Shown piece after piece: positions 1 through 64,000 of a DNA stretch of 64,000 nucleotides (its first letter is position 1; the number at the start of each line of letters is the position of its first letter). Location: positions 62,001-126,000 of the forward strand of contig NZ_MIJB01000028.1 in assembly GCF_002174305.1 (NCBI RefSeq), in the 5' to 3' direction. The notes beneath the pieces are model-generated. The model was given only the letters and a program-made list of their open reading frames with translations. It had not been told where the DNA came from and did not search any database. The position numbers and the translations under genes are program-made. Origin of the DNA: Aeromicrobium sp. PE09-221 (lineage in GTDB: Bacteria > Actinomycetota > Actinomycetes > Propionibacteriales > Nocardioidaceae).

Positions 1-876
1 GCCGGTGTACGGATACGGGACGAGCTGAGCGGATCCGAGTTCGACCTCGCGGCGCGGGCGGTCGTCAACGCGGCGGGCGTCTGGGCGGGCACGCTCGCGC
101 GCGACATCTCGCTACGCCCGAGCCGAGGCACCCATCTGGTGATGCCGCAGCACGCCTTCGGCGGACTCACCGCATCGCTCATGGTGCCGATCCCGGGGTC
201 GACCACCCGCTTCGTCTTCGCATTGCCCGCTCCCCACGGCCGGGTCTACGTGGGATTGACCGACGAGGAGGCTCCCGGACCCATCCCCGATGTCCCGCAG
301 GCATCGGAGGATGAGATCGACTTCCTGCTCGACACCATCGGACTCGCCCTCGAACGCCCGGTCACCCGCGCCGACCTGCTGGGCACGTTCTCCGGCCTGC
401 GCCCGCTGCTCGACGCGGGGGAGGCCAGCAGCGCCGATGTCTCCCGGCGGCATGTCGTGCAGCGCGGCAGCGACGGCGTGATCACCGTCGTCGGAGGCAA
501 GCTCACCACGTATCGGCGGATGGCCCAGGACGCCGTGGACCTTGCGATCCGGGACACCGGCCTGACCGCGGGACCGTGCGTCACCCGGCGCGTGCCCCTC
601 GTGGGCGCGGGACCGGAACGCGACCCGCGGGTCTCGGGCGAACTGCTGCGTCGCTTCGGGAGCGAGGCCGGAGCGGTCCTCGACTCCTCGCCCGGCCTGG
701 GTGAGCCGATCGCCGAAGGCATCGACGTCAGCCGGGCGGAGCTGCGCTTCTCCGTCCGCCATGAGGGGGCGTCGACCATCGGCGACCTGCTCGACCGGCG
801 CACCCGGATCGGTCTGGTGGCGGCCGATCGGGCACGTGCCGAGGACGCGGCGCGAAAGGCGCTCGAGGAGGGCTGA
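1..876 (+). CDS. glpD: Glycerol-3-phosphate dehydrogenase (FAD), C-terminal part, 5' end outside window
   Basis: The reading frame is open from base 1 and continues to a TGA at 876, so the gene starts upstream of the window; 291 residues are present. The product oxidises sn-glycerol 3-phosphate to dihydroxyacetone phosphate at the membrane and passes electrons to the quinone pool. Visible family marks are VVNAAGVWAG near the start, PSRGTHLVMP, the GLRPLL segment and the FAD-binding VGGKLTTYRRMAQDAVD stretch, followed by the alpha-helical C-terminal domain. An independent internal ATG exists at 139, but the conserved upstream frame rules it out as the true start. The family call is firm. Confidence 0.9.
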   Translation, partial: AGVRIRDELSGSEFDLAARAVVNAAGVWAGTLARDISLRPSRGTHLVMPQHAFGGLTASLMVPIPGSTTRFVFALPAPHGRVYVGLTDEEAPGPIPDVPQASEDEIDFLLDTIGLALERPVTRADLLGTFSGLRPLLDAGEASSADVSRRHVVQRGSDGVITVVGGKLTTYRRMAQDAVDLAIRDTGLTAGPCVTRRVPLVGAGPERDPRVSGELLRRFGSEAGAVLDSSPGLGEPIAEGIDVSRAELRFSVRHEGASTIGDLLDRRTRIGLVAADRARAEDAARKALEEG

Positions 877-888
877 GATGATGCCGCG

Positions 889-1602
889 ATGGACGACTCG
901 CTTACCGCAGACCACCGCGACCGCCTTCGGGCGGCGGGGGTGCAGGCCTCCCGAGTGGACTCGCTCGTCGTCCGGCGGGTCACCGAGGGACTGCCGGAAT
1001 GGTGGCACGGTCTCGGCAATGCCCTGTACCTCGCACCCGGTGCGCGGGTTCCTGAGGCGGTGCTCGGTGAGCTCATGCTCATCCCGATGCACCGCGCCCT
1101 CGTGGTGGTCGGCGGTCCGATGGATCACCTCGTCTCCCTGTTACTCGGAGGGGACGACGCCACCGTCTTCCTCGACGAGCGGGTCGTGCTGACGGCGGGT
1201 GAGGTGTATTGCGGTGCGGGCTCGTCGATCGTGCTGCACGGTCCGGTGCTCGCGACCCGTTGTGCCGTGATCGACGCGCGCAACGGAGGCAGCATCGTGG
1301 CCGCCGGCGACCAGCTGTGGGCCGCGAATGTCTACCTGGCCACCGACGACATGCACCGGCTCGCCGACCGCGTGAGCGGTGAGCGGTTGAACCCCTTCGG
1401 GGCATCGATCCGCCTCGGTGAGCACGTGTGGTTGTGTCGCGACGCGGTGGTGAGCGGACACGTCGAGATCGGCGATGGCGCGTGCGTGGCGATGCGCGCG
1501 GTCGTCCGTAATCAGAAGGTTCCCGCCCACAGCGTCGTCGGCGGAGTCCCGGCGCGGGTGCTGCGTGATGAGGTGCGCTGGGATGACGACGACCTGCCCT
1601 GA
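889..1602 (+). CDS. Left-handed beta-helix (hexapeptide) acyltransferase-like protein
   Basis: A 237-residue protein beginning 12 bases after glpD. The C-terminal two thirds carry hexapeptide-repeat turns of a left-handed beta helix (for example IRLGEHVWLCRDAVVSG, VEIGDGACVAMRAVV) ending in the VVGGVPARVLR tail typical of maltose/sugar O-acetyltransferases and related coat-modifying acyltransferases. The N-terminal 60 residues are not recognised. Substrate unknown; acetylation of a cell-envelope sugar is the usual role of such proteins but is inference here. The ATG at 889 is preceded by GATGAT and six bases, a weak leaderless-type arrangement. Confidence 0.6.
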   Translation: MDDSLTADHRDRLRAAGVQASRVDSLVVRRVTEGLPEWWHGLGNALYLAPGARVPEAVLGELMLIPMHRALVVVGGPMDHLVSLLLGGDDATVFLDERVVLTAGEVYCGAGSSIVLHGPVLATRCAVIDARNGGSIVAAGDQLWAANVYLATDDMHRLADRVSGERLNPFGASIRLGEHVWLCRDAVVSGHVEIGDGACVAMRAVVRNQKVPAHSVVGGVPARVLRDEVRWDDDDLP

Positions 1603-1614
1603 GCGGTTCGATCG

Positions 1615-1643
1615 GGTGGTGAGCTGGGGGATGACTCACCACC
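1615..1643 (+). terminator. Hairpin after the acyltransferase gene
   Basis: Perfect 9-bp stem GGTGGTGAG/CTCACCACC with an 11-base loop, 12 bases after the stop at 1602. A second small hairpin (CCCACG, CGAA loop, CGTGGG) follows at 1649-1664. No T-run, so a terminator is only likely. Together they occupy the gap before metQ. Confidence 0.4.
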
Positions 1644-1809
1644 TCACGCCCACGCGAACGTGGGATATCTCACCGTCCCCGACGTGACCGTCTCGGATGG
1701 TGAGATCGGTGGGCCGACGCGTCGTGGCATTCGTACGGTCGATGTCTGGCCGCGCCACTAGCGCGGCGATGCTCCCCACCGGCCATGAGCCGTGCACGAA
1801 AGGACGTCC

Positions 1810-2721
1810 ATGTCGGACCAGAACCTCATCGAAGCGCCCAAGAAGCGCACCGGGCTCATCATCGCGATCGTCGTCGTGGTGGTGGCCCTCATCGCCGCCG
1901 GTGTCTTCGCCCTGACGCGGGGCGGCGACGAGGAGACGGTGCGCATCGGCGTCGTCGGTGCGAGCGATCCTTACTGGGAGACCTACAAGGAGGCCGCCGC
2001 GGAGGAGGGGATCGATGTCGAGATCGTCGACTTCGCCGAGTACACGCAGCCGAACCCTGCGCTCGCGGCCGGCGACCTGGATCTCAACCAGTTCCAGCAC
2101 ATCGTCTACCTCGCCGACTACAACGTGAACAACGGCGAGGACCTGGTACCGATCGGCACCACGGCGATCTACCCCCTCGGCCTGTACTCGCTCGACTACG
2201 GCGATGTCGAGGAGATCCCCGAGGGTGAGACGGTCGCCGTCCCCAACGATGCCACCAACCAGGCCCGCGCCCTGGTGCTGCTGCAGTCCGCGGGACTCAT
2301 CGAGCTGACCGACGGGGGCACCGCCTTCTCCGATCTCTCCGATATCGACACCGCCGCCTCGCGCGTCGAGGTGACCGCGCTGAATGCCGAGATCACCGCG
2401 ACCTCGCTGCAGGACGTCGCCGCCGCCGTCATCAACAACGACTTCGTCGAGAACGCCGGCCTCAGCTTCGACGACGCGATCTACGAGGACAGCGCCGACG
2501 ACCCGGATGCGCTGCCCTATGTCAACATCTTCGTCGCGCGCGCTGAGGACGAGGACAACGAGACCTACGCCAAGCTCGTCGAGATCTACCAGGACAGCCA
2601 GGACGTGCTCGACGGAGTCCAGGATGTCTCCGGCGGCACCGCGGAGTTCGTCAAGACCCCGGTCGACGAGCTCAAGTCGACCCTGGCCGATGCCGAGCAG
2701 GACGTTCGCGACAACCAGTAA
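1810..2721 (+). CDS. metQ: Methionine ABC transporter substrate-binding protein (NlpA/MetQ family)
   Basis: 303 residues, periplasm-side binding protein of the D/L-methionine importer encoded with metN and metI. NlpA-family marks: VRIGVVGASDPYW, then the FAEYTQPNPALAAGDLDLNQFQH segment that lines the methionine site, then IGTTAIYPLGLYS. The start at 1810 is chosen because GAAAGGA lies seven bases upstream; a GTG at 1792 is in frame but lacks a ribosome site. Odd point: the hydrophobic segment (residues about 13-36) contains no lipobox cysteine, so the protein looks membrane-anchored by a single helix instead of being a lipoprotein like most MetQ. Confidence 0.88.
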   Translation: MSDQNLIEAPKKRTGLIIAIVVVVVALIAAGVFALTRGGDEETVRIGVVGASDPYWETYKEAAAEEGIDVEIVDFAEYTQPNPALAAGDLDLNQFQHIVYLADYNVNNGEDLVPIGTTAIYPLGLYSLDYGDVEEIPEGETVAVPNDATNQARALVLLQSAGLIELTDGGTAFSDLSDIDTAASRVEVTALNAEITATSLQDVAAAVINNDFVENAGLSFDDAIYEDSADDPDALPYVNIFVARAEDEDNETYAKLVEIYQDSQDVLDGVQDVSGGTAEFVKTPVDELKSTLADAEQDVRDNQ

Positions 2722-2730
2722 GGTCGCCAC

Positions 2731-3753
2731 GTGGCCCTCATCGAGTTGCGGGATGTCGCCAAGGCGTACCCGCCCAGGCGCCGAGGAGGTGACCCCGTCC
2801 ATGCGGTGGACGGGGTCACCCTCGACGTGTCCGAAGGAGAGATCCTCGGCATCGTCGGATACTCCGGAGCCGGCAAGTCGACCCTCGCCCGGCTGATCAA
2901 CGCCCTCGAGCCGGCCACGTCCGGCTCGGTGGTGGTCGCCGGACAGGACCTCACCACGCTTCGCGAGAGCGAGCTGCAGAAGGTCCGTCGCACGATCGGC
3001 ATGATCTTCCAGCAGTTCAATCTCTTCCATTCCCGCACGGTCTGGGGCAATATCGCCTATCCGCTCAAGGTCGCGGGAGTTCCGGCCAGCGAGCAACAGG
3101 AGCGGATTTCCGAGCTGCTGCACTTCGTCGGTCTGGCCGACAAGGCGCACCAGTATCCCGAACAGCTGTCCGGTGGGCAGAAGCAGCGCGTCGGCGTCGC
3201 TCGCGCGCTGGCCTCCTCGCCGCGGATCCTGCTCGCCGACGAGGCCACGAGCGCGCTGGACCCGGAGACCACGCAGGGCGTCGTCGACCTGCTGCGCCGC
3301 GTCAACGCCGAGTTCGGCATCACCATCGTCGTCATCACGCACGAGATGGAGGTCGTGAAGAACCTCGCCGACCGGGTCGCGGTGATGGAGGACGGCAAGG
3401 TCGTCGAGTCCGGCACGACCTTCGACCTCTTCGCGCGTCCGGCGCACGAGGTCACCCGGCGCTTCGTCAACACGGTCGTCGACGACATGCCCTCGGCGAT
3501 CGCCGTAGAGGAACTCCGCAAGCGGCATCCCGGCCGCCTGATCACGCTCTCCTTCCGCGAGGACTCCGCTTCCCAAGTCCAGGTCTTCGCGGCCTTCGGC
3601 GAGGCGGGTGTCGGCTTCGAGCTGGTGTACGGAGGGATGGAAGAGGTGCAGGGCAGGACCTTCGGCAATCTGACCGTGGAGCTCACCGGCGAGCGCGTCG
3701 ATGAGGCGGTCCGCGTCGTCTCCAGCCTCGTCGACGTCAGGGAGGTGCGCTGA
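2731..3753 (+). CDS. metN: Methionine ABC transporter ATP-binding protein
   Basis: 340 residues. Walker A GYSGAGKST, ABC signature LSGGQKQRVGVARAL, Walker B ILLADEATSALD and the H-loop VITHEM are all present, followed by the C-terminal NIL regulatory domain (about residues 265-340) that binds methionine and feedback-inhibits transport in MetN proteins. The gene begins with GTG ten bases after metQ and its stop overlaps the metI start (TGATG), so the three genes form one operon. Confidence 0.93.
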   Translation: MALIELRDVAKAYPPRRRGGDPVHAVDGVTLDVSEGEILGIVGYSGAGKSTLARLINALEPATSGSVVVAGQDLTTLRESELQKVRRTIGMIFQQFNLFHSRTVWGNIAYPLKVAGVPASEQQERISELLHFVGLADKAHQYPEQLSGGQKQRVGVARALASSPRILLADEATSALDPETTQGVVDLLRRVNAEFGITIVVITHEMEVVKNLADRVAVMEDGKVVESGTTFDLFARPAHEVTRRFVNTVVDDMPSAIAVEELRKRHPGRLITLSFREDSASQVQVFAAFGEAGVGFELVYGGMEEVQGRTFGNLTVELTGERVDEAVRVVSSLVDVREVR

Positions 3754-4412
3754 TGGATCGCGTCTTCGAGCTCAGTGGTCTGCTCGGCACCGCCACGGTC
3801 GAGACGATCGTCCTGTCGGCGGTCGGCCTGACCATCGGAGGGATCTTCGGGCTCACCATCGGCACTGCCCTGTACGTGACCCGCAAGGGCGGTCTGATGG
3901 CCAATGCGCCGGTCAATGTCGTCCTGAACGTGATGGTCAATTTCTTCCGCCCGATCCCGTTCATCCTGCTGGCGATCGGTCTGCAGGGACTGGTCCGAGA
4001 GGTCTTCGGCACCGGTATCGGCAATACCGCTGCGATGCCGATCGTGGTGTTCGCGGCGACCTTCGGCATCGCCCGCATCGTCGAGCAGAACCTCGTCTCG
4101 GTGTCACCGGGTGTGCTGGAGGCGGCGCGGTCGATGGGCGCGAGCCGGCTGCGGGTGATCTTCACGGTGTTGCTGCCGGAGGCCTTCGGTCCGTTGATCC
4201 TCGGCTTCACCTTCGCCTTCATCGCGATCGTCGACATGATCGCGGTCGTCGGCGTGATCGGTGCGGGCGGTCTCGGCAACTTCGCCTTGCAGTACGGCTA
4301 CCGCCAGTTCAACCCCTGGGTCACGTGGACGGCCATCCTCATCGTCATCGTGATCGTGCAGATCGGTCAGTTCGCCGGCAATGCGGCGGCCCGCAAGGTG
4401 CTCCGTCGCTGA
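3753..4412 (+). CDS. metI: Methionine ABC transporter permease
   Basis: 219-residue MetI-type permease with five to six hydrophobic segments and the EAA loop (EAARSMGASRLRVIFTVLLPEA) that docks onto MetN. ATG overlaps the metN stop. The 245 bases that follow, up to 4657, hold no gene; they contain weak inverted repeats (for example GCCGGT/ACCGGC at 4538-4554) and the promoter/operator region of the next gene. Confidence 0.92.
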   Translation: MDRVFELSGLLGTATVETIVLSAVGLTIGGIFGLTIGTALYVTRKGGLMANAPVNVVLNVMVNFFRPIPFILLAIGLQGLVREVFGTGIGNTAAMPIVVFAATFGIARIVEQNLVSVSPGVLEAARSMGASRLRVIFTVLLPEAFGPLILGFTFAFIAIVDMIAVVGVIGAGGLGNFALQYGYRQFNPWVTWTAILIVIVIVQIGQFAGNAAARKVLRR

Positions 4413-4632
4413 GTTCGCTCAGTCGTCCCGTGACGTTTCTTATGCTTACCAGGTCGAGTCGCGGTCCGAGGCCCGGGCAGTTCTCCCGTGCGACGCCTCG
4501 CGCCCTCTCCGTGTGCTCGTGCGCGGTTCCTGGCGATGCCGGTCATCCACCGGCTCTTCGTGGAGTCTGGTCTGCTGGCGGGCGACCGATGCCGCCCTGC
4601 GAGCCCGCCGGGGGCGACAGCTCTACCTGGGG

Positions 4633-4647
4633 GTAACTTGTTGTTAC
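4633..4647. promoter_or_regulatory. GTAAC-N5-GTTAC dyad over the acyl-CoA synthetase promoter
   Basis: GTAAC TTGTT GTTAC is a perfect 5-bp inverted repeat that overlaps the proposed -10 (4645-4650) of the gene starting at 4658. Position suggests an operator for a dimeric repressor; which one is unknown. Confidence 0.4.
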
Positions 4648-4650
4648 ACT
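4645..4650 (+). promoter_or_regulatory. -10 hexamer TACACT, leaderless type
   Basis: TACACT, seven bases, then ATG at 4658. No Shine-Dalgarno is present, so the transcript probably begins at or next to the start codon. Confidence 0.55.
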
Positions 4651-4657
4651 CCCGGAC

Positions 4658-6250
4658 ATGAAGGATCTGGCCTATACGGCGAAGGTGGCTCACCGCATCG
4701 GCCTGCTCGGGCTCGGCAATCCGCTTCGGCTCGCGAGGGCCGGCATGCACCTGGTCAAGTGGGGGCCGGCGCTGCCGTCCGGCCTGAACGCCGCCGCCGC
4801 GCGCTTCCCCGAGCAGACCGCGATCATCGACGATGCCGGCGAGATCACTTACCGCGATCTCGTCGCGGAGGTCAATCGCGTCACCGCCGCGCTCAAGGAG
4901 CGCGGCCTCCAGCCGGGTGACTCCATCGCGATCCTGTCGCGCAATCACCGCTGGATGGTCATCGCCCTCGTGGCGATCATGCAGCTCGGCGGTCGCATCC
5001 TGCTGTTGAACACCATGGCGAGCCGCTCGCAGCTCTCAGATCTCGCCGAGCGCGAGGGCGCCGAGCTGATGATCGTCGACCAGGAGTTCCTCGACGTGCT
5101 CGCCGACGTCCCGCGGGAGAAGATCGTCCTCGGCTGGGCGGATGCCGACGCCCCCGCCGAGCTGACCACACTGAGCGATCTCGCTGACGGGCAGCCGGCC
5201 GATGGTCACCGCAAACCTGCCAAGCACGGCCAGATCGTCATCTTCACCTCCGGCACCACGGGTCTACCCAAGGGCGCGCGACGCGAGGAGCCCAAGGATC
5301 TCAAGCCGCTGCTCGCCTTCTTCGGATCCATCCCGTACCGCGCGAACTCCACGGTCGTGATCGCCGCACCGCTGTTCCACTCCTGGGGTCTGCTGAACTT
5401 CAGCTTCGGACTGACCACGGCGCCGACCTATGTCCTGCGCCGCAGGTTCGTGCCCGAGCAGGTCATCGAGGACATCGGTCGCTACCGCGCCAAGGTGCTC
5501 GTCGTCGTCCCACTCATGATGCAGCGGATGGTCGACGCCGATCCATCCGTCATCGAGCGCACGGATGTGTCCAGTCTCGAGATCACTGCCACCAGCGGCA
5601 GCGCCCTCGCCGGAGACCTCGCGCTGCACTTCATGGACACCTTCACCGACTCGATCTACAACTTCTACGGTGCCACCGAGACGGGCTGGGTCACCATCGC
5701 CTCGCCGAAGGACCTGCGCACGGCACCGGGCACCGCCGGCAGCATCCCGTGGCGGACCACCGTCAAGATCCTCGACACGGACGGCCACGAGGTGCCCCGG
5801 GGAGAGACCGGGGTCATCCACGTCGGCAACGACATGCCCTTCGGGGGTTATACCGACGGCAACACCAAGAGCTTCGCCGATGGACTCATGAACACCGGGG
5901 ACCTGGGCTATTTCGACGAGAGCGGTCTGCTCTTCGTCGCCGGACGCGATGACGACATGATCATCTCCGGAGGCGAGAACGTCTTTCCCCGCGAGCTCGA
6001 GGATGCCCTCATCGAGCACGAGGCCGTGCGCGATGTCGTGGTGACGGGCGTGGACGATGAGAAGTGGGGCCAGAGACTCGTCGCCTTCGTGGTGCTCCAC
6101 GACGGCTCCGAGGCCTCCGAACCCGATCTCATCGAGTACGCGCGGGTCCAGGTCGCCAAGTTCGCCGTCCCCAAGAAGATCGTGTTCCTCGATGAACTGC
6201 CGCGGAACCCCACCGGCAAGGTCATGAAGCGCGAACTGCCGACGGTCTAG
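4658..6250 (+). CDS. Acyl-CoA synthetase / AMP-dependent ligase (FadD-like)
   Basis: 530-residue adenylate-forming enzyme expected to activate a fatty or aromatic acid to its CoA thioester via an acyl-AMP. Core motifs are present in order: TSGTTGLPKGARR (P-loop-like, about residue 195), YGATETGW (A5), TGDLGYFDESGLLFVAGRDDDMI (A7-A8) and NPTGKVMKREL (A10 lysine) at the C-terminus. N-terminal 45 residues resemble mycobacterial FadD2/FadD12-type enzymes. The substrate cannot be told from sequence. It stands alone between metI and a PemK-like gene, behind a likely leaderless promoter with an overlapping dyad. Confidence 0.85.
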   Translation: MKDLAYTAKVAHRIGLLGLGNPLRLARAGMHLVKWGPALPSGLNAAAARFPEQTAIIDDAGEITYRDLVAEVNRVTAALKERGLQPGDSIAILSRNHRWMVIALVAIMQLGGRILLLNTMASRSQLSDLAEREGAELMIVDQEFLDVLADVPREKIVLGWADADAPAELTTLSDLADGQPADGHRKPAKHGQIVIFTSGTTGLPKGARREEPKDLKPLLAFFGSIPYRANSTVVIAAPLFHSWGLLNFSFGLTTAPTYVLRRRFVPEQVIEDIGRYRAKVLVVVPLMMQRMVDADPSVIERTDVSSLEITATSGSALAGDLALHFMDTFTDSIYNFYGATETGWVTIASPKDLRTAPGTAGSIPWRTTVKILDTDGHEVPRGETGVIHVGNDMPFGGYTDGNTKSFADGLMNTGDLGYFDESGLLFVAGRDDDMIISGGENVFPRELEDALIEHEAVRDVVVTGVDDEKWGQRLVAFVVLHDGSEASEPDLIEYARVQVAKFAVPKKIVFLDELPRNPTGKVMKRELPTV

Positions 6251-6295
6251 GCATCGGCCGGGGTGAGCCTGCGTGCACGCGCTCGGGCGTGTCGA

Positions 6296-6301
6296 TACGG
6301 T
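6296..6301 (+). promoter_or_regulatory. -10 hexamer TACGGT, leaderless type
   Basis: TACGGT, six bases, then GTG at 6308. This spacing decides the start of the PemK-like gene in favour of 6308 over the in-frame GTG at 6263. Confidence 0.55.
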
Positions 6302-6307
6302 GTCTGC

Positions 6308-6760
6308 GTGGTGATCCGAGCGCTCGTCGACACATTGCTCGCGCGCCGGCAACGCCGCACGCGCGCCACCGCTGGCCTGCGCCTCGAGTATGCGCCGCGG
6401 CCCGACGGGAGGCCCGATCCTGGCGAGATCGTATGGACGTGGGTGCCCTATGAGGACGACCCCTCCCAAGGCAAGGACCGTCCCGTGCTCATCATCGGCC
6501 GTGACGGCGCGGACCGGCTCTACGGCCTCCAGCTCACCTCCAAGGACCACGATCGTGATGCGGCCCAGGAGGCCCGCTCAGGACGGCTTTGGGTCGACAT
6601 CGGGACCGGCGAGTGGGACCGGCAGCGGCGCCCCAGCGAGGTCCGGATCAACCGGCTCCTCGAGATCGATCCGCACTCTGTCCGACGTGAAGGCGCCGTG
6701 CTGGACCGGGCACGCTTCGACACCGTGATCGCCGCCGCTCGACCGTATCTAGGGACATGA
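6308..6760 (+). CDS. PemK/MazF-like protein, no visible antitoxin
   Basis: 150 residues. The core IVWTWVPYED..GKDRPVLIIGRD and the later VRINRLLEID resemble the PemK/MazF toxin fold, in which GxxKxRPVLV starts the barrel. The N-terminal 25 residues are basic. No small antitoxin gene lies next to it on either strand: upstream is the acyl-CoA synthetase and downstream a membrane protein. Members of this actinobacterial branch are commonly found as single chromosomal genes, so an RNase toxin function is not assured. The stop codon overlaps an ATGA that starts a string of miniature coupled ORFs. Confidence 0.6.
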   Translation: MVIRALVDTLLARRQRRTRATAGLRLEYAPRPDGRPDPGEIVWTWVPYEDDPSQGKDRPVLIIGRDGADRLYGLQLTSKDHDRDAAQEARSGRLWVDIGTGEWDRQRRPSEVRINRLLEIDPHSVRREGAVLDRARFDTVIAAARPYLGT

Positions 6761-6802
6761 GCGAGCGAGCATGAGCGAGCGAATCATCGATGAGGTGCCG
6801 GC
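6757..6802 (+). repeat. Two minimal MIRU-like coupling units (14 bp and 32 bp)
   Basis: ATG at 6757 overlaps the stop of the PemK-like gene and opens a 5-codon ORF (MSERA) whose TGA overlaps the ATG at 6771; that opens an 11-codon ORF (MSERIIDEVPA) whose TGA overlaps the ATG at 6803 that starts yihY. Unit 6771-6802 keeps the first 12 bases and the last 13 bases (GGTGCCGGC before ATGA) of the 80-bp repeats at 56797, with the middle missing. Both lengths are 2 modulo 3, preserving the ATGA overlaps. Confidence 0.7.
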
Positions 6803-7813
6803 ATGAGCATCATCGACACGATCGACGGGTTCCAACGCCGGCATCACGTCCTCGGCTTCCCGCTGGCGGTGATTTACAAGTTCTTCGACGACCAGGGACC
6901 ATATCTCGCGGCGATCATCACCTACTACGCCTTCATCGCGATCTTCCCGGTGCTGCTCATCGCCACCTCGGTGCTCGGCTTCTTCCTGCAGAACGACCCG
7001 GAGCTGCAGCAGCAGCTGCTTGACACCGTGCTCGCGCAGTTCCCCATCGTCGGGGACCAGCTCGGCCGGCCGGACGGATTCTCCGGAAGCACCTCGGCGA
7101 TCGTCGTCGGCGCGCTCGCGGCCACCTACGGTGTGATGGGACTCGGCCTGTCGGTGCAGAACGCCGGCAATGTGGCCTGGGCCGTGCCGCGCAACTCGCG
7201 CCCGAATCCCATCCTGCTGCGCCTGCGCTCGCTCATCATCATGGCGATCGCCGGTTCCGGCATCCTGATCGTCGCGATCGGGACCTCCCTCCTGCAGGAT
7301 CCTGCCGCCATCGGGCTGGGCTCTGTCCCGGACCTCGGCATCCTCATCCGCCTCATCGGCTTCATCATGACGGCGGCGATGTTCATCGCGCTGTTCCTGA
7401 TGATCAGCCTCGGCCGTGCGAGTTTCGGATCGGTGCTTCCCGGCGCCATCTTCTGCGCGCTGGCCTGGCAGGGCCTGCAGTACGGCGGCGATGTCTACGT
7501 CCGGCACATCATCGTCCGGGCGAGCGCGATGAACCAGACCTTCGCGCTGGTGCTCGGGCTCATCGCCTTCCTGTTCATCGCCGCGCTCATCGTCATCATC
7601 GGGCTGGAGGTCAATGTCGTGCTGCGCCGTCGGCTCTATCCCCGCGCCCTGCTGACTCCGTTCACCGACAATGTCCGGCTCGGCCCCGGTGACATCCGTG
7701 CCTACACCAGCTACGCGCGGATGCAGCGCCACAAGGGTTTCGAGAAGATCAGCGTGGAGTTCGTGGCGGACGAGGAGCCCGCGCGGGGTTCGGAGGGTCA
7801 GTCCGCCCACTAG
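6803..7813 (+). CDS. YihY/BrkB family inner-membrane protein
   Basis: 336 residues with six predicted membrane segments. The family pattern is visible: FFDDQGPYLAAIITYYAFIAIFP in the first helix region, the long helix FPVLLIATSVLGFFL, and GAIFCALAWQGLQYGGDVYV. The protein was once called ribonuclease BN, but the function is unknown. The start at 6803 is set by the ATGA overlap with the preceding miniature ORF, so its translation is probably coupled to the PemK-like gene through the inserted repeats. Confidence 0.85.
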   Translation: MSIIDTIDGFQRRHHVLGFPLAVIYKFFDDQGPYLAAIITYYAFIAIFPVLLIATSVLGFFLQNDPELQQQLLDTVLAQFPIVGDQLGRPDGFSGSTSAIVVGALAATYGVMGLGLSVQNAGNVAWAVPRNSRPNPILLRLRSLIIMAIAGSGILIVAIGTSLLQDPAAIGLGSVPDLGILIRLIGFIMTAAMFIALFLMISLGRASFGSVLPGAIFCALAWQGLQYGGDVYVRHIIVRASAMNQTFALVLGLIAFLFIAALIVIIGLEVNVVLRRRLYPRALLTPFTDNVRLGPGDIRAYTSYARMQRHKGFEKISVEFVADEEPARGSEGQSAH

Positions 7814-7816
7814 ACT
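7811..7816 (+). promoter_or_regulatory. -10 hexamer TAGACT before the cold-shock gene
   Basis: TAGACT overlaps the yihY stop codon and lies 40 bases before the ATG at 7856. No convincing -35 is seen. Confidence 0.35.
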
Positions 7817-7855
7817 TGGGATTCCTGGCCCGACACGAACGAAGGACGAGAAGGT

Positions 7856-8248
7856 ATGCCGACCGGCAAGGTGAAGTGGTACGACGCCGACAAGGGATTC
7901 GGTTTCCTCAGCCGCGACGGTGGCGAGGACGTCTACGTGCGTGCCGATGCCCTCCCCGCGGGCGTGGAATCGCTGAAGTCGGGCACACGTGTCGAGTTCG
8001 GCATCGTCCAGGGCCGCCGCGGCGATCAAGCCCTGCAGGTGCGGCTGCTGGACCCGGTGACCTCGGTGCGACGCTCGCAGGCCCAGGCTCGGCGCAAGCC
8101 GCCGGAGGACATGGTCGTCATCGTCGAGGACCTCATCGGCCTGCTCGACAGCCTCGGCGAGGGTTATCGACACAATCGCCATCCCGAGGGCAAGCAGGCC
8201 AAGGTCACGGCGCAGCTGCTGCGACGCCTCGCCGACGAGCTCGACTGA
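7856..8248 (+). CDS. Cold-shock domain protein with C-terminal extension (CspB-like)
   Basis: 130 residues. The first 65 form a cold-shock domain (GKVKWYDADKGFGFLSRDG with RNP1 KGFGFLS); RNP2 reads VYVRADAL, departing from the usual VFVH. The last 60 residues are a helical, basic extension of the kind seen in the longer mycobacterial CspB (Rv0871). Binds single-stranded nucleic acid in the cytoplasm, probably as RNA chaperone. GAGAAGG six bases upstream is a good ribosome site. Confidence 0.85.
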   Translation: MPTGKVKWYDADKGFGFLSRDGGEDVYVRADALPAGVESLKSGTRVEFGIVQGRRGDQALQVRLLDPVTSVRRSQAQARRKPPEDMVVIVEDLIGLLDSLGEGYRHNRHPEGKQAKVTAQLLRRLADELD

Positions 8249-8258
8249 AGCGGGCCCA

Positions 8259-8275
8259 CCCGGCCTGGAGCCGGG
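8259..8275 (+). terminator. Small hairpin between cold-shock and DUF3027 genes
   Basis: CCCGGC CTGGA GCCGGG: 6-bp GC stem, 5-base loop, 11 bases after the stop at 8248. No T-run. Confidence 0.35.
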
Positions 8276-8297
8276 CCGATCCATCAGGAAGAATCGA

Positions 8298-9032
8298 ATG
8301 GTGAGCACCACGACGAGCGATATCGCGCGCAACGCCCTGGACGAGTCGGCCGCCGACGGCTCGGTGGGGGAGCACCTCGGCGCGATCAACGAGGGCGCCG
8401 GACTGGTCACCGAGCGCTTCACATGCACCTTGCCGGGCTACGTCGGCTGGTATTGGGCCGTCAGCCTCTCGACGGTGGAGGGTGAGACCCCCACCGTCAA
8501 CGACATCGTGCTGCTGCCCGGCGATGATGCGATCGTGGCGCCGCCGTGGACCCCCTATCGTGACCGGATCCAGCCCGGCGACCTGAGCCCCGGCGATGTC
8601 CTGCCCCCCGAGGAGGACGACATCCGGCTCGCTCCGGCCTGGTTCGTCGGCGACGGGGACGGCGAGGGTGTCGTCGACCGGCACTTCGCCCGGGAGATCG
8701 GCCTCGGCCGGGAGTGGGTGCTGTCCCTGGAAGGCCGCGAGGAGGCCGCCGACCGGTGGTACGCCGGTGAACACGGTCCCGACACGGCGATGGCCAAGCA
8801 GGCGCCGGGCCGCTGCGGTTCGTGCGGATTCCTCATCAGCTTGAGCGGTGACCTGTCCGATCGATTCGGGGTGTGCGGCAACGGCACGGCCAATGCCGAT
8901 GGACGTGTCGTGGCGTTGACCCACGGCTGCGGCGCGCACTCGGGTTCGCGACCCAAGCGCTCCAAGTCCGCCTCGACACTGCCGGACCCCGTCATCGACA
9001 CGATCACGGTCGACGAGATCGAGGGCTTCTAA
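8298..9032 (+). CDS. DUF3027 family protein
   Basis: 244 residues, cytoplasmic, function unknown. Matches the actinobacterial DUF3027 pattern: ERFTCTLPGYVGWYWAV near residue 40, a long acidic middle, and a C-terminal zinc-ribbon-like part with CGSCGF, CGNG and HGCGAHS that could bind a metal. AGGAAG stands seven bases before the ATG. Neighbourhood (cold-shock gene before, DUF2530 after) repeats that of mycobacteria, where the gene is also uncharacterised. Confidence 0.75.
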   Translation: MVSTTTSDIARNALDESAADGSVGEHLGAINEGAGLVTERFTCTLPGYVGWYWAVSLSTVEGETPTVNDIVLLPGDDAIVAPPWTPYRDRIQPGDLSPGDVLPPEEDDIRLAPAWFVGDGDGEGVVDRHFAREIGLGREWVLSLEGREEAADRWYAGEHGPDTAMAKQAPGRCGSCGFLISLSGDLSDRFGVCGNGTANADGRVVALTHGCGAHSGSRPKRSKSASTLPDPVIDTITVDEIEGF

Positions 9033-9058
9033 CGCCTCACGACGGTCGGCCCCCGTGG

Positions 9059-9175
9059 ACGAAGGATGTGATTTCAGGGTTGTCCATGCAGCCGCAGAGG
9101 CACATCCTTCGTGAGCCGCCGACGGAGGATGTGCTTCTGCGGTCGCTCCAGCAGCCCCGGAGGCACATCCTTCGT
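9059..9175. repeat. Tandem palindromic repeat array (two modules, 63-bp period)
   Basis: Module 1: ACGAAGGATGTG (9059-9070) and CACATCCTTCGT (9101-9112). Module 2: ACGGAGGATGTG (9122-9133) and CACATCCTTCGT (9164-9175). Both loops are 30 bases. In addition 9092-9112 pairs with 9122-9142 over 21 positions with two G-U pairs in + strand RNA and a 9-base loop, so alternative folds exist. It fills much of the 294-base gap between DUF3027 and DUF2530; nothing else is seen in the rest of that gap. Confidence 0.75.
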
Positions 9176-9326
9176 ACGTAGCGGGCTGGCTGACGCTCCC
9201 GGTGAGTGACGTACCCCTGCACAGTTCGGGCGGTGGGCTACGAACCTCTCAGCCCCTCCCGAGACGTGCGTAGGTCACCGCCCCTCGGTCGACCCGATGG
9301 CGACCTTGAGCGGGTCTCGGCGGCGG

Positions 9327-9689
9327 TCACTTGCGGCGGCGGCCTCCGGCAGGCGGACGCTGACGGGCCGCGGCGAGCGCGTTACGCCTCCGGCGGCAGT
9401 ACTCGATGCCGATCAGCCCGAGGCCGAATCCGGCGAGGGCGGCCCACAGCCACCACTGCGTCCCGTTCTCGCGCAAGGTGCCCCAGAAGGGGATGAGGGC
9501 GACCGCGGCGACGGCCCACAGAATGGTGCCCACGGTCATCGTCCGAACACCGTCGACGTCCATCGGCTGCACCTCGGCCACCCGATGCGTCGTCTTGCCG
9601 ATCTCGATCTCGGTGATGTCCGGGTGCCCCAGGTCGTGGCGACGGGCGGCACGATCCGTGCCCGGCGCTGGATCACTCTGAGGGCTCAC
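9327..9689 (-). CDS. DUF2530 family small membrane protein
   Basis: 120 residues, GTG start at 9689. Two membrane helices (MTVGTILWAVAAVALIPFW and WLWAALAGFGLGLIGIEYC) are followed by a very basic tail (CRRRRNALAAARQRPPAGGRRRK region), as in the actinobacterial DUF2530 family. Function unknown. Convergent with DUF3027 and divergent from the beta-propeller gene. Confidence 0.7.
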   Translation of the reverse strand: MSPQSDPAPGTDRAARRHDLGHPDITEIEIGKTTHRVAEVQPMDVDGVRTMTVGTILWAVAAVALIPFWGTLRENGTQWWLWAALAGFGLGLIGIEYCRRRRNALAAARQRPPAGGRRRK

Positions 9690-9695
9690 ACCCCA

Positions 9696-9701
9696 ACCCT
9701 A
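9696..9701 (-). promoter_or_regulatory. -10 hexamer TAGGGT (- strand), leaderless type
   Basis: Read on the minus strand: TAGGGT, six bases, GTG at 9689. Confidence 0.5.
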
Positions 9702-9727
9702 CCCAGCGGTGGGGGATGATGGAGGCG

Positions 9728-10624
9728 ATGAACCCACGTCGTCGCCGGATCCTGATTCCGGGATTGCTGATCGCGCTGCTCGTGGTGGCCGCGATCGCCT
9801 CGTTCACCGGTCGTGCCGAGGGCGCGGAGCAGCAGCCCGTCAGCCGGATGAGCGATCCGCGGATCACCGAGTCCAGCGGCCTGGCGATCAGCCGCGCGCA
9901 CGACGATCTCGCCTACACCATCAACGACTCGGGCCACGATCCGCTGGTCTACGCCGTGCGGATCAGCACCGGCGAGACCGTCGGCGTCACCCGTCTCGAC
10001 GCGGACGTGACCGACCCGGAGGCCCTCGCGCTCCACGACGGCACGCTCTGGATCGCCGATACCGGTGACAACACGGCCGTCCGTGACGAGATCGCCCTCC
10101 TGGCCCTGCCGGAGCCCGGCCCCGGAGACCGGACCGTCGCCCCCGACCGCTATCGCATCGCCCTCGACAGCCCCGCCGATATCGAGGCACTGCTGATCGA
10201 CCGTGAGGGAGTGCCCCATCTGGTCACCAAGGTCATCGGCTCCGGGGTCGTCTATCGACTCGACGGCCTCTCCACGGCGAGCCCGGCGGCACCCACACGG
10301 CTCGATATCGCGGCCCCGCCCCTGGTCACGGATGCCGCCTTCGCCCCCGACGGCTCCTCGATCGTGTTGCTGACCTATCTAGGCGTGCACGTCCTGGACG
10401 CCGGCTCCTGGCAGACGCGTACGACACTGCCGCTCCCGCCGCTCGCCCAGGCCGAGACCATCGCCTACACCGACCCCTTCCATGTGCTGGTGGGCAGCGA
10501 GGGCGAGGACAGCCCGTTGTACCGGGTCGGCCTCCCGGTAGTGGCTCCCCGGGAGTTGGCCGCAGTTCCCGGACTCGGGCTCCTCGTCCTGCTGGTCGCG
10601 AGACTCGGCGACCAGGCGCGGTGA
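9728..10624 (+). CDS. Secreted or anchored beta-propeller-like protein, unknown function
   Basis: 298 residues. A basic N-terminus plus helix ILIPGLLIALLVVAAIASF acts as signal anchor; the body has repeated beta segments (SSGLAISRAHDDLAYTINDSG, ALALHDGTLWIADTGDN, LLTYLGVHVLDAGSW) of the NHL/esterase-like phytase propeller type, and the C-terminus ends in a second hydrophobic stretch (LGLLVLLVARLG). No catalytic motif is clear. The start may be 9716, 9719 or 9728; 9728 is preferred because GATGAT stands seven bases upstream and a GGAGG is nearby. Its stop overlaps the next start (GTGA). Confidence 0.55.
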   Translation: MNPRRRRILIPGLLIALLVVAAIASFTGRAEGAEQQPVSRMSDPRITESSGLAISRAHDDLAYTINDSGHDPLVYAVRISTGETVGVTRLDADVTDPEALALHDGTLWIADTGDNTAVRDEIALLALPEPGPGDRTVAPDRYRIALDSPADIEALLIDREGVPHLVTKVIGSGVVYRLDGLSTASPAAPTRLDIAAPPLVTDAAFAPDGSSIVLLTYLGVHVLDAGSWQTRTTLPLPPLAQAETIAYTDPFHVLVGSEGEDSPLYRVGLPVVAPRELAAVPGLGLLVLLVARLGDQAR

Positions 10625-11514
10625 ACCCCTACCTCGCCGTGTTGCTGGCGGCGGTCTGCTTCGGCACGACCGGGACGGCCCTGGCGCTCGGTCCCGAGGA
10701 CGCGACCTCCTTCTCCGCGGGCGTGGCCCGCGTGGTTCTCGGCGGTGGGGTGCTCGGGCTCGTGGCCTGGGCGACCAGTCGTGGGACGCCCACCACCTGG
10801 TCACCGCGCTCGGTCGCACTCGTGGTGGTCGGTGCTGTCGGGGTACTGGCCTACCAGCCGGCTTTCTTTCTCGGAACGACGAGCAACGGCGTGGCGATCG
10901 GAACCGTCATCGCCCTCGGCAGTGCGCCGGTCATGACCGGCGCACTCGAGTGGATCCTCACCGCCCGACCACCCTCACGCGTCTGGTTCTCCGCCACGCT
11001 CATCGCCACGGCGGGAGTCGTGCTCCTGTCGGGAGTCTTCGATACCGGCGCCGGGGTCTCGCTGCTAGGGCTCGCGGGATCGCTCGGCGCGGGACTGAGC
11101 TATGCGGTCTACACACTGGCGGGCAAGGCGCTCATCGACAGAGGTCTCCCGCCCCGCGCCTCGATGGGTGCCGTCTTCGGTGCCGCCGCCGTCCTCGGGC
11201 TGCCGCTCCTGGTCTTCGCGCCGACGAGCTGGATCGCCTCGGGGGGTGGTGTCGCGACGGTCCTCTGGCTCGGCCTCGTCACCACGGTCATCGCCTATCT
11301 GCTGTTCGGCCACGGGCTCCAGTACCTGCGGGCGTCGACCGTCTCCACGTTGACCCTCGCCGAGCCCCTGACCGCGACCCTGCTCGGGCTCCTGGTGCTC
11401 CGCGAGTCGATGAACCTCTCCGCGGCCATCGGGCTCGCGGTCCTCGCTATCGGTATCGGCATCCTCGGACTCGGCGGACGCGCCGTGCAGCGCGACGAGC
11501 CGACCCCACGGTGA
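10621..11514 (+). CDS. DMT-superfamily (EamA) transporter
   Basis: 297 residues with ten hydrophobic segments in two five-helix halves, the EamA arrangement; the second half ends in LGHGLQYLRASTVSTLTLAEPLTATLLGLLVLRE-like wording typical of RhaT/EamA exporters. Substrate unknown; metabolite or amino-acid efflux is common. GTG start overlaps the stop of the propeller gene, so the two are co-translated. Confidence 0.8.
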   Translation: MNPYLAVLLAAVCFGTTGTALALGPEDATSFSAGVARVVLGGGVLGLVAWATSRGTPTTWSPRSVALVVVGAVGVLAYQPAFFLGTTSNGVAIGTVIALGSAPVMTGALEWILTARPPSRVWFSATLIATAGVVLLSGVFDTGAGVSLLGLAGSLGAGLSYAVYTLAGKALIDRGLPPRASMGAVFGAAAVLGLPLLVFAPTSWIASGGGVATVLWLGLVTTVIAYLLFGHGLQYLRASTVSTLTLAEPLTATLLGLLVLRESMNLSAAIGLAVLAIGIGILGLGGRAVQRDEPTPR

Positions 11515-11574
11515 GCCACGAGCCGTCGACCGGGACAATGGTCCGGTTGCCGTCCTTCGCACCGTAGGAGAGCC

Positions 11575-13011
11575 ATGACCGGCGTCCTGGACCGTTACTT
11601 CAAGATCTCCGAGCGCGGTTCGACGATCCCTCGCGAACTGCGCGGCGGTCTCGTCACGTTCCTGACGATGGCCTACATCGTGGTCCTCAACCCGATCATC
11701 CTCGGCGGTGTCGCCGACGCGGAGGGCAATTACCTCGGCGGCGACTCCGAGGGCGCCAATATGGCCGCCATCGCCGCCGCCACCGCTCTCATCGCCGGCC
11801 TCATGTCGATCATCATGGGGCTGGTCGCCAACTTCCCGCTCGCCCTCGCCGCCGGCCTCGGGCTCAATGCCTTCGTGGCCTATGCCGTCGCCACTCAGAT
11901 GACCTGGGCCGATGCGATGGGCCTCGTGGTCATCGAGGGCATCATCATCCTGATCCTCGTGCTCACCGGCTTCCGTAAAGCCGTCTTCGACGCCGTGCCC
12001 CGGCAGATCAAGACCGCGATCGCGGTCGGTATCGGCCTATTCATCACGCTCGTCGGACTCGTGAACGCGGGCTTCGTCCGCACCACCGGGCAGGGATCGC
12101 CGCCGCTCGGGCTCGGTGTCGACGGCGTGCTGCACGGTTGGCCCGTGCTCGTCTTCTGCATCGGACTGGTCGTCATGATCGGTCTCTACGCCAATGGGGT
12201 GCGCGGTGCCATCCTCATCGGCATCGTCGTCACCACCGTGCTCGCCGGCATCGTGCAGGCCGTCACCGACACGCCCGGTTCGAACGGCGACCCGTTCAGC
12301 ACCGGCTGGAACCTGAACGTCCCGGGCATCCCCGACTCGATCGCGGCCGTCCCGGATCTCTCGCTGCTCGGCGAGTTCAGCCTGCTGGGCTCCTTCGACA
12401 AGATCGGCGTCGTCGCGGTCATCCTGTTGATCTTCAGCCTTCTGCTCGCCGACTTCTTCGACACGATGGGCACCATGACGGCCGTCGGCGCGGAGGCCGG
12501 GTTGAACGACGAGGACGGCGCCCCGATCAACACGCAGCGCATCCTGGTGATCGATTCAATCGCCGCTGCCGCGGGCGGTGCCGCGAGCGTCTCGAGCAAC
12601 ACCTCCTATGTCGAGTCGACCGCCGGTGTCGGCGACGGTGCGCGCACCGGCCTGGCCAGTGTCACCACGGGCGTGCTGTTCCTGTTCTCGATGATCTTCA
12701 CACCGCTCGTGGGAGCGATCCCCAATGAGGCGGCGGTCGCGGCACTCGTGCTCGTGGGCTTCCTGATGATGACCCAGGTCACAGGCATCGACTGGGACGA
12801 TATCGAGATCGCGATCCCGGCCTTCCTGACGATCGTGCTGATGCCGTTCACGTACTCCATCACGGTCGGCATCGGCGCGGGCTTCCTCGCCTTCGTCTTC
12901 CTGAAGCTCGTGCGCGGCAAGTTCCGCGAGGTCCACGTGCTGATGTGGATCATCGCGATCCTGTTCCTCGCCTACTTCCTGCTCGGGCCCCTCGGCGATC
13001 TGCTCCTGTGA
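11575..13011 (+). CDS. NCS2 purine permease (AzgA-like)
   Basis: 478 residues, 12-14 membrane segments. Family marks: RGGLVTFLTMAYIVVLNP at the N-terminus, MGLVANFPLALAAGLGLNAF, and the DFFDTMGTMTAVG motif near residue 300, all characteristic of the AzgA branch that imports adenine, guanine or hypoxanthine with protons. TAGGAG five bases upstream supports the ATG at 11575; GACAAT at 11534 could be a -10. Confidence 0.88.
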   Translation: MTGVLDRYFKISERGSTIPRELRGGLVTFLTMAYIVVLNPIILGGVADAEGNYLGGDSEGANMAAIAAATALIAGLMSIIMGLVANFPLALAAGLGLNAFVAYAVATQMTWADAMGLVVIEGIIILILVLTGFRKAVFDAVPRQIKTAIAVGIGLFITLVGLVNAGFVRTTGQGSPPLGLGVDGVLHGWPVLVFCIGLVVMIGLYANGVRGAILIGIVVTTVLAGIVQAVTDTPGSNGDPFSTGWNLNVPGIPDSIAAVPDLSLLGEFSLLGSFDKIGVVAVILLIFSLLLADFFDTMGTMTAVGAEAGLNDEDGAPINTQRILVIDSIAAAAGGAASVSSNTSYVESTAGVGDGARTGLASVTTGVLFLFSMIFTPLVGAIPNEAAVAALVLVGFLMMTQVTGIDWDDIEIAIPAFLTIVLMPFTYSITVGIGAGFLAFVFLKLVRGKFREVHVLMWIIAILFLAYFLLGPLGDLLL

Positions 13012-13028
13012 CCGTTCCGGCGGCGCGA

Positions 13029-13034
13029 TAGCGT
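13029..13034 (+). promoter_or_regulatory. -10 hexamer TAGCGT, leaderless type
   Basis: TAGCGT, six bases, ATG at 13041. Confidence 0.5.
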
Positions 13035-13040
13035 GCTGAC

Positions 13041-13559
13041 ATGTTGATCGCACTGGGAGACAAGAAGCCGCAGGTGGCCGACTCGGCCTTCGTCGCACCG
13101 AATGCCACGCTGGCGGGATCGGTCACGGTCGAGGAGGGCGCCAGCGTCTGGTACGGCGCCGTGCTGCGCGCGGACAACGAGCCGATCACCATCGGACGCG
13201 ACGCCAATGTGCAGGACAACTGCGCCTTCCACGTCGACAGCGGCAAGCCACTCACGCTCGGGGAGGGTGTCTCCGTCGGCCACGGGGCGATCATCCACGG
13301 TGCCACCGTCGGCGATTTCGTGCTGGTGGGCATGGGTTCGATCATCATGAACGGCGCGGTCATCGGCGAGGAGTCGCTCATCGCCGCCGGTGCCCTCGTG
13401 CCCGAGGGCATGGAGGTGCCCCCGCGTTCGCTCGTGATCGGCGCACCCGCCAAAGTGCGGCGGGAGCTGAGCGATGCGGAGGTGGAGCGACTCCACGTCA
13501 ATGCTCGGATCTACACCGAGCACCGTGAGCTGCATCGCGAGGGCACGATCCTCGACTGA
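13041..13559 (+). CDS. Gamma-class carbonic anhydrase-like protein
   Basis: 172 residues forming a left-handed beta helix with a C-terminal helix, trimeric in this family. NVQDNCAFHVD, VSVGHGAIIHG and GMGSIIMNG supply the histidines that bind zinc between subunits. Related proteins are carbonic anhydrases or CaiE/PaaY-type thioesterases, so catalytic activity is inferred. Alone between a purine and an amino-acid permease. Confidence 0.8.
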   Translation: MLIALGDKKPQVADSAFVAPNATLAGSVTVEEGASVWYGAVLRADNEPITIGRDANVQDNCAFHVDSGKPLTLGEGVSVGHGAIIHGATVGDFVLVGMGSIIMNGAVIGEESLIAAGALVPEGMEVPPRSLVIGAPAKVRRELSDAEVERLHVNARIYTEHRELHREGTILD

Positions 13560-13601
13560 CTGTCGACACCCGGCGGAGGTGCGCCGGCCTCGTCCTCCAC
13601 G

Positions 13602-13607
13602 CAGCAT
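13602..13607 (+). promoter_or_regulatory. Relaxed -10 CAGCAT before APC permease
   Basis: CAGCAT, six bases, ATG at 13614; the first base departs from TANNNT. Confidence 0.3.
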
Positions 13608-13613
13608 GGGCCC

Positions 13614-17910
<4,297 letters not shown>

Positions 17911-17914
<4 letters not shown>

Positions 17915-20094
17915 CCATCCCCTCCAGCTTCTCCGGTCTGCCGTTCGACCCGGAGCAACCGCCGATGCCCGATGCTGATGCCTATGCCAGGGCCACCGAC
18001 GGTGCGGAGCCGTGGACCGCGCCCGAGGGCATCGACGTCAAGCGTCTCTACACGCCCGAGGACCTCGCCGGAATCGACGCTCTCGACACGTACCCGGGTC
18101 TGACGCCCTTCCTGCGCGGCCCGTACCCGGCGATGTACACGACGCAGCCGTGGACGATCCGCCAGTACGCGGGCTTCTCGACCGCCGAAGAATCCAATGC
18201 GTTCTACCGCCGCAACCTCGCGGCCGGTCAGAAGGGCCTGTCGGTCGCCTTCGACCTCGCGACCCATCGGGGCTATGACTCGGACAACCCGCGCGTGGTC
18301 GGCGATGTCGGCATGGCGGGCGTCGCGATCGACTCGATCTATGACACGCGCAAGCTCTTCGAGGGCATCCCGCTGGACCAGATGAGCGTCTCGATGACCA
18401 TGAACGGCGCGGTGCTGCCGGTCATGGCGCTCTACATCGTCGCCGCCGAGGAGCAGGGTGTCGCGCCCGAGCAGCTGGCCGGGACCATCCAGAACGACAT
18501 TCTCAAAGAGTTCATGGTCCGCAACACCTATATCTACCCGCCGGCGCCGTCGATGCGGATCATCTCCGATATCTTCGCGTACACCGCGGCGAAGATGCCG
18601 CGGTTCAACTCGATCTCGATCTCCGGCTACCACATTCAGGAGGCCGGGGCGACCAACGACCTCGAGCTCGCGTACACGCTCGCCGACGGCGTCGAGTACA
18701 TCCGCGCCGGGCTCGACGTGGGCCTCGACATCGACGCGTTCGCGCCGCGGCTCAGCTTCTTCTGGGCGATCGGCATGAACTTTTACATGGAGATCGCCAA
18801 GATGCGAGCGGCTCGCGCGCTGTGGGCCAAGCTCGTCGGCCAGTTCGAGCCGAAGAACGCCAAGAGTCTCAGCCTGCGCACGCACTCGCAGACCTCGGGC
18901 TGGAGCCTCACGGCCCAGGATGTCTTCAACAACGTCCAGCGCACCGCGATCGAGGCGATGGCGGCCACGCAAGGGCACACGCAGAGTCTGCACACGAACG
19001 CCCTCGACGAGGCGATCGCGCTGCCGACCGACTTCAGCGCCCGCATCGCCCGCAACACCCAGCTGCTCCTGCAGCAGGAGTCCGGCACCACGGACATCAT
19101 CGATCCCTGGGGCGGCTCGTACTACGTCGAGCGGCTCACCCATGACCTCGCCGCCCGTGCCTGGGCCCACATCGAGGAGGTCGAGGCCGCTGGCGGCATG
19201 GCCAAGGCGATCGAGGAGGGCATCCCCAAGATGCGCGTCGAGGAGGCCGCAGCGCGCACGCAGGCCCGGATCGACTCCGGCCAGCAGGCGGTCATCGGCG
19301 TCAACACCTACCGTGTGCCCGACGACGAGCCGGTCGAGGTGCTCAAGGTCGACAACAAGTCGGTCCTCCAGCAGCAGCTCGCCAAGCTCGACCGACTGCG
19401 CGCCGAGCGCAACGAGGACGACGTGCGCCGCACCCTCGAGGCGCTCACCAACTCGGCCGAGCGGGGAGCGGGCCGCGACGGCTCGCTCGATGGCAATCTG
19501 CTGGCCCTCGCGGTCGACGCCGCACGCGCCAAGGCGACCGTCGGCGAGATTAGCGATGCGCTGGAGAAGGTCTACGGGCGCCACCAGGCCGTCATCCGTA
19601 CCATCTCGGGTGTGTACCGCAGCGAGTCCGGAGGATCGGGTGACGTCCAGCGCGTGCTGGAGGCCACCGACGAGTTCGAGCAGGCCGAGGGTCGCCGTCC
19701 GCGGATCCTGGTCGCCAAGATGGGCCAGGACGGCCACGACCGCGGCCAGAAGGTCATCGTCTCGGCCTTCGCCGATATGGGCTTCGATGTCGACGTGGGC
19801 CCGCTGTTCTCGACCCCCGAGGAGGTCGCGCAGCAGGCGGTCGACGCGGACGTGCACATCGTCGGCGTCTCGTCGCTGGCGGCCGGGCACCTGACCCTGC
19901 TGCCGGCGTTGAAGTCTGCGCTTGCTGATCTCGGGCGTGAGGACATCATGGTCGTCATCGGCGGTGTCATCCCGCCCGATGACGTTCCGGCGCTACGCGA
20001 GATGGGGGCGGCCGAGGTATTCCTCCCAGGCACGGTCATCGCCGAGTCGGCGCTGTCGCTGCTGGACAAGCTCCGCACCCAGCCGCAGGACTGA
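17911..20094 (+). CDS. mutB: Methylmalonyl-CoA mutase large (alpha) subunit
   Basis: 727 residues, catalytic subunit. The barrel has the substrate-channel stretches [20 protein letters not shown] pattern and [19 protein letters not shown]; the B12 domain from about residue 590 has [13 protein letters not shown], whose histidine is the lower cobalt ligand, followed by GVSSLAAGH. Works in propionate, odd-chain fat and branched amino-acid catabolism, feeding succinyl-CoA to sucCD. Translation coupled to mutA. Confidence 0.95.
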
Positions 20095-20107
20095 GGCGCC
20101 CGGTCGG

Positions 20108-20869
20108 TCAGGGCGAGGAACGGCGTCCCAGACGCCCGACCGTGTCCGCGAACTTCTGGCGGAGGGCATCGAATCCGGTCAGCGGCTCGGCGGCCACGCG
20201 CTTGTTGGTGCCCTCGCGGTTGTCGCCCTTCTCGAGGATCACCAGGTTGTGGAAGCAGTGGATGCCCCTGATCGTCAGGTCGGTGGGTGTCGGACGGTAG
20301 TGCCGGTCGAGGTACTCCTCGTGGTTGAGGCCGTCGACGAGGTCCTTGATCAGGGCCATCGTGGTGGTGGGATCGTGGCGGTCGCGGCTGCCTCCCCACG
20401 CGGGCCAGTAGGACGTCTGGGTGTCCTCGATCGCGTAGAGGCCATCGAGGGGGAGTCGCTCGAAGAGCAGTGCGAAGGTCTCGCGGATGTGCTCTGGGCG
20501 ATGGCTGCCATCGTCGATGACGACCTTGATATCGGGGAAGTCGGCGAAGATCCGGTCCAGCACCTCGGGGTCGACCTGGCTGCCTTGGTAGACGTGGATG
20601 CGGTCGCCGGCGACGAAGGACTTGTCCTCGATATCGAGGCCGATGATCTGAGCCCGGGGAAAGAAGTCGCGCCACATGCGCAGGGAGGCGCCGCCCTCAC
20701 CGGTGCGGGCGTAGCCGCCGATGCCGATCTCGAGCAGCGTGAAGGTCTCCTCGCGCAGGTGCTCCAGGAAGCGTTCGTAGTGCGGGGTGTAGCGATGCAG
20801 GCCCCATTTGTCCGTGCCGTGGGTCGTGGCCAGCTCGGTCAGGCTCGGCCTCGGTTCGGATGCGCGCAT
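20108..20869 (-). CDS. SAM-dependent methyltransferase of the MycE/TylE-like (macrolide sugar O-methyltransferase) type
   Basis: 253 residues. Strong family features: ATTHGTDKWGLHRYTPHYERFLEHLR, the SAM motif LLEIGIGGY, SLRMWRDFFPRAQIIGLDIEDKS, and the metal/catalytic region VVIDDGSHRPEHI with YAIEDTQTSYWP. Such enzymes methylate sugar hydroxyls of macrolides such as mycinamicin, but a housekeeping glycan or glycolipid target is equally possible. It sits, on the opposite strand, between mutB and meaB, which are usually adjacent. No biosynthetic cluster surrounds it. Start ATG 20869 fits a leaderless promoter. Confidence 0.75.
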   Translation of the reverse strand: MRASEPRPSLTELATTHGTDKWGLHRYTPHYERFLEHLREETFTLLEIGIGGYARTGEGGASLRMWRDFFPRAQIIGLDIEDKSFVAGDRIHVYQGSQVDPEVLDRIFADFPDIKVVIDDGSHRPEHIRETFALLFERLPLDGLYAIEDTQTSYWPAWGGSRDRHDPTTTMALIKDLVDGLNHEEYLDRHYRPTPTDLTIRGIHCFHNLVILEKGDNREGTNKRVAAEPLTGFDALRQKFADTVGRLGRRSSP

Positions 20870-20875
20870 GACGAC

Positions 20876-20881
20876 ACCCTA
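20876..20881 (-). promoter_or_regulatory. -10 hexamer TAGGGT (- strand), leaderless type
   Basis: Read on the minus strand: TAGGGT, six bases, ATG at 20869. Confidence 0.5.
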
Positions 20882-20919
20882 GATGGACCGGCCCAAGCGC
20901 GCCGGGAAGTCAGCCGGCA

Positions 20920-20960
20920 TCGGGGCTGGTCATTCTAGGATCGGGGCTGGTCATTCTAGG
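20920..20960. repeat. 21-bp direct tandem repeat, two copies
   Basis: TCGGGGCTGGTCATTCTAGG occurs at 20920-20939 and again at 20941-20960 with one base between (period 21). Copy 2 contains the TAG stop (read on the minus strand) of the small membrane-protein gene. On the minus strand each copy holds ATGACCAGCCCCGA; together they give a 14-codon ORF (20954-20910) ahead of the methyltransferase. Confidence 0.8.
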
Positions 20961-21168
20961 GGAGGGCGCGTCGGGCGATCGCCTGGACATCGCGGTCGAG
21001 GGCGTCGATCTTGGCGTTGATCCGGGTCTCCATCGAACCCATGTCGGACCGCAGACCACCGACCTCGGCGCGGATGACCCTGGTCATCATCGTGCCGAAG
21101 AGCGTGAGCGTGCCGAAGAACGTCGCGATGAAGGTGGCGATCAACGTCCAGGTCTGGGCTTCGGTCAT
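20956..21168 (-). CDS. Small membrane protein with coiled-coil tail
   Basis: 70 residues. Residues about 6-28 (TWTLIATFIATFFGTLTLFGTMM) form one membrane helix; the rest, RAEVGGLRSDMGSMETRINAKIDALDRDVQAIARR, is a heptad-like amphipathic helix. GAGGAG stands eight bases before the ATG at 21168. Resembles small XhlA-like or hypothetical actinobacterial proteins with LDRDVxAL tails; function unknown. Confidence 0.65.
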   Translation of the reverse strand: MTEAQTWTLIATFIATFFGTLTLFGTMMTRVIRAEVGGLRSDMGSMETRINAKIDALDRDVQAIARRALP

Positions 21169-21251
21169 GGGGGCTCCTCGGTTCCATTGTGGCTGACCTG
21201 ACGAACTCTGCCAATGGGACGTCGATCCGGGAAGGCGCTCCGGTCGCCGCC

Positions 21252-21260
21252 TGTGGACAA
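21252..21260. promoter_or_regulatory. DnaA-box-like sequence upstream of meaB
   Basis: TGTGGACAA is the exact complement of the actinobacterial DnaA box TTGTCCACA and lies nine bases before the meaB -10. A single box may be chance. Confidence 0.25.
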
Positions 21261-21269
21261 TGACCCGCC

Positions 21270-21275
21270 TAGACT
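21270..21275 (+). promoter_or_regulatory. -10 hexamer TAGACT, leaderless type
   Basis: TAGACT, seven bases, GTG at 21283. Decides the meaB start over the in-frame ATG at 21214. Confidence 0.55.
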
Positions 21276-21282
21276 CGGGCAC

Positions 21283-22260
21283 GTGGTCGACATCGCTGCT
21301 CTTGCCGAAGGTGTCCGCTCCGGTCAACGAGGGGCGGTGGCCCGGGCGATCACCCTGGTCGAGTCGCGGCGTGCCGACCATCGCGCCGCGGCACGCGAGC
21401 TGTTGACCGAACTCGCGCCGGAGGCCGGGGGAGCCGTCCGCGTCGGGATCTCCGGCGTGCCGGGCGTGGGCAAGTCCACCTTCATCGAGGCGCTCGGCCG
21501 TCACCTGACCGGACGCGATCTCAAGGTCGGGGTGCTGGCGGTCGATCCGTCCAGTGTCCGTACGGGTGGCTCGGTGCTCGGCGACAAGACTCGGATGGCT
21601 TCGCTCGCCACGGACCCGAAGGCCTATATTCGTCCATCGCCCAGCGCCGGCACGCTGGGCGGCGTCGCACGGGCGACGAGTCAGGCGATGACGATCCTCG
21701 AGGTCGCCGGCTATGACGTGGTCCTGGTCGAGACGGTCGGTGTCGGTCAGTCCGAGATCACCGTGGCGGGGATGGTCGACACCTTCCTCTTCCTCACCAT
21801 CGCCCGCACCGGGGATCAGCTCCAGGGCATCAAGAAGGGCATCTTGGAGATCGCCGATGTCATCGCGGTCAACAAGGCGGACGGGGAGCGGGCCAAAGAG
21901 GCCGAGGCGACCGCCCGTGAGCTCGCAGGCGCACTGCGGCTCGTCTACGCGGGCACGAAGGGGTGGGTGCCGCCGGTGCTCACCTGCTCGGCCCTGGAGA
22001 TGACCGGTATCGACACCGTCTGGAGCCGCATCATCCGGCACCGCGAGTTCATGGGGCCGAAGGGGCTGGGCGAGAAGCGCGCGCAGCAGCAGCTGGACTT
22101 CACGTGGGCCCTCGTCCGCGACGAGATCGACCAGCGCCTGCGCACCGATGAGAATGTCGCGGCCGTCCGCGAGTCCCTGCGCGAGCGGGTGTTGGCGGGG
22201 GAGCTGCCCGCCGTCGCCGCGGCCGACGAGATCCTGCGTGCTTACGACAGCCGAGCGTGA
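21283..22260 (+). CDS. meaB: Methylmalonyl-CoA mutase-associated GTPase
   Basis: 325-residue G3E-type P-loop GTPase that loads and protects the B12 cofactor of methylmalonyl-CoA mutase. P-loop GISGVPGVGKSTFIE, switch-region VDPSSVRTGGSVLGDKTRM, ETVGVGQSE and the NKAD guanine motif are present. Lies downstream of mutAB, though separated by two opposite-strand genes. Start at 21283 from the leaderless promoter; protein begins VVDIAALAEGV. Confidence 0.93.
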   Translation: MVDIAALAEGVRSGQRGAVARAITLVESRRADHRAAARELLTELAPEAGGAVRVGISGVPGVGKSTFIEALGRHLTGRDLKVGVLAVDPSSVRTGGSVLGDKTRMASLATDPKAYIRPSPSAGTLGGVARATSQAMTILEVAGYDVVLVETVGVGQSEITVAGMVDTFLFLTIARTGDQLQGIKKGILEIADVIAVNKADGERAKEAEATARELAGALRLVYAGTKGWVPPVLTCSALEMTGIDTVWSRIIRHREFMGPKGLGEKRAQQQLDFTWALVRDEIDQRLRTDENVAAVRESLRERVLAGELPAVAAADEILRAYDSRA

Positions 22261-22271
22261 TGGACTGAGGC

Positions 22272-23252
22272 ATGGACCGCTCATCGCGACCGTGCCTCCT
22301 GAGGGCGTCGTTCTGTGCGTTGGCGCTCGGGCTCGTCCTGCTCGGCGGGTGCACCGGATCGGGCACCGACGACACCCCCTCGCCGAGCGAGCAGACCACC
22401 GCCTCGTCCGAGCCCACCACGCCGGACCCGCCTCCCGAGGTCGACACGGAGCGCGTCCTGGCCGATATCGGCCATCTCGCCGAGACGATCGGCCCACGGC
22501 ACGGCACTTCGGAGGCCTATGCGGAGGCTGCCGCCTGGGTGGAGGGGCGGCTGACCGGGCTCGGCTACGAGGTAACGCGTCAGCAGGTCGACGCCCCCGC
22601 GGGTATCACCTGGGGCGTCGACGTCCCCGCCGGGGACTCGCCCAATGTCATCGCCACCCGCCCGGGCGCGCCCGCGACCGACCCGCACGTGGTGGTCGGA
22701 GCCCATCTCGACACCATTCCCGTCGCGCCGGGTGCTGAGGACAATGCCTCGGGGGTGGCGGTCATGCTCGAGCTGGCGCGCATCGTCGCCGAGTCCGAGG
22801 TGCCGGTGCGCTTCGTGGCCTTCGGCGCCGAGGAGCCGCGCGGTCCCGGGGACTCCCTGCATCACTTCGGGTCGCAACAGTACGTGGCGGCACTCGCCGA
22901 CGACGAGCGCACGGCGATCACGGCGATGGTCGCGCTCGACCGGGTCGGCGTGCCCGGCCCGGAGGTGCCGATCTGCTCAGGCGACTCCCCGAACGGCACC
23001 ACCGCGGTTCGTGACCAGCTGGCGACCATCGCGACGGCCGGGGGAGTGCCCCATACGGTGTGCGGGGGCAATACGACGAGCGATCACTGGTCCTTCGACA
23101 AAGCGGGGATTCCCGCCGCGCGGCTTGGATCCATCCCCTATGCGGGTTATCACTCGCCCCAGGACACCGTGGGTGTGGTGGACCCGGCGCAGACCGGACG
23201 GGTGGCGACCATCGCGCGCGGGTGGCTGTTGGAGAACTCAGCGTCACCGTAG
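22272..23252 (+). CDS. M28-family peptidase lipoprotein
   Basis: 326 residues. Signal peptide ends in the lipobox LLGGC (residue about 27), followed by a Ser/Thr/Pro-rich linker. M28 metal ligands are in order: GAHLDTIP (His, Asp), EDNASGVAV (Asp), FGAEEPRGPG (Glu-Glu), ALDRVG (Asp) and GYHSPQDT (His), so a two-zinc aminopeptidase at the outer face of the membrane is expected. Starts 11 bases after meaB, probably same transcript. Ends overlap the convergent CapA-like gene by 9 bases. Confidence 0.85.
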   Translation: MDRSSRPCLLRASFCALALGLVLLGGCTGSGTDDTPSPSEQTTASSEPTTPDPPPEVDTERVLADIGHLAETIGPRHGTSEAYAEAAAWVEGRLTGLGYEVTRQQVDAPAGITWGVDVPAGDSPNVIATRPGAPATDPHVVVGAHLDTIPVAPGAEDNASGVAVMLELARIVAESEVPVRFVAFGAEEPRGPGDSLHHFGSQQYVAALADDERTAITAMVALDRVGVPGPEVPICSGDSPNGTTAVRDQLATIATAGGVPHTVCGGNTTSDHWSFDKAGIPAARLGSIPYAGYHSPQDTVGVVDPAQTGRVATIARGWLLENSASP

Positions 23253-24656
23253 GCCCGCGTCATAGGGAGGGCCGCTTGCTTGGCGGGCGAGCTCGAGGAT
23301 CGACGCCGCCCGCTCACCGTCGACGGGGCGCGGGGTGAAGGCTTCGTCGATGACATAGGGCAGCGGTCGCACATCCAGGACCTGTTCGGCGGTGGCGACG
23401 ATCTCCACGAGGACGCCTTCCTGGGTCTCCCGCATGAAGTCCATGTCGAACACCAGATTGCCGATCGAGTGCACGACGGTGGCCTCACCGTGCTGCTCCC
23501 AGCCCTGTACCCAGTGCGGATGCCCGCCGACCACCACATCCGCGCCGGCATCGGTGAATGCCCGGGCCATCTCATGTTGGCTCTGCTCGGGCACGTTGGT
23601 GTACTGCGTGCCCCAGTGCGGCACGACGACGGTCAGGTCCACCTGGCCGGCGAGGTCAGAGATGTCCGCCGCGGCTCGTTCGAGGGCGGCACCGTCGATC
23701 CGCGGCCCGGTGCGGGGAGGGGCGTCGATCCGGTTGGTACCGGGCGTGTTCTCCGCCGCAGCTGGCGTCTCGCCGATCGAGTCAGTGGCATAGAAACCCA
23801 CGCTGATACCGGCGGCGTCGACGATCACCGGCTCACGGGCGGCGGCGAGCCCCTCACCGGCGCCGACGGTAGCGAACCCCGCCTCGCGCAGCAGACGGAA
23901 GGTCGTGAGCATGGGCTCCGTCCCGTAGTCGCCGAGGTGGTTGTTGGCGAGCCCGACCACATCGACCCCGGTGGACCGCAGTCCATCCAGCACGCCGGGG
24001 TCGGCTCCGAAGGAGTCCGTGCCCTGCTGCGGCGGGCCATCGGTCGAGAGTGTCGACTCGAGGTTGATGAAGGTGGCGTCCGCCGCCGCCAGCAGGTCGC
24101 CGACCCCGGCCCACGCCGCGGCCAGATCACCCTGGGCGGCGAGAGCGTCACCGACCCGCCGACCCAGCATCACATCGCCACCGATCATCACGCTGGCGCT
24201 CGGTTGCTGGTCTCGCTCGCCATCCGCGGCGATCGGGTAGCCGTCGTCGCGGAGCGGGTCATGACCGTCGATGCGCGCGAGGTCGACGGTCGGCCGCACC
24301 CGGTCGGCGGGCACGAGGGCGACTGTGGAGGGATCGCCGACGACCTCGTCGAGCGCGGCATCGGCGGTCTCGGCCCGTTCCCCGCCCACGCCATCGACCT
24401 CCGCGTGCAGGAGACGCAGTGGCTGGTCGTCGCCCCCGAGCTCCACCCAGGAGGTCACGTCACCGGCTACGAGGCGCCGCGCAGTCTCTTCATCGAGGTC
24501 GACGCTGGGCCGAGCGAGCGAGACCGCGATCGCCAGATCGACCGAGGGCGTCGGCGGCGGTGGAAGGGTCGAGTCGTCATCCTCCGAGAGGCACGCGGTG
24601 AGCGAAGCGGCGAGGACGAGGGCGGTGAGGAGCACTGCTGGGGGCCGCGGTCTCAT
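23244..24656 (-). CDS. CapA/PgsA-like metallophosphatase-fold lipoprotein
   Basis: 470 residues. Lipobox LTAC at about residue 21. Residues 40-155 look like a degenerate periplasmic-binding module (VDLDEETARRLVAGDVTSW); residues 165-450 are the PGA_cap calcineurin-like domain with GGDVMLGRRVG, INLEST, LANNHLGDYG, VVVPHWG and GGHPHWVQG plus SIGN. In Bacillus the family acts in poly-gamma-glutamate capsule export; in actinobacteria the job is unknown. Confidence 0.82.
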   Translation of the reverse strand: MRPRPPAVLLTALVLAASLTACLSEDDDSTLPPPPTPSVDLAIAVSLARPSVDLDEETARRLVAGDVTSWVELGGDDQPLRLLHAEVDGVGGERAETADAALDEVVGDPSTVALVPADRVRPTVDLARIDGHDPLRDDGYPIAADGERDQQPSASVMIGGDVMLGRRVGDALAAQGDLAAAWAGVGDLLAAADATFINLESTLSTDGPPQQGTDSFGADPGVLDGLRSTGVDVVGLANNHLGDYGTEPMLTTFRLLREAGFATVGAGEGLAAAREPVIVDAAGISVGFYATDSIGETPAAAENTPGTNRIDAPPRTGPRIDGAALERAAADISDLAGQVDLTVVVPHWGTQYTNVPEQSQHEMARAFTDAGADVVVGGHPHWVQGWEQHGEATVVHSIGNLVFDMDFMRETQEGVLVEIVATAEQVLDVRPLPYVIDEAFTPRPVDGERAASILELARQASGPPYDAGLR

Positions 24657-24662
24657 CCATCG

Positions 24663-24668
24663 AGGCTA
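24663..24668 (-). promoter_or_regulatory. -10 hexamer TAGCCT (- strand), leaderless type
   Basis: Read on the minus strand: TAGCCT, six bases, ATG at 24656. Confidence 0.5.
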
Positions 24669-24920
24669 AGAGATTCCGCCAGCAGGCACCATCTGCTGCG
24701 CGCCACCCCGTGGGCGCTCCGCGGCGTTGGCGTCGCTCGCAAGACGACTCCGGGTATGGCTTCGCTCCGCCGCCTTGCGGAGCATCCCACGGATGCGCCG
24801 CTCGCGACGACGCTGCCTACTGGCGCAACCTCTTACGAGCCGCGTCTCGGTATGCGATCACTTCACAGGGGTACTAGTCACAAAGGACTAGACGAGCTAC
24901 TCTGGTGCACAGAACAGCAG
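24669..24920. other. Gene-free stretch between CapA-like gene and citA
   Basis: No credible coding sequence. It holds an inverted repeat CTAGTC-N6-GACTAG at 24874-24891 and a promoter-like TACTCT at 24898-24903 (+ strand) just before the citA terminator hairpin. Whether a short RNA is made is unknown. Confidence 0.3.
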
Positions 24921-24957
24921 GAAGGCCCGGCCATCTCGGGGGGATGGCCGGGCCTTC
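24921..24957 (-). terminator. Terminator hairpin downstream of citA
   Basis: Perfect 14-bp stem GAAGGCCCGGCCAT/ATGGCCGGGCCTTC with a 9-base loop, 17 bases beyond the citA stop. No long T-run, as is common in high-GC actinobacteria. Confidence 0.75.
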
Positions 24958-24974
24958 GCTGTGTCAGGAGCTGC

Positions 24975-26081
24975 TCAGGCGGTCGCCCAGGCGGGATTCC
25001 AGCCCTCGACCTCGTCGGCGCGACGCTCCGCCGGGCCCGTGTAGACCGACGACGGGCGGATCAGCCGGCCGGTGCGCTTCTGCTCCAGGATGTGCGCACT
25101 CCAGCCCGCGGTACGGGCCGAGGTGAACATCGCGGTGAACATATGCGGCGGGATCTGCGCGAAGTCGAGCACGATCGCGGCCCAGAACTCGACATTGGTC
25201 TCCAGTACCCGGTCCGGGCGACGCTCGCGTAGCTCGGCCAAAGCGGCCTGTTCGAGGGCCTCGGCCACCTCGGCGCGCGGGGCGTTCAACTCCTTGGCGG
25301 TCCGGCGCAGCGTGCGAGCGCGCGGGTCCTCGGCCCGGTAAACGCGGTGGCCGAAGCCCATCAACCGCTCGCCGCCGTCCAGCAGGCGCTTGACGTAGGC
25401 GCGGGCATCGCCGGTCTTCTCGACCTCCTCGATCATGCCGAGAACGCGTGACGGGGCGCCGCCGTGCAAAGGGCCGGACATCGCGCCCACGGCTCCCGAC
25501 AGGGCCGCCGCAGCGTCCGCGCCGGTCGAGGCGATGACGCGGGCGGTGAACGTGGAGGCATTCATGCCGTGCTCGGCGGCCGACACCCAGTACGCGTCGA
25601 TCGCCTTGGCGTGGTCCGGATTCACCTCACCGCGCCAGCGAGTCAGGAAGCGCTCGGTGATCGTGTCACACTCGTCGATCTGCGCTTGCGGCACCATCGG
25701 CTGGCCGACACCGCGCGCGGCCTGAGCGACATAGGAGAGCACCATCACCGCGGTGCGGGCGAGGTCCGCCCGGGCCTGCTCGTCGCTGATGTCGTAGAGC
25801 TGTCCCATGCCCCACTGGGGCGCGGTCAGAGCGATCGCGCTCTGGACATCGGCACGGATATCGCCAGAGTGCACGGGGATCGGGAAAGGTTCCGCGGGCG
25901 GGAGGCCGGGCTCGTAGGCACCGTCGACGAGGAGTCCCCAGATCTTCTCGAAGGGCACGCGGCCGACGAGGTCATCGATATCGACGCCGCGATACCGAAG
26001 CGCCGATCCTTCCTTGTCGGGCTCCGCGATCTCGCTCTCGAACGCGATGACGCCCTCTAGCCCGTGATGCACTTCAGTCAT
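24975..26081 (-). CDS. citA: Citrate synthase 2 (CitA type)
   Basis: 368 residues; condenses oxaloacetate and acetyl-CoA. Catalytic regions visible: SAAEHGMNASTFTARV, GPLHGGAPSRV and MGFGHRVYRAEDPRA, with the catalytic aspartate in NVEFWAAIVLDFA. Wording closely follows mycobacterial CitA (Rv0889c) from memory. ATG at 26081 is favoured: upstream extension is not family-like, and the minus strand reads CACAAT, six bases, ATG. Confidence 0.93.
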   Translation of the reverse strand: MTEVHHGLEGVIAFESEIAEPDKEGSALRYRGVDIDDLVGRVPFEKIWGLLVDGAYEPGLPPAEPFPIPVHSGDIRADVQSAIALTAPQWGMGQLYDISDEQARADLARTAVMVLSYVAQAARGVGQPMVPQAQIDECDTITERFLTRWRGEVNPDHAKAIDAYWVSAAEHGMNASTFTARVIASTGADAAAALSGAVGAMSGPLHGGAPSRVLGMIEEVEKTGDARAYVKRLLDGGERLMGFGHRVYRAEDPRARTLRRTAKELNAPRAEVAEALEQAALAELRERRPDRVLETNVEFWAAIVLDFAQIPPHMFTAMFTSARTAGWSAHILEQKRTGRLIRPSSVYTGPAERRADEVEGWNPAWATA

Positions 26082-26087
26082 GCCTGC

Positions 26088-26093
26088 ATTGTG
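26088..26093 (-). promoter_or_regulatory. Relaxed -10 CACAAT (- strand) for citA
   Basis: Minus strand CACAAT, six bases, ATG at 26081. Same hexamer and spacing as before hemL. Confidence 0.4.
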
Positions 26094-26105
26094 CCTTGCC
26101 CTCGT

Positions 26106-26111
26106 TACGGT
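26106..26111 (+). promoter_or_regulatory. -10 hexamer TACGGT, leaderless type
   Basis: TACGGT, six bases, ATG of pdxH at 26118; overlaps the upstream region of the divergent citA promoter. Confidence 0.55.
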
Positions 26112-26117
26112 GTGGGC

Positions 26118-26756
26118 ATGGACTCCGCTGACTTCACCGCGCTGCGGCACGAGTACGAGGCCGCCGGGCTGAGCGAGCAGGATGCCGGCGACGACCCGAT
26201 CGCCCTGTTCGAGCGGTGGCTCGAGGATGCTATCGGAGCCGGCCTCGACGAGCCGAATGCGATGGTCGTCGCCACCGCGACCCCGGACGGGTCGCCCTCG
26301 GTCCGCACGGTGCTGCTCAAGCAACTCGATGAACGAGGGCTGGTGTTCTTCACGAGCTACGCCTCTCGCAAGGGACGGGAGATCGCAGCCAATCCCCGCG
26401 CCGCGGTCGTGATGCCCTGGCACCCGCTTCAGCGACAGATCCGTGTCGAGGGACCGGTCGAGCGGGTCGACCCCGCGGACTCCGATGCCTACTTCGCCAC
26501 CCGGCCACTCGGCAGCCGGATCGCGGCGATCGCCTCACCCCAGTCCGAGCCCGTCTCCGGTCGCGACGAGCTCGACCGCCGCTACGCACAGGTGGAGCGA
26601 TCCGGGGGAGAAATCGAGCGTCCCGAGTCGTGGGGCGGCTATCGGATCGGCTGGGAGACGGTGGAGTTCTGGCAAGGCCGACGCAACCGATTCCACGACC
26701 GTCTGCGGTTCCGTCGCGAGGGCGGTCGCTGGACGAGGGACCGCCTGGCACCCTGA
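26118..26756 (+). CDS. pdxH: Pyridoxamine 5'-phosphate oxidase
   Basis: 212 residues, FMN flavoprotein that oxidises PNP/PMP to pyridoxal phosphate, the cofactor of SerC, HemL and Cds1 in this window. Motifs: NAMVVATATPDGSPSVRTVLLK (FMN-binding barrel), FFTSYASRKGREI, and the C-terminal WGGYRIGWETVEFWQGRRNRFHDRL region that binds substrate and FMN. The start at 26118 follows from the leaderless promoter; an in-frame upstream ATG at 26064 adds an unrelated extension. Confidence 0.93.
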   Translation: MDSADFTALRHEYEAAGLSEQDAGDDPIALFERWLEDAIGAGLDEPNAMVVATATPDGSPSVRTVLLKQLDERGLVFFTSYASRKGREIAANPRAAVVMPWHPLQRQIRVEGPVERVDPADSDAYFATRPLGSRIAAIASPQSEPVSGRDELDRRYAQVERSGGEIERPESWGGYRIGWETVEFWQGRRNRFHDRLRFRREGGRWTRDRLAP

Positions 26757-26767
26757 GCCCTGCGTGG

Positions 26768-26773
26768 CAAGAT
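26768..26773 (+). promoter_or_regulatory. Relaxed -10 CAAGAT before MFS gene
   Basis: CAAGAT, seven bases, GTG at 26781. Confidence 0.3.
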
Positions 26774-26780
26774 CGACCGG

Positions 26781-28052
26781 GTGTCCGCTCGCTCGGTCCT
26801 GCCCGACCTCACGCCGCTTCGTGTGTCACCGGCGTACCGCCGACTCTGGACCGGGCAGACGATCTCGGCCTTCGGCCAGCAGATGGCCCTCGTGGCGATC
26901 TCCTTCGAGGCGTACCACCTGACCGGCGAGTCCTTCGCCGTCGGGCTGATCGGACTCTTCGGCCTGCTGCCTCTGGTTCTCGGGGGACTCTACGGCGGCA
27001 CGCTCGTCGACGCCTTCGATCGCCGGAAGGTGGCCCTTGTCTCGGCCCTCGGCCTGTGGGCGTGTTCGCTCGCCCTCGTGGTGCACGTGCTGGCCGGCTG
27101 GGAGCGGGTGGAGGTGCTCTACGCGATCGTCGCGGTGCAGTCGGCGATGTTCGCGGTCAACAATCCGGCTCGGGCCGCGATGCTCCCGCGCTTGTTGCCC
27201 ATGAAGGTCCTGCCCGCCGCCAATGCCCTCGGCATGGCCTCCTTCACGCTGAGCTTCACGGTGGGCTCCCTGCTCGGCGGCAGTCTGATCGCGACCGGCG
27301 GGGTCCGGGCTGTCTACATCGTCGACGCGGTGCTGTTCACCGCCGCGATCTACTCGATCGTGAGACTGCCCTCGCTGCCTCCGGGGGAGCGCGCCCCGGT
27401 GCCCGGATTCCGTTCGGTACTCGACGGACTCGGATTCCTGCGCCAGGCACCGAACCTGCGGACCTCCTTCGTACTGGACATGTGCGCGATGGTGCTCGCG
27501 CAGCCTCGTGCCACTTTCCCGGCGCTGGCCGCGACGGTCTACCTCGCGGGCGGCAAGGGGACAGACGGTGCGTGGGTGCTGGGTCTGCTCCAGGCCGCTC
27601 CCGCGATCGGATCCTTCCTGGCCTTCTGCGTCTCAGGATGGATCAGCCGGGTGCATCGGCATGGCATCGCCATCGTCGTCGCGGTCCTGGCCTATGGAAT
27701 CGCCGTGGCACTCGCTGGCATGTCCGCCATCGGTCTACCGGGTGCGCTGTGGCTCGGCGTCACCCTGCTCGCGCTCTCCGGTTCGGCCGACATGATCAGC
27801 TCCGCCTATCGGTCGACGATGCTGCAGACGGCGGCGCCCGATGAGATGCGCGGACGGATGCAGGGCGTGTTCACGGTCGTCGTCGCTGGCGGTCCGCGGC
27901 TCGGCGACTTCCTGATGGGCTCGCTCGCGAGTGTCTTCGGGGAGGGGCAGGCGATGATGATCGGCGGCGTGCTGTGCGTGGCGGGCGTGGGACTCGCAGT
28001 GGTCAGTGCCCGTCGATTCCTCGCCTACGACGCCCGGCACCCGATGCCGTGA
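26781..28052 (+). CDS. MFS transporter (EntS-like exporter group)
   Basis: 423 residues, 12 membrane segments. N-terminus PAYRRLWTGQTISAFGQQMALVAISFEAYHLTGES and GGLYGGTLVDAFDRRKVAL match the MFS_3/enterobactin-exporter-like group. Substrate unknown; siderophore or drug export is common. Begins 24 bases after pdxH. Confidence 0.8.
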   Translation: MSARSVLPDLTPLRVSPAYRRLWTGQTISAFGQQMALVAISFEAYHLTGESFAVGLIGLFGLLPLVLGGLYGGTLVDAFDRRKVALVSALGLWACSLALVVHVLAGWERVEVLYAIVAVQSAMFAVNNPARAAMLPRLLPMKVLPAANALGMASFTLSFTVGSLLGGSLIATGGVRAVYIVDAVLFTAAIYSIVRLPSLPPGERAPVPGFRSVLDGLGFLRQAPNLRTSFVLDMCAMVLAQPRATFPALAATVYLAGGKGTDGAWVLGLLQAAPAIGSFLAFCVSGWISRVHRHGIAIVVAVLAYGIAVALAGMSAIGLPGALWLGVTLLALSGSADMISSAYRSTMLQTAAPDEMRGRMQGVFTVVVAGGPRLGDFLMGSLASVFGEGQAMMIGGVLCVAGVGLAVVSARRFLAYDARHPMP

Positions 28053-28074
28053 TGGGTGCTGCATTCGCTCGATT

Positions 28075-28092
28075 TTGTGAACGCCTTCACCA
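28075..28092. promoter_or_regulatory. Rex operator (ROP) in the rex promoter
   Basis: TTGTGAACGCCTTCACCA matches the Rex consensus TTGTGAA-N4-TTCACAA at all but one position. It covers the -35 of the rex-hem operon, so Rex would repress its own transcription when NADH is low, as in Streptomyces. Confidence 0.75.
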
Positions 28093-28103
28093 ACTCGTAG
28101 ACT
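28075..28103 (+). promoter_or_regulatory. Promoter of the rex-hemACDB operon
   Basis: -35 TTGTGA (28075-28080), 17-base spacer, -10 TAGACT (28098-28103). Expected transcript start near 28110, giving a leader of about 55 bases; AGGAG precedes the GTG at 28166. Confidence 0.7.
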
Positions 28104-28165
28104 GTCGAGGCGCCTTCTGACCGGCCTTCCACTGGTCGCATCGAGTCGATCGGCGCAGGAGTACC

Positions 28166-28867
28166 GTGACCATTCTTCCGCGTAGATCCCGGCTGACGGG
28201 TGCCTCGAGCAGCGACCGAGGCCTCCCCAACGCTACCGTCGCCCGGTTACCGCTGTACCTGCGGGCATTGACCCAGCTGCGATCCCAGGGTTCACAGACC
28301 TGTTCGTCCGATCAGCTCGCCGAGTCCACCGGCGTCTCCTCGGCGAATGTCCGCAAGGACCTCTCGCATCTGGGATCGCACGGCACGCGCGGGGTCGGCT
28401 ACGACGTCGACCACCTGCGCGCCGAGATCGCCCAGGCCATCGGCCAGACCCAGGACTGGAATGTCGTCCTTGTCGGTGCCGGCAACCTGGGTACCGCCCT
28501 CGCGGCCTACCCTGGCTTCACCTCGCGCGGCAGCCGCATCGTCGCGGTGGTCGACGCCGACCCGGCACGGGTCGGCGAGCAGGTCGGGGATCTGGCCATC
28601 GAGTCGATCGATCACCTCGAGACGATCATCACCGAGCGTGCGGTGTCGATCGCCATCGTCGCCACGCCGGGACAGGCCGCCCAGACCGTCGCCGACCAGC
28701 TCGTCGGTGCCGGTGTCACCAGCATCCTCAATCTCGCCCCCGTGGCCTTGCGGGTTCCCGAGGGCGTCGACGTCCGCCAGGTCGACGTCGCCGCCGAACT
28801 GCAGATCCTCGCTTATCACGAACAGCGCAAGGGTCACCCGCGCGAGGAAGCGGAGGTATCCCGATGA
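28166..28867 (+). CDS. rex: Redox-sensing transcriptional repressor Rex
   Basis: 233 residues. N-terminal winged helix with recognition helix VSSANVRKDLSHLG; Rossmann domain with VVLVGAGNLGTALAAYPGF (NAD(H)-binding GxGxxG) and VVDADP; C-terminal swapped helix AYHEQRKGH. Senses NADH/NAD+ and controls respiratory genes. First gene of an operon with hemA, the arrangement known from Streptomyces (rex-hemACD). Stop overlaps hemA ATG by ATGA. Confidence 0.93.
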   Translation: MTILPRRSRLTGASSSDRGLPNATVARLPLYLRALTQLRSQGSQTCSSDQLAESTGVSSANVRKDLSHLGSHGTRGVGYDVDHLRAEIAQAIGQTQDWNVVLVGAGNLGTALAAYPGFTSRGSRIVAVVDADPARVGEQVGDLAIESIDHLETIITERAVSIAIVATPGQAAQTVADQLVGAGVTSILNLAPVALRVPEGVDVRQVDVAAELQILAYHEQRKGHPREEAEVSR

Positions 28868-30162
28868 GCGTGTTGGTCGTGGGGATGTCCCACAAGTCGG
28901 CGCCGGTGGACCTGTTGGAGCGGGTCGCCCTCGACACCGACTCCTCTGTCAAGCTGTCGCATCGCGTGCTCGAGAACGACTACGTGAGCGAGTCCGCGAT
29001 CATCTCGACCTGCAACCGGGTCGAGGTCTACGTCGAGGCCGAGCGCTTCCACGGTGCCGTCGACGAGGTCTCGCGGCTGCTGGCCGAGCACTCGGGGCTG
29101 ACCCGCGAGGAACTGGTCCGCCACGTCTACGTGCACTACGACGAGGCCGCCGTGGCGCACCTCTTCGGGGTGGCGTCCGGTATGGACTCGATGATCCTCG
29201 GTGAGAGCCAGATCCTCGGTCAGGTGCGCGACGCCCTCTCGTGCGGGCAGGCCGAGTCCACGGTCGGCTCCGCCCTCAACACGCTCTTCCAGCAGGCCCT
29301 GCGCATCGGCAAGCGAGGTCATGCCGAGACCGGTATCGACCGGCTCGCCCCCTCGATCGTCACGGCCGGTTTCGATGCGGCAGGCGATATCGTCACGGCG
29401 CCCTCCTCGCGGATCCTCGTCGCGGGTGCCGGCACGATGGCCAGCCTCGCGGTACGCACGCTCGTCGAGCGGGGTGTGGAGCCGCAGCGCATCTGGGTCG
29501 CCAACCGCACCTTCCAGCGGGCCTTCGAGCTCGTGGCCGCCTACGGTGTCAGCGCGGTGCGCTGGGAGGCGCTCGATGTCGAGCTCTCCGCCGCCGATGT
29601 GCTCATCACCTGCACCGGAGCCGCCGGGACGGTCTTCGGCCGCGACCGCATCGCCGCCGCGGCCGAAGACCGCCCGATGAGCGTCATCGACCTCGCCTTG
29701 CCGCGCGATGTCGCGAGTGACGTGCGTTCGCTGCCCACGGTCGAGGTCGTCGACCTGGAGGTCCTCGCCAACCACGCGGCCAATGCCGAGCTCGCCGACG
29801 ACGTCCGCCAGGTGCAGGGCATCGTCGCCGATGAGGTCCGCAGCTTCCTGGCCGCCAAGAACGCCTCCAAGGTGACGCCTACGGTCGTCGCCCTCCGGAG
29901 CATGGCCACGGAGGTCGTCGCGGCCGAGACCGAGCGCGTGCTGGCGAGACTCGGGGAGGATGTCGACGACGACACCCGCCGCGAGGTCGGCCAGGCGCTG
30001 CGCCGGGTCGCCGAGAAGCTCATCCACGCCCCGACCGTGCGCGTCAAGGAGCTGGTCGACGGACCCGAAGGCCTCACCTATGCCGATGCGCTCGCCGACC
30101 TCTTCGCGCTCGACCAGACCACCGTCCGAGCGGTGACTGCGGTGGGAGGTGAGTCCTCATGA
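28864..30162 (+). CDS. hemA: Glutamyl-tRNA reductase
   Basis: 432 residues. First committed enzyme of C5 tetrapyrrole synthesis, reducing Glu-tRNA to glutamate semialdehyde with NADPH. The catalytic cysteine lies in IISTCNRVEVYVE; the VASGMDSMILGESQILGQV segment, the NADPH domain (ILVAGAGTMASLAVRTL) and the C-terminal dimer helix are present. Coupled to rex upstream and hemC downstream by ATGA overlaps. Confidence 0.95.
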   Translation: MSVLVVGMSHKSAPVDLLERVALDTDSSVKLSHRVLENDYVSESAIISTCNRVEVYVEAERFHGAVDEVSRLLAEHSGLTREELVRHVYVHYDEAAVAHLFGVASGMDSMILGESQILGQVRDALSCGQAESTVGSALNTLFQQALRIGKRGHAETGIDRLAPSIVTAGFDAAGDIVTAPSSRILVAGAGTMASLAVRTLVERGVEPQRIWVANRTFQRAFELVAAYGVSAVRWEALDVELSAADVLITCTGAAGTVFGRDRIAAAAEDRPMSVIDLALPRDVASDVRSLPTVEVVDLEVLANHAANAELADDVRQVQGIVADEVRSFLAAKNASKVTPTVVALRSMATEVVAAETERVLARLGEDVDDDTRREVGQALRRVAEKLIHAPTVRVKELVDGPEGLTYADALADLFALDQTTVRAVTAVGGESS

Positions 30163-31085
30163 CCACCCTGCGTCTGGGCACCCGCGGCAGTCACCTGGCC
30201 GTGACCCAGTCCTCGCACATCGCCGATCGGCTGCGCGCCGAGACCGGCGCAGAGGTCGAGCTGGTGACGATCAGCACGCTGGGCGACCGCTCCAGCGCCC
30301 CGCTCAGCGCCTTCGGCGGCCAGGGCGTCTTCGTCGCCGCCGTGCGCGATGCGCTGGCCTCCGGCGAGGTCGATCTCGCGGTGCACTCGCTCAAGGACAT
30401 CCCGACCTACGCCGATCCCCGCCTCACGCTCGCGGCGATCCCGCTGCGGGAGGACCCGCGCGACGCCCTCGTGGCCCGCGACGGGCTGACCCTCGCCGAA
30501 CTCCCGGCCGGATCGCTCGTGGGCACCGGGTCACCGCGCCGGGTGAGCCAGCTCAATGCCCTGGGACTCGGGCTGCAGACCACCGGCCTGCGCGGCAATG
30601 TCGACACCCGTATCGGCAAGGTGACATCGGGGGAGCTCGCCGGCGTGGTGCTCGCCCGGGCCGGGCTCGCACGCCTCGGCCGCACCGACGAGATCACCGA
30701 GTCCCTCGACCCGATCCAGATGCTTCCGGCTCCCGGACAAGGCGCGCTCGCCTGTGAGTGCCGTGCCGACGATGCCGACACCCATCGCCTTCTCAGCGTT
30801 CTCGACGACCCGGGCACCCGGGCCGCCGTCGCCGCTGAGCGCAGCCTCCTCGCCACCTTGGAGGCAGGCTGCAGCGCTCCGGTCGGAGCGCTCGCCGAGA
30901 TCGTCAACGAAGGTGAGGAGCTGTGGCTCCGCGCTGTCGTCGGCGATATCTCGGGATCCCCATCCATCCGCCTGTCCGCCAGCGGGCCTCCCTCCGAGGC
31001 CGTGGCGATCGGCGAACGTCTCGCTGCCGAGATGCTCGCCCAGGGCGCCGACCGACTGGTCCAGGCCAGTACCCCAGCCCCATGA
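30159..31085 (+). CDS. hemC: Porphobilinogen deaminase (hydroxymethylbilane synthase)
   Basis: 308 residues. LRLGTRGSHLAVTQS at the N-terminus, HSLKDIPT, GTGSPRRVSQL, RGNVDTRIGK and the dipyrromethane-cofactor cysteine in LEAGCSAPVGAL identify the enzyme, which links four porphobilinogens. ATG overlaps the hemA stop, and the hemC stop overlaps the ATG at 31082. Confidence 0.95.
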   Translation: MTTLRLGTRGSHLAVTQSSHIADRLRAETGAEVELVTISTLGDRSSAPLSAFGGQGVFVAAVRDALASGEVDLAVHSLKDIPTYADPRLTLAAIPLREDPRDALVARDGLTLAELPAGSLVGTGSPRRVSQLNALGLGLQTTGLRGNVDTRIGKVTSGELAGVVLARAGLARLGRTDEITESLDPIQMLPAPGQGALACECRADDADTHRLLSVLDDPGTRAAVAAERSLLATLEAGCSAPVGALAEIVNEGEELWLRAVVGDISGSPSIRLSASGPPSEAVAIGERLAAEMLAQGADRLVQASTPAP

Positions 31086-32743
31086 CCGCCCGGCAGACCA
31101 CGACTCCACAGTCAAGAAAAGGGAAGACCTTGACCACCACCACCGCCATGGAAGCGCCCGTGACGCCCGTATCGACCACCCCGGCCCTCGGACAGGTCAG
31201 CTTCGTCGGAGCCGGACCGGGTGATGCCAGCCTCCTGACGGTGCGGGCCACCGAGCTGCTCGCGACGGCCGATGTCGTCATCACCGAGACGCCCGAGCAG
31301 GCCCTGCTCGTCACCACCGACGCCGAGATCATCGACGCGGGCCGCGACAACGACGGCAATGAGCTGACCGCCGCGGCGCGCTCGAAGCTCGTCGTCAAGC
31401 ACGCCAAGGCTGGCAAGCACGTCGTCCGGCTGATGGTGGGTGACCCGTTCACCTACGCCACCGGTCCGGAGGAGGCGCTCGCCTGCCACAAGGCCGGAAT
31501 CGGCTTCGAGATCGTGCCGGGGGTCTCCTCGGTCTCGGCCGTTCCCGCCTACGCGGGCGTGCCGCTGACCAGCAAGCAGCACCGCGAGTACACCGTGGTG
31601 AGCGTCGGCGACGCGACCATCGACTGGAGTGAGCACGCCGAGGACGACACCCTGGTGCTGTTGTCGGCCGTGGCGCGGATCGGCGAGGTCGCCAAGGCGC
31701 TCATCGCCGCCGGGCGCCCCGAGACCACACCCGTGGCGATGACCCGCGTCGGCACCACCACCGAGCAGACCACCGTGGTGTCCACGCTCAAGACGATCGC
31801 GGCCGATGCCAAGGCCGCCAAGATGACCTCACCGGCGATCACCGTCGTGGGCGATATCGTCGGCATGCGCGAGGCGCTCTCTTGGTTCGAGACCAAGCCG
31901 CTGTACGGCTGGCGCATCCTGGTCCCGCGCACCAAGGAGCAGTCCGCGGGACTGGCCCAGCGGCTCCGCGGATTCGGCGCGGTCTCCGAGGAGGTCCCGA
32001 CGATCTCGGTCGAGCCGCCGCGCAACCCCCAGCAAATGGACAAGGCCGTGCGCGGCCTCGTCGAGGGGCGTTACGAGTGGATCGCGTTCACCAGCGTCAA
32101 CGCGGTGAAGGCGGTGCGCGAGAAGTTCGACGAGTACGGACTCGATGCCCGCGCCTTCTCCGGACTCAAGATCGCCGCGGTGGGGGAGAAGACCGCCGAG
32201 GCCATCGCGCAGTGGGGCATCCGTGCCGATCTCATCCCGAGTGGCGAGCAGTCGGCGCGGGGCCTGCTCGAGGACTGGCCGCCTTATGACGATCTCCTCG
32301 ATCCGATCAACCGGGTCTTCCTGCCGCGGGCCGATATCGCGACCGAGACCCTGGTCGCCGGTCTCATCGACCTCGGCTGGGAGGTCGATGATGTCACGGC
32401 CTACCGCACCGTCCGGGCGGCCCCGCCGCCGGCACCCACCCGAGAGGCGATCAAGTCGGGCAAGTTCGATGCCGTGATGTTCACGTCGAGCTCGACCGTT
32501 CGCAATCTCGTCGGGATCGCCGGCAAGCCGCATCAGTCGACGATCATCGCCTGTATCGGCCCGGCCACCGCCAAGACGGCCGAGGAGCACGGTCTGCGAG
32601 TCGACGTCCTCGCTGAGAAGCCCTCGGTCGAGGTATTGGCCGATGCCCTCGCCGAGTTCGGTGCCCAGCGACGCGACGCCTTCATCGAGGCCGGTGAGCC
32701 GGTGACCAAGCCGTCGCAGCGCACCAAGCGACGCAAGAGCTGA
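31082..32743 (+). CDS. hemD: Fused uroporphyrinogen-III methyltransferase-like / uroporphyrinogen-III synthase
   Basis: 553 residues. Residues about 37-270 are a SUMT/CobA-type domain ([53 protein letters not shown]); residues about 280-540 are HemD, cyclising hydroxymethylbilane ([27 protein letters not shown]-like; [14 protein letters not shown]). The SUMT half departs from canonical sequences (YATGPEEA instead of FGRGxEE), as in mycobacterial HemD, so methyltransferase activity is uncertain. Start could also be TTG at 31130, which has an AAAAGGGAAG site upstream; ATG 31082 overlaps the hemC stop. Confidence 0.88.
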
Positions 32744-33717
32744 TGTTCCCCACGGATCGACCGCGCCGGCTGCGCAGCTCGGCGGCGGTGCGGGCGCTCG
32801 TGCGCGAGACCCGGGTCGACGCATCGCAGCTGGTGCTGCCGATGTTCGTCGCCGAAGGGCTCGACGCGCCGCGCCCCATCGCCAGCATGCCCGGCGTCGT
32901 GCAGCACACGCGCGACTCCGCCAAGGCCGCCTATGCGGAGGCCGCGGAGCTCGGCCTCGGCGGTGTCATGCTGTTCGGGGTCCCCGAGCACAAGGACGCC
33001 GTCGGCTCGGGTGCGGTCGATCCGGGAGGGATCCTCAACCTCGCCATCGCCGATGCGCGTGCGGAGGTCGGCGATGCGACTCTCGTGATGGCCGATCTGT
33101 GCCTGGACGAGTTCACCGACCACGGCCACTGCGGTGTGCTGGACGCGCGGGGGCGCGTCGACAATGACGCCACGCTCGAGATCTACGCACGGATGGGTGT
33201 CGTGCAGGCTGAGGCGGGCGCGCACGTCGTGGGTCCCAGCGGAATGATGGACGGACAGGTCGCGGCGATCCGCGAGGCGCTCGATACTGCCGGACAGGTG
33301 GACACCGTCATCCTCGCCTACGCGGCGAAGTACGCCTCGGCCTTCTATGGGCCGTTCCGCGAAGCGGTCGACTCCTCGCTACAGGGCGATCGACGCACCT
33401 ATCAGCAGGATCCGGCCAATGCCCGTGAGGCGGTGCGTGAAGCGCTGCTCGATCTCGCCGAGGGTGCCGACATCGTCATGGTCAAGCCCGCGCTGTCCTA
33501 TCTCGACCTGATCGCCGACGTGCGTCGCGAGGCCGATGTGCCGGTCGCGGCCTACAACGTCTCGGGCGAGTACTCGATGGTCGAGGCGGCCGCCGCCCAA
33601 GGCTGGATCGACCGGGAGCGCGCCATCGACGAGTCGGTGCTCTCGATCCGGCGTGCCGGGGCGGACATCGTCCTCACCTACTGGGCCGCCGAGATCGCCC
33701 GCCGCCTGCGCGGCTGA
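32743..33717 (+). CDS. hemB: Delta-aminolevulinic acid dehydratase (porphobilinogen synthase)
   Basis: 324 residues, TIM-barrel enzyme joining two ALA molecules. Visible: [10 protein letters not shown], the metal/active-site stretch [23 protein letters not shown]-type loop ([12 protein letters not shown]) and Schiff-base lysines in [15 protein letters not shown] and [10 protein letters not shown]. The usual cysteine-rich zinc site is reduced ([14 protein letters not shown]), suggesting the mixed metal type. TGATG overlap with hemD; last gene of the operon. Confidence 0.94.
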
Positions 33718-33761
33718 GCGAGTCGCGCACGCGACGGCGAGATCGACCTAGGGCCAGCGGA

Positions 33762-35048
33762 TCAGTAGGGTTCGTAACCGCGGCTGGTCATGCACTGCTG
33801 GTAGCGCCCCTCGTTGCCCCGAGGATCGGTCAGGCGCACGCTTCTGGCACGGCAGTCGGTCGAATTGAGTACCCAGTCGACACCCCCGGCGAGCTTGGAG
33901 ATCAGCCGGGTGACGGGCTTGACGACATCCTTGACCACCGGAACGCCGTCGACCGTGTTGTCGATGCCATTCGTGATCGGATCGGTGACATCGGTGACGG
34001 GGCCACGTGGCCCCGCGCCGCCACCGCCGCCTCCACCGGGGGCCGGAGTGGTCTCGGGCAGGGTCTCGAACCGCGGTGGTTCGCCACCGCTGCCTCCTCC
34101 GGTGCCACCGCCACCGGCGCCACCACCGCCGCCGGACTGTCGCTGCTCCTGTTCGACGCGCTTCTGCTCCTCGGCCTGGCGGGCCCGCTCGGTCGCCTGC
34201 TGGCGCTCGGCCGGGGTCATCGTCTGGTCGCGTTCGAAGCTGGTCAGGACCGAGGACTTGGAGCTGCCCGTGGGCACGGTGGAGAAATTGCCCTTGCTGT
34301 ACGCATCGGAGATCTTGAGGACGAGGTCGACGTACTCATCGGAGTTGTTGTACCGCTTGACGGCCGCCTTGAGGTCGTCGCGGGCGGAGAGGTCGCCGTC
34401 CCCTGCGCAGAGGTAGATCGCCGAAGCGGTCGCCGCGTCGTGGATGTTCTGCGGGTTCTTCGCGCCGTCCTGGTCGGCATCGATGCCGACCGCGTCCCAG
34501 GTGGTGGGGATGAACTGCATCGGTCCGACCGCGCGGTCGAACTCGGTGTCCTTGTCGAGCTTGCCGCCATCGGTGTCGCGGATCAGCGCCGTGCCGTTCT
34601 TGCCGTTGAGCGCGATGCCGTAGATGCCCGGCTGCGCATGGCCCTCGGAGTCGAGATCGTTGCCGTTAACACGGCCGTGGTCGGACTCGACCCGGCCGAT
34701 CGCGGCGACGAGGTGCCACGGGAGATTGCAAGAGGCGTCCGCCTGCTCGAGCAGGCCGGCGGCGCGCCGGTAGGCGTTCGCGGCCACCTGCGGGATGCCA
34801 TCGGAGGCGAGGGATTCCAAGGTGCCCTCCGCGCCGGCCTTGGGGTCGATACCGGCGGGAGCCTTCTCGACACTGGCCGGCGACTCGAACGGGGTGTCGG
34901 GCACCTCCGGGATCGCGCCGTACTCACTGTCGGCGGTCGCCAGGCCGGGGCCGGTGACCGCGACCGCCGTCGCTCCGACCAGCAGACCAGCGGGAACGAC
35001 GGCTGCGATGCGCTGCCAGCGCGGCAGCGTGCGCCATGAACTACTCAC
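33762..35048 (-). CDS. Secreted lytic transglycosylase with Gly-rich linker
   Basis: 428 residues. Hydrophobic signal/anchor at 14-37; SLT catalytic domain about 85-250 with the catalytic glutamate in AIGRVESDHGR (about residue 121) and the fold marks GPMQFIPTTWDAVGID and NIHDAATASAIYLC; a charged helix (ERQQATERARQAEEQKRVEQEQ region), then a Gly-rich linker, and a C-terminal tail with two cysteines. Cleaves peptidoglycan glycan strands outside the membrane. GTG start at 35048 has GGGAG upstream. Convergent with hemB, divergent from hemL. Confidence 0.85.
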   Translation of the reverse strand: MSSSWRTLPRWQRIAAVVPAGLLVGATAVAVTGPGLATADSEYGAIPEVPDTPFESPASVEKAPAGIDPKAGAEGTLESLASDGIPQVAANAYRRAAGLLEQADASCNLPWHLVAAIGRVESDHGRVNGNDLDSEGHAQPGIYGIALNGKNGTALIRDTDGGKLDKDTEFDRAVGPMQFIPTTWDAVGIDADQDGAKNPQNIHDAATASAIYLCAGDGDLSARDDLKAAVKRYNNSDEYVDLVLKISDAYSKGNFSTVPTGSSKSSVLTSFERDQTMTPAERQQATERARQAEEQKRVEQEQRQSGGGGGAGGGGTGGGSGGEPPRFETLPETTPAPGGGGGGGAGPRGPVTDVTDPITNGIDNTVDGVPVVKDVVKPVTRLISKLAGGVDWVLNSTDCRARSVRLTDPRGNEGRYQQCMTSRGYEPY

Positions 35049-35070
35049 CAGGACTCCCTCCCCGGATGTA

Positions 35071-35084
35071 TGAGACCCGTCTCA
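35071..35084. promoter_or_regulatory. TGAGAC-CC-GTCTCA dyad upstream of transglycosylase gene
   Basis: Perfect 6-bp inverted repeat with a 2-base centre, 22 bases upstream of the GTG at 35048. Candidate operator; regulator unknown. Confidence 0.4.
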
Positions 35085-35190
35085 CACGGTAACCCGAAGT
35101 TGCGTGACACTCCACTCAACGAGAAGAGGGACGCCAGGTTACGGCTCGGTGTGGCTCGCGTCACGGGTGCCCGGCCCCGGGATTCCGCGC

Positions 35191-35208
35191 TTGTGCCAAT
35201 TGGCACAA
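35191..35208. promoter_or_regulatory. Perfect 18-bp palindrome at hemL, Rex-like
   Basis: TTGTGCCAATTGGCACAA. Outer half-sites TTGTG/CACAA and overall 18-bp length equal the Rex operator; the inner bases GCC/GGC replace AA/TT. It overlaps the proposed -10 CACAAT (35204-35209), six bases before the hemL GTG. Confidence 0.55.
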
Positions 35209-35215
35209 TGGCAGC

Positions 35216-36532
35216 GTGGCCACCGACCGTTCCGCCGAACTGTTCCAGCGCGCCCGGCGTGTCTCCCCGGGTGGCGTGAACTCGCCGGTCCGCGCCTTCA
35301 AGGCCGTCGGCGGCACCCCCCGATTCATGACCTCCGGCGAGGGTGCCTGGCTGACCGATGCCGACGGCAACCGTTATGTCGACTTCGTCGGCTCGTGGGG
35401 GCCGATGCTGCTGGGCCACGCGCATCCTCAGGTCGTCTCGGCGGTACAGGAGGCTGTCGCGCGGGGCACCTCGTTCGGCACACCCGCTGAGCCCGAGGTC
35501 GCCCTCGCCGAGGAGATCGTCGAGCGGACCAGCGTCGAGTCCGTCCGCCTCGTGACCTCGGGCACCGAGGCCACCATGTCGGCGCTCCGTCTCGCCCGCG
35601 GCGTCACCGGACGAGACCGCGTCGTCAAGTTCGCCGGCTGCTATCACGGACACGTCGACTCGCTGCTGGCCGAGGCCGGGTCGGGAGTCGTCACGCTCGG
35701 CATCCCCGGAACCCCCGGCGTTCCGGCACATGTCACCGCCGACACCATCGTGCTGCCGTACAACGATGTCGACGCCGTCGAGGCGGCCTTCGCCGAGTTC
35801 GGCGGGGAGATCGCCTGCGTCATCACCGAGGCCGCACCCGGAAACATGGGCCTCGTGCCGCCGGCGCCCGGCTTCAATGCGGCGCTCGCCCGCATCGCTT
35901 CCGAGCACGGCGCCCTGTTCATCAGCGACGAGGTCATGACGGGCTTCCGGGCCGCGCGCTCCGGTCACTGGGAGCTCGACGGCCAGCGCGAGGGATGGGC
36001 ACCCGATCTCGTCACCTTCGGCAAGGTCATGGGCGGTGGCTTCCCGTCCGCGGCCTTCGGCGGTCGTCGCGACCTGATGGAGCATCTCGCGCCCGCCGGC
36101 CCGGTCTACCAGGCCGGCACGCTGGCCGGCAATCCGGTTGCCACCACCGCGGGACTGACGACGCTGAGGCTCGCCACGCCCGACTTGTACACCGATCTCC
36201 TGGCCACGTCGTTGCGCGTCCGTGATCTCGTCGGGGAGGCCCTCCTCGGTGCCGGGGTGCCGCACGTCATCCAGGCGGCGGGAACCATGTTCAGCGTGAT
36301 GTGGGGCGTCACCGACCCGGTGACCGACTTCGCCGGTGCTCAGCGCCAGGACACCGCGGCCTTCGCCGCCTTCTTCTCCAGCATGCTCGAACAGGGCGTC
36401 TACCTGCCGCCCAGCGCCTTCGAGACCTGGTTCGTCTCAGCGGCTCACGACGATGCCGCCCTGACTACACTGTCCGAGGCGTTGCCGGCGGCTGCCCACG
36501 CCGCGGCCCGCGCGCTCGACGACCGCCCGTGA
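35216..36532 (+). CDS. hemL: Glutamate-1-semialdehyde 2,1-aminomutase
   Basis: 438 residues, PLP/PMP enzyme making 5-aminolevulinate, the step after HemA. Features: [56 protein letters not shown], and the PLP lysine in [14 protein letters not shown] start at 35216 is right behind the palindrome with no ribosome site, so a leaderless transcript is likely. Separated from the main haem operon by the transglycosylase gene. Confidence 0.94.
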
Positions 36533-36557
36533 CCGCGAAACGAGGACGACCCCGATC

Positions 36558-37208
36558 ATGACCACGAGGACCACCGTTCACCTGATGCGCCACGGCGAGG
36601 TGCACAATCCCGCCGGTGTCCTGTACGGCCGGCTCGCCGGCTACAACCTCTCCGAGCTCGGCCACGAGATGGCCGCGACGGTCGCCGAGTCGCTGAAGGA
36701 GCGTGACATCACCTATCTGGTCGCCTCCCCGCTCGAGCGGGCACAGCAGACCGTCCAGCCGATCGCGGAGATCCTGGACCTGCCGATCCACGACGACGAG
36801 CGCGTCATCGAGGCCTCCAACAAGTTCGAGGGCAAGACCTTCGGTGTGGGAGCCGGTGCGCTGAAGCGTCCCGGCAACTGGCTGCTCGTATGGAACCCGT
36901 TCCGGCCCTCCTGGGGCGAGCCCTACAAGCAGATCGCCAAGCGCATGGAGCTGGCCATCGATGATGCCCGCGACGCCGCCCGCGGACACGAGGCCGTCAT
37001 CGTCGCGCACCAGCTGCCGATCTGGATCGCCCGCCGCGCCTACGAGCGGGCACGCTTCGCGCACGATCCGCGCAAGCGCCAGTGCTCGCTCGCGAGCCTG
37101 ACCTCGCTGACCTTCGAGGACGACCGCTTCGTATCGCTGCACTACAGCGAGCCCGCCGGCCATCTCCTGCCGGACGTGCTCAAGGGCAAGTTCGTGGGCG
37201 GCGCCTGA
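36558..37208 (+). CDS. Histidine phosphatase / phosphoglycerate-mutase-like protein
   Basis: 216 residues. LMRHGEVHNP holds the phospho-accepting histidine; ASPLERAQQT and VAHQLPIWIARR supply the other active-site residues. Family members are phosphatases of varied substrates; this one always heads the cytochrome c maturation genes in mycobacteria (Rv0525), reason unknown. TGATG overlap with the next gene. Confidence 0.85.
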   Translation: MTTRTTVHLMRHGEVHNPAGVLYGRLAGYNLSELGHEMAATVAESLKERDITYLVASPLERAQQTVQPIAEILDLPIHDDERVIEASNKFEGKTFGVGAGALKRPGNWLLVWNPFRPSWGEPYKQIAKRMELAIDDARDAARGHEAVIVAHQLPIWIARRAYERARFAHDPRKRQCSLASLTSLTFEDDRFVSLHYSEPAGHLLPDVLKGKFVGGA

Positions 37209-37777
37209 TGCATCGCCGCGCCCTAGCCGGTCTCTGGGCTGCCGTGCTGCTCTTCCTCACCGCGTGCAGCGGCGTCGAGGAGGGCGGCGAAGGCGGCTAC
37301 ATCAGTGGTGACGGCACCGTCACCACCATCGACCCCGGCGACCGTCAGCCGGCACCCGCATTGAGCGGCCTCGATCTCGAGGGTGAGGAGCTCTCCACCG
37401 AGGACTTCGCCGGGCAGACCATCGTCGTCAACCTCTGGGGCTCCTGGTGTCCTCCGTGCCGCAAGGAGATGCCGATCCTCAAGGAGGTCTCCGAGAGCTA
37501 TGAGGACTCCAGCGTGCAGTTCCTCGGCCTGCTGACCCAGGACAAGCCCGCCTCGGCGCGCGCCTTCAACGACAAGATCGGCATCACCTATCCGAGCATC
37601 GTCGACGACGGTGGTGAGAACCAGCTCGCCTTCGCCGACTCGCTGCCCTCGCAGGCGATCCCGACCACCTGGATCATCGACTCCGAGGGGCGGGTCGCGG
37701 TACGCATCCTCGATCCCGAGCTCGGCGCGGGCACGCTGACCGATCTCATCGAGTACGTACGGAAGAGCACGCAGTGA
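37208..37777 (+). CDS. resA: Thiol-disulfide oxidoreductase lipoprotein (ResA/TlpA-like)
   Basis: 189 residues. Signal peptide with lipobox FLTAC; thioredoxin fold with the redox motif WCPPC in NLWGSWCPPCRKEMP and the cis-proline in AIPTTW. In System II it reduces apocytochrome c cysteines outside the membrane, fed with electrons by CcdA, the next gene. GTGA overlap with ccdA. Confidence 0.9.
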   Translation: MHRRALAGLWAAVLLFLTACSGVEEGGEGGYISGDGTVTTIDPGDRQPAPALSGLDLEGEELSTEDFAGQTIVVNLWGSWCPPCRKEMPILKEVSESYEDSSVQFLGLLTQDKPASARAFNDKIGITYPSIVDDGGENQLAFADSLPSQAIPTTWIIDSEGRVAVRILDPELGAGTLTDLIEYVRKSTQ

Positions 37778-38520
37778 CCGACTGGTTCGGTGATGCCGTG
37801 CTCTCCGGATCGCTGATCGTGGCGATCCCCGTGGCAGCCCTCGCCGGACTGGTCTCCTTCTTCTCGCCGTGCGTCCTTCCCCTGTTGCCGGGTTATCTCT
37901 CCTATGTCTCAGGCGTGGGGGTGCAGGACCTGCGCACCAGCAAGCGCTGGCGCCTTGCCCTCGGGTCGGCCCTCTTCGTGCTCGGCTTCACGGCCGTGTT
38001 CGTCGCTGGGGGCGCGCTGTTCGGTGCGGCCGGTCAACGGCTGCGACCCTATGGCGACACGCTGACGATCGTGGCGGGCGCGGTGCTCATCGTGCTCGGC
38101 CTGGTCTTCGTGGGACTCATCCCGGGTCTGCAGCGCCAGTGGCGGATGCGCCAGGCGCCCAAGATCGGGCTGCTGGCCGCACCGCTGCTCGGCGTCGTGT
38201 TCGGCATCGGGTGGACGCCGTGCCTCGGGCCGACCCTCTCGGCTGTGCTCATCCTCGCGGGGAATGAAGGGACGGCGTCCCGCGGGGCGTTGCTGACCCT
38301 CGTCTACGGCCTCGGCCTCGGCCTGCCGTTCATCGTGGCCGCTCTGTTCTTCGCCCGCTTCATGGGAGCGCTCGATGCGGTGAAAAGGCACCAGCGGGCG
38401 GTCTCGATCACCGGAGGAGTGTTGTTGATCGTCACCGGTCTGCTCATGGTCAGCGGTCTGTGGACCGAGTTGGTCTTCCACCTGCAGCAGTGGGCCGCGG
38501 ACTTCGAGGTGGTCGTATGA
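37774..38520 (+). CDS. ccdA: Cytochrome c biogenesis thiol-disulfide transporter CcdA
   Basis: 248 residues, six membrane helices. Paired cysteines lie in FFSPCVLPLLPGYLSYVSG and GIGWTPCLGPTLSAVL, the electron-relay pair that moves reducing power from cytosolic thioredoxin to ResA. Stop (TGA 38518-38520) overlaps the ATG of the inserted 80-bp repeat. Confidence 0.93.
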   Translation: MTDWFGDAVLSGSLIVAIPVAALAGLVSFFSPCVLPLLPGYLSYVSGVGVQDLRTSKRWRLALGSALFVLGFTAVFVAGGALFGAAGQRLRPYGDTLTIVAGAVLIVLGLVFVGLIPGLQRQWRMRQAPKIGLLAAPLLGVVFGIGWTPCLGPTLSAVLILAGNEGTASRGALLTLVYGLGLGLPFIVAALFFARFMGALDAVKRHQRAVSITGGVLLIVTGLLMVSGLWTELVFHLQQWAADFEVVV

Positions 38521-38596
38521 GCGAGCGTAGCGAGCGAACGAAGGGGTATCTCATGCCGGGACCTGCCTATCGTCGTTCTTTGTGGCAGGTGGCGGC
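38517..38596 (+). repeat. 80-bp MIRU-like coupling repeat between ccdA and resB
   Basis: Starts with the ATGA that overlaps the ccdA stop and encodes a 27-residue ORF (MSERSERT..G.L.P....YR..L..V.A) whose TGA overlaps the ATG at 38597 that starts resB. The first 30 bases of the unit recur exactly at 38597-38626, so the N-terminus of ResB derives from the repeat. Same length, no gaps, and roughly three-quarters identity to the copies at 56797. Confidence 0.85.
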
Positions 38597-40204
38597 ATGA
38601 GCGAGCGTAGCGAGCGAACGAAGGGGCGGGCCTCGGAGCTGGCGCCGCGGGAGTTCCTGCGATGGATGTGGCGTCAGCTCACCTCGATGCGCACCGCCCT
38701 CTTCCTCCTCCTGCTGCTGGCGGTCGCGGCGATCCCCGGGTCCTTCATCCCGCAGCGGGGTGTCGACGCCCGGGCCGTGCAGATATTCTTCACCGATCAT
38801 CCGACCCTCGCGCCGATCCTCGACGCGATCGGCATGTTCTCGGTCTACTCCTCGCCGTGGTTCAGCGCGATCTACCTGCTGCTCATGATCTCGCTCGTGG
38901 GCTGCATCATCCCCCGCATCGGCGTCTACGCCCGGGCCCTGCGCGCGCGCCCCCCGCGCGCCCCCCGCAACTTCGCCCGCATGCCGGCCTCGGGCAGTTT
39001 CACCACGACGGCCTCGGTCGACGAGGTCATGCAAGCCGGCCGGTCGGTGCTCAGGAGAGCCCGCATCGACGTCGTCGACGAGGGCGGGGCCAGTGAGCTC
39101 CGGGCCGAGAAGGGCTTCCTCCGCGAACTCGGCAACCTGGTCTTCCACGTGAGCATCGTTGTGGTGCTGATCGGCGTCGCGATCGGCGCCCTCTGGGGCT
39201 ACCGCGGCGCGGTGATCGTCACGGAGGGCAATGGCTTCTCCAATACGCTCAGCCAGTACAACGAATTCGACTCGGGCCCGCTGTTCGATCCCGAGGACCT
39301 CCCTCCGTTCAGCTTCCGGCTCGACCGCATGATCGCGGAGTTCCACGCCGACCCCGACAGCCCCCAGTACGGGGCGCCCAAGATGTTCCGGGCCGATGTC
39401 ACCTACACCGAGCGCCCCGGTGACGAGCCCACACCGTACGAGATCTTCGTCAACCACCCGCTGTCGCTCGACGGCGGTGAGGTTTTTCTGCCGGGCCAGG
39501 GATATGCCCCTGTGGTCCGGGTCACCGATGCCGAGGGCGAGGTGGTCTTCGACGACGCCGTGGTGTTCCTGCCCGAGGACGGAAGCTACCGTTCCTCCGG
39601 CGTCATCAAGGTACCCGATGCACAGCCGACCCAGTGGGGCTTCCAGGGCTTCTTCCTCCCCACCGCCGTGTCGACAGGAGACGGCCAGGCCTCCGAGACG
39701 ATCTACCCGGGGGCGGTCAATCCGCTGATCGGGCTGCGCATGTGGACCGGTGACCTCGGACTCGACGACGGGGAACCGCAGTCGGTGTACGTCTTGGAGA
39801 AGGAGGGCATGCAGGAGGTCCTCGATGAGGACGGTGAGCCGTTCAACATCAGCCTGAGCCCGGGACAGTCGCAGGCTCTGCCGGGGGGTGGCACGATCGA
39901 GTTCGTCGAGCTCCGCCGCTTCGCCCGCTTCCAGATCGCTTCGACACCCGGGGTGATGCTGCCGCTGGTCGGCGTCAGCGTCGGAGTGGTCGGGCTCATC
40001 GCCTCGCTCATGGTCCGTCCTCGCAGGACGTGGATCAGGGCGAAGGCCACGACCGGAGATGACGGCCGGTCGCTTACAGTGGTGGACGTCGCCGCGCTCG
40101 ATCGCGTGCCGCGTGACGAGCTACCGGACGATCTCGATGAGTTCCTCGCCAGCCTGCGCGAGGAGCTCGGCGAGACGACTTCCGCACAGGAGAACCGGAC
40201 ATGA
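38597..40204 (+). CDS. resB: Cytochrome c biogenesis protein ResB (Ccs1)
   Basis: 535 residues. Helices near 25-45, 75-100 and 165-190, a large outer domain, and a last helix near 470 form the ResB topology; with CcsA it carries haem across the membrane and ligates it to apocytochrome c. Family wording: LRWMWRQLTSMRTALFLLLLLA, LLMISLVGCIIPR, LGNLVFHVSIVVVLIG. The first ten residues (MSERSERTKG) are repeat-derived. An in-frame GTG at 38582 exists but the ATGA coupling at 38597 is preferred. Stop overlaps ccsA. Confidence 0.92.
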   Translation: MSERSERTKGRASELAPREFLRWMWRQLTSMRTALFLLLLLAVAAIPGSFIPQRGVDARAVQIFFTDHPTLAPILDAIGMFSVYSSPWFSAIYLLLMISLVGCIIPRIGVYARALRARPPRAPRNFARMPASGSFTTTASVDEVMQAGRSVLRRARIDVVDEGGASELRAEKGFLRELGNLVFHVSIVVVLIGVAIGALWGYRGAVIVTEGNGFSNTLSQYNEFDSGPLFDPEDLPPFSFRLDRMIAEFHADPDSPQYGAPKMFRADVTYTERPGDEPTPYEIFVNHPLSLDGGEVFLPGQGYAPVVRVTDAEGEVVFDDAVVFLPEDGSYRSSGVIKVPDAQPTQWGFQGFFLPTAVSTGDGQASETIYPGAVNPLIGLRMWTGDLGLDDGEPQSVYVLEKEGMQEVLDEDGEPFNISLSPGQSQALPGGGTIEFVELRRFARFQIASTPGVMLPLVGVSVGVVGLIASLMVRPRRTWIRAKATTGDDGRSLTVVDVAALDRVPRDELPDDLDEFLASLREELGETTSAQENRT

Positions 40205-41133
40205 CCCTAGAGCAATACGCCCAGATCTCGAACTACACGACCTTCGCTGCCACGTGCGTGCTGGGGCTCGCCCTGCTGGCGTACGTCGCCGAGTGGGCGT
40301 TCGCCCGCAAGGTCGAAGCGAACGCCCCGGTCATGGCGGACTCCGATGGCACGGTCTCCCCGTCGCTCGAGAGCGCCGATGTCGAGCCGGTGACGGACCG
40401 CCTCTCGAGGATCGGACTCGTGCTGACCGTCCTGGCGACGGCGCTCATGGTCGTCAGCGTCGTCACCCGCGGACTGGCTGCCCAGCGCGTTCCGTGGGGC
40501 AATATGTACGAGTTCGGCCTCATGGGGATCACGATCGCGCTGATCATCTACCTCGTGCTCGTGTGGAGGCACCAGGTGCAGTGGGCGGGCGGCATCGTCG
40601 TCGCCTTCGGCCTGGTGGTGCTGGGCATGTCGCTGTCGACCTATGTGCCGGCCGGTCCGCTGGTGCCCGCCCTCGACTCGCACTGGTTCATCATCCATGT
40701 CGGAGCCGTGGTGCTCGCCGGCGCCTTCTTCCTGGTCGGCGCCGCCGCCTCGGTGCTATACCTCATCCGCGCGAGGGCCGAGGCGAAGGGGACGGTGGGC
40801 CCGGTGCTCCGGCGCTTCCCCGCAGCGGCCGTCATGGACAAGATCGCCTACCGTGTCAACGCGATGGCCTTCCCGCTCTGGACCTTCGGCGCGCTGATCG
40901 CCGGACCCATCTGGGCGCACTACGCCTGGGGTCGCTACTGGGGATGGGATCCCAAGGAGGTCTGGGCCTTCATCACCTGGGTGGTCTACGCCGGCTACCT
41001 GCACGCCCGCGCGACCGCCGGATGGAAGGGGCGCCGGGCGGCCTACTTCTGCCTCATCGGCTTCGTGACTTTCCTGTTCAGCTACTACGGCGTCAACCTC
41101 TTCGGCTCCGGTCTGCACTCCTACGCCAAGTAG
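40201..41133 (+). CDS. ccsA: Cytochrome c haem ligase subunit CcsA (CcsB)
   Basis: 310 residues, eight membrane helices. The tryptophan-rich haem motif is present as WGRYWGWDPKEVWAFITW, with flanking histidines in SHWFIIHVG and GYLHARAT. Completes System II with ResB. ATG overlaps the resB stop. Confidence 0.94.
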   Translation: MTLEQYAQISNYTTFAATCVLGLALLAYVAEWAFARKVEANAPVMADSDGTVSPSLESADVEPVTDRLSRIGLVLTVLATALMVVSVVTRGLAAQRVPWGNMYEFGLMGITIALIIYLVLVWRHQVQWAGGIVVAFGLVVLGMSLSTYVPAGPLVPALDSHWFIIHVGAVVLAGAFFLVGAAASVLYLIRARAEAKGTVGPVLRRFPAAAVMDKIAYRVNAMAFPLWTFGALIAGPIWAHYAWGRYWGWDPKEVWAFITWVVYAGYLHARATAGWKGRRAAYFCLIGFVTFLFSYYGVNLFGSGLHSYAK

Positions 41134-41173
41134 TCCTCCCCGAACCGGCAAAAGTCGCTCGTGAAGTGAGAAC

Positions 41174-41437
41174 TCAGAGGCCGCGAAGGTAGTCCGGATC
41201 GTCATCGGGTCCGCGGGGTCCGCGGGGACGCCAGTTGCGGGGGCCGGAAGAGGGCCGCTGGCGCGCCTGGCCGAAGAAGATCCACAGCAGCGCCCCGGCA
41301 TAGGGGAGCAGCACGATCACGGCGACCCAGGCGAGCTTGGGCAGATGCCGGACGCGGGCCTTCGGGGCCGCCAACAGGTCGAAGAGCGCGTAGACCAGCA
41401 GAACGACTCCGACCACGACCAGCAGCGCCTTGCCCAT
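41174..41437 (-). CDS. PLDc_N-domain small membrane protein
   Basis: 87 residues. Two membrane helices (ALLVVVGVVLLVYALFDLLA; LAWVAVIVLLPYAGALLWIFFG) match the N-terminal domain found in cardiolipin synthases and as stand-alone actinobacterial proteins; the tail is polar. No catalytic HKD motif, so no phospholipase activity is expected. Confidence 0.75.
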   Translation of the reverse strand: MGKALLVVVGVVLLVYALFDLLAAPKARVRHLPKLAWVAVIVLLPYAGALLWIFFGQARQRPSSGPRNWRPRGPRGPDDDPDYLRGL

Positions 41438-41443
41438 GTCCCG

Positions 41444-41449
41444 AGACTA
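41444..41449 (-). promoter_or_regulatory. -10 hexamer TAGTCT (- strand), leaderless type
   Basis: Minus strand TAGTCT, six bases, ATG at 41437. Confidence 0.5.
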
Positions 41450-41461
41450 CTCGGCGCCCCG

Positions 41462-41467
41462 TAGAGT
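41462..41467 (+). promoter_or_regulatory. -10 hexamer TAGAGT, leaderless type
   Basis: TAGAGT, seven bases, ATG at 41475; only 12 bases from the divergent hexamer at 41444. Confidence 0.5.
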
Positions 41468-41474
41468 TCGGGCC

Positions 41475-41741
41475 ATGAAGGCATTCTGGTTGTACACCTT
41501 CGCGCGCCTCGGCGTCTTCATCAGCTGCTACCTCGCGACCTGGCTCATCGCGAGCCTGTGGCTCGACGGATTGACGTTCCTCAACCTGTGGGTGCTCATC
41601 GTGGCGCTGGTGGTGTCCTCGGTCATCTCGCTGTTCGCGCTGGCACCGTTGCGCGATGCCCTCGCCGCACGGTTGGAGTCGCGGGCCTCGTCGATCAACC
41701 AGCGCATCGAGGAGTCACGACGTGCCGAAGACGTCGACTGA
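41475..41741 (+). CDS. DUF4229 family small membrane protein
   Basis: 88 residues: two helices ([44 protein letters not shown]) and a charged helix ending ESRRAEDVD. Actinobacterial DUF4229, function unknown, placed after ccsA as in mycobacteria. Its 3' end overlaps the next gene by 20 bases. Confidence 0.75.
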
Positions 41742-42804
41742 ACTGCGCGACTGGATCGACGACGCGATCGGTCGGGTCGAGGCCGACGCCAACCGCAGCG
41801 CGGACACCCACCTGCACGCCTTCGCACTCCCCGCACCGGGCATCGACCTCTACCTCAAGGACGAGTCGGTCCATCCCACCGGGAGCCTCAAGCACCGGCT
41901 CGCCCGCTCGCTCTTCCTCTACGCGCTCTGCAACGGCTGGCTGCGTCCGGACTCGACCATCATCGAGGCCTCCAGCGGTTCCACGGCGGTGAGTGAGGCC
42001 CACTTCGCCCGGCTCATCGGATTGCCCTTCGTGGCCGTCATGCCGGCCACCACGAGCACCGAGAAGATCGCGCTCATCGAGTTCGAGGGTGGCCGTTGCC
42101 ATCTCGTCGACGATCCCTCGACCGTGTACGACGAGGCACGCCGGCTCGCACGCGAGTGCGACGGGCATTACATGGACCAGTTCACCTATGCCGAGCGGGC
42201 TACCGACTGGCGGGGCAATAACAACATCGCCGAGTCGATCTACGCGCAGATGGCGGCCGAACCCCACCCGATCCCGTCCTGGGTCGTGGTCAGCGCGGGG
42301 ACCGGCGGCACCTCGGCCACCATCGGACGCTTCATCCGCTATCGGCGGCACGCCACCCGGCTGCTCGTCGCCGACCCCGAGCACTCGGCCTTCCTGGAGG
42401 GATGGGACACCGACTCCTCCGATGTTGTGACCGATGTGCCCGGACGGATCGAGGGCATCGGCCGGATGCGGGTCGAGCCGTCCTTCGTCGGCGGTGTCGT
42501 GGACGACATGATGCGGGTGCCCGATGCCGCCTCGATCGCCACCGCGAGATGGGTGTCGGCGCGGCTCGGCCGGCTCGTCGGCGGCTCGACCGGCACGAAC
42601 GTGTGGGCGGCCCTGCAGATCGCCGAGCAGATGCGCGCGGCCGGTGAGACCGGCTCGATCGTGACTCTGCTGTGCGACGGGGGCGAGCGCTACACCCACA
42701 CCTACTTCGACGATGCCTGGCTCCTCGACCGGGGCCTCGACATCTCCGCCTACAGTGCGGCGCTGGATACCTACGCGGCGACCGGCACGCTGACGACTCC
42801 CTGA
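41722..42804 (+). CDS. cds1: L-cysteine desulfhydrase Cds1 (cysteine synthase fold)
   Basis: 360 residues, PLP fold-type [33 protein letters not shown] contains the PLP lysine; [12 protein letters not shown] binds substrate carboxylate; [12 protein letters not shown] holds the phosphate. Wording follows mycobacterial Cds1 (Rv3684) closely, which releases H2S, pyruvate and ammonia from cysteine. GTG at 41722 with GAGGAG eight bases upstream sets the start, inside the DUF4229 3' end. H2S production next to cytochrome genes may bear on respiration (inference). Confidence 0.85.
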
Positions 42805-42828
42805 GCCCGAAGCGGCGGTGAACCGTCT

Positions 42829-42851
42829 ACCTCACGAGGACGGTGTGAGGT
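42829..42851. terminator. Bidirectional terminator-like hairpin between cds1 and menA
   Basis: ACCTCAC, 9-base loop, GTGAGGT: 7-bp perfect stem midway between two convergent stops (42804 and 42879). Confidence 0.4.
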
Positions 42852-42878
42852 CGACAGGTTATCGCTCGGGTGCGGATG

Positions 42879-43769
42879 TCAGAGCGAGCCGATGACGAGG
42901 CCCGCCGTCAGGCCGATGGCGTAGACCAGCTCGATCAGGCCCGAGTCGCGCAGCACGGCGATCAACTCGCGGCCGGTGGCTCCCGATCCGATCACCCGTG
43001 CCGCACGGGCGGCGAGGGGCGCGCTGACGAGCGCCAGCAGCGCCCACCACGTGGTCACCGCGGCGCACCACACCGCGGCGGCCGCGGCAATCGCGATGAG
43101 GAGCAGGTAGAAGCGCCGTGAGCCCGCATCGCCGAGGACGACCGCGAGCGTGCGCTTGCCGACCTCGCGGTCGGTGGGGATGTCGCGCAGGTTGTTGGCG
43201 ACCAGGATCGCGCATGCCAGCGCACCGATCCCGATCGCGGCGGCCAGGCTCGCCTGGTCGATCCGCTCGGTCTGCACATAGGCGGTACCGATGACGGCGA
43301 CGAGCCCGAAGAATACGAAGACGCTGACCTCGCCGAGCGCGCGGTAGCCATAGGGATTCGAGCCGCCGGTATAGGTCCAGGCGGCGCCGATCGCGGCGGC
43401 GCCCACGAGCAGGAGCCACCACGTCGTCGTCGCGGCAAGGGCCAGCCCGAGGAGCCCGCCGAGGGCCAGGAAGGCGAGCGCGGCGGCTTTGACCTTGCCG
43501 GGTGCCACGTGCCCGGATCCGACCAGGCGCAGCGGCCCGATCCGGTCCGCATCCGTGCCGCGGATGCCATCGGAGTAGTCGTTCGCGTAGTTCACGCCGA
43601 TCTGCAGGGCCAGGCTCACGCCGAGCGCCAGCAGAGCCTTCCACCACACGAAGCCGTCGGCATGGACCGCGACACCGGTGCCGGCGAGTACCGGCGCGAC
43701 GGCTGCGGGCAGCGTCCGGGGACGCGCGCCTTCGATCCACAACTGGGCGGGGCCGGGGGAGGTGTTCAC
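42879..43769 (-). CDS. menA: 1,4-dihydroxy-2-naphthoate polyprenyltransferase
   Basis: 296 residues, eight to nine helices, UbiA superfamily. The two aspartate-rich motifs are NYANDYSDGIRGTD and NNLRDIPTDREVGKRTLA, binding Mg-prenyl diphosphate. Attaches the isoprenoid tail in menaquinone synthesis. GTG at 43769 is set by the minus-strand CAGACT, seven bases, GTG. Confidence 0.93.
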   Translation of the reverse strand: MNTSPGPAQLWIEGARPRTLPAAVAPVLAGTGVAVHADGFVWWKALLALGVSLALQIGVNYANDYSDGIRGTDADRIGPLRLVGSGHVAPGKVKAAALAFLALGGLLGLALAATTTWWLLLVGAAAIGAAWTYTGGSNPYGYRALGEVSVFVFFGLVAVIGTAYVQTERIDQASLAAAIGIGALACAILVANNLRDIPTDREVGKRTLAVVLGDAGSRRFYLLLIAIAAAAAVWCAAVTTWWALLALVSAPLAARAARVIGSGATGRELIAVLRDSGLIELVYAIGLTAGLVIGSL

Positions 43770-43776
43770 CCGGCAG

Positions 43777-43782
43777 AGTCTG
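43777..43782 (-). promoter_or_regulatory. Relaxed -10 CAGACT (- strand) for menA
   Basis: Minus strand CAGACT, seven bases, GTG at 43769. Confidence 0.35.
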
Positions 43783-43954
43783 CCACCGTCCGTGCTCTCC
43801 TTCTCCGGGCGTACCACCACCAGGCGGCGGCACCTCATCAACCTCACCTCGGATGTGGAGGTAGTCGGTCGACCTCATGGGTGGGTTATGGGGTTGAGGA
43901 TGCACCACTGGGCGGTGCGAAAGGTTGATGGCCTACCTTCGCCGGAGGGCGTCC

Positions 43955-43960
43955 TAGGCT
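43955..43960 (+). promoter_or_regulatory. -10 hexamer TAGGCT before menE
   Basis: TAGGCT, eight bases, ATG at 43969; no ribosome site, so leaderless or near-leaderless. The 199-base divergent menA-menE gap also holds small inverted repeats (GCACC/GGTGC near 43910). Confidence 0.45.
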
Positions 43961-43968
43961 GGATCCTG

Positions 43969-44982
43969 ATGAACGTCTCCCTGCGTCCCGTGTCGGGTAC
44001 CGCCCGCGAGCTCTATCCGGTGCTGGCCGACTGGGTCCGCGACGGTGGTGACCCGATCATGGTGCGCACCTCCGGTAGCACCGGAGCGCCGAAGGACGTC
44101 GTGCTGTCGCATGCGGCGGTCATCGCGTCGGCGCGAGCGAGCCTCGACCGTCTCGGTGGCCCGGGCCAGTGGATCAGCGCGCTGCCACCGACCGCGGTGG
44201 GAGGTCTGCAGGTGCTGGTCCGCTCGGTCCTCGCCGATGCGGAACCGGTCGTCGCCGACGAACACGCATCGATCCCGGCGGCGATCGCGGTGATGACCGG
44301 CGGTCGACGCTATGCCTCCTTCGTGCCCACGCAGCTGTTCCGGCTGCTCGCCTCCGAGGAGGCAACGGCACTCGCGGGGCTCGATGCGGTCCTGCTCGGG
44401 GGTGCCGCAGCACCGGCCGATCTGCTGCGGCGTGCCGAGACCCTGGGCATCCGCATCGTGCGTACGTACGGCATGAGCGAGACCTCCGGGGGCTGTGTCT
44501 ACGACGGCGTCCCGCTCGACGGAGCACGGATGCGGATCTCGGCCGATGGCCGCGTCGAGCTCGCCGGGCCGATGCTCTTCGAGGGCTATGGCGAGGAAAG
44601 CCGTTCCGATGAATGGTTCACCACCTCCGACGTGGGCGAGATCGTCGACGGCCGGCTGCGGATCGCCGGACGCGCGGACGAGATCATCGTGTCCGGGGGC
44701 GTCAACGTGCCCCTGCCCGCGGTCGCGGAGGCATTGCGGGCAGCGCCCGGTGTCGAGGACGTCGCCGTGACCGGAGTCCCCGATGCCGAATGGGGCACCC
44801 GGGTCGTCGCGGTCGTGGTCGGTACGGCGGACCTCGAGGACCTGCGCGATGCCGTCGAGACGGCCGGACATCCCCGGTCGTGGGCGCCGCGCGCACGCGT
44901 GCTCGTCGACGCCCTGCCGCTGCTGCCCGGAGGCAAGCTCGACCGACTGGCCGTGAGGACGATGGCCGCTGGACGGACTTGA
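43969..44982 (+). CDS. menE: O-succinylbenzoate--CoA ligase
   Basis: 337 residues, a compact adenylate-forming enzyme as in mycobacteria. RTSGSTGAPKDVVLSH (P-loop-like), RTYGMSETSGG (A5), TSDVGEIVDGRLRIAGRADEIIVSGGVNV (A7-A8) and LLPGGKLDRLA (A10 lysine). Activates o-succinylbenzoate for ring closure in menaquinone synthesis. Start 43969 from the -10 spacing; upstream in-frame sequence is not family-like. Confidence 0.9.
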   Translation: MNVSLRPVSGTARELYPVLADWVRDGGDPIMVRTSGSTGAPKDVVLSHAAVIASARASLDRLGGPGQWISALPPTAVGGLQVLVRSVLADAEPVVADEHASIPAAIAVMTGGRRYASFVPTQLFRLLASEEATALAGLDAVLLGGAAAPADLLRRAETLGIRIVRTYGMSETSGGCVYDGVPLDGARMRISADGRVELAGPMLFEGYGEESRSDEWFTTSDVGEIVDGRLRIAGRADEIIVSGGVNVPLPAVAEALRAAPGVEDVAVTGVPDAEWGTRVVAVVVGTADLEDLRDAVETAGHPRSWAPRARVLVDALPLLPGGKLDRLAVRTMAAGRT

Positions 44983-44991
44983 TCGGGGAAG

Positions 44992-44997
44992 TATCGT
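44992..44997 (+). promoter_or_regulatory. -10 hexamer TATCGT before the MFS gene
   Basis: TATCGT 62 bases before the ATG at 45060; the leader contains GC-rich inverted repeats around GTCGGCC/GCCGGC. Confidence 0.35.
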
Positions 44998-45059
44998 AGG
45001 CAGGTCGGCCTCGTGCCGGCCGTCTTCGTCACTTCTCACCCACCTGAACGGGGTCCTCG

Positions 45060-46499
45060 ATGTCCGCGCCCGCCTCCCAGGCCGCCCCCAAGCTCGCACG
45101 TGAGCATCTCATCCTCATCGGTGTGCTGCTGGTCGCGAGCTTCGTGGTGATCCTCAACGAGACCGTCATGAGCGTCGCGCTGCCGGTCCTGCAGGAGGAC
45201 CTCGGGGTCGAGCCGAGCGTCGGGCAGTGGCTGACCACCGCGTTCCTGCTGACGATGGGCGTCATCATCCCGCTCACCGGCTTCCTCATCGAGCGGATCA
45301 GCACGCGCAGGCTGTTCATCACGGCGATGGGACTCTTCACGGTGGGAACCGTGCTTGCCTTCTTCGCCCCCGGCTTCGGGATCCTGCTCACGGCACGGGT
45401 GATCCAGGCATCGGGGACGGCGATCATGATGCCATTGCTGATGACGACGATCCTCACGATCGTCCCGGTCGCGCGGCGTGGTGTGATGATGGGCAATATC
45501 ACCATCGTCATCTCCGTCGCGCCTGCGCTCGGCCCGACGGTCTCGGGTGTGATCCTCGATCACTTCGGCTGGCGCTGGATCTTCGGACTGGTGGTACCGA
45601 TCGCGGTGCTCGCCTTGGTGCTCGGCGCTCGTTATGTGATCGAGGTGGGCGAACGCTCGAGCAAGCAGATCGACCTGCTCTCGGTTCCACTCGCGATCCT
45701 CGGCTTCGGCGGTGTCGTCTACGGACTCTCCGCGCTGGGCAAGTCCTCCGGGGGAGGGCCGGTGCCCGTGTGGCTGGCACTGACGGTGGGCGTCATCGCC
45801 GTAATCGCCTTCGTGGTGCGGCAGATCGTTGCCGGGCGGGAGAACCGCGCCCTGCTCGATCTGCGCGTCTTCACGTCATCCCAGTTCACGATCGCGATGT
45901 TGGCGATGACCGTGGGCTTCGCGACCCTCATGGGTGCCATCATCCTGGTGCCCTATTTCGCCCAGCAGTCGCTCGGTCTGAGCGCGGCGCAAACCGGTCT
46001 GCTCACCTTGCCCGGCGGCCTCCTGATGGGACTGGCCGGCCCGATCGTGGGGCGTCTTTACGACGCCTACGGGCCGCGGCCGATCGCGGTGCCCGGCACG
46101 ATCCTCGTCGCCATCGGCATCTGGATGCTGACGATGGTCGGCCTGGATACGCCGATGTGGTGGTTGATGGTCTCGCAGATCGCCATCAACGTCGGCCTGG
46201 CAGCCACCTTCACCCCGGTCATGACCAGCGGTCTCGGGTCGGTGCCGGTCCGGCTCTACTCGCACGGATCGGCGACGCTGGGCACATTCCAGCAGGTCGC
46301 CGGTGCTGCGGGCGCCGCGATGCTGGTCTCGATCATGTCGGTCGTGGCGACGGGCGGCGGTTCGGGCGGCCTGGAAGACCCCCAGGCGGTCAGCGATGGT
46401 GTCGTCGCCGCGTTCCGGGTGGCAGGCGCGCTCTCGCTGGTGCTGATCGTGGTGTGCCTCTTCGTCCGCCGGCCGGCTGTTCAGGACGCCGCGTCCTGA
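45060..46499 (+). CDS. DHA2-family (EmrB/QacA) multidrug exporter
   Basis: 479 residues, 14 membrane helices. NETVMSVALPVLQEDLGVEPSVGQWLTTAFLLTMG is motif D1 region and RVIQASGTAIMMPLLMTTI motif B, with APALGPTVSGVILDHFGWRWIF motif C of antiporters. Drug/proton antiport is expected; substrate unknown. The last codons and stop are embedded in a 21-bp-stem hairpin. Confidence 0.85.
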   Translation: MSAPASQAAPKLAREHLILIGVLLVASFVVILNETVMSVALPVLQEDLGVEPSVGQWLTTAFLLTMGVIIPLTGFLIERISTRRLFITAMGLFTVGTVLAFFAPGFGILLTARVIQASGTAIMMPLLMTTILTIVPVARRGVMMGNITIVISVAPALGPTVSGVILDHFGWRWIFGLVVPIAVLALVLGARYVIEVGERSSKQIDLLSVPLAILGFGGVVYGLSALGKSSGGGPVPVWLALTVGVIAVIAFVVRQIVAGRENRALLDLRVFTSSQFTIAMLAMTVGFATLMGAIILVPYFAQQSLGLSAAQTGLLTLPGGLLMGLAGPIVGRLYDAYGPRPIAVPGTILVAIGIWMLTMVGLDTPMWWLMVSQIAINVGLAATFTPVMTSGLGSVPVRLYSHGSATLGTFQQVAGAAGAAMLVSIMSVVATGGGSGGLEDPQAVSDGVVAAFRVAGALSLVLIVVCLFVRRPAVQDAAS

Positions 46500-46512
46500 G
46501 CAGCCGGCCGGC
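46468..46512 (+). terminator. Large hairpin overlapping the ends of the exporter and SDR genes
   Basis: Left arm 46468-46488, loop CCG, right arm 46492-46512: 21 pairs with a single U-G (46480/46500) in + strand RNA. It includes the exporter's last codons and TGA, and ends seven bases from the SDR stop. The wobble favours the + strand transcript. Confidence 0.75.
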
Positions 46513-46518
46513 AGGTGC

Positions 46519-47181
46519 TCAGTTGGAGAGGGCCGCGGTGACGGCCTCATGGATCGAGCCCGGCCCGCTCACCAGCTCCCACTGACGTCCGGACGTGCGG
46601 TTGTCGTCGAGTACCGCGGCGAGTACGGCGGCGACATCGGCGCGGGGGATCTCCCCCCGCTCGACCCGGGGCCCCAGGAGGACACGTCCGGTCGGCTCGT
46701 CATCGGTCAGGGCGCCGGGACGGATGATGGTCCAGCGCAGCGAGCTTGCCCGCAGTGCCGCATCGGCATCGCGCTTGGCCTGGACATAGGCCTTCCAGAC
46801 ATCGCCGGAATCCTCCGGCGGGTCCTCGTCGACGCCGATGGCCGAGATCTGGAGGAATCGATCGATCCCGGCCTTCTGCGCGGCCTCGATCGATTTCAGT
46901 GAGCCGCCCAGGTCCACGGTCTTCTTGCGGTCGATATTGCCATCGGGTCCGCCTCCGGCGGCGAACACGACCGCCGCGCACCCCTCGAAGGCGTGGACGA
47001 AGTCTTCGGTCTCGGCATTCTCGATATCGAGCAGGCGCGTGCGGGCGCCCAGCGGGGTCAGGTCGTCGGCCTGCCGCGGATCGCGGATCAGCGCGACCGG
47101 CGTGTGCCCGGCGTCGACGAGCAGGGGAATCAGGTGGCGGGAGATCTTTCCGTGACCTCCGACGATCGCAATGGCAGCCAT
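46519..47181 (-). CDS. NAD(P)-binding SDR-like protein (atypical, NmrA/YwnB-type)
   Basis: 220 residues, Rossmann fold with AAIAIVGGHGKISRHLIPLLVDAGH (dinucleotide loop), VVFAAGGGPDGNIDRKKTVD, and a YVQAKRDADAAL segment whose Tyr-x-x-x-Lys equals the SDR active site. Resembles SDR_a5 / NAD(P)-binding proteins of unknown substrate. Start at 47181 follows the leaderless promoter; three further in-frame codons upstream (GTG 47190) are possible. Confidence 0.78.
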   Translation of the reverse strand: MAAIAIVGGHGKISRHLIPLLVDAGHTPVALIRDPRQADDLTPLGARTRLLDIENAETEDFVHAFEGCAAVVFAAGGGPDGNIDRKKTVDLGGSLKSIEAAQKAGIDRFLQISAIGVDEDPPEDSGDVWKAYVQAKRDADAALRASSLRWTIIRPGALTDDEPTGRVLLGPRVERGEIPRADVAAVLAAVLDDNRTSGRQWELVSGPGSIHEAVTAALSN

Positions 47182-47188
47182 GTCTATC

Positions 47189-47194
47189 ACCGTA
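47189..47194 (-). promoter_or_regulatory. -10 hexamer TACGGT (- strand), leaderless type
   Basis: Minus strand TACGGT, seven bases, ATG at 47181. Confidence 0.5.
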
Positions 47195-47206
47195 GCGGGA
47201 AGTCGC

Positions 47207-47212
47207 TATGGT
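47207..47212 (+). promoter_or_regulatory. -10 hexamer TATGGT, leaderless type
   Basis: TATGGT, six bases, GTG of menC at 47219; back to back with the SDR promoter. Confidence 0.5.
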
Positions 47213-47218
47213 CGTCGG

Positions 47219-48166
47219 GTGCAGTTTCGGACCTTCGCGATCGCCATGCCGACGACCTTTCGTGGAGTGAACCGCCGCGAGGGGATGGTCGTGCGCGGTG
47301 AGGTCGGCTGGGCGGAGTTCAGCCCGTTCCTCGACTACAGCGCCGTCGAGTGCGTTCCCTGGTATCAGGCCGCGCTCGACTCCGCCAACCGTCCGTGGCC
47401 CGATCGCGTCCGCGATCGCGTGCCCGTCAACATCACGGTGCCCGCCGTCGACCCGGACCACGCCGCGCGCATCGTGCTCGGCAGCACCTGCCGGACCGCG
47501 AAGGTGAAGGTCGCCGAACGGGGGCAGTGCCTGGCCGATGACATCGCCCGGGTGGAGGCGGTGCGCGATGCGCTGCCGCTCGGCGGGTCCTTGCGGATCG
47601 ACGCCAACGGTGGCTGGGAGGTGGGTGAGGCGGTCAAGGCGATCCGCAAGCTCGACAAGGCCGCCCGCGGGCTCGAGTACGTCGAGCAGCCGTGCGCCAC
47701 CGCCAAGGAGCTCGCCGAGGTGCGCAGGAAGGTCGAGGTCCCGATCGCCGCGGACGAGTCGATCCGCCGGTCCGGCGACCCGTTCCGGGTCCGTGACTTA
47801 GAGGCGGCGGATGTCGCCGTCCTGAAGGTGCAGCCCCTCGGCGGCATCCACGCCTGCTATCGGATCGCCGAGCAGATCGACATGCCCGTCGTGGTGTCGA
47901 GTGCCGTCGAGACCTCCATCGGGCTCGCGGCGGGCATCGCGCTCGCGGCCGCCCTGCCCGAGCTGCCCTTCGCCTGCGGGCTCGCGACGACCTCGCTGCT
48001 GGACGGCGATGTCGTCACCGAGCCGTTGCACCCGATCGACGGTTGTCTGCCGGTGATCCGCCCCGAGCTGGACGAGCGTGCCTTCGCCCGCGTCGCCGCG
48101 CCCGAGGAGATCGAGGAGCGATGGCAGTTGCGTCTCGAGGCAGTGCGCGAGGAGCTCGAGGAATGA
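47219..48166 (+). CDS. menC: o-Succinylbenzoate synthase
   Basis: 315 residues, enolase superfamily. The catalytic lysine is in AKVKVAERG; metal ligands in LRIDANGGW, EYVEQPC and AADESIRRSGD; VLKVQPLGG bears the second lysine. Dehydrates SHCHC in menaquinone synthesis. GTG 47219 is set by the promoter hexamer. Coupled to menD by ATGA. Confidence 0.92.
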   Translation: MQFRTFAIAMPTTFRGVNRREGMVVRGEVGWAEFSPFLDYSAVECVPWYQAALDSANRPWPDRVRDRVPVNITVPAVDPDHAARIVLGSTCRTAKVKVAERGQCLADDIARVEAVRDALPLGGSLRIDANGGWEVGEAVKAIRKLDKAARGLEYVEQPCATAKELAEVRRKVEVPIAADESIRRSGDPFRVRDLEAADVAVLKVQPLGGIHACYRIAEQIDMPVVVSSAVETSIGLAAGIALAAALPELPFACGLATTSLLDGDVVTEPLHPIDGCLPVIRPELDERAFARVAAPEEIEERWQLRLEAVREELEE

Positions 48167-49710
48167 CCTCGCAGCGAGCGGTCGGCATCGCGCGTGATCT
48201 CGTGGACGAGCTGCTCGCCCGCGGGGCGACGGAGGCCGTTCTGGCCCCCGGCTCACGCTCGGGACCGCTCGCCTTGGCGTTGCACGCCGCCGATCAGCAG
48301 GGCCTCCTGAGACTCCATGTGCGTGTCGACGAGCGGGAGGCCGGTTTCCTCGCGCTCGGGCTGGCGAAGGCGACGGGGTTCCCTGTGCCGGTCGTCACCA
48401 CCTCGGGGACGGCGGTCGCCAATCTGCATCCGGCGCTGTTGGAGGCACACCATGCCCGTACGCCCGTGCTCGCTGTGACCGCGGATCGTCCGGCGCGCCT
48501 GCGCGGCACCGGCGCCAATCAGACCACCGACCAGCGCCGCATCTTCCCCCGTGTCGGGTTCGCGGAGAGCGTCGCCGAGCTCGCCACCGTGTGGCGGGAG
48601 ACCGGACCCTGTCACCTCAACCTCGAATTCGACGAACCGCTCATCGAGGTAGCCGAGTGGCGTTTCGCTCCTCCAGGGCGGAGTGCCGAGATCCCCGACA
48701 CCGCGGTCACGATGGTGGAACCGGGTCCGCGCACCGTCGTCCTCGCGGGGGACGGGGCCGGTGAGGGCGCCGTGCTCCTCGCCGAGCGCGGCGGGTGGCC
48801 GCTCCTGGCCGATCCCAGTTCCGGGTCCCGGCGAGGGCCCTCGGCGATCGCGTCGTACCGGCTCCTGCTGGATCATTTCGCCGAACGCATCGAAAGGGTG
48901 GTCTCCTTCGGGCACGCGACGCTCTCCCGGTCGGTGACGGCTCTGCTGAGTCGTTCCGATGTGGACATCGTGCATGTCGGCGATCAGTCCACCTTCCCGG
49001 TGCCCGCGGGCGAGCGGGTGACCTTCGCCGAGGCCGCTGAGACGGTGGAGCGTCCGGCCGATGACTGGCTCGCCACCTGGCAGGAGGCCGACCGGAGGGT
49101 CCGAGACGCCCTTCCCTCCGCAGAGGTCCTCGAGATCGCTCGGACGGTGTGGAGCGCGGCCGCCGATGGGCTGCTGTTCGTGGGGTCGTCCAATCCGGTC
49201 CGCGACCTGGACCTGGTCGCCGACCCAGCACATTCGCCGGTTCAGGTATTCGCGAATCGGGGACTTGCCGGCATCGACGGTGCCCTGTCCACCGCGATCG
49301 GGGCGGCGTTCGCGCAGCGGGACCGGAAGGCCCTCGCGGTCGTGGGCGATCTCACCTTCCTGCACGGCAGCAATGGACTGCTGATCGGTCCGGCCGAACC
49401 CCGTCCAGACCTCACGGTCGTGGTGGTCTCCGATGACGGAGGCAGCATCTTCGCGACCCTCGAACAGGGCTCCGTGGAGTACGCGAGTGCCTTCGAGCGG
49501 GTCTATGCAACGCCGACCGGCGCCCGCATCGCGGACCTCTGCGCGGGATATGGCATCGCCTACGAGCGGGTGGAGCCCGCCGCGCTGTCCGCGGCTCTGG
49601 AGGAGGGGGCCGGCGGGGTCCGTGTCCTGGAGGTGCCGGTGTCCCGGGCGGACCGCCGAGCACTCGCCGACGCCTGCACGCGCTCGGCGCGGGAGGCGCT
49701 GGCCGGATGA
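48163..49710 (+). CDS. menD: SEPHCHC synthase (MenD)
   Basis: 515 residues, thiamine diphosphate enzyme joining isochorismate and 2-oxoglutarate. APGSRSGPLALALH and HVRVDEREAGFLALGLAKATG form the N-terminal domain with the conserved glutamate; SNPVRDLDLV and NRGLAGIDGALSTAIGAAF are family segments; GDLTFLHGSNGLL is the TDP-binding GDLTF motif. ATG overlaps the menC stop. Confidence 0.93.
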   Translation: MTSQRAVGIARDLVDELLARGATEAVLAPGSRSGPLALALHAADQQGLLRLHVRVDEREAGFLALGLAKATGFPVPVVTTSGTAVANLHPALLEAHHARTPVLAVTADRPARLRGTGANQTTDQRRIFPRVGFAESVAELATVWRETGPCHLNLEFDEPLIEVAEWRFAPPGRSAEIPDTAVTMVEPGPRTVVLAGDGAGEGAVLLAERGGWPLLADPSSGSRRGPSAIASYRLLLDHFAERIERVVSFGHATLSRSVTALLSRSDVDIVHVGDQSTFPVPAGERVTFAEAAETVERPADDWLATWQEADRRVRDALPSAEVLEIARTVWSAAADGLLFVGSSNPVRDLDLVADPAHSPVQVFANRGLAGIDGALSTAIGAAFAQRDRKALAVVGDLTFLHGSNGLLIGPAEPRPDLTVVVVSDDGGSIFATLEQGSVEYASAFERVYATPTGARIADLCAGYGIAYERVEPAALSAALEEGAGGVRVLEVPVSRADRRALADACTRSAREALAG

Positions 49711-49738
49711 CGGCCCCGCCGTGTATGGGGGAGACCGC

Positions 49739-49744
49739 TAACGT
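49739..49744 (+). promoter_or_regulatory. -10 hexamer TAACGT, leaderless type
   Basis: TAACGT, six bases, ATG at 49751. Confidence 0.5.
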
Positions 49745-49750
49745 CGGGGC

Positions 49751-50842
49751 ATGGGTTCACCCGATATCGCGGTGATCGGGGCCGGGATCGTCGGCCTCGC
49801 CGCCGCCCATGAGTTACGCCGGCGCGGCGCTTCGGTCACGGTCTACGAGTCCGGGCGGCCGGGGCACGGCCAGTCGGCCGGCTCGTCGCGGATCTTCCGT
49901 CATGGCCACGCCGACCCGCGCATGATCGACTACGCGGTGGAGTCGCGGGAGGCGTGGCGGCGCTGGGAGGACGAGTTCGGGACGCGCCTGATCGCCCCGG
50001 ACGGTGCTCTCTCGTTGGGCCCCGGTGCCTCCTCGATGCTCGCAGCTCTGGCCGAGCGCGAGGGCATCGACGCATCGGTCGCGGACGCGACGGTCCTTGC
50101 CGAGCGGCTTCCGGTGCTCGCGGCCTACGAGGGTCCTGGACTGGTGGACATGTCCGGTGGATCCATCGACACCATCCGGGCGATCTCGTCCCTGACCTCG
50201 TCGGTGGGGGACGGTCTGGTGGGCGATGTGGTGCTGAGCGTCCGTCCTCTGCCCGGGGGAGGGGTGGAGGTGCGTGCTGCCAACGGTTGCCGGAACCATG
50301 ACGCCGCCGTCGTAGCGGCCGGTCGTGGCACGCAGGCGCTGGCCCGCGGCGCGGGGCTCTCGCTGCCTGTCGAGAGCCGCGCACACGTGCGGGTCTCCTT
50401 CGCGCCGCGCTCACCCCTCGGATCGCTCGCGACACTTCAGGACACGAGCGGTGCCTTCGGGGAGGCGGGCGTCTACGCGGCCGCCTATCCGGATCGCTCG
50501 GCCTATGGCGTGGGTCTCGCCGAGGACGTGCCGACGGCCGAGGACGGCGCCATGTTGGCTCCGGACGGCCTCGCCGAACATGTCGAGCGGGTGATCGACT
50601 ATGTGAAGCGGGCCCTTCCCGGTCTCGATCCCGATCCGGTCGGCTTCGTGCACTGCTGGGCGACCCGGCTCCCCTGGGGCGATGACGGTGTCGCGGTCTG
50701 GACCGCCGGGGACATCGCGTTCCTCGCGGGACACAATCTGTTCAAGCACGCCCCGGCGCTCGGTCGCGAGCTGGCTGCGACCGTGCTGGACGGTGAGGTG
50801 CCTGAGCTGCTGCGGCCCGAAGCGCGTTTCGGGCGGGCCTGA
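49751..50842 (+). CDS. FAD-dependent oxidoreductase (monomeric sarcosine oxidase / DAO-like)
   Basis: 363 residues. DIAVIGAGIVGLAAAHELRRRGASVTVYE is the ADP-binding Rossmann motif; QSAGSSRIFRHGHADPRM matches the SoxA/MTOX group where the flavin-attaching region lies; WTAGDIAFLAGHNLFKHAPALG is the C-terminal FAD segment. Amine substrate unknown. A 7-bp hairpin (GCCCGAA/TTCGGGC, 50815-50834) lies just before the stop. Confidence 0.75.
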   Translation: MGSPDIAVIGAGIVGLAAAHELRRRGASVTVYESGRPGHGQSAGSSRIFRHGHADPRMIDYAVESREAWRRWEDEFGTRLIAPDGALSLGPGASSMLAALAEREGIDASVADATVLAERLPVLAAYEGPGLVDMSGGSIDTIRAISSLTSSVGDGLVGDVVLSVRPLPGGGVEVRAANGCRNHDAAVVAAGRGTQALARGAGLSLPVESRAHVRVSFAPRSPLGSLATLQDTSGAFGEAGVYAAAYPDRSAYGVGLAEDVPTAEDGAMLAPDGLAEHVERVIDYVKRALPGLDPDPVGFVHCWATRLPWGDDGVAVWTAGDIAFLAGHNLFKHAPALGRELAATVLDGEVPELLRPEARFGRA

Positions 50843-50849
50843 CCGCGAA

Positions 50850-50933
50850 TCAGTCGCCGGTGGTGTCCCTCCGGATATGTCGGTTGAGGGCGGAGATGTC
50901 GCGATCGAGATGCTCGAACTTCACAGCGCTCAT
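50850..50933 (-). CDS. Possible 27-residue coiled-coil micro-ORF
   Basis: ATG at 50933, stop at 50850. The peptide contains KFEHLDRDISALNRHIRR, matching the tail of the small membrane protein at 20956 (KIDALDRDVQAIARR) at most helix positions. GAGGAG is adjacent to the ATG (better spaced for an internal GTG four codons on). Might be a true microprotein or the remnant of a longer gene of that family. Confidence 0.35.
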   Translation of the reverse strand: MSAVKFEHLDRDISALNRHIRRDTTGD

Positions 50934-51163
50934 CTCCTCATTCTGGCCGACACCCGGTCTCGGCACGAGTACTGAGGCCGAGGTTAGGCACACCCGCCGA
51001 GGGCAGTGAAGGGCCGCGCGCCAGGCTGTGGATCAACCCCGTGGTCCCGCCACCTGTGGATGGTCGCATTGCTCGATCGGCTGGGATTCGCCGGGCGTGT
51101 GGTCGCGGCGAGCCCCTCGACGCGACCTTCGATCTGACCGATCTCCGACGCTGACCGTCCCGA
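50934..51163. other. Gene-free stretch upstream of the GMC gene
   Basis: No credible gene. On the minus strand TAACCT near 50978 could be the -10 of the micro-ORF. Two TGTGGAT cores (51028 and 51055) resemble incomplete DnaA boxes. Confidence 0.3.
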
Positions 51164-51186
51164 CCGTGACACTGCTTGTGTCACGG
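51164..51186. promoter_or_regulatory. Operator-like dyad CCGTGACAC-N5-GTGTCACGG
   Basis: Perfect 9-bp arms with a 5-base spacer. It overlaps the -35 (51176-51181) of the GMC-ALDH promoter, so a repressor is the simplest reading. Confidence 0.65.
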
Positions 51187-51204
51187 ATCACTCACGTCTA
51201 CGGT
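51176..51204 (+). promoter_or_regulatory. Promoter of the GMC-ALDH operon
   Basis: -35 TTGTGT, 17-base spacer, -10 TACGGT (51199-51204). Transcript start near 51211; GAGGAG precedes the ATG at 51236. Confidence 0.6.
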
Positions 51205-51235
51205 GAACCTCACCCCCAAGGAGTGAGGAGCCGTG

Positions 51236-52825
51236 ATGGCAGAGGAGACCTTCGACTACATCGTCGTGGGGTCGGGGAGCGCCGGGGGCGTGCTCGCCGC
51301 GCGGCTCACCGAGGACCCGACGGTCCGCGTGCTGCTGCTCGAGGCGGGGCCCGAGGACGATGACGACATGATCCGGATCCCCGCCGGATTCTCGTCGCTG
51401 TTCAAGACACGCTGGGACTGGAACTACTGGACGACCCCCCAGGAGCATCTGGCCGGCCGGCGCGCGGACTGGCCGCGGATGAAGGCCCTCGGCGGTTGCT
51501 CGTCGATGAACGCGATGATCTACATCCGTGGCAATCGGGCCGACTACGACGGCTGGCGCGACGACTTCGGTGCCCGGGGCTGGGGTTACGAGGACGTCCT
51601 GCCGTACTTCGTGCGCAGCGAGTCTAATGCCCGGCTGTCCGGCCCCCTCCACGGCACCAGCGGGCCGCTGCGGGTCGAGGACCGGCGCTTCACGCACGAG
51701 CTGAGCGAGGCCTTCGTCGAATCGGCCGCCCGCGCCGGCCTGGCGCGTAACGAGGACTTCAACGGCCCGACCCAGGAGGGAGCCGGTCAGTACCAGGTGA
51801 CACACCACCGTGGACGCCGCTGGTCGGTCGCCGATGCCTATATCCGTCCGGCCCGGCCGCGCCGGAACCTGACGATCCGCACCGAGGCCTTCGTGACGCG
51901 GATCCTGCTCGACAGCGCCGGCCCGCGGGCGACCGGTGTCGAATACGAACGCTTCGGCGCCGTCGAGAGAGTGCGTGCGGAGGCCGAGGTGCTGTTGTGC
52001 GGCGGTGCGATCAACAGCCCGCAGGTGCTCATGCTGTCGGGGATCGGTCCCGGTGAACACCTGCGCGAGCACGGCATCGAGGTGCTCGTGGACTCACCCG
52101 GGGTAGGGAAGGGCCTGCAGGATCACCCGGTGGCCGGGACGCTCATCGAGACACAGGGCACGAGCGACCTCGCGGAGGCGCAGACCCTCGGCAATCTCGC
52201 CCGCTGGCAGACCACACGCCGTGGGCCGCTGGTCTCCAATGTGGGCGAGGCGGGAGCATTCTTCGCCAGCCACGACGGCCTTGCACATCCCGACATCCAG
52301 ATCCACGTCGCGCCGACCGGTTTCTACCACAACGGCATCCATGAGCCCGTACGCCGGATGGTGACCATCGCACCGACCCTCGTCGACATCCACAGCCGGG
52401 GCCGGTTGAGACTGCGTTCGGCCGACCCGCATTGGCATCCGGAGATCGATCCCGGCTACTTCACCGATCGCCGCGATCTCGATGCGATGGTGGGCGGGTT
52501 CCGGCGCGTTCTCGACATCGTCTGGCAGGGACCGCTCGCGCGGTATCTGCGGGCACCGGTCGAGCCGTCGACCACCGACCCGTCCGATGACGATCTCATC
52601 GAGGTGATCGCCCGGCTCGGACAGACCCTGTACCACCCGACGTCGACCTGTGCGATGGGGTCGGGCGGCGACAGCGTGGTCGATTCGGGGCTCCGCGTCC
52701 GCGGCGTGGAGGGACTGCGGGTCGTCGACGCCTCCGTCATGCCGCGAGTCGTGCGCGGCAACACCCACGCACCCACCGTCATGATCGCCGAGAAGGCGTC
52801 CGATCTCATCAGGAGTGGCACATGA
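51236..52825 (+). CDS. GMC-family FAD alcohol/choline-type dehydrogenase
   Basis: 529 residues. DYIVVGSGSAGGVLAARLTED is the FAD motif; RADWPRMKALGGCSSMNAMIYIRG and GGAINSPQVLMLSGIG are GMC signatures 1 and 2; the catalytic His-Asn pair lies in YHPTSTCAMGSG and GNTHAPTVMIAEKASDLI. Oxidises an alcohol to an aldehyde, which the downstream aldehyde dehydrogenase would oxidise further; choline, other alcohols or long-chain alkanols are possible. Stop overlaps a 26-bp coupling unit. Confidence 0.85.
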   Translation: MAEETFDYIVVGSGSAGGVLAARLTEDPTVRVLLLEAGPEDDDDMIRIPAGFSSLFKTRWDWNYWTTPQEHLAGRRADWPRMKALGGCSSMNAMIYIRGNRADYDGWRDDFGARGWGYEDVLPYFVRSESNARLSGPLHGTSGPLRVEDRRFTHELSEAFVESAARAGLARNEDFNGPTQEGAGQYQVTHHRGRRWSVADAYIRPARPRRNLTIRTEAFVTRILLDSAGPRATGVEYERFGAVERVRAEAEVLLCGGAINSPQVLMLSGIGPGEHLREHGIEVLVDSPGVGKGLQDHPVAGTLIETQGTSDLAEAQTLGNLARWQTTRRGPLVSNVGEAGAFFASHDGLAHPDIQIHVAPTGFYHNGIHEPVRRMVTIAPTLVDIHSRGRLRLRSADPHWHPEIDPGYFTDRRDLDAMVGGFRRVLDIVWQGPLARYLRAPVEPSTTDPSDDDLIEVIARLGQTLYHPTSTCAMGSGGDSVVDSGLRVRGVEGLRVVDASVMPRVVRGNTHAPTVMIAEKASDLIRSGT

Positions 52826-52847
52826 TCGAGCGAAACGAGCGAACAAC
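52822..52847 (+). repeat. 26-bp MIRU-like coupling unit between the GMC and ALDH genes
   Basis: ATGA overlapping the GMC stop opens a nine-codon ORF (MIERNERTT) whose TGA overlaps the ATG of the ALDH gene at 52848. ATCGAGCGAAACGAGCGAAC is a diverged version of the first part of the 80-bp repeats. Length 26 is 2 modulo 3. Confidence 0.65.
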
Positions 52848-54329
52848 ATGAGCGAGACCTTCGATTCGTTGAACCCGGCGACGGGGGATGTCGTCGGAAC
52901 CCATCCGGTCCACACCGATGAGCAGGTGCGCGAGACCGTCGCGCTCGCCCAGCATGCCGCGACGTGGTGGGACGAGATCGGCTTCGCCGGCAGACGCGAG
53001 CTGTTGCTGCAATGGCGCAGTGTGCTCACTCGCCGGATCGAGCAGATCGCCGATCTCGTCCATCGCGAGACGGGCAAGCCGCACGGGGATGCCCTGTTGG
53101 AGGCGGGCCTGGCGGTCGACCACATCGACTGGGCGGCCAAGCACGCGCCGAAGGTGCTCGGCCGGCAGAAGGTCGGCTCGGGACTGCTCATGGCCAATCA
53201 GGTGTCGACCGTCGAGTACAAGCCGCTCGGGGTGATCGGGGTGATCGGACCCTGGAACTACCCGGTGTTCACGCCGATGGGCTCGATCGCCTATGCGCTC
53301 GCGGCGGGCAATGCCGTGGTCTTCAAACCCAGCGAGTACACGCCGGGGGTGGGGCGATGGCTCGTCGACACCTTCACCGAGGTGTCCCAGGCACCCGTGC
53401 TGCAGCTCGTCACCGGTTTCGGGGAGACCGGCAATGCGCTGTGCCGGTCCGGGGTGGACAAGCTCGCCTTCACCGGCTCGGCCGCCACGGGCCGGAAGGT
53501 GATGGCCGCGTGCGCCGAGACGCTGACACCCGTGGTGATCGAGGCCGGTGGCAAGGACGCCCTCATCGTCGACGAGGACGCCGACCTGCCCGCGGCGGCC
53601 GAGGCGGCATTGTGGGGTGGCATGTCCAATGCGGGACAGACCTGCATCGGCACCGAGCGCGTCTACGTCCACGAGCGCGTCTTCGCTCCGTTCATGGACG
53701 AGCTGCTGGACCGTGCGCGCGCGGTGCGCCCTGGGTACGACGACGGGGGGTTGTACGGGCCGGCCACGATGCCGTCGCAGCTCGGGATCATCCGCGAGCA
53801 CATCGAGGACGCCATCGCTCGTGGAGGCGCCGTGGTGCTCGGGGGGCACGAGGCTGTCGGCGAGCGTTACGTCCAGCCCACCATCATCACCCATGTCCCC
53901 GAGGACTCGCTCGCCGTCACCCAGGAGACCTTCGGGCCGACGCTGGTGGTCAATCCCGTGACCTCGATGGACGAGGCTGTGGACCGCACCAATGCCACCG
54001 CCTACGGGCTGGCCGGCGCGGTCTTCGGGCGCAAGAACGCCGAGAGCATCGCACGCCGCATCCGATCGGGGATGACATCGGTCAACTCGGTGATCTCCTT
54101 CGCTGCCGTTCCCACACTGCCGTTCGGAGGCGTGGGCGAGTCCGGCTTCGGCCGTATCCACGGGCCCGACGGGCTGCGCGAGTTCACCTACCCCAAGGCC
54201 GTCACGGTCCAGCGAATGAAGCCACCGCTGGCGCTCACGACCTTCGATCGCGACCGCAAGACCGAGGGCCTGTTCGCCAAGCTGCTGACCATCCTGTACG
54301 GCGGGTCGTCCACATTGCCCCGTCGCTAG
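52848..54329 (+). CDS. Aldehyde dehydrogenase
   Basis: 493 residues. PWNYPVFTPMGSIAYALAAGNAVVFKPSEYTP (NAD pocket), FTGSAATGRKV, the general-base glutamate in VIEAGGKDALIV and the catalytic cysteine in NAGQTCIGTERVY. Oxidises an aldehyde to acid, with the GMC product the likely substrate. C-terminal extension after PFGGVGESGFGRIHG ends in a hydrophobic patch (LLTILYGG), suggesting loose membrane association. ATG 52848 is fixed by the ATGA overlap. Confidence 0.9.
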   Translation: MSETFDSLNPATGDVVGTHPVHTDEQVRETVALAQHAATWWDEIGFAGRRELLLQWRSVLTRRIEQIADLVHRETGKPHGDALLEAGLAVDHIDWAAKHAPKVLGRQKVGSGLLMANQVSTVEYKPLGVIGVIGPWNYPVFTPMGSIAYALAAGNAVVFKPSEYTPGVGRWLVDTFTEVSQAPVLQLVTGFGETGNALCRSGVDKLAFTGSAATGRKVMAACAETLTPVVIEAGGKDALIVDEDADLPAAAEAALWGGMSNAGQTCIGTERVYVHERVFAPFMDELLDRARAVRPGYDDGGLYGPATMPSQLGIIREHIEDAIARGGAVVLGGHEAVGERYVQPTIITHVPEDSLAVTQETFGPTLVVNPVTSMDEAVDRTNATAYGLAGAVFGRKNAESIARRIRSGMTSVNSVISFAAVPTLPFGGVGESGFGRIHGPDGLREFTYPKAVTVQRMKPPLALTTFDRDRKTEGLFAKLLTILYGGSSTLPRR

Positions 54330-54395
54330 GACTCTCGTCCACAGATTCTCCGGCTCGGCCGGGTCGTCCACAACTTCTTCCCGGTGTCTTGGCGG

Positions 54396-54414
54396 CAACG
54401 CTCTGCCAGCGTTG
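54396..54414. promoter_or_regulatory. CAACGCT-N5-AGCGTTG dyad upstream of the Uma2 gene
   Basis: Perfect 7-bp inverted repeat 33 bases before the ATG at 54448. Either the terminator of the ALDH transcript or an operator; the overlapping TTGACT (54412) is -35-like but lacks a matching -10. Confidence 0.4.
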
Positions 54415-54447
54415 ACTCTGGTGATATGGATGAGGAGAGGACCTACC

Positions 54448-55008
54448 ATGAGTGCTATGCCAGCGGAGATGATGAGTCTGCCGCGCGGGCGTCCTTTTAC
54501 CCGCGAGGATCTGGATGCGATGCCCGACGACGGGCATCGTTATGAGCTGCTCGACGGCATGCTCGTCGTGAGCCCTGCACCGAGAATCGTCCATCAGCTC
54601 GTCGTGGGAGAGCTGCACCTGCTGTTGCGATCCTCGGTGCCGGAGGACGTGCAGGTGCTGTTCGCCCCCGTCGATGTCGTACTGGCCACCGATACGGTGC
54701 TCCAGCCCGATCTGCTGGTGGCACCGAAGGCTGCTTTCACGGAACGCGATCTGCCCGGACCTCCGCTGTTGGCCATCGAGGTGCTCTCGCCGACCACTCG
54801 GCGCCTCGATCTGCTGCTGAAGAAAGAGCGGCTGGAGCGGGCGGGCTGTGCGTTCTACTGGGTGATCGACCCGGACGAGCCGTCGATCACCGCCTGGACC
54901 CTCGACGGTGGAACATACCGACAGACGGCACGAGCGGTCGGTCATCGCCGCCTCGAGACCACCAAGCCCTTCGCCATCGGGCTCGTTCCCGCTGACCTCG
55001 TACAGTGA
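54448..55008 (+). CDS. Uma2-family putative endonuclease
   Basis: 186 residues, PD-(D/E)XK fold of the DUF820/Uma2 family. GHRYELLDGMLVVSPAP gives the conserved glutamate, VLQPDLLVAP the aspartate, and PLLAIEVLSPTTRRLDLLLKKERLERAG the E-x-L...K core. Biological role unknown; not linked to a visible transposon. GAGAGGA precedes the ATG. Confidence 0.8.
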   Translation: MSAMPAEMMSLPRGRPFTREDLDAMPDDGHRYELLDGMLVVSPAPRIVHQLVVGELHLLLRSSVPEDVQVLFAPVDVVLATDTVLQPDLLVAPKAAFTERDLPGPPLLAIEVLSPTTRRLDLLLKKERLERAGCAFYWVIDPDEPSITAWTLDGGTYRQTARAVGHRRLETTKPFAIGLVPADLVQ

Positions 55009-55037
55009 CGCCGGTCGGCTGACGTGGTGGTCGGTCC

Positions 55038-55043
55038 TATGCT
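55038..55043 (+). promoter_or_regulatory. -10 hexamer TATGCT, leaderless type
   Basis: TATGCT, seven bases, GTG at 55051. A GGAGGG between them could also serve as ribosome site. Confidence 0.45.
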
Positions 55044-55050
55044 GGAGGGC

Positions 55051-55809
55051 GTGTCTTTTCATCGTTACGTGGCAGTAGGGGACTCGTTCACCGAGGGTGT
55101 GGGCGATGCCGATGTCTCCCGTCCGAACGGCGTCAGGGGGTGGGCCGATCGGGTCGCCGAGGTGCTCGGAGCCCGCACCGATGACTTCGGTTACGCCAAT
55201 CTCGCGATCCGCGGGCGCAAACTCGGCCAGATCGTGGCCGAGCAGATCGATCCCGCGATCGAGCTCGCCCCCGACCTGGTCACCATCTACGCGGGCGCGA
55301 ACGACATCCTGCGCCCCAAGGTCGACATCGACGACCTCATGGGCCTCTACGACACGGCCCTGGGCAAGCTGGCCTCGACCGGCGCCCGGCTCGTGGTGTT
55401 CACCGCCTTCGACCCCGCCGGATTCCCGATCTTCGGCTCGCTGCGAGGGCGTTTCGCCATCTACAACGAGCTCCTCCGGGAACTGGCCGAGCAGCACGAT
55501 GCGACCCTGGTGGACTTCTGGCGCCTGCGCGACTACCGCGACGACCGCCTCTGGGATGTGGACCGGATGCACATGTCGAGTGCTGGCCACCAGCGCATGG
55601 CGATGGCGGTCCTGGACGCGCTCGGCGTGCCTCACGACCTGGAGCCGCTGCCCCTCGTCGAGCATCCGCCGCTGTCGCGTGCTGAGCGCCGGTCGGCGAA
55701 TGTGGACTGGGTGCGCGAGTACGCGGGCCCGTGGGTCAAGCGCCGGGTGACCGGTACCTCGAGCGGCGACGCCCTCGACCCCAAGCACCCGGTCTACGTC
55801 CGTCCCTGA
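55051..55809 (+). CDS. SGNH/GDSL hydrolase
   Basis: 252 residues. Block I AVGDSFTEGVGD holds the nucleophile serine, block III IYAGANDILRP the oxyanion Asn, and block V DRMHMSSAGHQRMA the Asp-x-x-His pair. No signal peptide, so cytoplasmic. An esterase or carbohydrate deacylase; substrate unknown. Start 55051 preferred over ATG/GTG codons upstream because VSFHRYVAVGDS begins the fold. Confidence 0.85.
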   Translation: MSFHRYVAVGDSFTEGVGDADVSRPNGVRGWADRVAEVLGARTDDFGYANLAIRGRKLGQIVAEQIDPAIELAPDLVTIYAGANDILRPKVDIDDLMGLYDTALGKLASTGARLVVFTAFDPAGFPIFGSLRGRFAIYNELLRELAEQHDATLVDFWRLRDYRDDRLWDVDRMHMSSAGHQRMAMAVLDALGVPHDLEPLPLVEHPPLSRAERRSANVDWVREYAGPWVKRRVTGTSSGDALDPKHPVYVRP

Positions 55810-55819
55810 GAGCGAAAAC

Positions 55820-55849
55820 CCCCGGTGCCGCTGGGGTCAAGCGCCGGGG
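55820..55849. terminator. Hairpin between convergent SGNH and M23 genes
   Basis: CCCCGGTGC/GCGCCGGGG, nine pairs including one U-G on the + strand, 12-base loop. Confidence 0.45.
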
Positions 55850-55862
55850 ACCAGGCCTCCGG

Positions 55863-56660
55863 TCAGAGCGTGACGCTGTGCTCGGCGAAAGCCGTCATGG
55901 GGTCGATCGGGTCGCCGCCACCGGGACGGACCTCGAGGTGGAGGTGCGGACCGGTCACATTGCCGGTCGATCCGGTGTAGCCGATGACATCGCCGGCGCG
56001 GACGGTCTGACCCGCTTCGACGGTGATCCGGCTCTGGTGGGCGTACCACATTTCGGTCTCGGTGCCGTCGTCGAGCACGATGACGGTCTTGTTGCCGTAG
56101 GCGCCCTCGTAGCCGGCCGACTTCACTGTGCCGCTCGCGGCCGCGATGATGGTGGATCCGGAGGGCCCGGCCAGATCGAGTCCGGTGTGGCTCCCGCTGG
56201 ACCAGAGCCCGCTGGACTGCCCGAACCGGGCCGTCAGGCGGTAGCCCGCCACCGGGACGACCCACTGGTTGGCGATCTGCTCGGAATAGGACTCGACCGT
56301 GCGCTCGACCGCGTCGCGCTGCTCGGCGATGATCGCGAGTTGTGCCTGCTGATCGGAACGCTGCTCCTCATAGCGCTGGCGATCGAAGTTCCGGCTGATG
56401 TCCGTACCGTTCGTGCCGCCGAGATCCGCTCCGCCGATATAGGACTGGCTGATCGACTGATACTGGCTCGCTGAGAGGGCACCCTGATCGGTGAGGCCAC
56501 CTGCGGCCACCGTGCCGACGCCCGCGGATGCCACGGCGACGAGGCCGGCGATGGCGGGGGTCACACGGAGATTCAACGACCGCTTCGACTTCGGGGCGAC
56601 TCGCTTGCCGCCGCGTGGGGTCTGCTGACCCCCTGTGCGGCGAGGCGCTGTCGGCTTCAC
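55863..56660 (-). CDS. M23-family peptidase (peptidoglycan endopeptidase-like)
   Basis: 265 residues. Basic N-terminus, helix VTPAIAGLVAVASAGVGTVAAGG, a coiled-coil (SRNFDRQRYEEQRSDQQAQL region), then the LytM domain: YRLTARFGQSSGLWSSGSHTGLDLAGPSG carries the first zinc ligands (His, Asp) and GPHLHLEVRPGGG the HxH. Rv0950c-like, next to sucCD as in mycobacteria. GTG 56660 has GGAG five bases upstream; ATG at 56693 is in frame but would lie upstream of the predicted transcript start. Confidence 0.85.
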   Translation of the reverse strand: MKPTAPRRTGGQQTPRGGKRVAPKSKRSLNLRVTPAIAGLVAVASAGVGTVAAGGLTDQGALSASQYQSISQSYIGGADLGGTNGTDISRNFDRQRYEEQRSDQQAQLAIIAEQRDAVERTVESYSEQIANQWVVPVAGYRLTARFGQSSGLWSSGSHTGLDLAGPSGSTIIAAASGTVKSAGYEGAYGNKTVIVLDDGTETEMWYAHQSRITVEAGQTVRAGDVIGYTGSTGNVTGPHLHLEVRPGGGDPIDPMTAFAEHSVTL

Positions 56661-56695
56661 ACAATCTCCGTAACGTCGGCGAGCAAACTCCATCG

Positions 56696-56726
56696 AGGTT
56701 AGCGCATAGGTGGTTGCTCCTTTCAA
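56696..56726 (-). promoter_or_regulatory. Promoter of the M23 gene (- strand)
   Basis: Minus strand -35 TTGAAA (56721-56726), 19-base spacer, -10 TAACCT (56696-56701). Upstream, an AT-rich patch and an ACTTC/GAAGT inverted repeat (56728-56743). Confidence 0.45.
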
Positions 56727-56796
56727 CTTCTCAGCTGAAGTGATAAATATTCGTCCGGCTCCAGAGCGGTCGCCCCTGGCATGGCAGGGTGTCGGC

Positions 56797-56956
56797 ATGA
56801 GCGAGCGCAGCGAGCGAACGATGGGGTTCCTCGTGCCGGCATCGTCCTATCGTACTTTTCTTCAGGCGGTGCCGGCATGAGCGAGCGCAGCGAGCGAACG
56901 ATGGGGTTCCTCGTGCCGGCATCGTCCTACCGTGCTCTTCTTCAGGCGGTGCCGGC
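56797..56956 (+). repeat. Two tandem 80-bp MIRU-like coupling repeats
   Basis: Units 56797-56876 and 56877-56956 differ at three positions. Each begins ATGAGCGAGCGCAGCGAGCG and encodes a 27-residue ORF (MSERSERTMGFLVPASSYR then a ten-base-pair-variable end LQAVPA) whose TGA overlaps the next ATG. The chain leads directly into the gene at 56957. Upstream 56780-56796 looks like a truncated end of another unit. Confidence 0.9.
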
Positions 56957-57211
56957 ATGAGCGCGAGACGACTGCTCCTCGGGGCGGTGGGCGACGAGGA
57001 GGCTTCGATCGCGGCCGCCGCGCGCCGATGGCGCGATGCGGGGGCCGAAGTCGTCTACCTCGGTGCAGGCGTGACCGCGGACGTCATGGCGGCGACCGCG
57101 ATCAGCGAGGATGTCGCCGCCGTCGTGGTGGACGCGCAGGGAGCCGAGGCGGTGAGAGCTGCCCTCGCGAGGGCGGGAGCCGATGACATCGAGGTCACGA
57201 TCTCCTCATGA
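56957..57211 (+). CDS. Small B12-binding-fold-like protein, lacking the cobalamin histidine
   Basis: 84 residues. RRLLLGAVGDEEASIAAAARRWRDAG then VVYLGAGVTADVMAATAISEDVAAVVVD aligns by pattern with the B12 domain of MutB ([17 protein letters not shown]..., [25 protein letters not shown]): same strand-helix order, but the D-x-H-x-x-G ligand is missing and the chain stops after the fourth strand (DDIEVTISS, cf. EDIMVVIGG). Its ATG is the ATGA of the last 80-bp repeat. Function unknown; cofactor-free regulatory or partner role is conjecture. Confidence 0.55.
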   Translation: MSARRLLLGAVGDEEASIAAAARRWRDAGAEVVYLGAGVTADVMAATAISEDVAAVVVDAQGAEAVRAALARAGADDIEVTISS

Positions 57212-57241
57212 GGTGCCCCGCAGTTCCGGGCTGAAAGACCG

Positions 57242-57259
57242 CCCCGCCTCAGGGCGGGG
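57242..57259. terminator. GC hairpin upstream of sucC
   Basis: CCCCGCC TCAG GGCGGGG: 7-bp stem, tetraloop, 30 bases after the stop at 57211. Confidence 0.45.
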
Positions 57260-57272
57260 GTGCGTGGCCCGA

Positions 57273-57278
57273 TAAAGT
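57273..57278 (+). promoter_or_regulatory. -10 hexamer TAAAGT of sucCD
   Basis: TAAAGT 73 bases before the sucC GTG; no clear -35. Confidence 0.4.
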
Positions 57279-57350
57279 CGGCACGGCTCGAAGGGCGCCT
57301 GCCAGCTCCGCGTAGTAGCGCCACTGACTCGACGAAGGACGGTTGTCACC

Positions 57351-58514
57351 GTGGATTTGATGGAGTACCAGGCGAAGGAGCTCTTCGCCAAGCACGATGT
57401 ACCGGTCACGCTCGGTGCCGTGGTCACCACCGCGGACGAGGCCGAGAGCGCCGCGCAGGAGATCGGCGGCGCTGTCGTCGTCAAGGCCCAGGTCAAGGCC
57501 GGAGGCCGCGGCAAGGCCGGAGGCGTCAAGCTCGCCAAGACGCCCGCCGAGGCCCGTGAGCACGCCTCGAACATCCTCGGCATGGAGATCAAGGGCCTCA
57601 CGGTCAACCGTGTCCTGATCGTCCCCGCGGCTGAGATCGTCGAGGAGTACTACTTCTCCTTCCTGCTCGACCGCTCCAACCGCAGCTACCTGACGATCGC
57701 CAGCGTCGAGGGAGGCGTGGAGATCGAAGAGGTCGCCAAGACGAACCCCGACGCCGTCCGTCAGATCCCCGTCGACGCCACCACCGGTGTCGACGAGCAG
57801 AAGGCCCGCGAGATCGTCGCGGACGCCCGGTTCCCCATCGAGCTCGTCGACCAGGCGGTCGGCACGATCCTCTCCCTCTGGAAGGTCTTCGTCGAGGAGG
57901 ACGCCACGCTCGTCGAGGTCAACCCCCTTGCTCGGCTCGCCGGTGACAAGCTCGAGGCCCTCGACGGCAAGGTCTCGCTGGACGAGAACGCCGACTTCCG
58001 TCATCCCGACCACGCCGAGTTCGAGGACAAGGCCGCGGCCGATCCGCTCGAGGCGAAGGCCAAGGAGAAAGGCCTCAACTACGTCAAGCTCGACGGCGAG
58101 GTCGGCATCATCGGCAACGGGGCGGGTCTGGTCATGAGCACCCTCGACGTCGTCGCCTACGCCGGCGAGGCGCACGGCAATGTCAAGCCCGCCAACTTCC
58201 TCGACATCGGCGGTGGCGCCTCGGCCGAGGTCATGGCCAACGGTCTGGACGTCATCCTGGGCGATCCGCAGGTTAAGAGCGTGTTCGTCAACGTGTTCGG
58301 CGGCATCACCTCGTGTGATGCGGTGGCCAATGGCATCAAGGGCGCACTGGAGCTGCTCGGCGACAACGCCAGCAAGCCGCTCGTGGTGCGTCTGGACGGC
58401 AACAAGGTCGACGAAGGCCGCGCCATCCTCAACGAACTGAACCACCCGCTGGTGACCCAGGTCGACACCATGGACGGTGCCGCCGACAAGGCCGCCGAGC
58501 TCGCGAACGCGTAA
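57351..58514 (+). CDS. sucC: Succinyl-CoA synthetase beta subunit
   Basis: 387 residues. ATP-grasp fold: [35 protein letters not shown] (nucleotide), [14 protein letters not shown] and [48 protein letters not shown]. With SucD makes ATP/GTP from succinyl-CoA in the TCA cycle and accepts the MutAB product. GTG 57351 gives MDLMEYQ, as in mycobacterial SucC (MDLFEYQ); ATG 57360 is the alternative. Confidence 0.95.
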
Positions 58515-58527
58515 GGATCAAGCAGAC

Positions 58528-59424
58528 ATGTCGATCTACCTGAATTCCGACTCCAAGGTCATCGTCCAGGGCATCACCGGTGGTGAGGGCACCAAGCACA
58601 CCGCGCTCATGCTGAAGGCCGGCACGAATATCGTGGGCGGTGTCAACGCCCGCAAGGCCGGCACCACCGTCTCGCACGTGGACGCCGACGGCAAGGACGT
58701 CGAGCTGCCCGTCTTCGGCTCCGTGGCCGAGGCCATGAAGGAGACCGGTGCCGATGTCTCGGTCGTCTTCGTGCCGCCGCCGTTCGCCAAGGACGCCGCC
58801 ATGGAGGCCATCGACGCGGGCATCGGCCTGCTGGTGGTCATCACCGAGGGCATCCCGGTGCAGGACACCGCCGAGTTCTTCGCGCACTCGCAGGGCACCA
58901 AGACTCGCATCATCGGCCCCAACTGCCCCGGCATCATCACTCCGGGCGAGGCCCTCGCGGGCATCACCCCGGCCACGATCGCCGGCAAGGGCCCGATCGG
59001 CCTGGTGTCCAAGTCGGGGACGCTGACCTATCAGATGATGTTCGAGCTGCGCGACTTCGGTTTCACCTCGGCCATCGGCATCGGCGGCGACCCGATCATC
59101 GGCACCACGCACATCGACGCCCTCGAGGCCTTCGAGGCCGACCCCGACACCAAGGCGATCGTCATGATCGGCGAGATCGGCGGCGACGCCGAGGAGCGGG
59201 CGGCCGAGTACATCAAGGCCAATGTCACCAAGCCGGTCGTCGGCTATGTCGCGGGCTTCACCGCACCCGAGGGCAAGACGATGGGCCACGCCGGTGCGAT
59301 CGTGTCCGGCTCGTCCGGCACGGCGGCGGCCAAGAAGGAGGCCCTGGAGGCCGCGGGTGTCAAGGTCGGCAAGACGCCGAGCGAGACGGCCGCGCTCATG
59401 CGGGAGATCCTGCAGAGCCTCTGA
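58528..59424 (+). CDS. sucD: Succinyl-CoA synthetase alpha subunit
   Basis: 298 residues. CoA-binding domain [17 protein letters not shown] and [30 protein letters not shown]; the phosphorylated histidine in [16 protein letters not shown]. 13 bases after sucC with AAGGA upstream. Followed by a strong terminator. Confidence 0.95.
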
Positions 59425-59434
59425 GCCTTTTCTC

Positions 59435-59471
59435 ACGACGAAGCCCCCGGGACTCCCGGGGGCTTCGTCGT
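59435..59471. terminator. Strong terminator between sucD and convergent DUF1801 gene
   Basis: 17-bp perfect stem (59435-59451 with 59455-59471) and a 3-base loop ACT; core AAGCCCCCGGG/CCCGGGGGCTT. Serves both convergent genes. CCTTTTCTC precedes it. Confidence 0.85.
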
Positions 59472-59485
59472 CCTGCGAGCGCTGG

Positions 59486-59914
59486 TCAGGCGGCTTTGCG
59501 GACCAGCTCGCGCAGTGTTTGTTCGACCTCGTCGTTCCAGTCCACGACAGCGAAGGAGGTCGCCCACATCGCCCCGTCGTCCAGGTGCGCGTCCTCATTG
59601 AAGCCGATCGACGTGTAACGGGTGTCGAACTTCGAGGCCGGCTGCACGAAGGTCACCACCTTGCCCTCGCGGGCATAGGACGGGAACCCGTACCAGGTCT
59701 TGGGATCGAGGTTCGGCGCCTCCTCGGTCACCACCACGTGGAAGCGCTCGGCGATGAGCCGGTCGAGCCCCTCCAGCCCTGAGATCGCTTCCAGACAGGC
59801 GTCGAACTCCTTCGCCTTCTTCGCCGCCCCCTTCACGCCCTTGGCGGCGCGCAGTTCCTCGGCGCGTTGCTTCATGGCCGCGCGCTCGGAGGCGCTGAAA
59901 CTGTCCTCGGACAT
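59486..59914 (-). CDS. DUF1801/YdhG-like protein
   Basis: 142 residues. Helical first part (SERAAMKQRAEELRAAKG), then the alpha-beta DUF1801 core with KTWYGFPSYAREGKVVTFVQPASKF and DDGAMWATSFAVVDW. Family members such as FrdA/YdhG were suggested to bind iron; the role is unclear. GAGGAG nine bases before the ATG at 59914. Confidence 0.75.
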   Translation of the reverse strand: MSEDSFSASERAAMKQRAEELRAAKGVKGAAKKAKEFDACLEAISGLEGLDRLIAERFHVVVTEEAPNLDPKTWYGFPSYAREGKVVTFVQPASKFDTRYTSIGFNEDAHLDDGAMWATSFAVVDWNDEVEQTLRELVRKAA

Positions 59915-60002
59915 GGGATCTCCTCGTGATGATCGAGCGAACCGTGGTGTTCGCTGACTCACCCTAGGGTGGCGAGGAGGTGCGGCGCTTCTCGATTCGT
60001 GA

Positions 60003-61823
60003 TCACTCGTCGGCGTAGGCGAGGCGCTGGCCGGCCCGTTCCATGAGCGCGCCGAAGTCCTCCGCGGTGAAGGTATTGTCTCCTGACGGCGGAGCGAGCA
60101 CCTGCGTGATCTCCGAACCGCGTCGTACGACCCCCATGCGGTAGTAGACCCGCTCATCCTCACCGGTCTCGAAGCTCAGCCGCCAGCTGACCCCGGCGAA
60201 GCCGTCGCTCGCGATGTCCTCGCGCTCGTCGATCTGCGCCGACAGCTCGCTCTCCCCGCATCCGTCCACGGCCCCGGCGATACCCTCCAGCACCTGCTGT
60301 GCGGCCTCATCGGACTCCAGCCGCGCGTTGGTCTGGGCGACGGCGAACTCCGGAGGGAGATCATCGGCATCGGGGATCGCGATCAACCGGGTCGCGACAT
60401 CGGAGAACTGCTCGCCGCTGAAGTCGGTCTTGTCGCACAGCGATGCCGCGGGATTGAAGCCTTCCGGCTGCTGGGCAGGGCCCGCTGCCCATACTCGGTC
60501 GATCGTCCCGAGCGGAGGCATGTCCACGACGCTGAGGAAGGACGGGTACTGTTCGGTGGCCGGCGGCAGCGCCGGCTCGACGGTGATCTCATTGGTGCAC
60601 TCGCCACCGGAGTCGGCGCACACCTTGGCGATGGAGTCGTTCAGCGTGCGGGCGAACTCGTCGACATCGGTCGGCTCGGTGCCGTTGACCTCGTGGATGA
60701 GCGTGCTGGTGACGGTGCCCGACTGCGCGAGGCCTACGCTGATGAACCGGGCGGGGTCGCGATAGGACTGCAGGCGCAGGATCTTGAAGTCGCCGAAGGG
60801 CCTCTTGACGGTGTACGCGTCGATGAGCCTGGTGCGCGGATGCGCGCAGTTCGCATACCAGCCGCGCAACGTGGCATAAGCCTCCTGCGAGGCCTCCTGG
60901 CTCCGGGAGACCTCGATCGACTGCGCGACGCGTTCGCCAGCGGGATTCGTGCTGTACGCCCGGACGAACACCTTGAGTGGATCACCGTCGGCGAAGCGGG
61001 TCGGGGGACAGGTCGAGTACGGGGTCTCGTTCTCCGTGTCGGTCTCGGTCGCGTCGACCTTCCACTCCTGCTCGGAGTTGAGACGCTCGACCTGATCGAG
61101 GGAGAGGAGATCGTCGGTGTCGATATTGTGCGCGTCGAGGATGACATCGGGACGCTCGGCGCCCATCTTCTCCCGGTAGGGCAGGCCTTCGACCGTGGCG
61201 AGGGCGTCGCCATTGGTGGCGACGAAACCACCGGCGAGCACCGCCAGCACCGAGGCCGCGACCAGGATCGCGGCACCGCGGCGTCCCCCCTGTCGGGCCG
61301 CCCGGCGCAACGCGGCCGGCTCGGGGAGCTCGAGCGCGTCGACGCTCTCGCGGAGCGCCATGAGACGGGACTCGAGCTCTTCGAGAGGCTGGGAGAGGGA
61401 TGCCTCAAGCCGGGTCAGCGCATTGCTCGCCAGCTCCATGCCTATGGCATCGTCCACCTCCATCTCGCGCGTGGCGTCGTCGAGGTCGATGCCGGCCACG
61501 GTGAGCAGTGTCACGATGCGGCGTTCGTCGTAGTCCAGGTCGTGCAGCGCGCCGAACAGCGCGGTATCGCCGCTGTCCTCGTGACGCCTGCGCAGGGGAT
61601 GGACACTCCGGGAGAAGGATGCCAGTTTGGCGGCCTGGTCGCGGACATAGGCGACCGGGTCGCTGCTGTCCCGCAGCCGACCCCACGCGCGCCAGGCTCG
61701 CTGGTAGGCGTCGACGCTCGCATCCCGTGCCACCTGCCGGTCCCCGCACAGCGCGTAGGTGGTCGCGACGACCCGTCGCCGGGTGGCGCGATAGAAGTTG
61801 TCGAACTCGTCGACACGCGTCAT
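60003..61823 (-). CDS. Sigma-factor-like domain fused to a membrane helix and extracytoplasmic region
   Basis: 606 residues. Residues about 5-70 (FDNFYRATRRRVVATTYALCGDRQVARDASVDAYQ onward) match sigma-70 region 2 of ECF-type factors; 93-142 (LHDLDYDERRIVTLLTVAGIDLDDATREME) match region 4 in a weakened form; 183-203 is a single membrane helix; the remaining 400 residues are outside, acidic, with several cysteines. A cytoplasmic sigma-like head tethered to a sensor-like domain. Region 4's helix-turn-helix is poor, so DNA binding is uncertain. ATG 61823 has AGGAGG ten bases upstream; ATG 61847 is also in frame. Confidence 0.6.
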   Translation of the reverse strand: MTRVDEFDNFYRATRRRVVATTYALCGDRQVARDASVDAYQRAWRAWGRLRDSSDPVAYVRDQAAKLASFSRSVHPLRRRHEDSGDTALFGALHDLDYDERRIVTLLTVAGIDLDDATREMEVDDAIGMELASNALTRLEASLSQPLEELESRLMALRESVDALELPEPAALRRAARQGGRRGAAILVAASVLAVLAGGFVATNGDALATVEGLPYREKMGAERPDVILDAHNIDTDDLLSLDQVERLNSEQEWKVDATETDTENETPYSTCPPTRFADGDPLKVFVRAYSTNPAGERVAQSIEVSRSQEASQEAYATLRGWYANCAHPRTRLIDAYTVKRPFGDFKILRLQSYRDPARFISVGLAQSGTVTSTLIHEVNGTEPTDVDEFARTLNDSIAKVCADSGGECTNEITVEPALPPATEQYPSFLSVVDMPPLGTIDRVWAAGPAQQPEGFNPAASLCDKTDFSGEQFSDVATRLIAIPDADDLPPEFAVAQTNARLESDEAAQQVLEGIAGAVDGCGESELSAQIDEREDIASDGFAGVSWRLSFETGEDERVYYRMGVVRRGSEITQVLAPPSGDNTFTAEDFGALMERAGQRLAYADE

Positions 61824-61992
61824 CGGCTCTCGACCTCCTGGGAGCATCCGTGACGGGTGCGTGCTCGGGGTGGCTCCGTTCTCCGGCGACGCGCCGGACG
61901 GCGCGCCGTGTGCGGCCGACCGTTCTCGAACCGCGGGGAGCGGCTCGGCGTGGCAGGCTGCGACATCGCAACTTTACAGGTTGGATGGGCGG

Positions 61993-63120
61993 GTGCCTGA
62001 CCGGATGCGTGCTGCCGACTCCTGGCGCCCCGCCCTCCTGACAGCGGCCGCCGCCGTCGCGATACCGGTGATCGCGGCGATCCTCGTGGTGGCGGCGGTG
62101 ACCCAGGACGCGAGCTGGGGCACCCTCCGGGCGGGGGTGCGGGCCTGGCTCGTCGCCGTCGGCGCCGGTCTGCATATCGGTGAGACGTCGATCAGCCTCG
62201 TGCCCCTCGGAGGAGTGCTGGTCGCCGGGGCGATCGCGGCCCTGGTGGCGGCACGGCTGGCGCATCGAGACACTCCCGATGCCGTGGTCTTCGGCGCGCT
62301 GGCCGGAGCGGGCGCCGGAGCCCTCGCCGCGACACTGTCCGCCGCGACCTCTGTCGGATCGGTGGGCACGTCCTTCGTGCGGGCGGCGTTCGGTGCCTTC
62401 GTGGTGGTCGGAGTGGCGGCCGCTATCGCCGTGGCGATCCGGGTGCCGGGGTCATTCCGCGTCCCCGCCTGGGCGGCACCGATGCTCCCGTCGGTCCGCG
62501 CCGGGGTCCGCGCCGGCGCCCTGATCCTCGGCTACGCGGCCACGCTCGTCGCCGTGCTCGCCGCCTTCCATGTCCGCCGCGCGGGGGACCTGTGGGCGGC
62601 GCTGGACCCCGGCATCGGAGGCGGACTGGTCCTGGCGCTGGTGTCGTTGCTGTCACTGCCCACGATCATCGCCTGGGCCTCCGCCGCTCTCATCGGACCG
62701 GGGTTCGCCCTCGGCACCGACACGAGCGTCTCGATGACCGGTGTGGATGTCGCCGCCCTGCCGGCCTTCCCTCCGCTCGCGGTGATCCCCTCGCCCGGAC
62801 CCTTCCCCGATCTCGTCGTCGCGCTCATGATCGTCCCCGTGCTGATCGCCGGGTACGCAGGATGGCGATGGGCGGCGGCCCCCGGGGACACCACGCTGTG
62901 GAATCGAGTGGCACTCGGAGCGGGTGCCGGTGCCGTGGCCGGGGTGATCGTCGGCCTGGTGGCCGCGACCGGCCGTGGGGCGGTCGGACCGGGCCTTCTC
63001 GCCGATGTGGGCCCGCCGATTCTCAGCACCGTGGGCATCGCCATCGTCTCGTGGGCGCTGGCCGGGGCAGTCGGTGGAGCGCTGGGCCACTATCGTGGTC
63101 TTCGTGCCGATCAGGAGTGA
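61993..63120 (+). CDS. DUF6350 polytopic membrane protein (Rv0955-like)
   Basis: 375 residues, about nine hydrophobic helices, rich in Ala, Gly and Val; no enzymatic motif. Actinobacterial DUF6350 proteins precede purN as here. GTG 61993 is chosen because the upstream in-frame part is not membrane-like; ATG 62005 is possible. Overlaps the purN start by 17 bases. Confidence 0.7.
   Translation: MPDRMRAADSWRPALLTAAAAVAIPVIAAILVVAAVTQDASWGTLRAGVRAWLVAVGAGLHIGETSISLVPLGGVLVAGAIAALVAARLAHRDTPDAVVFGALAGAGAGALAATLSAATSVGSVGTSFVRAAFGAFVVVGVAAAIAVAIRVPGSFRVPAWAAPMLPSVRAGVRAGALILGYAATLVAVLAAFHVRRAGDLWAALDPGIGGGLVLALVSLLSLPTIIAWASAALIGPGFALGTDTSVSMTGVDVAALPAFPPLAVIPSPGPFPDLVVALMIVPVLIAGYAGWRWAAAPGDTTLWNRVALGAGAGAVAGVIVGLVAATGRGAVGPGLLADVGPPILSTVGIAIVSWALAGAVGGALGHYRGLRADQE
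63091..63096 (+). promoter_or_regulatory. -10 hexamer TATCGT, leaderless type, inside DUF6350 end
   Basis: TATCGT, seven bases, GTG of purN at 63104. Confidence 0.5.
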
Positions 63121-63754
63121 CCGTCCCGCGCGCATCGTCGTGCTCGTCTCAGGTAGCGGCACCAATCTACAAGCGTTGCTCGACGCCGCCGCGGATCCGT
63201 CCTTCGGGGCCGAGATCGTCGCGGTGGGCGCCGACCGTGACGGCATCGAGGGCTTGCGTCGGGCGGAGCGGTCCGGAGTACCCACCTTCGTCGTGCGGCT
63301 CGCCGATCATCCGGACCGCCCGGCCTGGGATATCGCGCTCGCCGACGCCGTCGCTCAGCACGATCCCGACCTGGTCGTACTGGCCGGTTTCATGAAGCTC
63401 ACCGGGCCCGCCTTCCTCGGCCTCTACGGCGGCCGCACGCTGAACACCCATCCGGCGCTCTCGCCGGCCTTCCCCGGCATGCACGGCCCGCGCGACGCAC
63501 TCGCGTACGGCGTCAAGGTCACTGGTGCGACGCTCTTCGTGGTCGACGAAGGCGTCGACACGGGTCCGATCGTCGCGCAGGTCGCTGTACCCGTCCTCGA
63601 CGAGGACGACGAGGACACACTGCACGAGCGCATCAAGACCAGCGAACGGCGCATGCTCGTCGAGTGGGTGGGACGTCTCGCGCGTGACGGCTATATCGTC
63701 GACGGACGCCGGATCGTCTCACCTCCACCACCGTCAGTCCAGAACCAGGAGTAA
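63104..63754 (+). CDS. purN: Phosphoribosylglycinamide formyltransferase
   Basis: 216 residues. [16 protein letters not shown] binds the phosphate; catalytic Asn and His are in [13 protein letters not shown], the Asp in [12 protein letters not shown]. Third step of purine synthesis, using 10-formyl-THF. Start 63104 is fixed by the promoter hexamer and by [10 protein letters not shown] beginning the fold. Confidence 0.93.
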
Positions 63755-63761
63755 GGCCCTC

Positions 63762-64000
63762 ATGACCGACTCGCCCCGTTCCCCCCTCCGCCGGGCCCTC
63801 GTCTCGGTGTACGACAAGACCGGTCTGACCGATCTCGCGCGCGACCTCGCCGCCGCCGGCGTGCAGATCGTCTCGACCGGATCGACCGCGAAGACGATCG
63901 AGGCCGCGGGCGTGGAGGTGACCCCGGTGGAGGAGCTGACCGGCTTCCCCGAGTGCCTCGACGGTCGCGTCAAGACGCTGCATCCCCGGGTGCACGCGGG
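63762..64000 (+). CDS. purH: Bifunctional AICAR formyltransferase / IMP cyclohydrolase, N-terminal part
   Basis: First 79 residues; the gene runs off the window end. [19 protein letters not shown] and [27 protein letters not shown] are the MGS-like IMP cyclohydrolase domain, and [14 protein letters not shown] its active-site loop. Eight bases after purN. Confidence 0.93.

Follow-up and report, generated by a model that had tools for sequence, protein, structure and literature searches.

An ECF sigma factor-like domain fused to its membrane partner: a protein of the sucCD-purN locus in Aeromicrobium and related actinomycetes

Background

How does a domain resembling an ECF sigma factor come to stand in a single polypeptide with a membrane helix and a large outer part, and what could it do there? 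The question is raised by an open reading frame on the reverse strand (61823-60003) of the window, the 64,000-nucleotide stretch of Aeromicrobium sp. PE09-221 DNA analysed here. A preliminary description had read its product as a sigma region 2 and a weakened region 4, followed by one membrane helix and about 400 extracytoplasmic residues, and thus as a fusion of functions usually split between sigma and anti-sigma; proteolytic release of the sigma, or a role as decoy or scaffold, had been put forward.

Membrane-fused sigma factors have been described in other bacteria. ECF48, ECF52 (SCO4117), ECF53 and IutY combine sigma regions 2 and 4, an anti-sigma-like part, a helix and an outer domain (PMC8999054, PMC5826349). 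Regulated proteolysis has been shown to free the membrane-fused ECF sigma of IutY (ECF243), and regulated proteolytic release has been proposed for ECF48/52/53. A degenerate relative of sigma factors is likewise known, the sigma-like domain of PhyR, whose promoter and core contacts have degenerated according to a review and which titrates an anti-sigma (PMC8103513). The literature searched, outside the main ECF classification papers, contained no description of the fused protein or of a membrane-anchored, DNA-blind sigma.

Results and discussion

Architecture and fold of the fused protein

Direct reading of the window shows that the frame at 60003..61823 (reverse strand, as are all parts of the gene given below) encodes 606 amino acids and a stop codon, and that a ribosome-binding-site-like AGGAGGT (61833..61839) lies 9 nt 5' of the ATG at 61823; a look for sigma-70-type promoters in the vicinity gave none. 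The product begins with a sigma region 2-like domain (residues 1-72; 61608..61823) and a sigma region 4-like domain (residues 84-145; 61389..61574), the latter including the former -35 recognition helix (residues 125-137; 61413..61451), in which residue counts give no lysine or arginine. A juxtamembrane tail (residues 146-183; 61275..61388), assigned as a putative anti-sigma segment on its profile-profile homology to the cytoplasmic tail of the split partners described below, leads to the membrane helix (residues 184-202; 61218..61274; Kyte-Doolittle 2.45), which carries basic residues on its N-terminal side. With about 40 residues, this tail falls within the size range of under 50 residues that has been set apart for possible class II anti-sigmas (PMC7406223). 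As regards a membrane anti-sigma factor, the tail has homologues in partners encoded beside intact sigmas, and NF052375 yields 17.8 bits against a cut-off of 100. The outer part announced in the preliminary description amounts to 404 residues C-terminal of the helix, forming two lobes with the fold of the PknH extracellular domain (residues 224-404, 60612..61154; residues 413-606, 60006..60587). The only cysteine on the inner side is C26, none occurring between residues 27 and 271, and the outer cysteines 272, 326, 402, 409, 463 and 522 are invariant in 24/24 aligned members.

The N-terminal domain was compared with sigma region 2 by profile, fold and tree, and unrelatedness was found by none of them. 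The NCBIfam SigE family model TIGR02983 matches residues 3-69 (E=1.4e-11) with 44.5 bits, which does not reach the curated cut-off of 141.55 bits, a standalone locus sigma scoring 150.7; all 24 relatives match at E<=0.01. Pfam Sigma70_r2 gives E=0.001 and 19.3 bits, under its cut-off of 24. When a profile of sixteen standalone locus sigmas is used, the fused gene ranks first among the eleven matches that its genome yields (61.4 bits, E=2.3e-16; next best 57.3), and its sigma likeness therefore lies well beyond chance. Region 4 is indeed weakened, Pfam not recognising it in the protein's own sequence; Sigma70_r4_2 is nevertheless found in 16/24 relatives at E<=1, and residues 85-143 superpose on BldN (Z 10.2, rmsd 1.4, 59 residues).

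An AlphaFold2 model built from 33 sequences reached a mean pLDDT of 83.4, with values below 50 across residues 179-222. Foldseek alone returned one match at E<=0.001, to AlgU/MucA, while VIA-align, used as a second pass over the Foldseek matches, placed residues 1-149 on RpoE/NepR (Z 12.6, rmsd 5.4, 147 residues), SigW/RsiW (Z 11.9), CnrH/CnrY (Z 11.9) and PhyR (Z 10.8). The RpoE match, together with TIGR02983, identifies a sigma2-sigma4 fold. As Z values under about 13 may reflect a common arrangement in helical domains, the sequence match and the tree are given equal weight.

Both lobes share the fold of the PknH extracellular sensor domain and TiME. Residues 224-404 superpose on the PknH structure 4esq with Z 15.2 (rmsd 3.1, 165 residues), and residues 413-606, folded separately (pLDDT 91.2), with Z 13.4 (rmsd 3.2, 158 residues). 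PknH_C (PF14032) has no match in the fused protein at E<=10 and is recognised in 17/24 relatives at E<=1 (best 9.1e-7). Unlike PknH, the fused protein has two lobes in tandem and no kinase domain inside.

ECF48/52/53 and IutY likewise carry on a single polypeptide a sigma, an anti-sigma-like part, a membrane helix and an outer domain in this order (PMC8999054, PMC5826349). Compared with them, the fused protein differs in its single inner cysteine C26 and its decayed promoter-reading helix, as well as in the absence of a Pfam zinc-finger match between the sigma part and the membrane helix; its outer part consists of two PknH-like lobes, whereas a proline-rich region with a carbohydrate-binding module is given for the known fused ECFs. 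What it shares with PhyR is a sigma-like domain whose DNA and core contacts have degenerated (PMC8103513), with the fold match noted above (Z 10.8). The NCBIfam PhyR model is weakly matched by 12/24 members (best E=0.0002), a figure that stands without a matched intact-sigma control. PhyR, an alphaproteobacterial anti-anti-sigma, is, however, a soluble response regulator, while the fused protein possesses outer lobes and a helix in the membrane, and Pfam finds no receiver domain in it at E<=10.

Distribution and genomic context

Full or partial matches at E<=1e-8 occur in 279/294 Nocardioidaceae genomes, representing 21/26 genera, and the closest named genome found is that of Aeromicrobium piscarium (93% identity). 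By our own rule for scoring full-length frames, the fused frame is complete in 69 of the 83 fetched loci that carry the C-terminal half, 34 of the 69 being from the genus of the window. The fourteen remaining loci comprise eight of group f3, three of f2, one frame-broken locus (L042), one lacking the sigma domain (L043) and one (L086) where the gene is fused but too divergent for the full-length rule. Of the groups of loci referred to here, f2 is tentatively Propionibacteriaceae, f3 Kribbella-like, f22 Streptomyces-like and f23 Micromonospora-like.

In the window, the fused gene is flanked on one side by sucC (57351-58514) and sucD (58477-59424), which occupy 57351..59424 on the forward strand (Pfam ATP-grasp_2, CoA_binding and Ligase_CoA), and on the other by genes for a DUF6350 membrane protein and a purN-like formyltransferase (62005..63754, forward strand; DUF6350, 187 bits; Formyl_trans_N, 164 bits). 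All 69 fused loci adjoin DUF6350 and/or purN, and sixty also sucC and/or sucD within the available flanks, neighbour family identities having been verified by Pfam in the window only. The sucCD-DUF6350-purN interval is an unexpectedly fixed home for a SigE-family regulator in several actinomycete families. In loci L139-L144, L150, L162-L165 and L167-L170 it holds a SigE-family sigma, often accompanied by a membrane partner. Between sucD and the fused gene, the window also encodes a 142-amino acid protein (59486-59914, reverse strand) without a Pfam family; among the 69 fused loci it was detected only in the window genome and its 93%-identical relative.

The statement that no anti-sigma gene is adjacent holds as worded, and it does so because the second half of the chain is itself the anti-sigma-like partner, which the preliminary description had overlooked.

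Probable origin from a split sigma/partner pair

Each half of the fused protein has split homologues at the sucCD-purN locus, and the reading as a fusion of usually separate components was right. At all four f4 loci read, a separate intact sigma gene overlaps a separate membrane-partner gene, and SigE-family sigma and membrane partner pairs with homologous halves are found at the same sucCD-purN locus in other actinomycetes. In these pairs the two components are encoded by overlapping genes and the promoter-reading helix is intact (34 sequences), whereas the fused protein is one chain with a decayed helix. A profile of the fused C-terminal half detects 14 of a small set of 15 split partners at E<=4.9e-7 (L077 being missed), profile-profile comparison of fused proteins and split partners gives a probability of 98.6% over the tail, helix and outer part, and PknH_C is found at E<=0.1 in 7/15 split partners. 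With the partner start codon taken as that nearest to an 8-nt overlap (our own rule; an earlier one agrees for 12/15), partner and sigma genes share 8 or 11 nt in different frames, so that one small indel would fuse the two. The fusion may have arisen in this way.

Two split pairs in tandem are present in six of the ten matching f23 genomes, these six loci having been chosen since the match list already showed two matches in each. An intact sigma gene likewise adjoins the fusion in 11/36 loci of other Nocardioidaceae genera, and the partner of this second pair was read at all eleven, at L070 only to the end of the locus. At locus L056 (660-2570, reverse strand) an intact second sigma that retains its recognition helix continues in frame into its membrane partner (636 amino acids in all), and this may be an active membrane-fused sigma.

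The 32 fused sigma domains in a first tree form one clade (100/99) that groups with the locus sigmas (99/96). A second tree with more taxa has the first sigmas of the f23 tandems branching first, followed by the f22 and f1 fusions together (98/88, 96/89); the fusion has its closest sisters in the f4 split sigmas according to the first tree (88/62) but not the second. Since long branches were flagged in the sigma trees, a common origin of the fusion in f1 and f22 is probable, not certain. The scenario most consistent with these data is an old in-frame fusion joining a SigE-family ECF sigma to the anti-sigma-like partner that it had in the membrane. Its most likely source is one of two sigma/partner pairs standing in tandem at the sucCD-purN locus.

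Either half has also been lost. In all ten matching f22 genomes, a hydrophobic stretch (Kyte-Doolittle 1.47-1.93, some values being weak) comes after a degenerate sigma, and the chain ends 54-94 residues further on, PknH-like lobes being absent; these lobe-less degenerate sigmas occupy the same locus in genomes of 7-10 Mb (L145, L146, L152-L159). The best match consists of helix and lobes only in 37/37 f3 genomes, and no sigma was left at any of the eight f3 loci read. In the Nocardioidaceae locus L043 (3686-5218, forward strand) the helix and lobes are kept and a sigma domain is detectable in none of the six frames; the start MARVDE, which is kept, resembles that of the fused proteins. A natural series of split pair, tandem pairs, DNA-blind fusion and loss of either half is available at one locus, and it makes the transition from a sigma/anti-sigma pair to a one-piece receptor directly testable.

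Decay of DNA and polymerase contacts under purifying selection

The thirteen residues of the recognition helix, which we take from known sigmas to be the -35 DNA contacts, contain on average 0.57 lysine or arginine residues in the 69 fused proteins, 41 of which, including that of the window, have none. The 34 intact locus sigmas average 4.03 and nine other ECFs of this genome 3.89, with intermediate values in the six first sigmas of the f23 tandems (2.33) and the ten f22 fusions (2.10); rows L147, L148, L149 and L151 were excluded from the counts and one of the ten other ECF loci (L130) gave no row. Within region 4.2, G138 (0/69), T139 (2/69), K141 (0/69), R143 (3/69), R146 (7/69) and R148 (4/69) are seldom kept, the reference being sixteen standalone locus sigmas in which each position is present in 16/16. 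The region 2.2 glutamine-glutamate pair presumably contacts core polymerase, by analogy with known sigmas. Q36 is kept in 2/69 fused proteins versus 33/34 intact locus sigmas, and position E37 is aspartate in 56 and glutamate in ten of the 69, the window protein reading V-D for Q-E. By contrast with these losses, the core positions F7 (68/69), Y11 (69/69), W44 (64/69), R61 (69/69), R101 (69/69) and L106 (67/69) are kept.

The loss of polymerase contacts is thus extensive but partial: the glutamine is gone in 67/69 and six region 4.2 positions are each lost in at least 62/69, while the acidic residue is retained in 66/69, so that polymerase may still be bound weakly. Judged from these residues, the fused sigma half has lost the main core-polymerase glutamine and probably also promoter recognition.

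The sigma half is, however, under purifying selection. Across twelve close pairs (85-98.5% identity, several sharing a genome), dN/dS ranges from 0 to 0.15 for region 2, 0.03 to 0.22 for region 4 and 0.06 to 0.26 for the lobes, with the sigma half constrained at least as much as the lobes in most pairs. These low ratios indicate that it is not drifting freely. Pairs from distant genomes were excluded since their synonymous rates are saturated, as were the indel-misaligned pairs L001-L003, L001-L004 and L002-L003.

Possible functions of the fused protein

Architecture, fold, homology to the split pair, loss of contact residues and constraint are established here by computation. As the contact residues are lost and the domain is yet under purifying selection, a DNA-blind module is favoured over a releasable sigma. 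We regard it as rather probable that the DNA-blind sigma fold serves as a protein-binding module in a one-piece membrane receptor derived from the fusion of a sigma and its anti-sigma-like partner. The paired PknH-like lobes, placed outside by the predicted topology, would act as sensors in the envelope, and on the inner side the sigma-shaped domain would bind and release a protein partner rather than a promoter; polymerase, the anti-sigma tail of another sigma or something new are candidate partners. Such a protein would be devoid of transcription activity and would represent a membrane-anchored counterpart of the sigma mimicry of PhyR. The decoy or scaffold suggested at the outset thus appears, from the residues lost, the better part of that proposal. 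The fold of the sigma half, which is that of sigmas in complex with an anti-sigma and also that of PhyR, and the six invariant outer cysteines favour the receptor reading. Two sets of relatives speak against it, those of f3 keeping helix and lobes only and those of f22 sigma and helix only. So do the second sigma/partner pair, the most obvious candidate partner, which was not detected in the window genome, the acidic residue kept at E37 in 66/69, the disagreement of the two trees over the nearest intact relatives and the single match from Foldseek alone. A further point against it is that in some congeners a standalone sigma located elsewhere outscores the fused gene on the intact profile (G027, 83.5 bits; G035, 83.1; G019, 78.1) and that two (G006, G184) have a partner-profile match beside a sigma match. 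For a wider claim, that the families f1 and f22, which belong to different orders, make up an actinomycete receptor class in which a self-fused ECF sigma became a DNA-blind protein-binding domain long fixed at a central-metabolism locus, the chances seem about even.

ECFs fused to the membrane have been described, and so have degenerate mimics of sigma. The two together, with lobes like those of PknH and a series leading from split to fused genes, were not encountered in the literature searched, which may lack the main ECF classification papers, and look new. Should the sigma fold serve here to bind proteins, mimicry of sigmas would extend beyond soluble regulators such as PhyR, and caution is due in annotation, as sigma-like-scoring members of the fused family may not be transcription factors.

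Three other readings appear improbable to a similar degree. Under the first, the protein is an active ECF sigma, held at the membrane by its anti-sigma half until regulated proteolysis sets it free. The general architecture is shared with IutY and ECF48/52/53 (PMC8999054), the sigma fold is retained and constrained, and active fusions may exist, given the intact second sigma fused to its partner at L056. The absence of basic residues from the region 4.2 helix in 41/69 proteins and the loss of the region 2.2 glutamine in 67/69 make release of an active sigma, the first mechanism of the preliminary description, unlikely for the protein of the window.

Equally doubtful is a PhyR-like decoy that would hold the anti-sigma tail of the second pair and thereby free the sigma of that pair. 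The homologous partner tails, the PhyR precedent and the eleven of 36 loci where an intact sigma adjoins the fusion are consistent with it. The second pair was, however, detected at none of the 34 same-genus fused loci (within flanks of 1.5-4 kb), and the second-partner profile has no match in the window genome at E<=1e-5. Ten congeners do match this profile, but in eight the match is to the fused gene, and only in G006 and G184 does it lie elsewhere, beside a sigma; a partner-profile match adjoining a sigma match was found in two of 49 congeners. Titration is disfavoured as a general mechanism because the second pair was not detected in the window genome, where the fusion seems to persist in the absence of the pair that may once have been its target. 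The two matches away from the fused gene, each beside a SigE-like sigma match, lie at G006:C1:2533879-2534566 and G184:C22:790-1832.

We would give no better odds to an envelope protein working through its lobes, with the sigma half a leftover cytoplasmic anchor. This would account for the 37/37 f3 genomes with helix and lobes only, the eight f3 loci without a sigma and the sigma-less Nocardioidaceae relative L043. It does not fit the constraint on the sigma half, at least equal to that on the lobes in most close pairs, or the 10/10 f22 relatives that retain sigma and helix and drop the lobes.

An artefact, in which a sequencing error joined two genes, has next to no probability: frame breaks do occur in two relatives, but the same full-length frame is found at 69 loci of separate genomes and purifying selection is seen in the twelve close pairs, which refutes it. 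The two broken copies of the fused gene, near 3499-5317 in L042 and near 1164-3082 in L149, are interrupted by a frame change and reflect either a sequencing error or a pseudogene.
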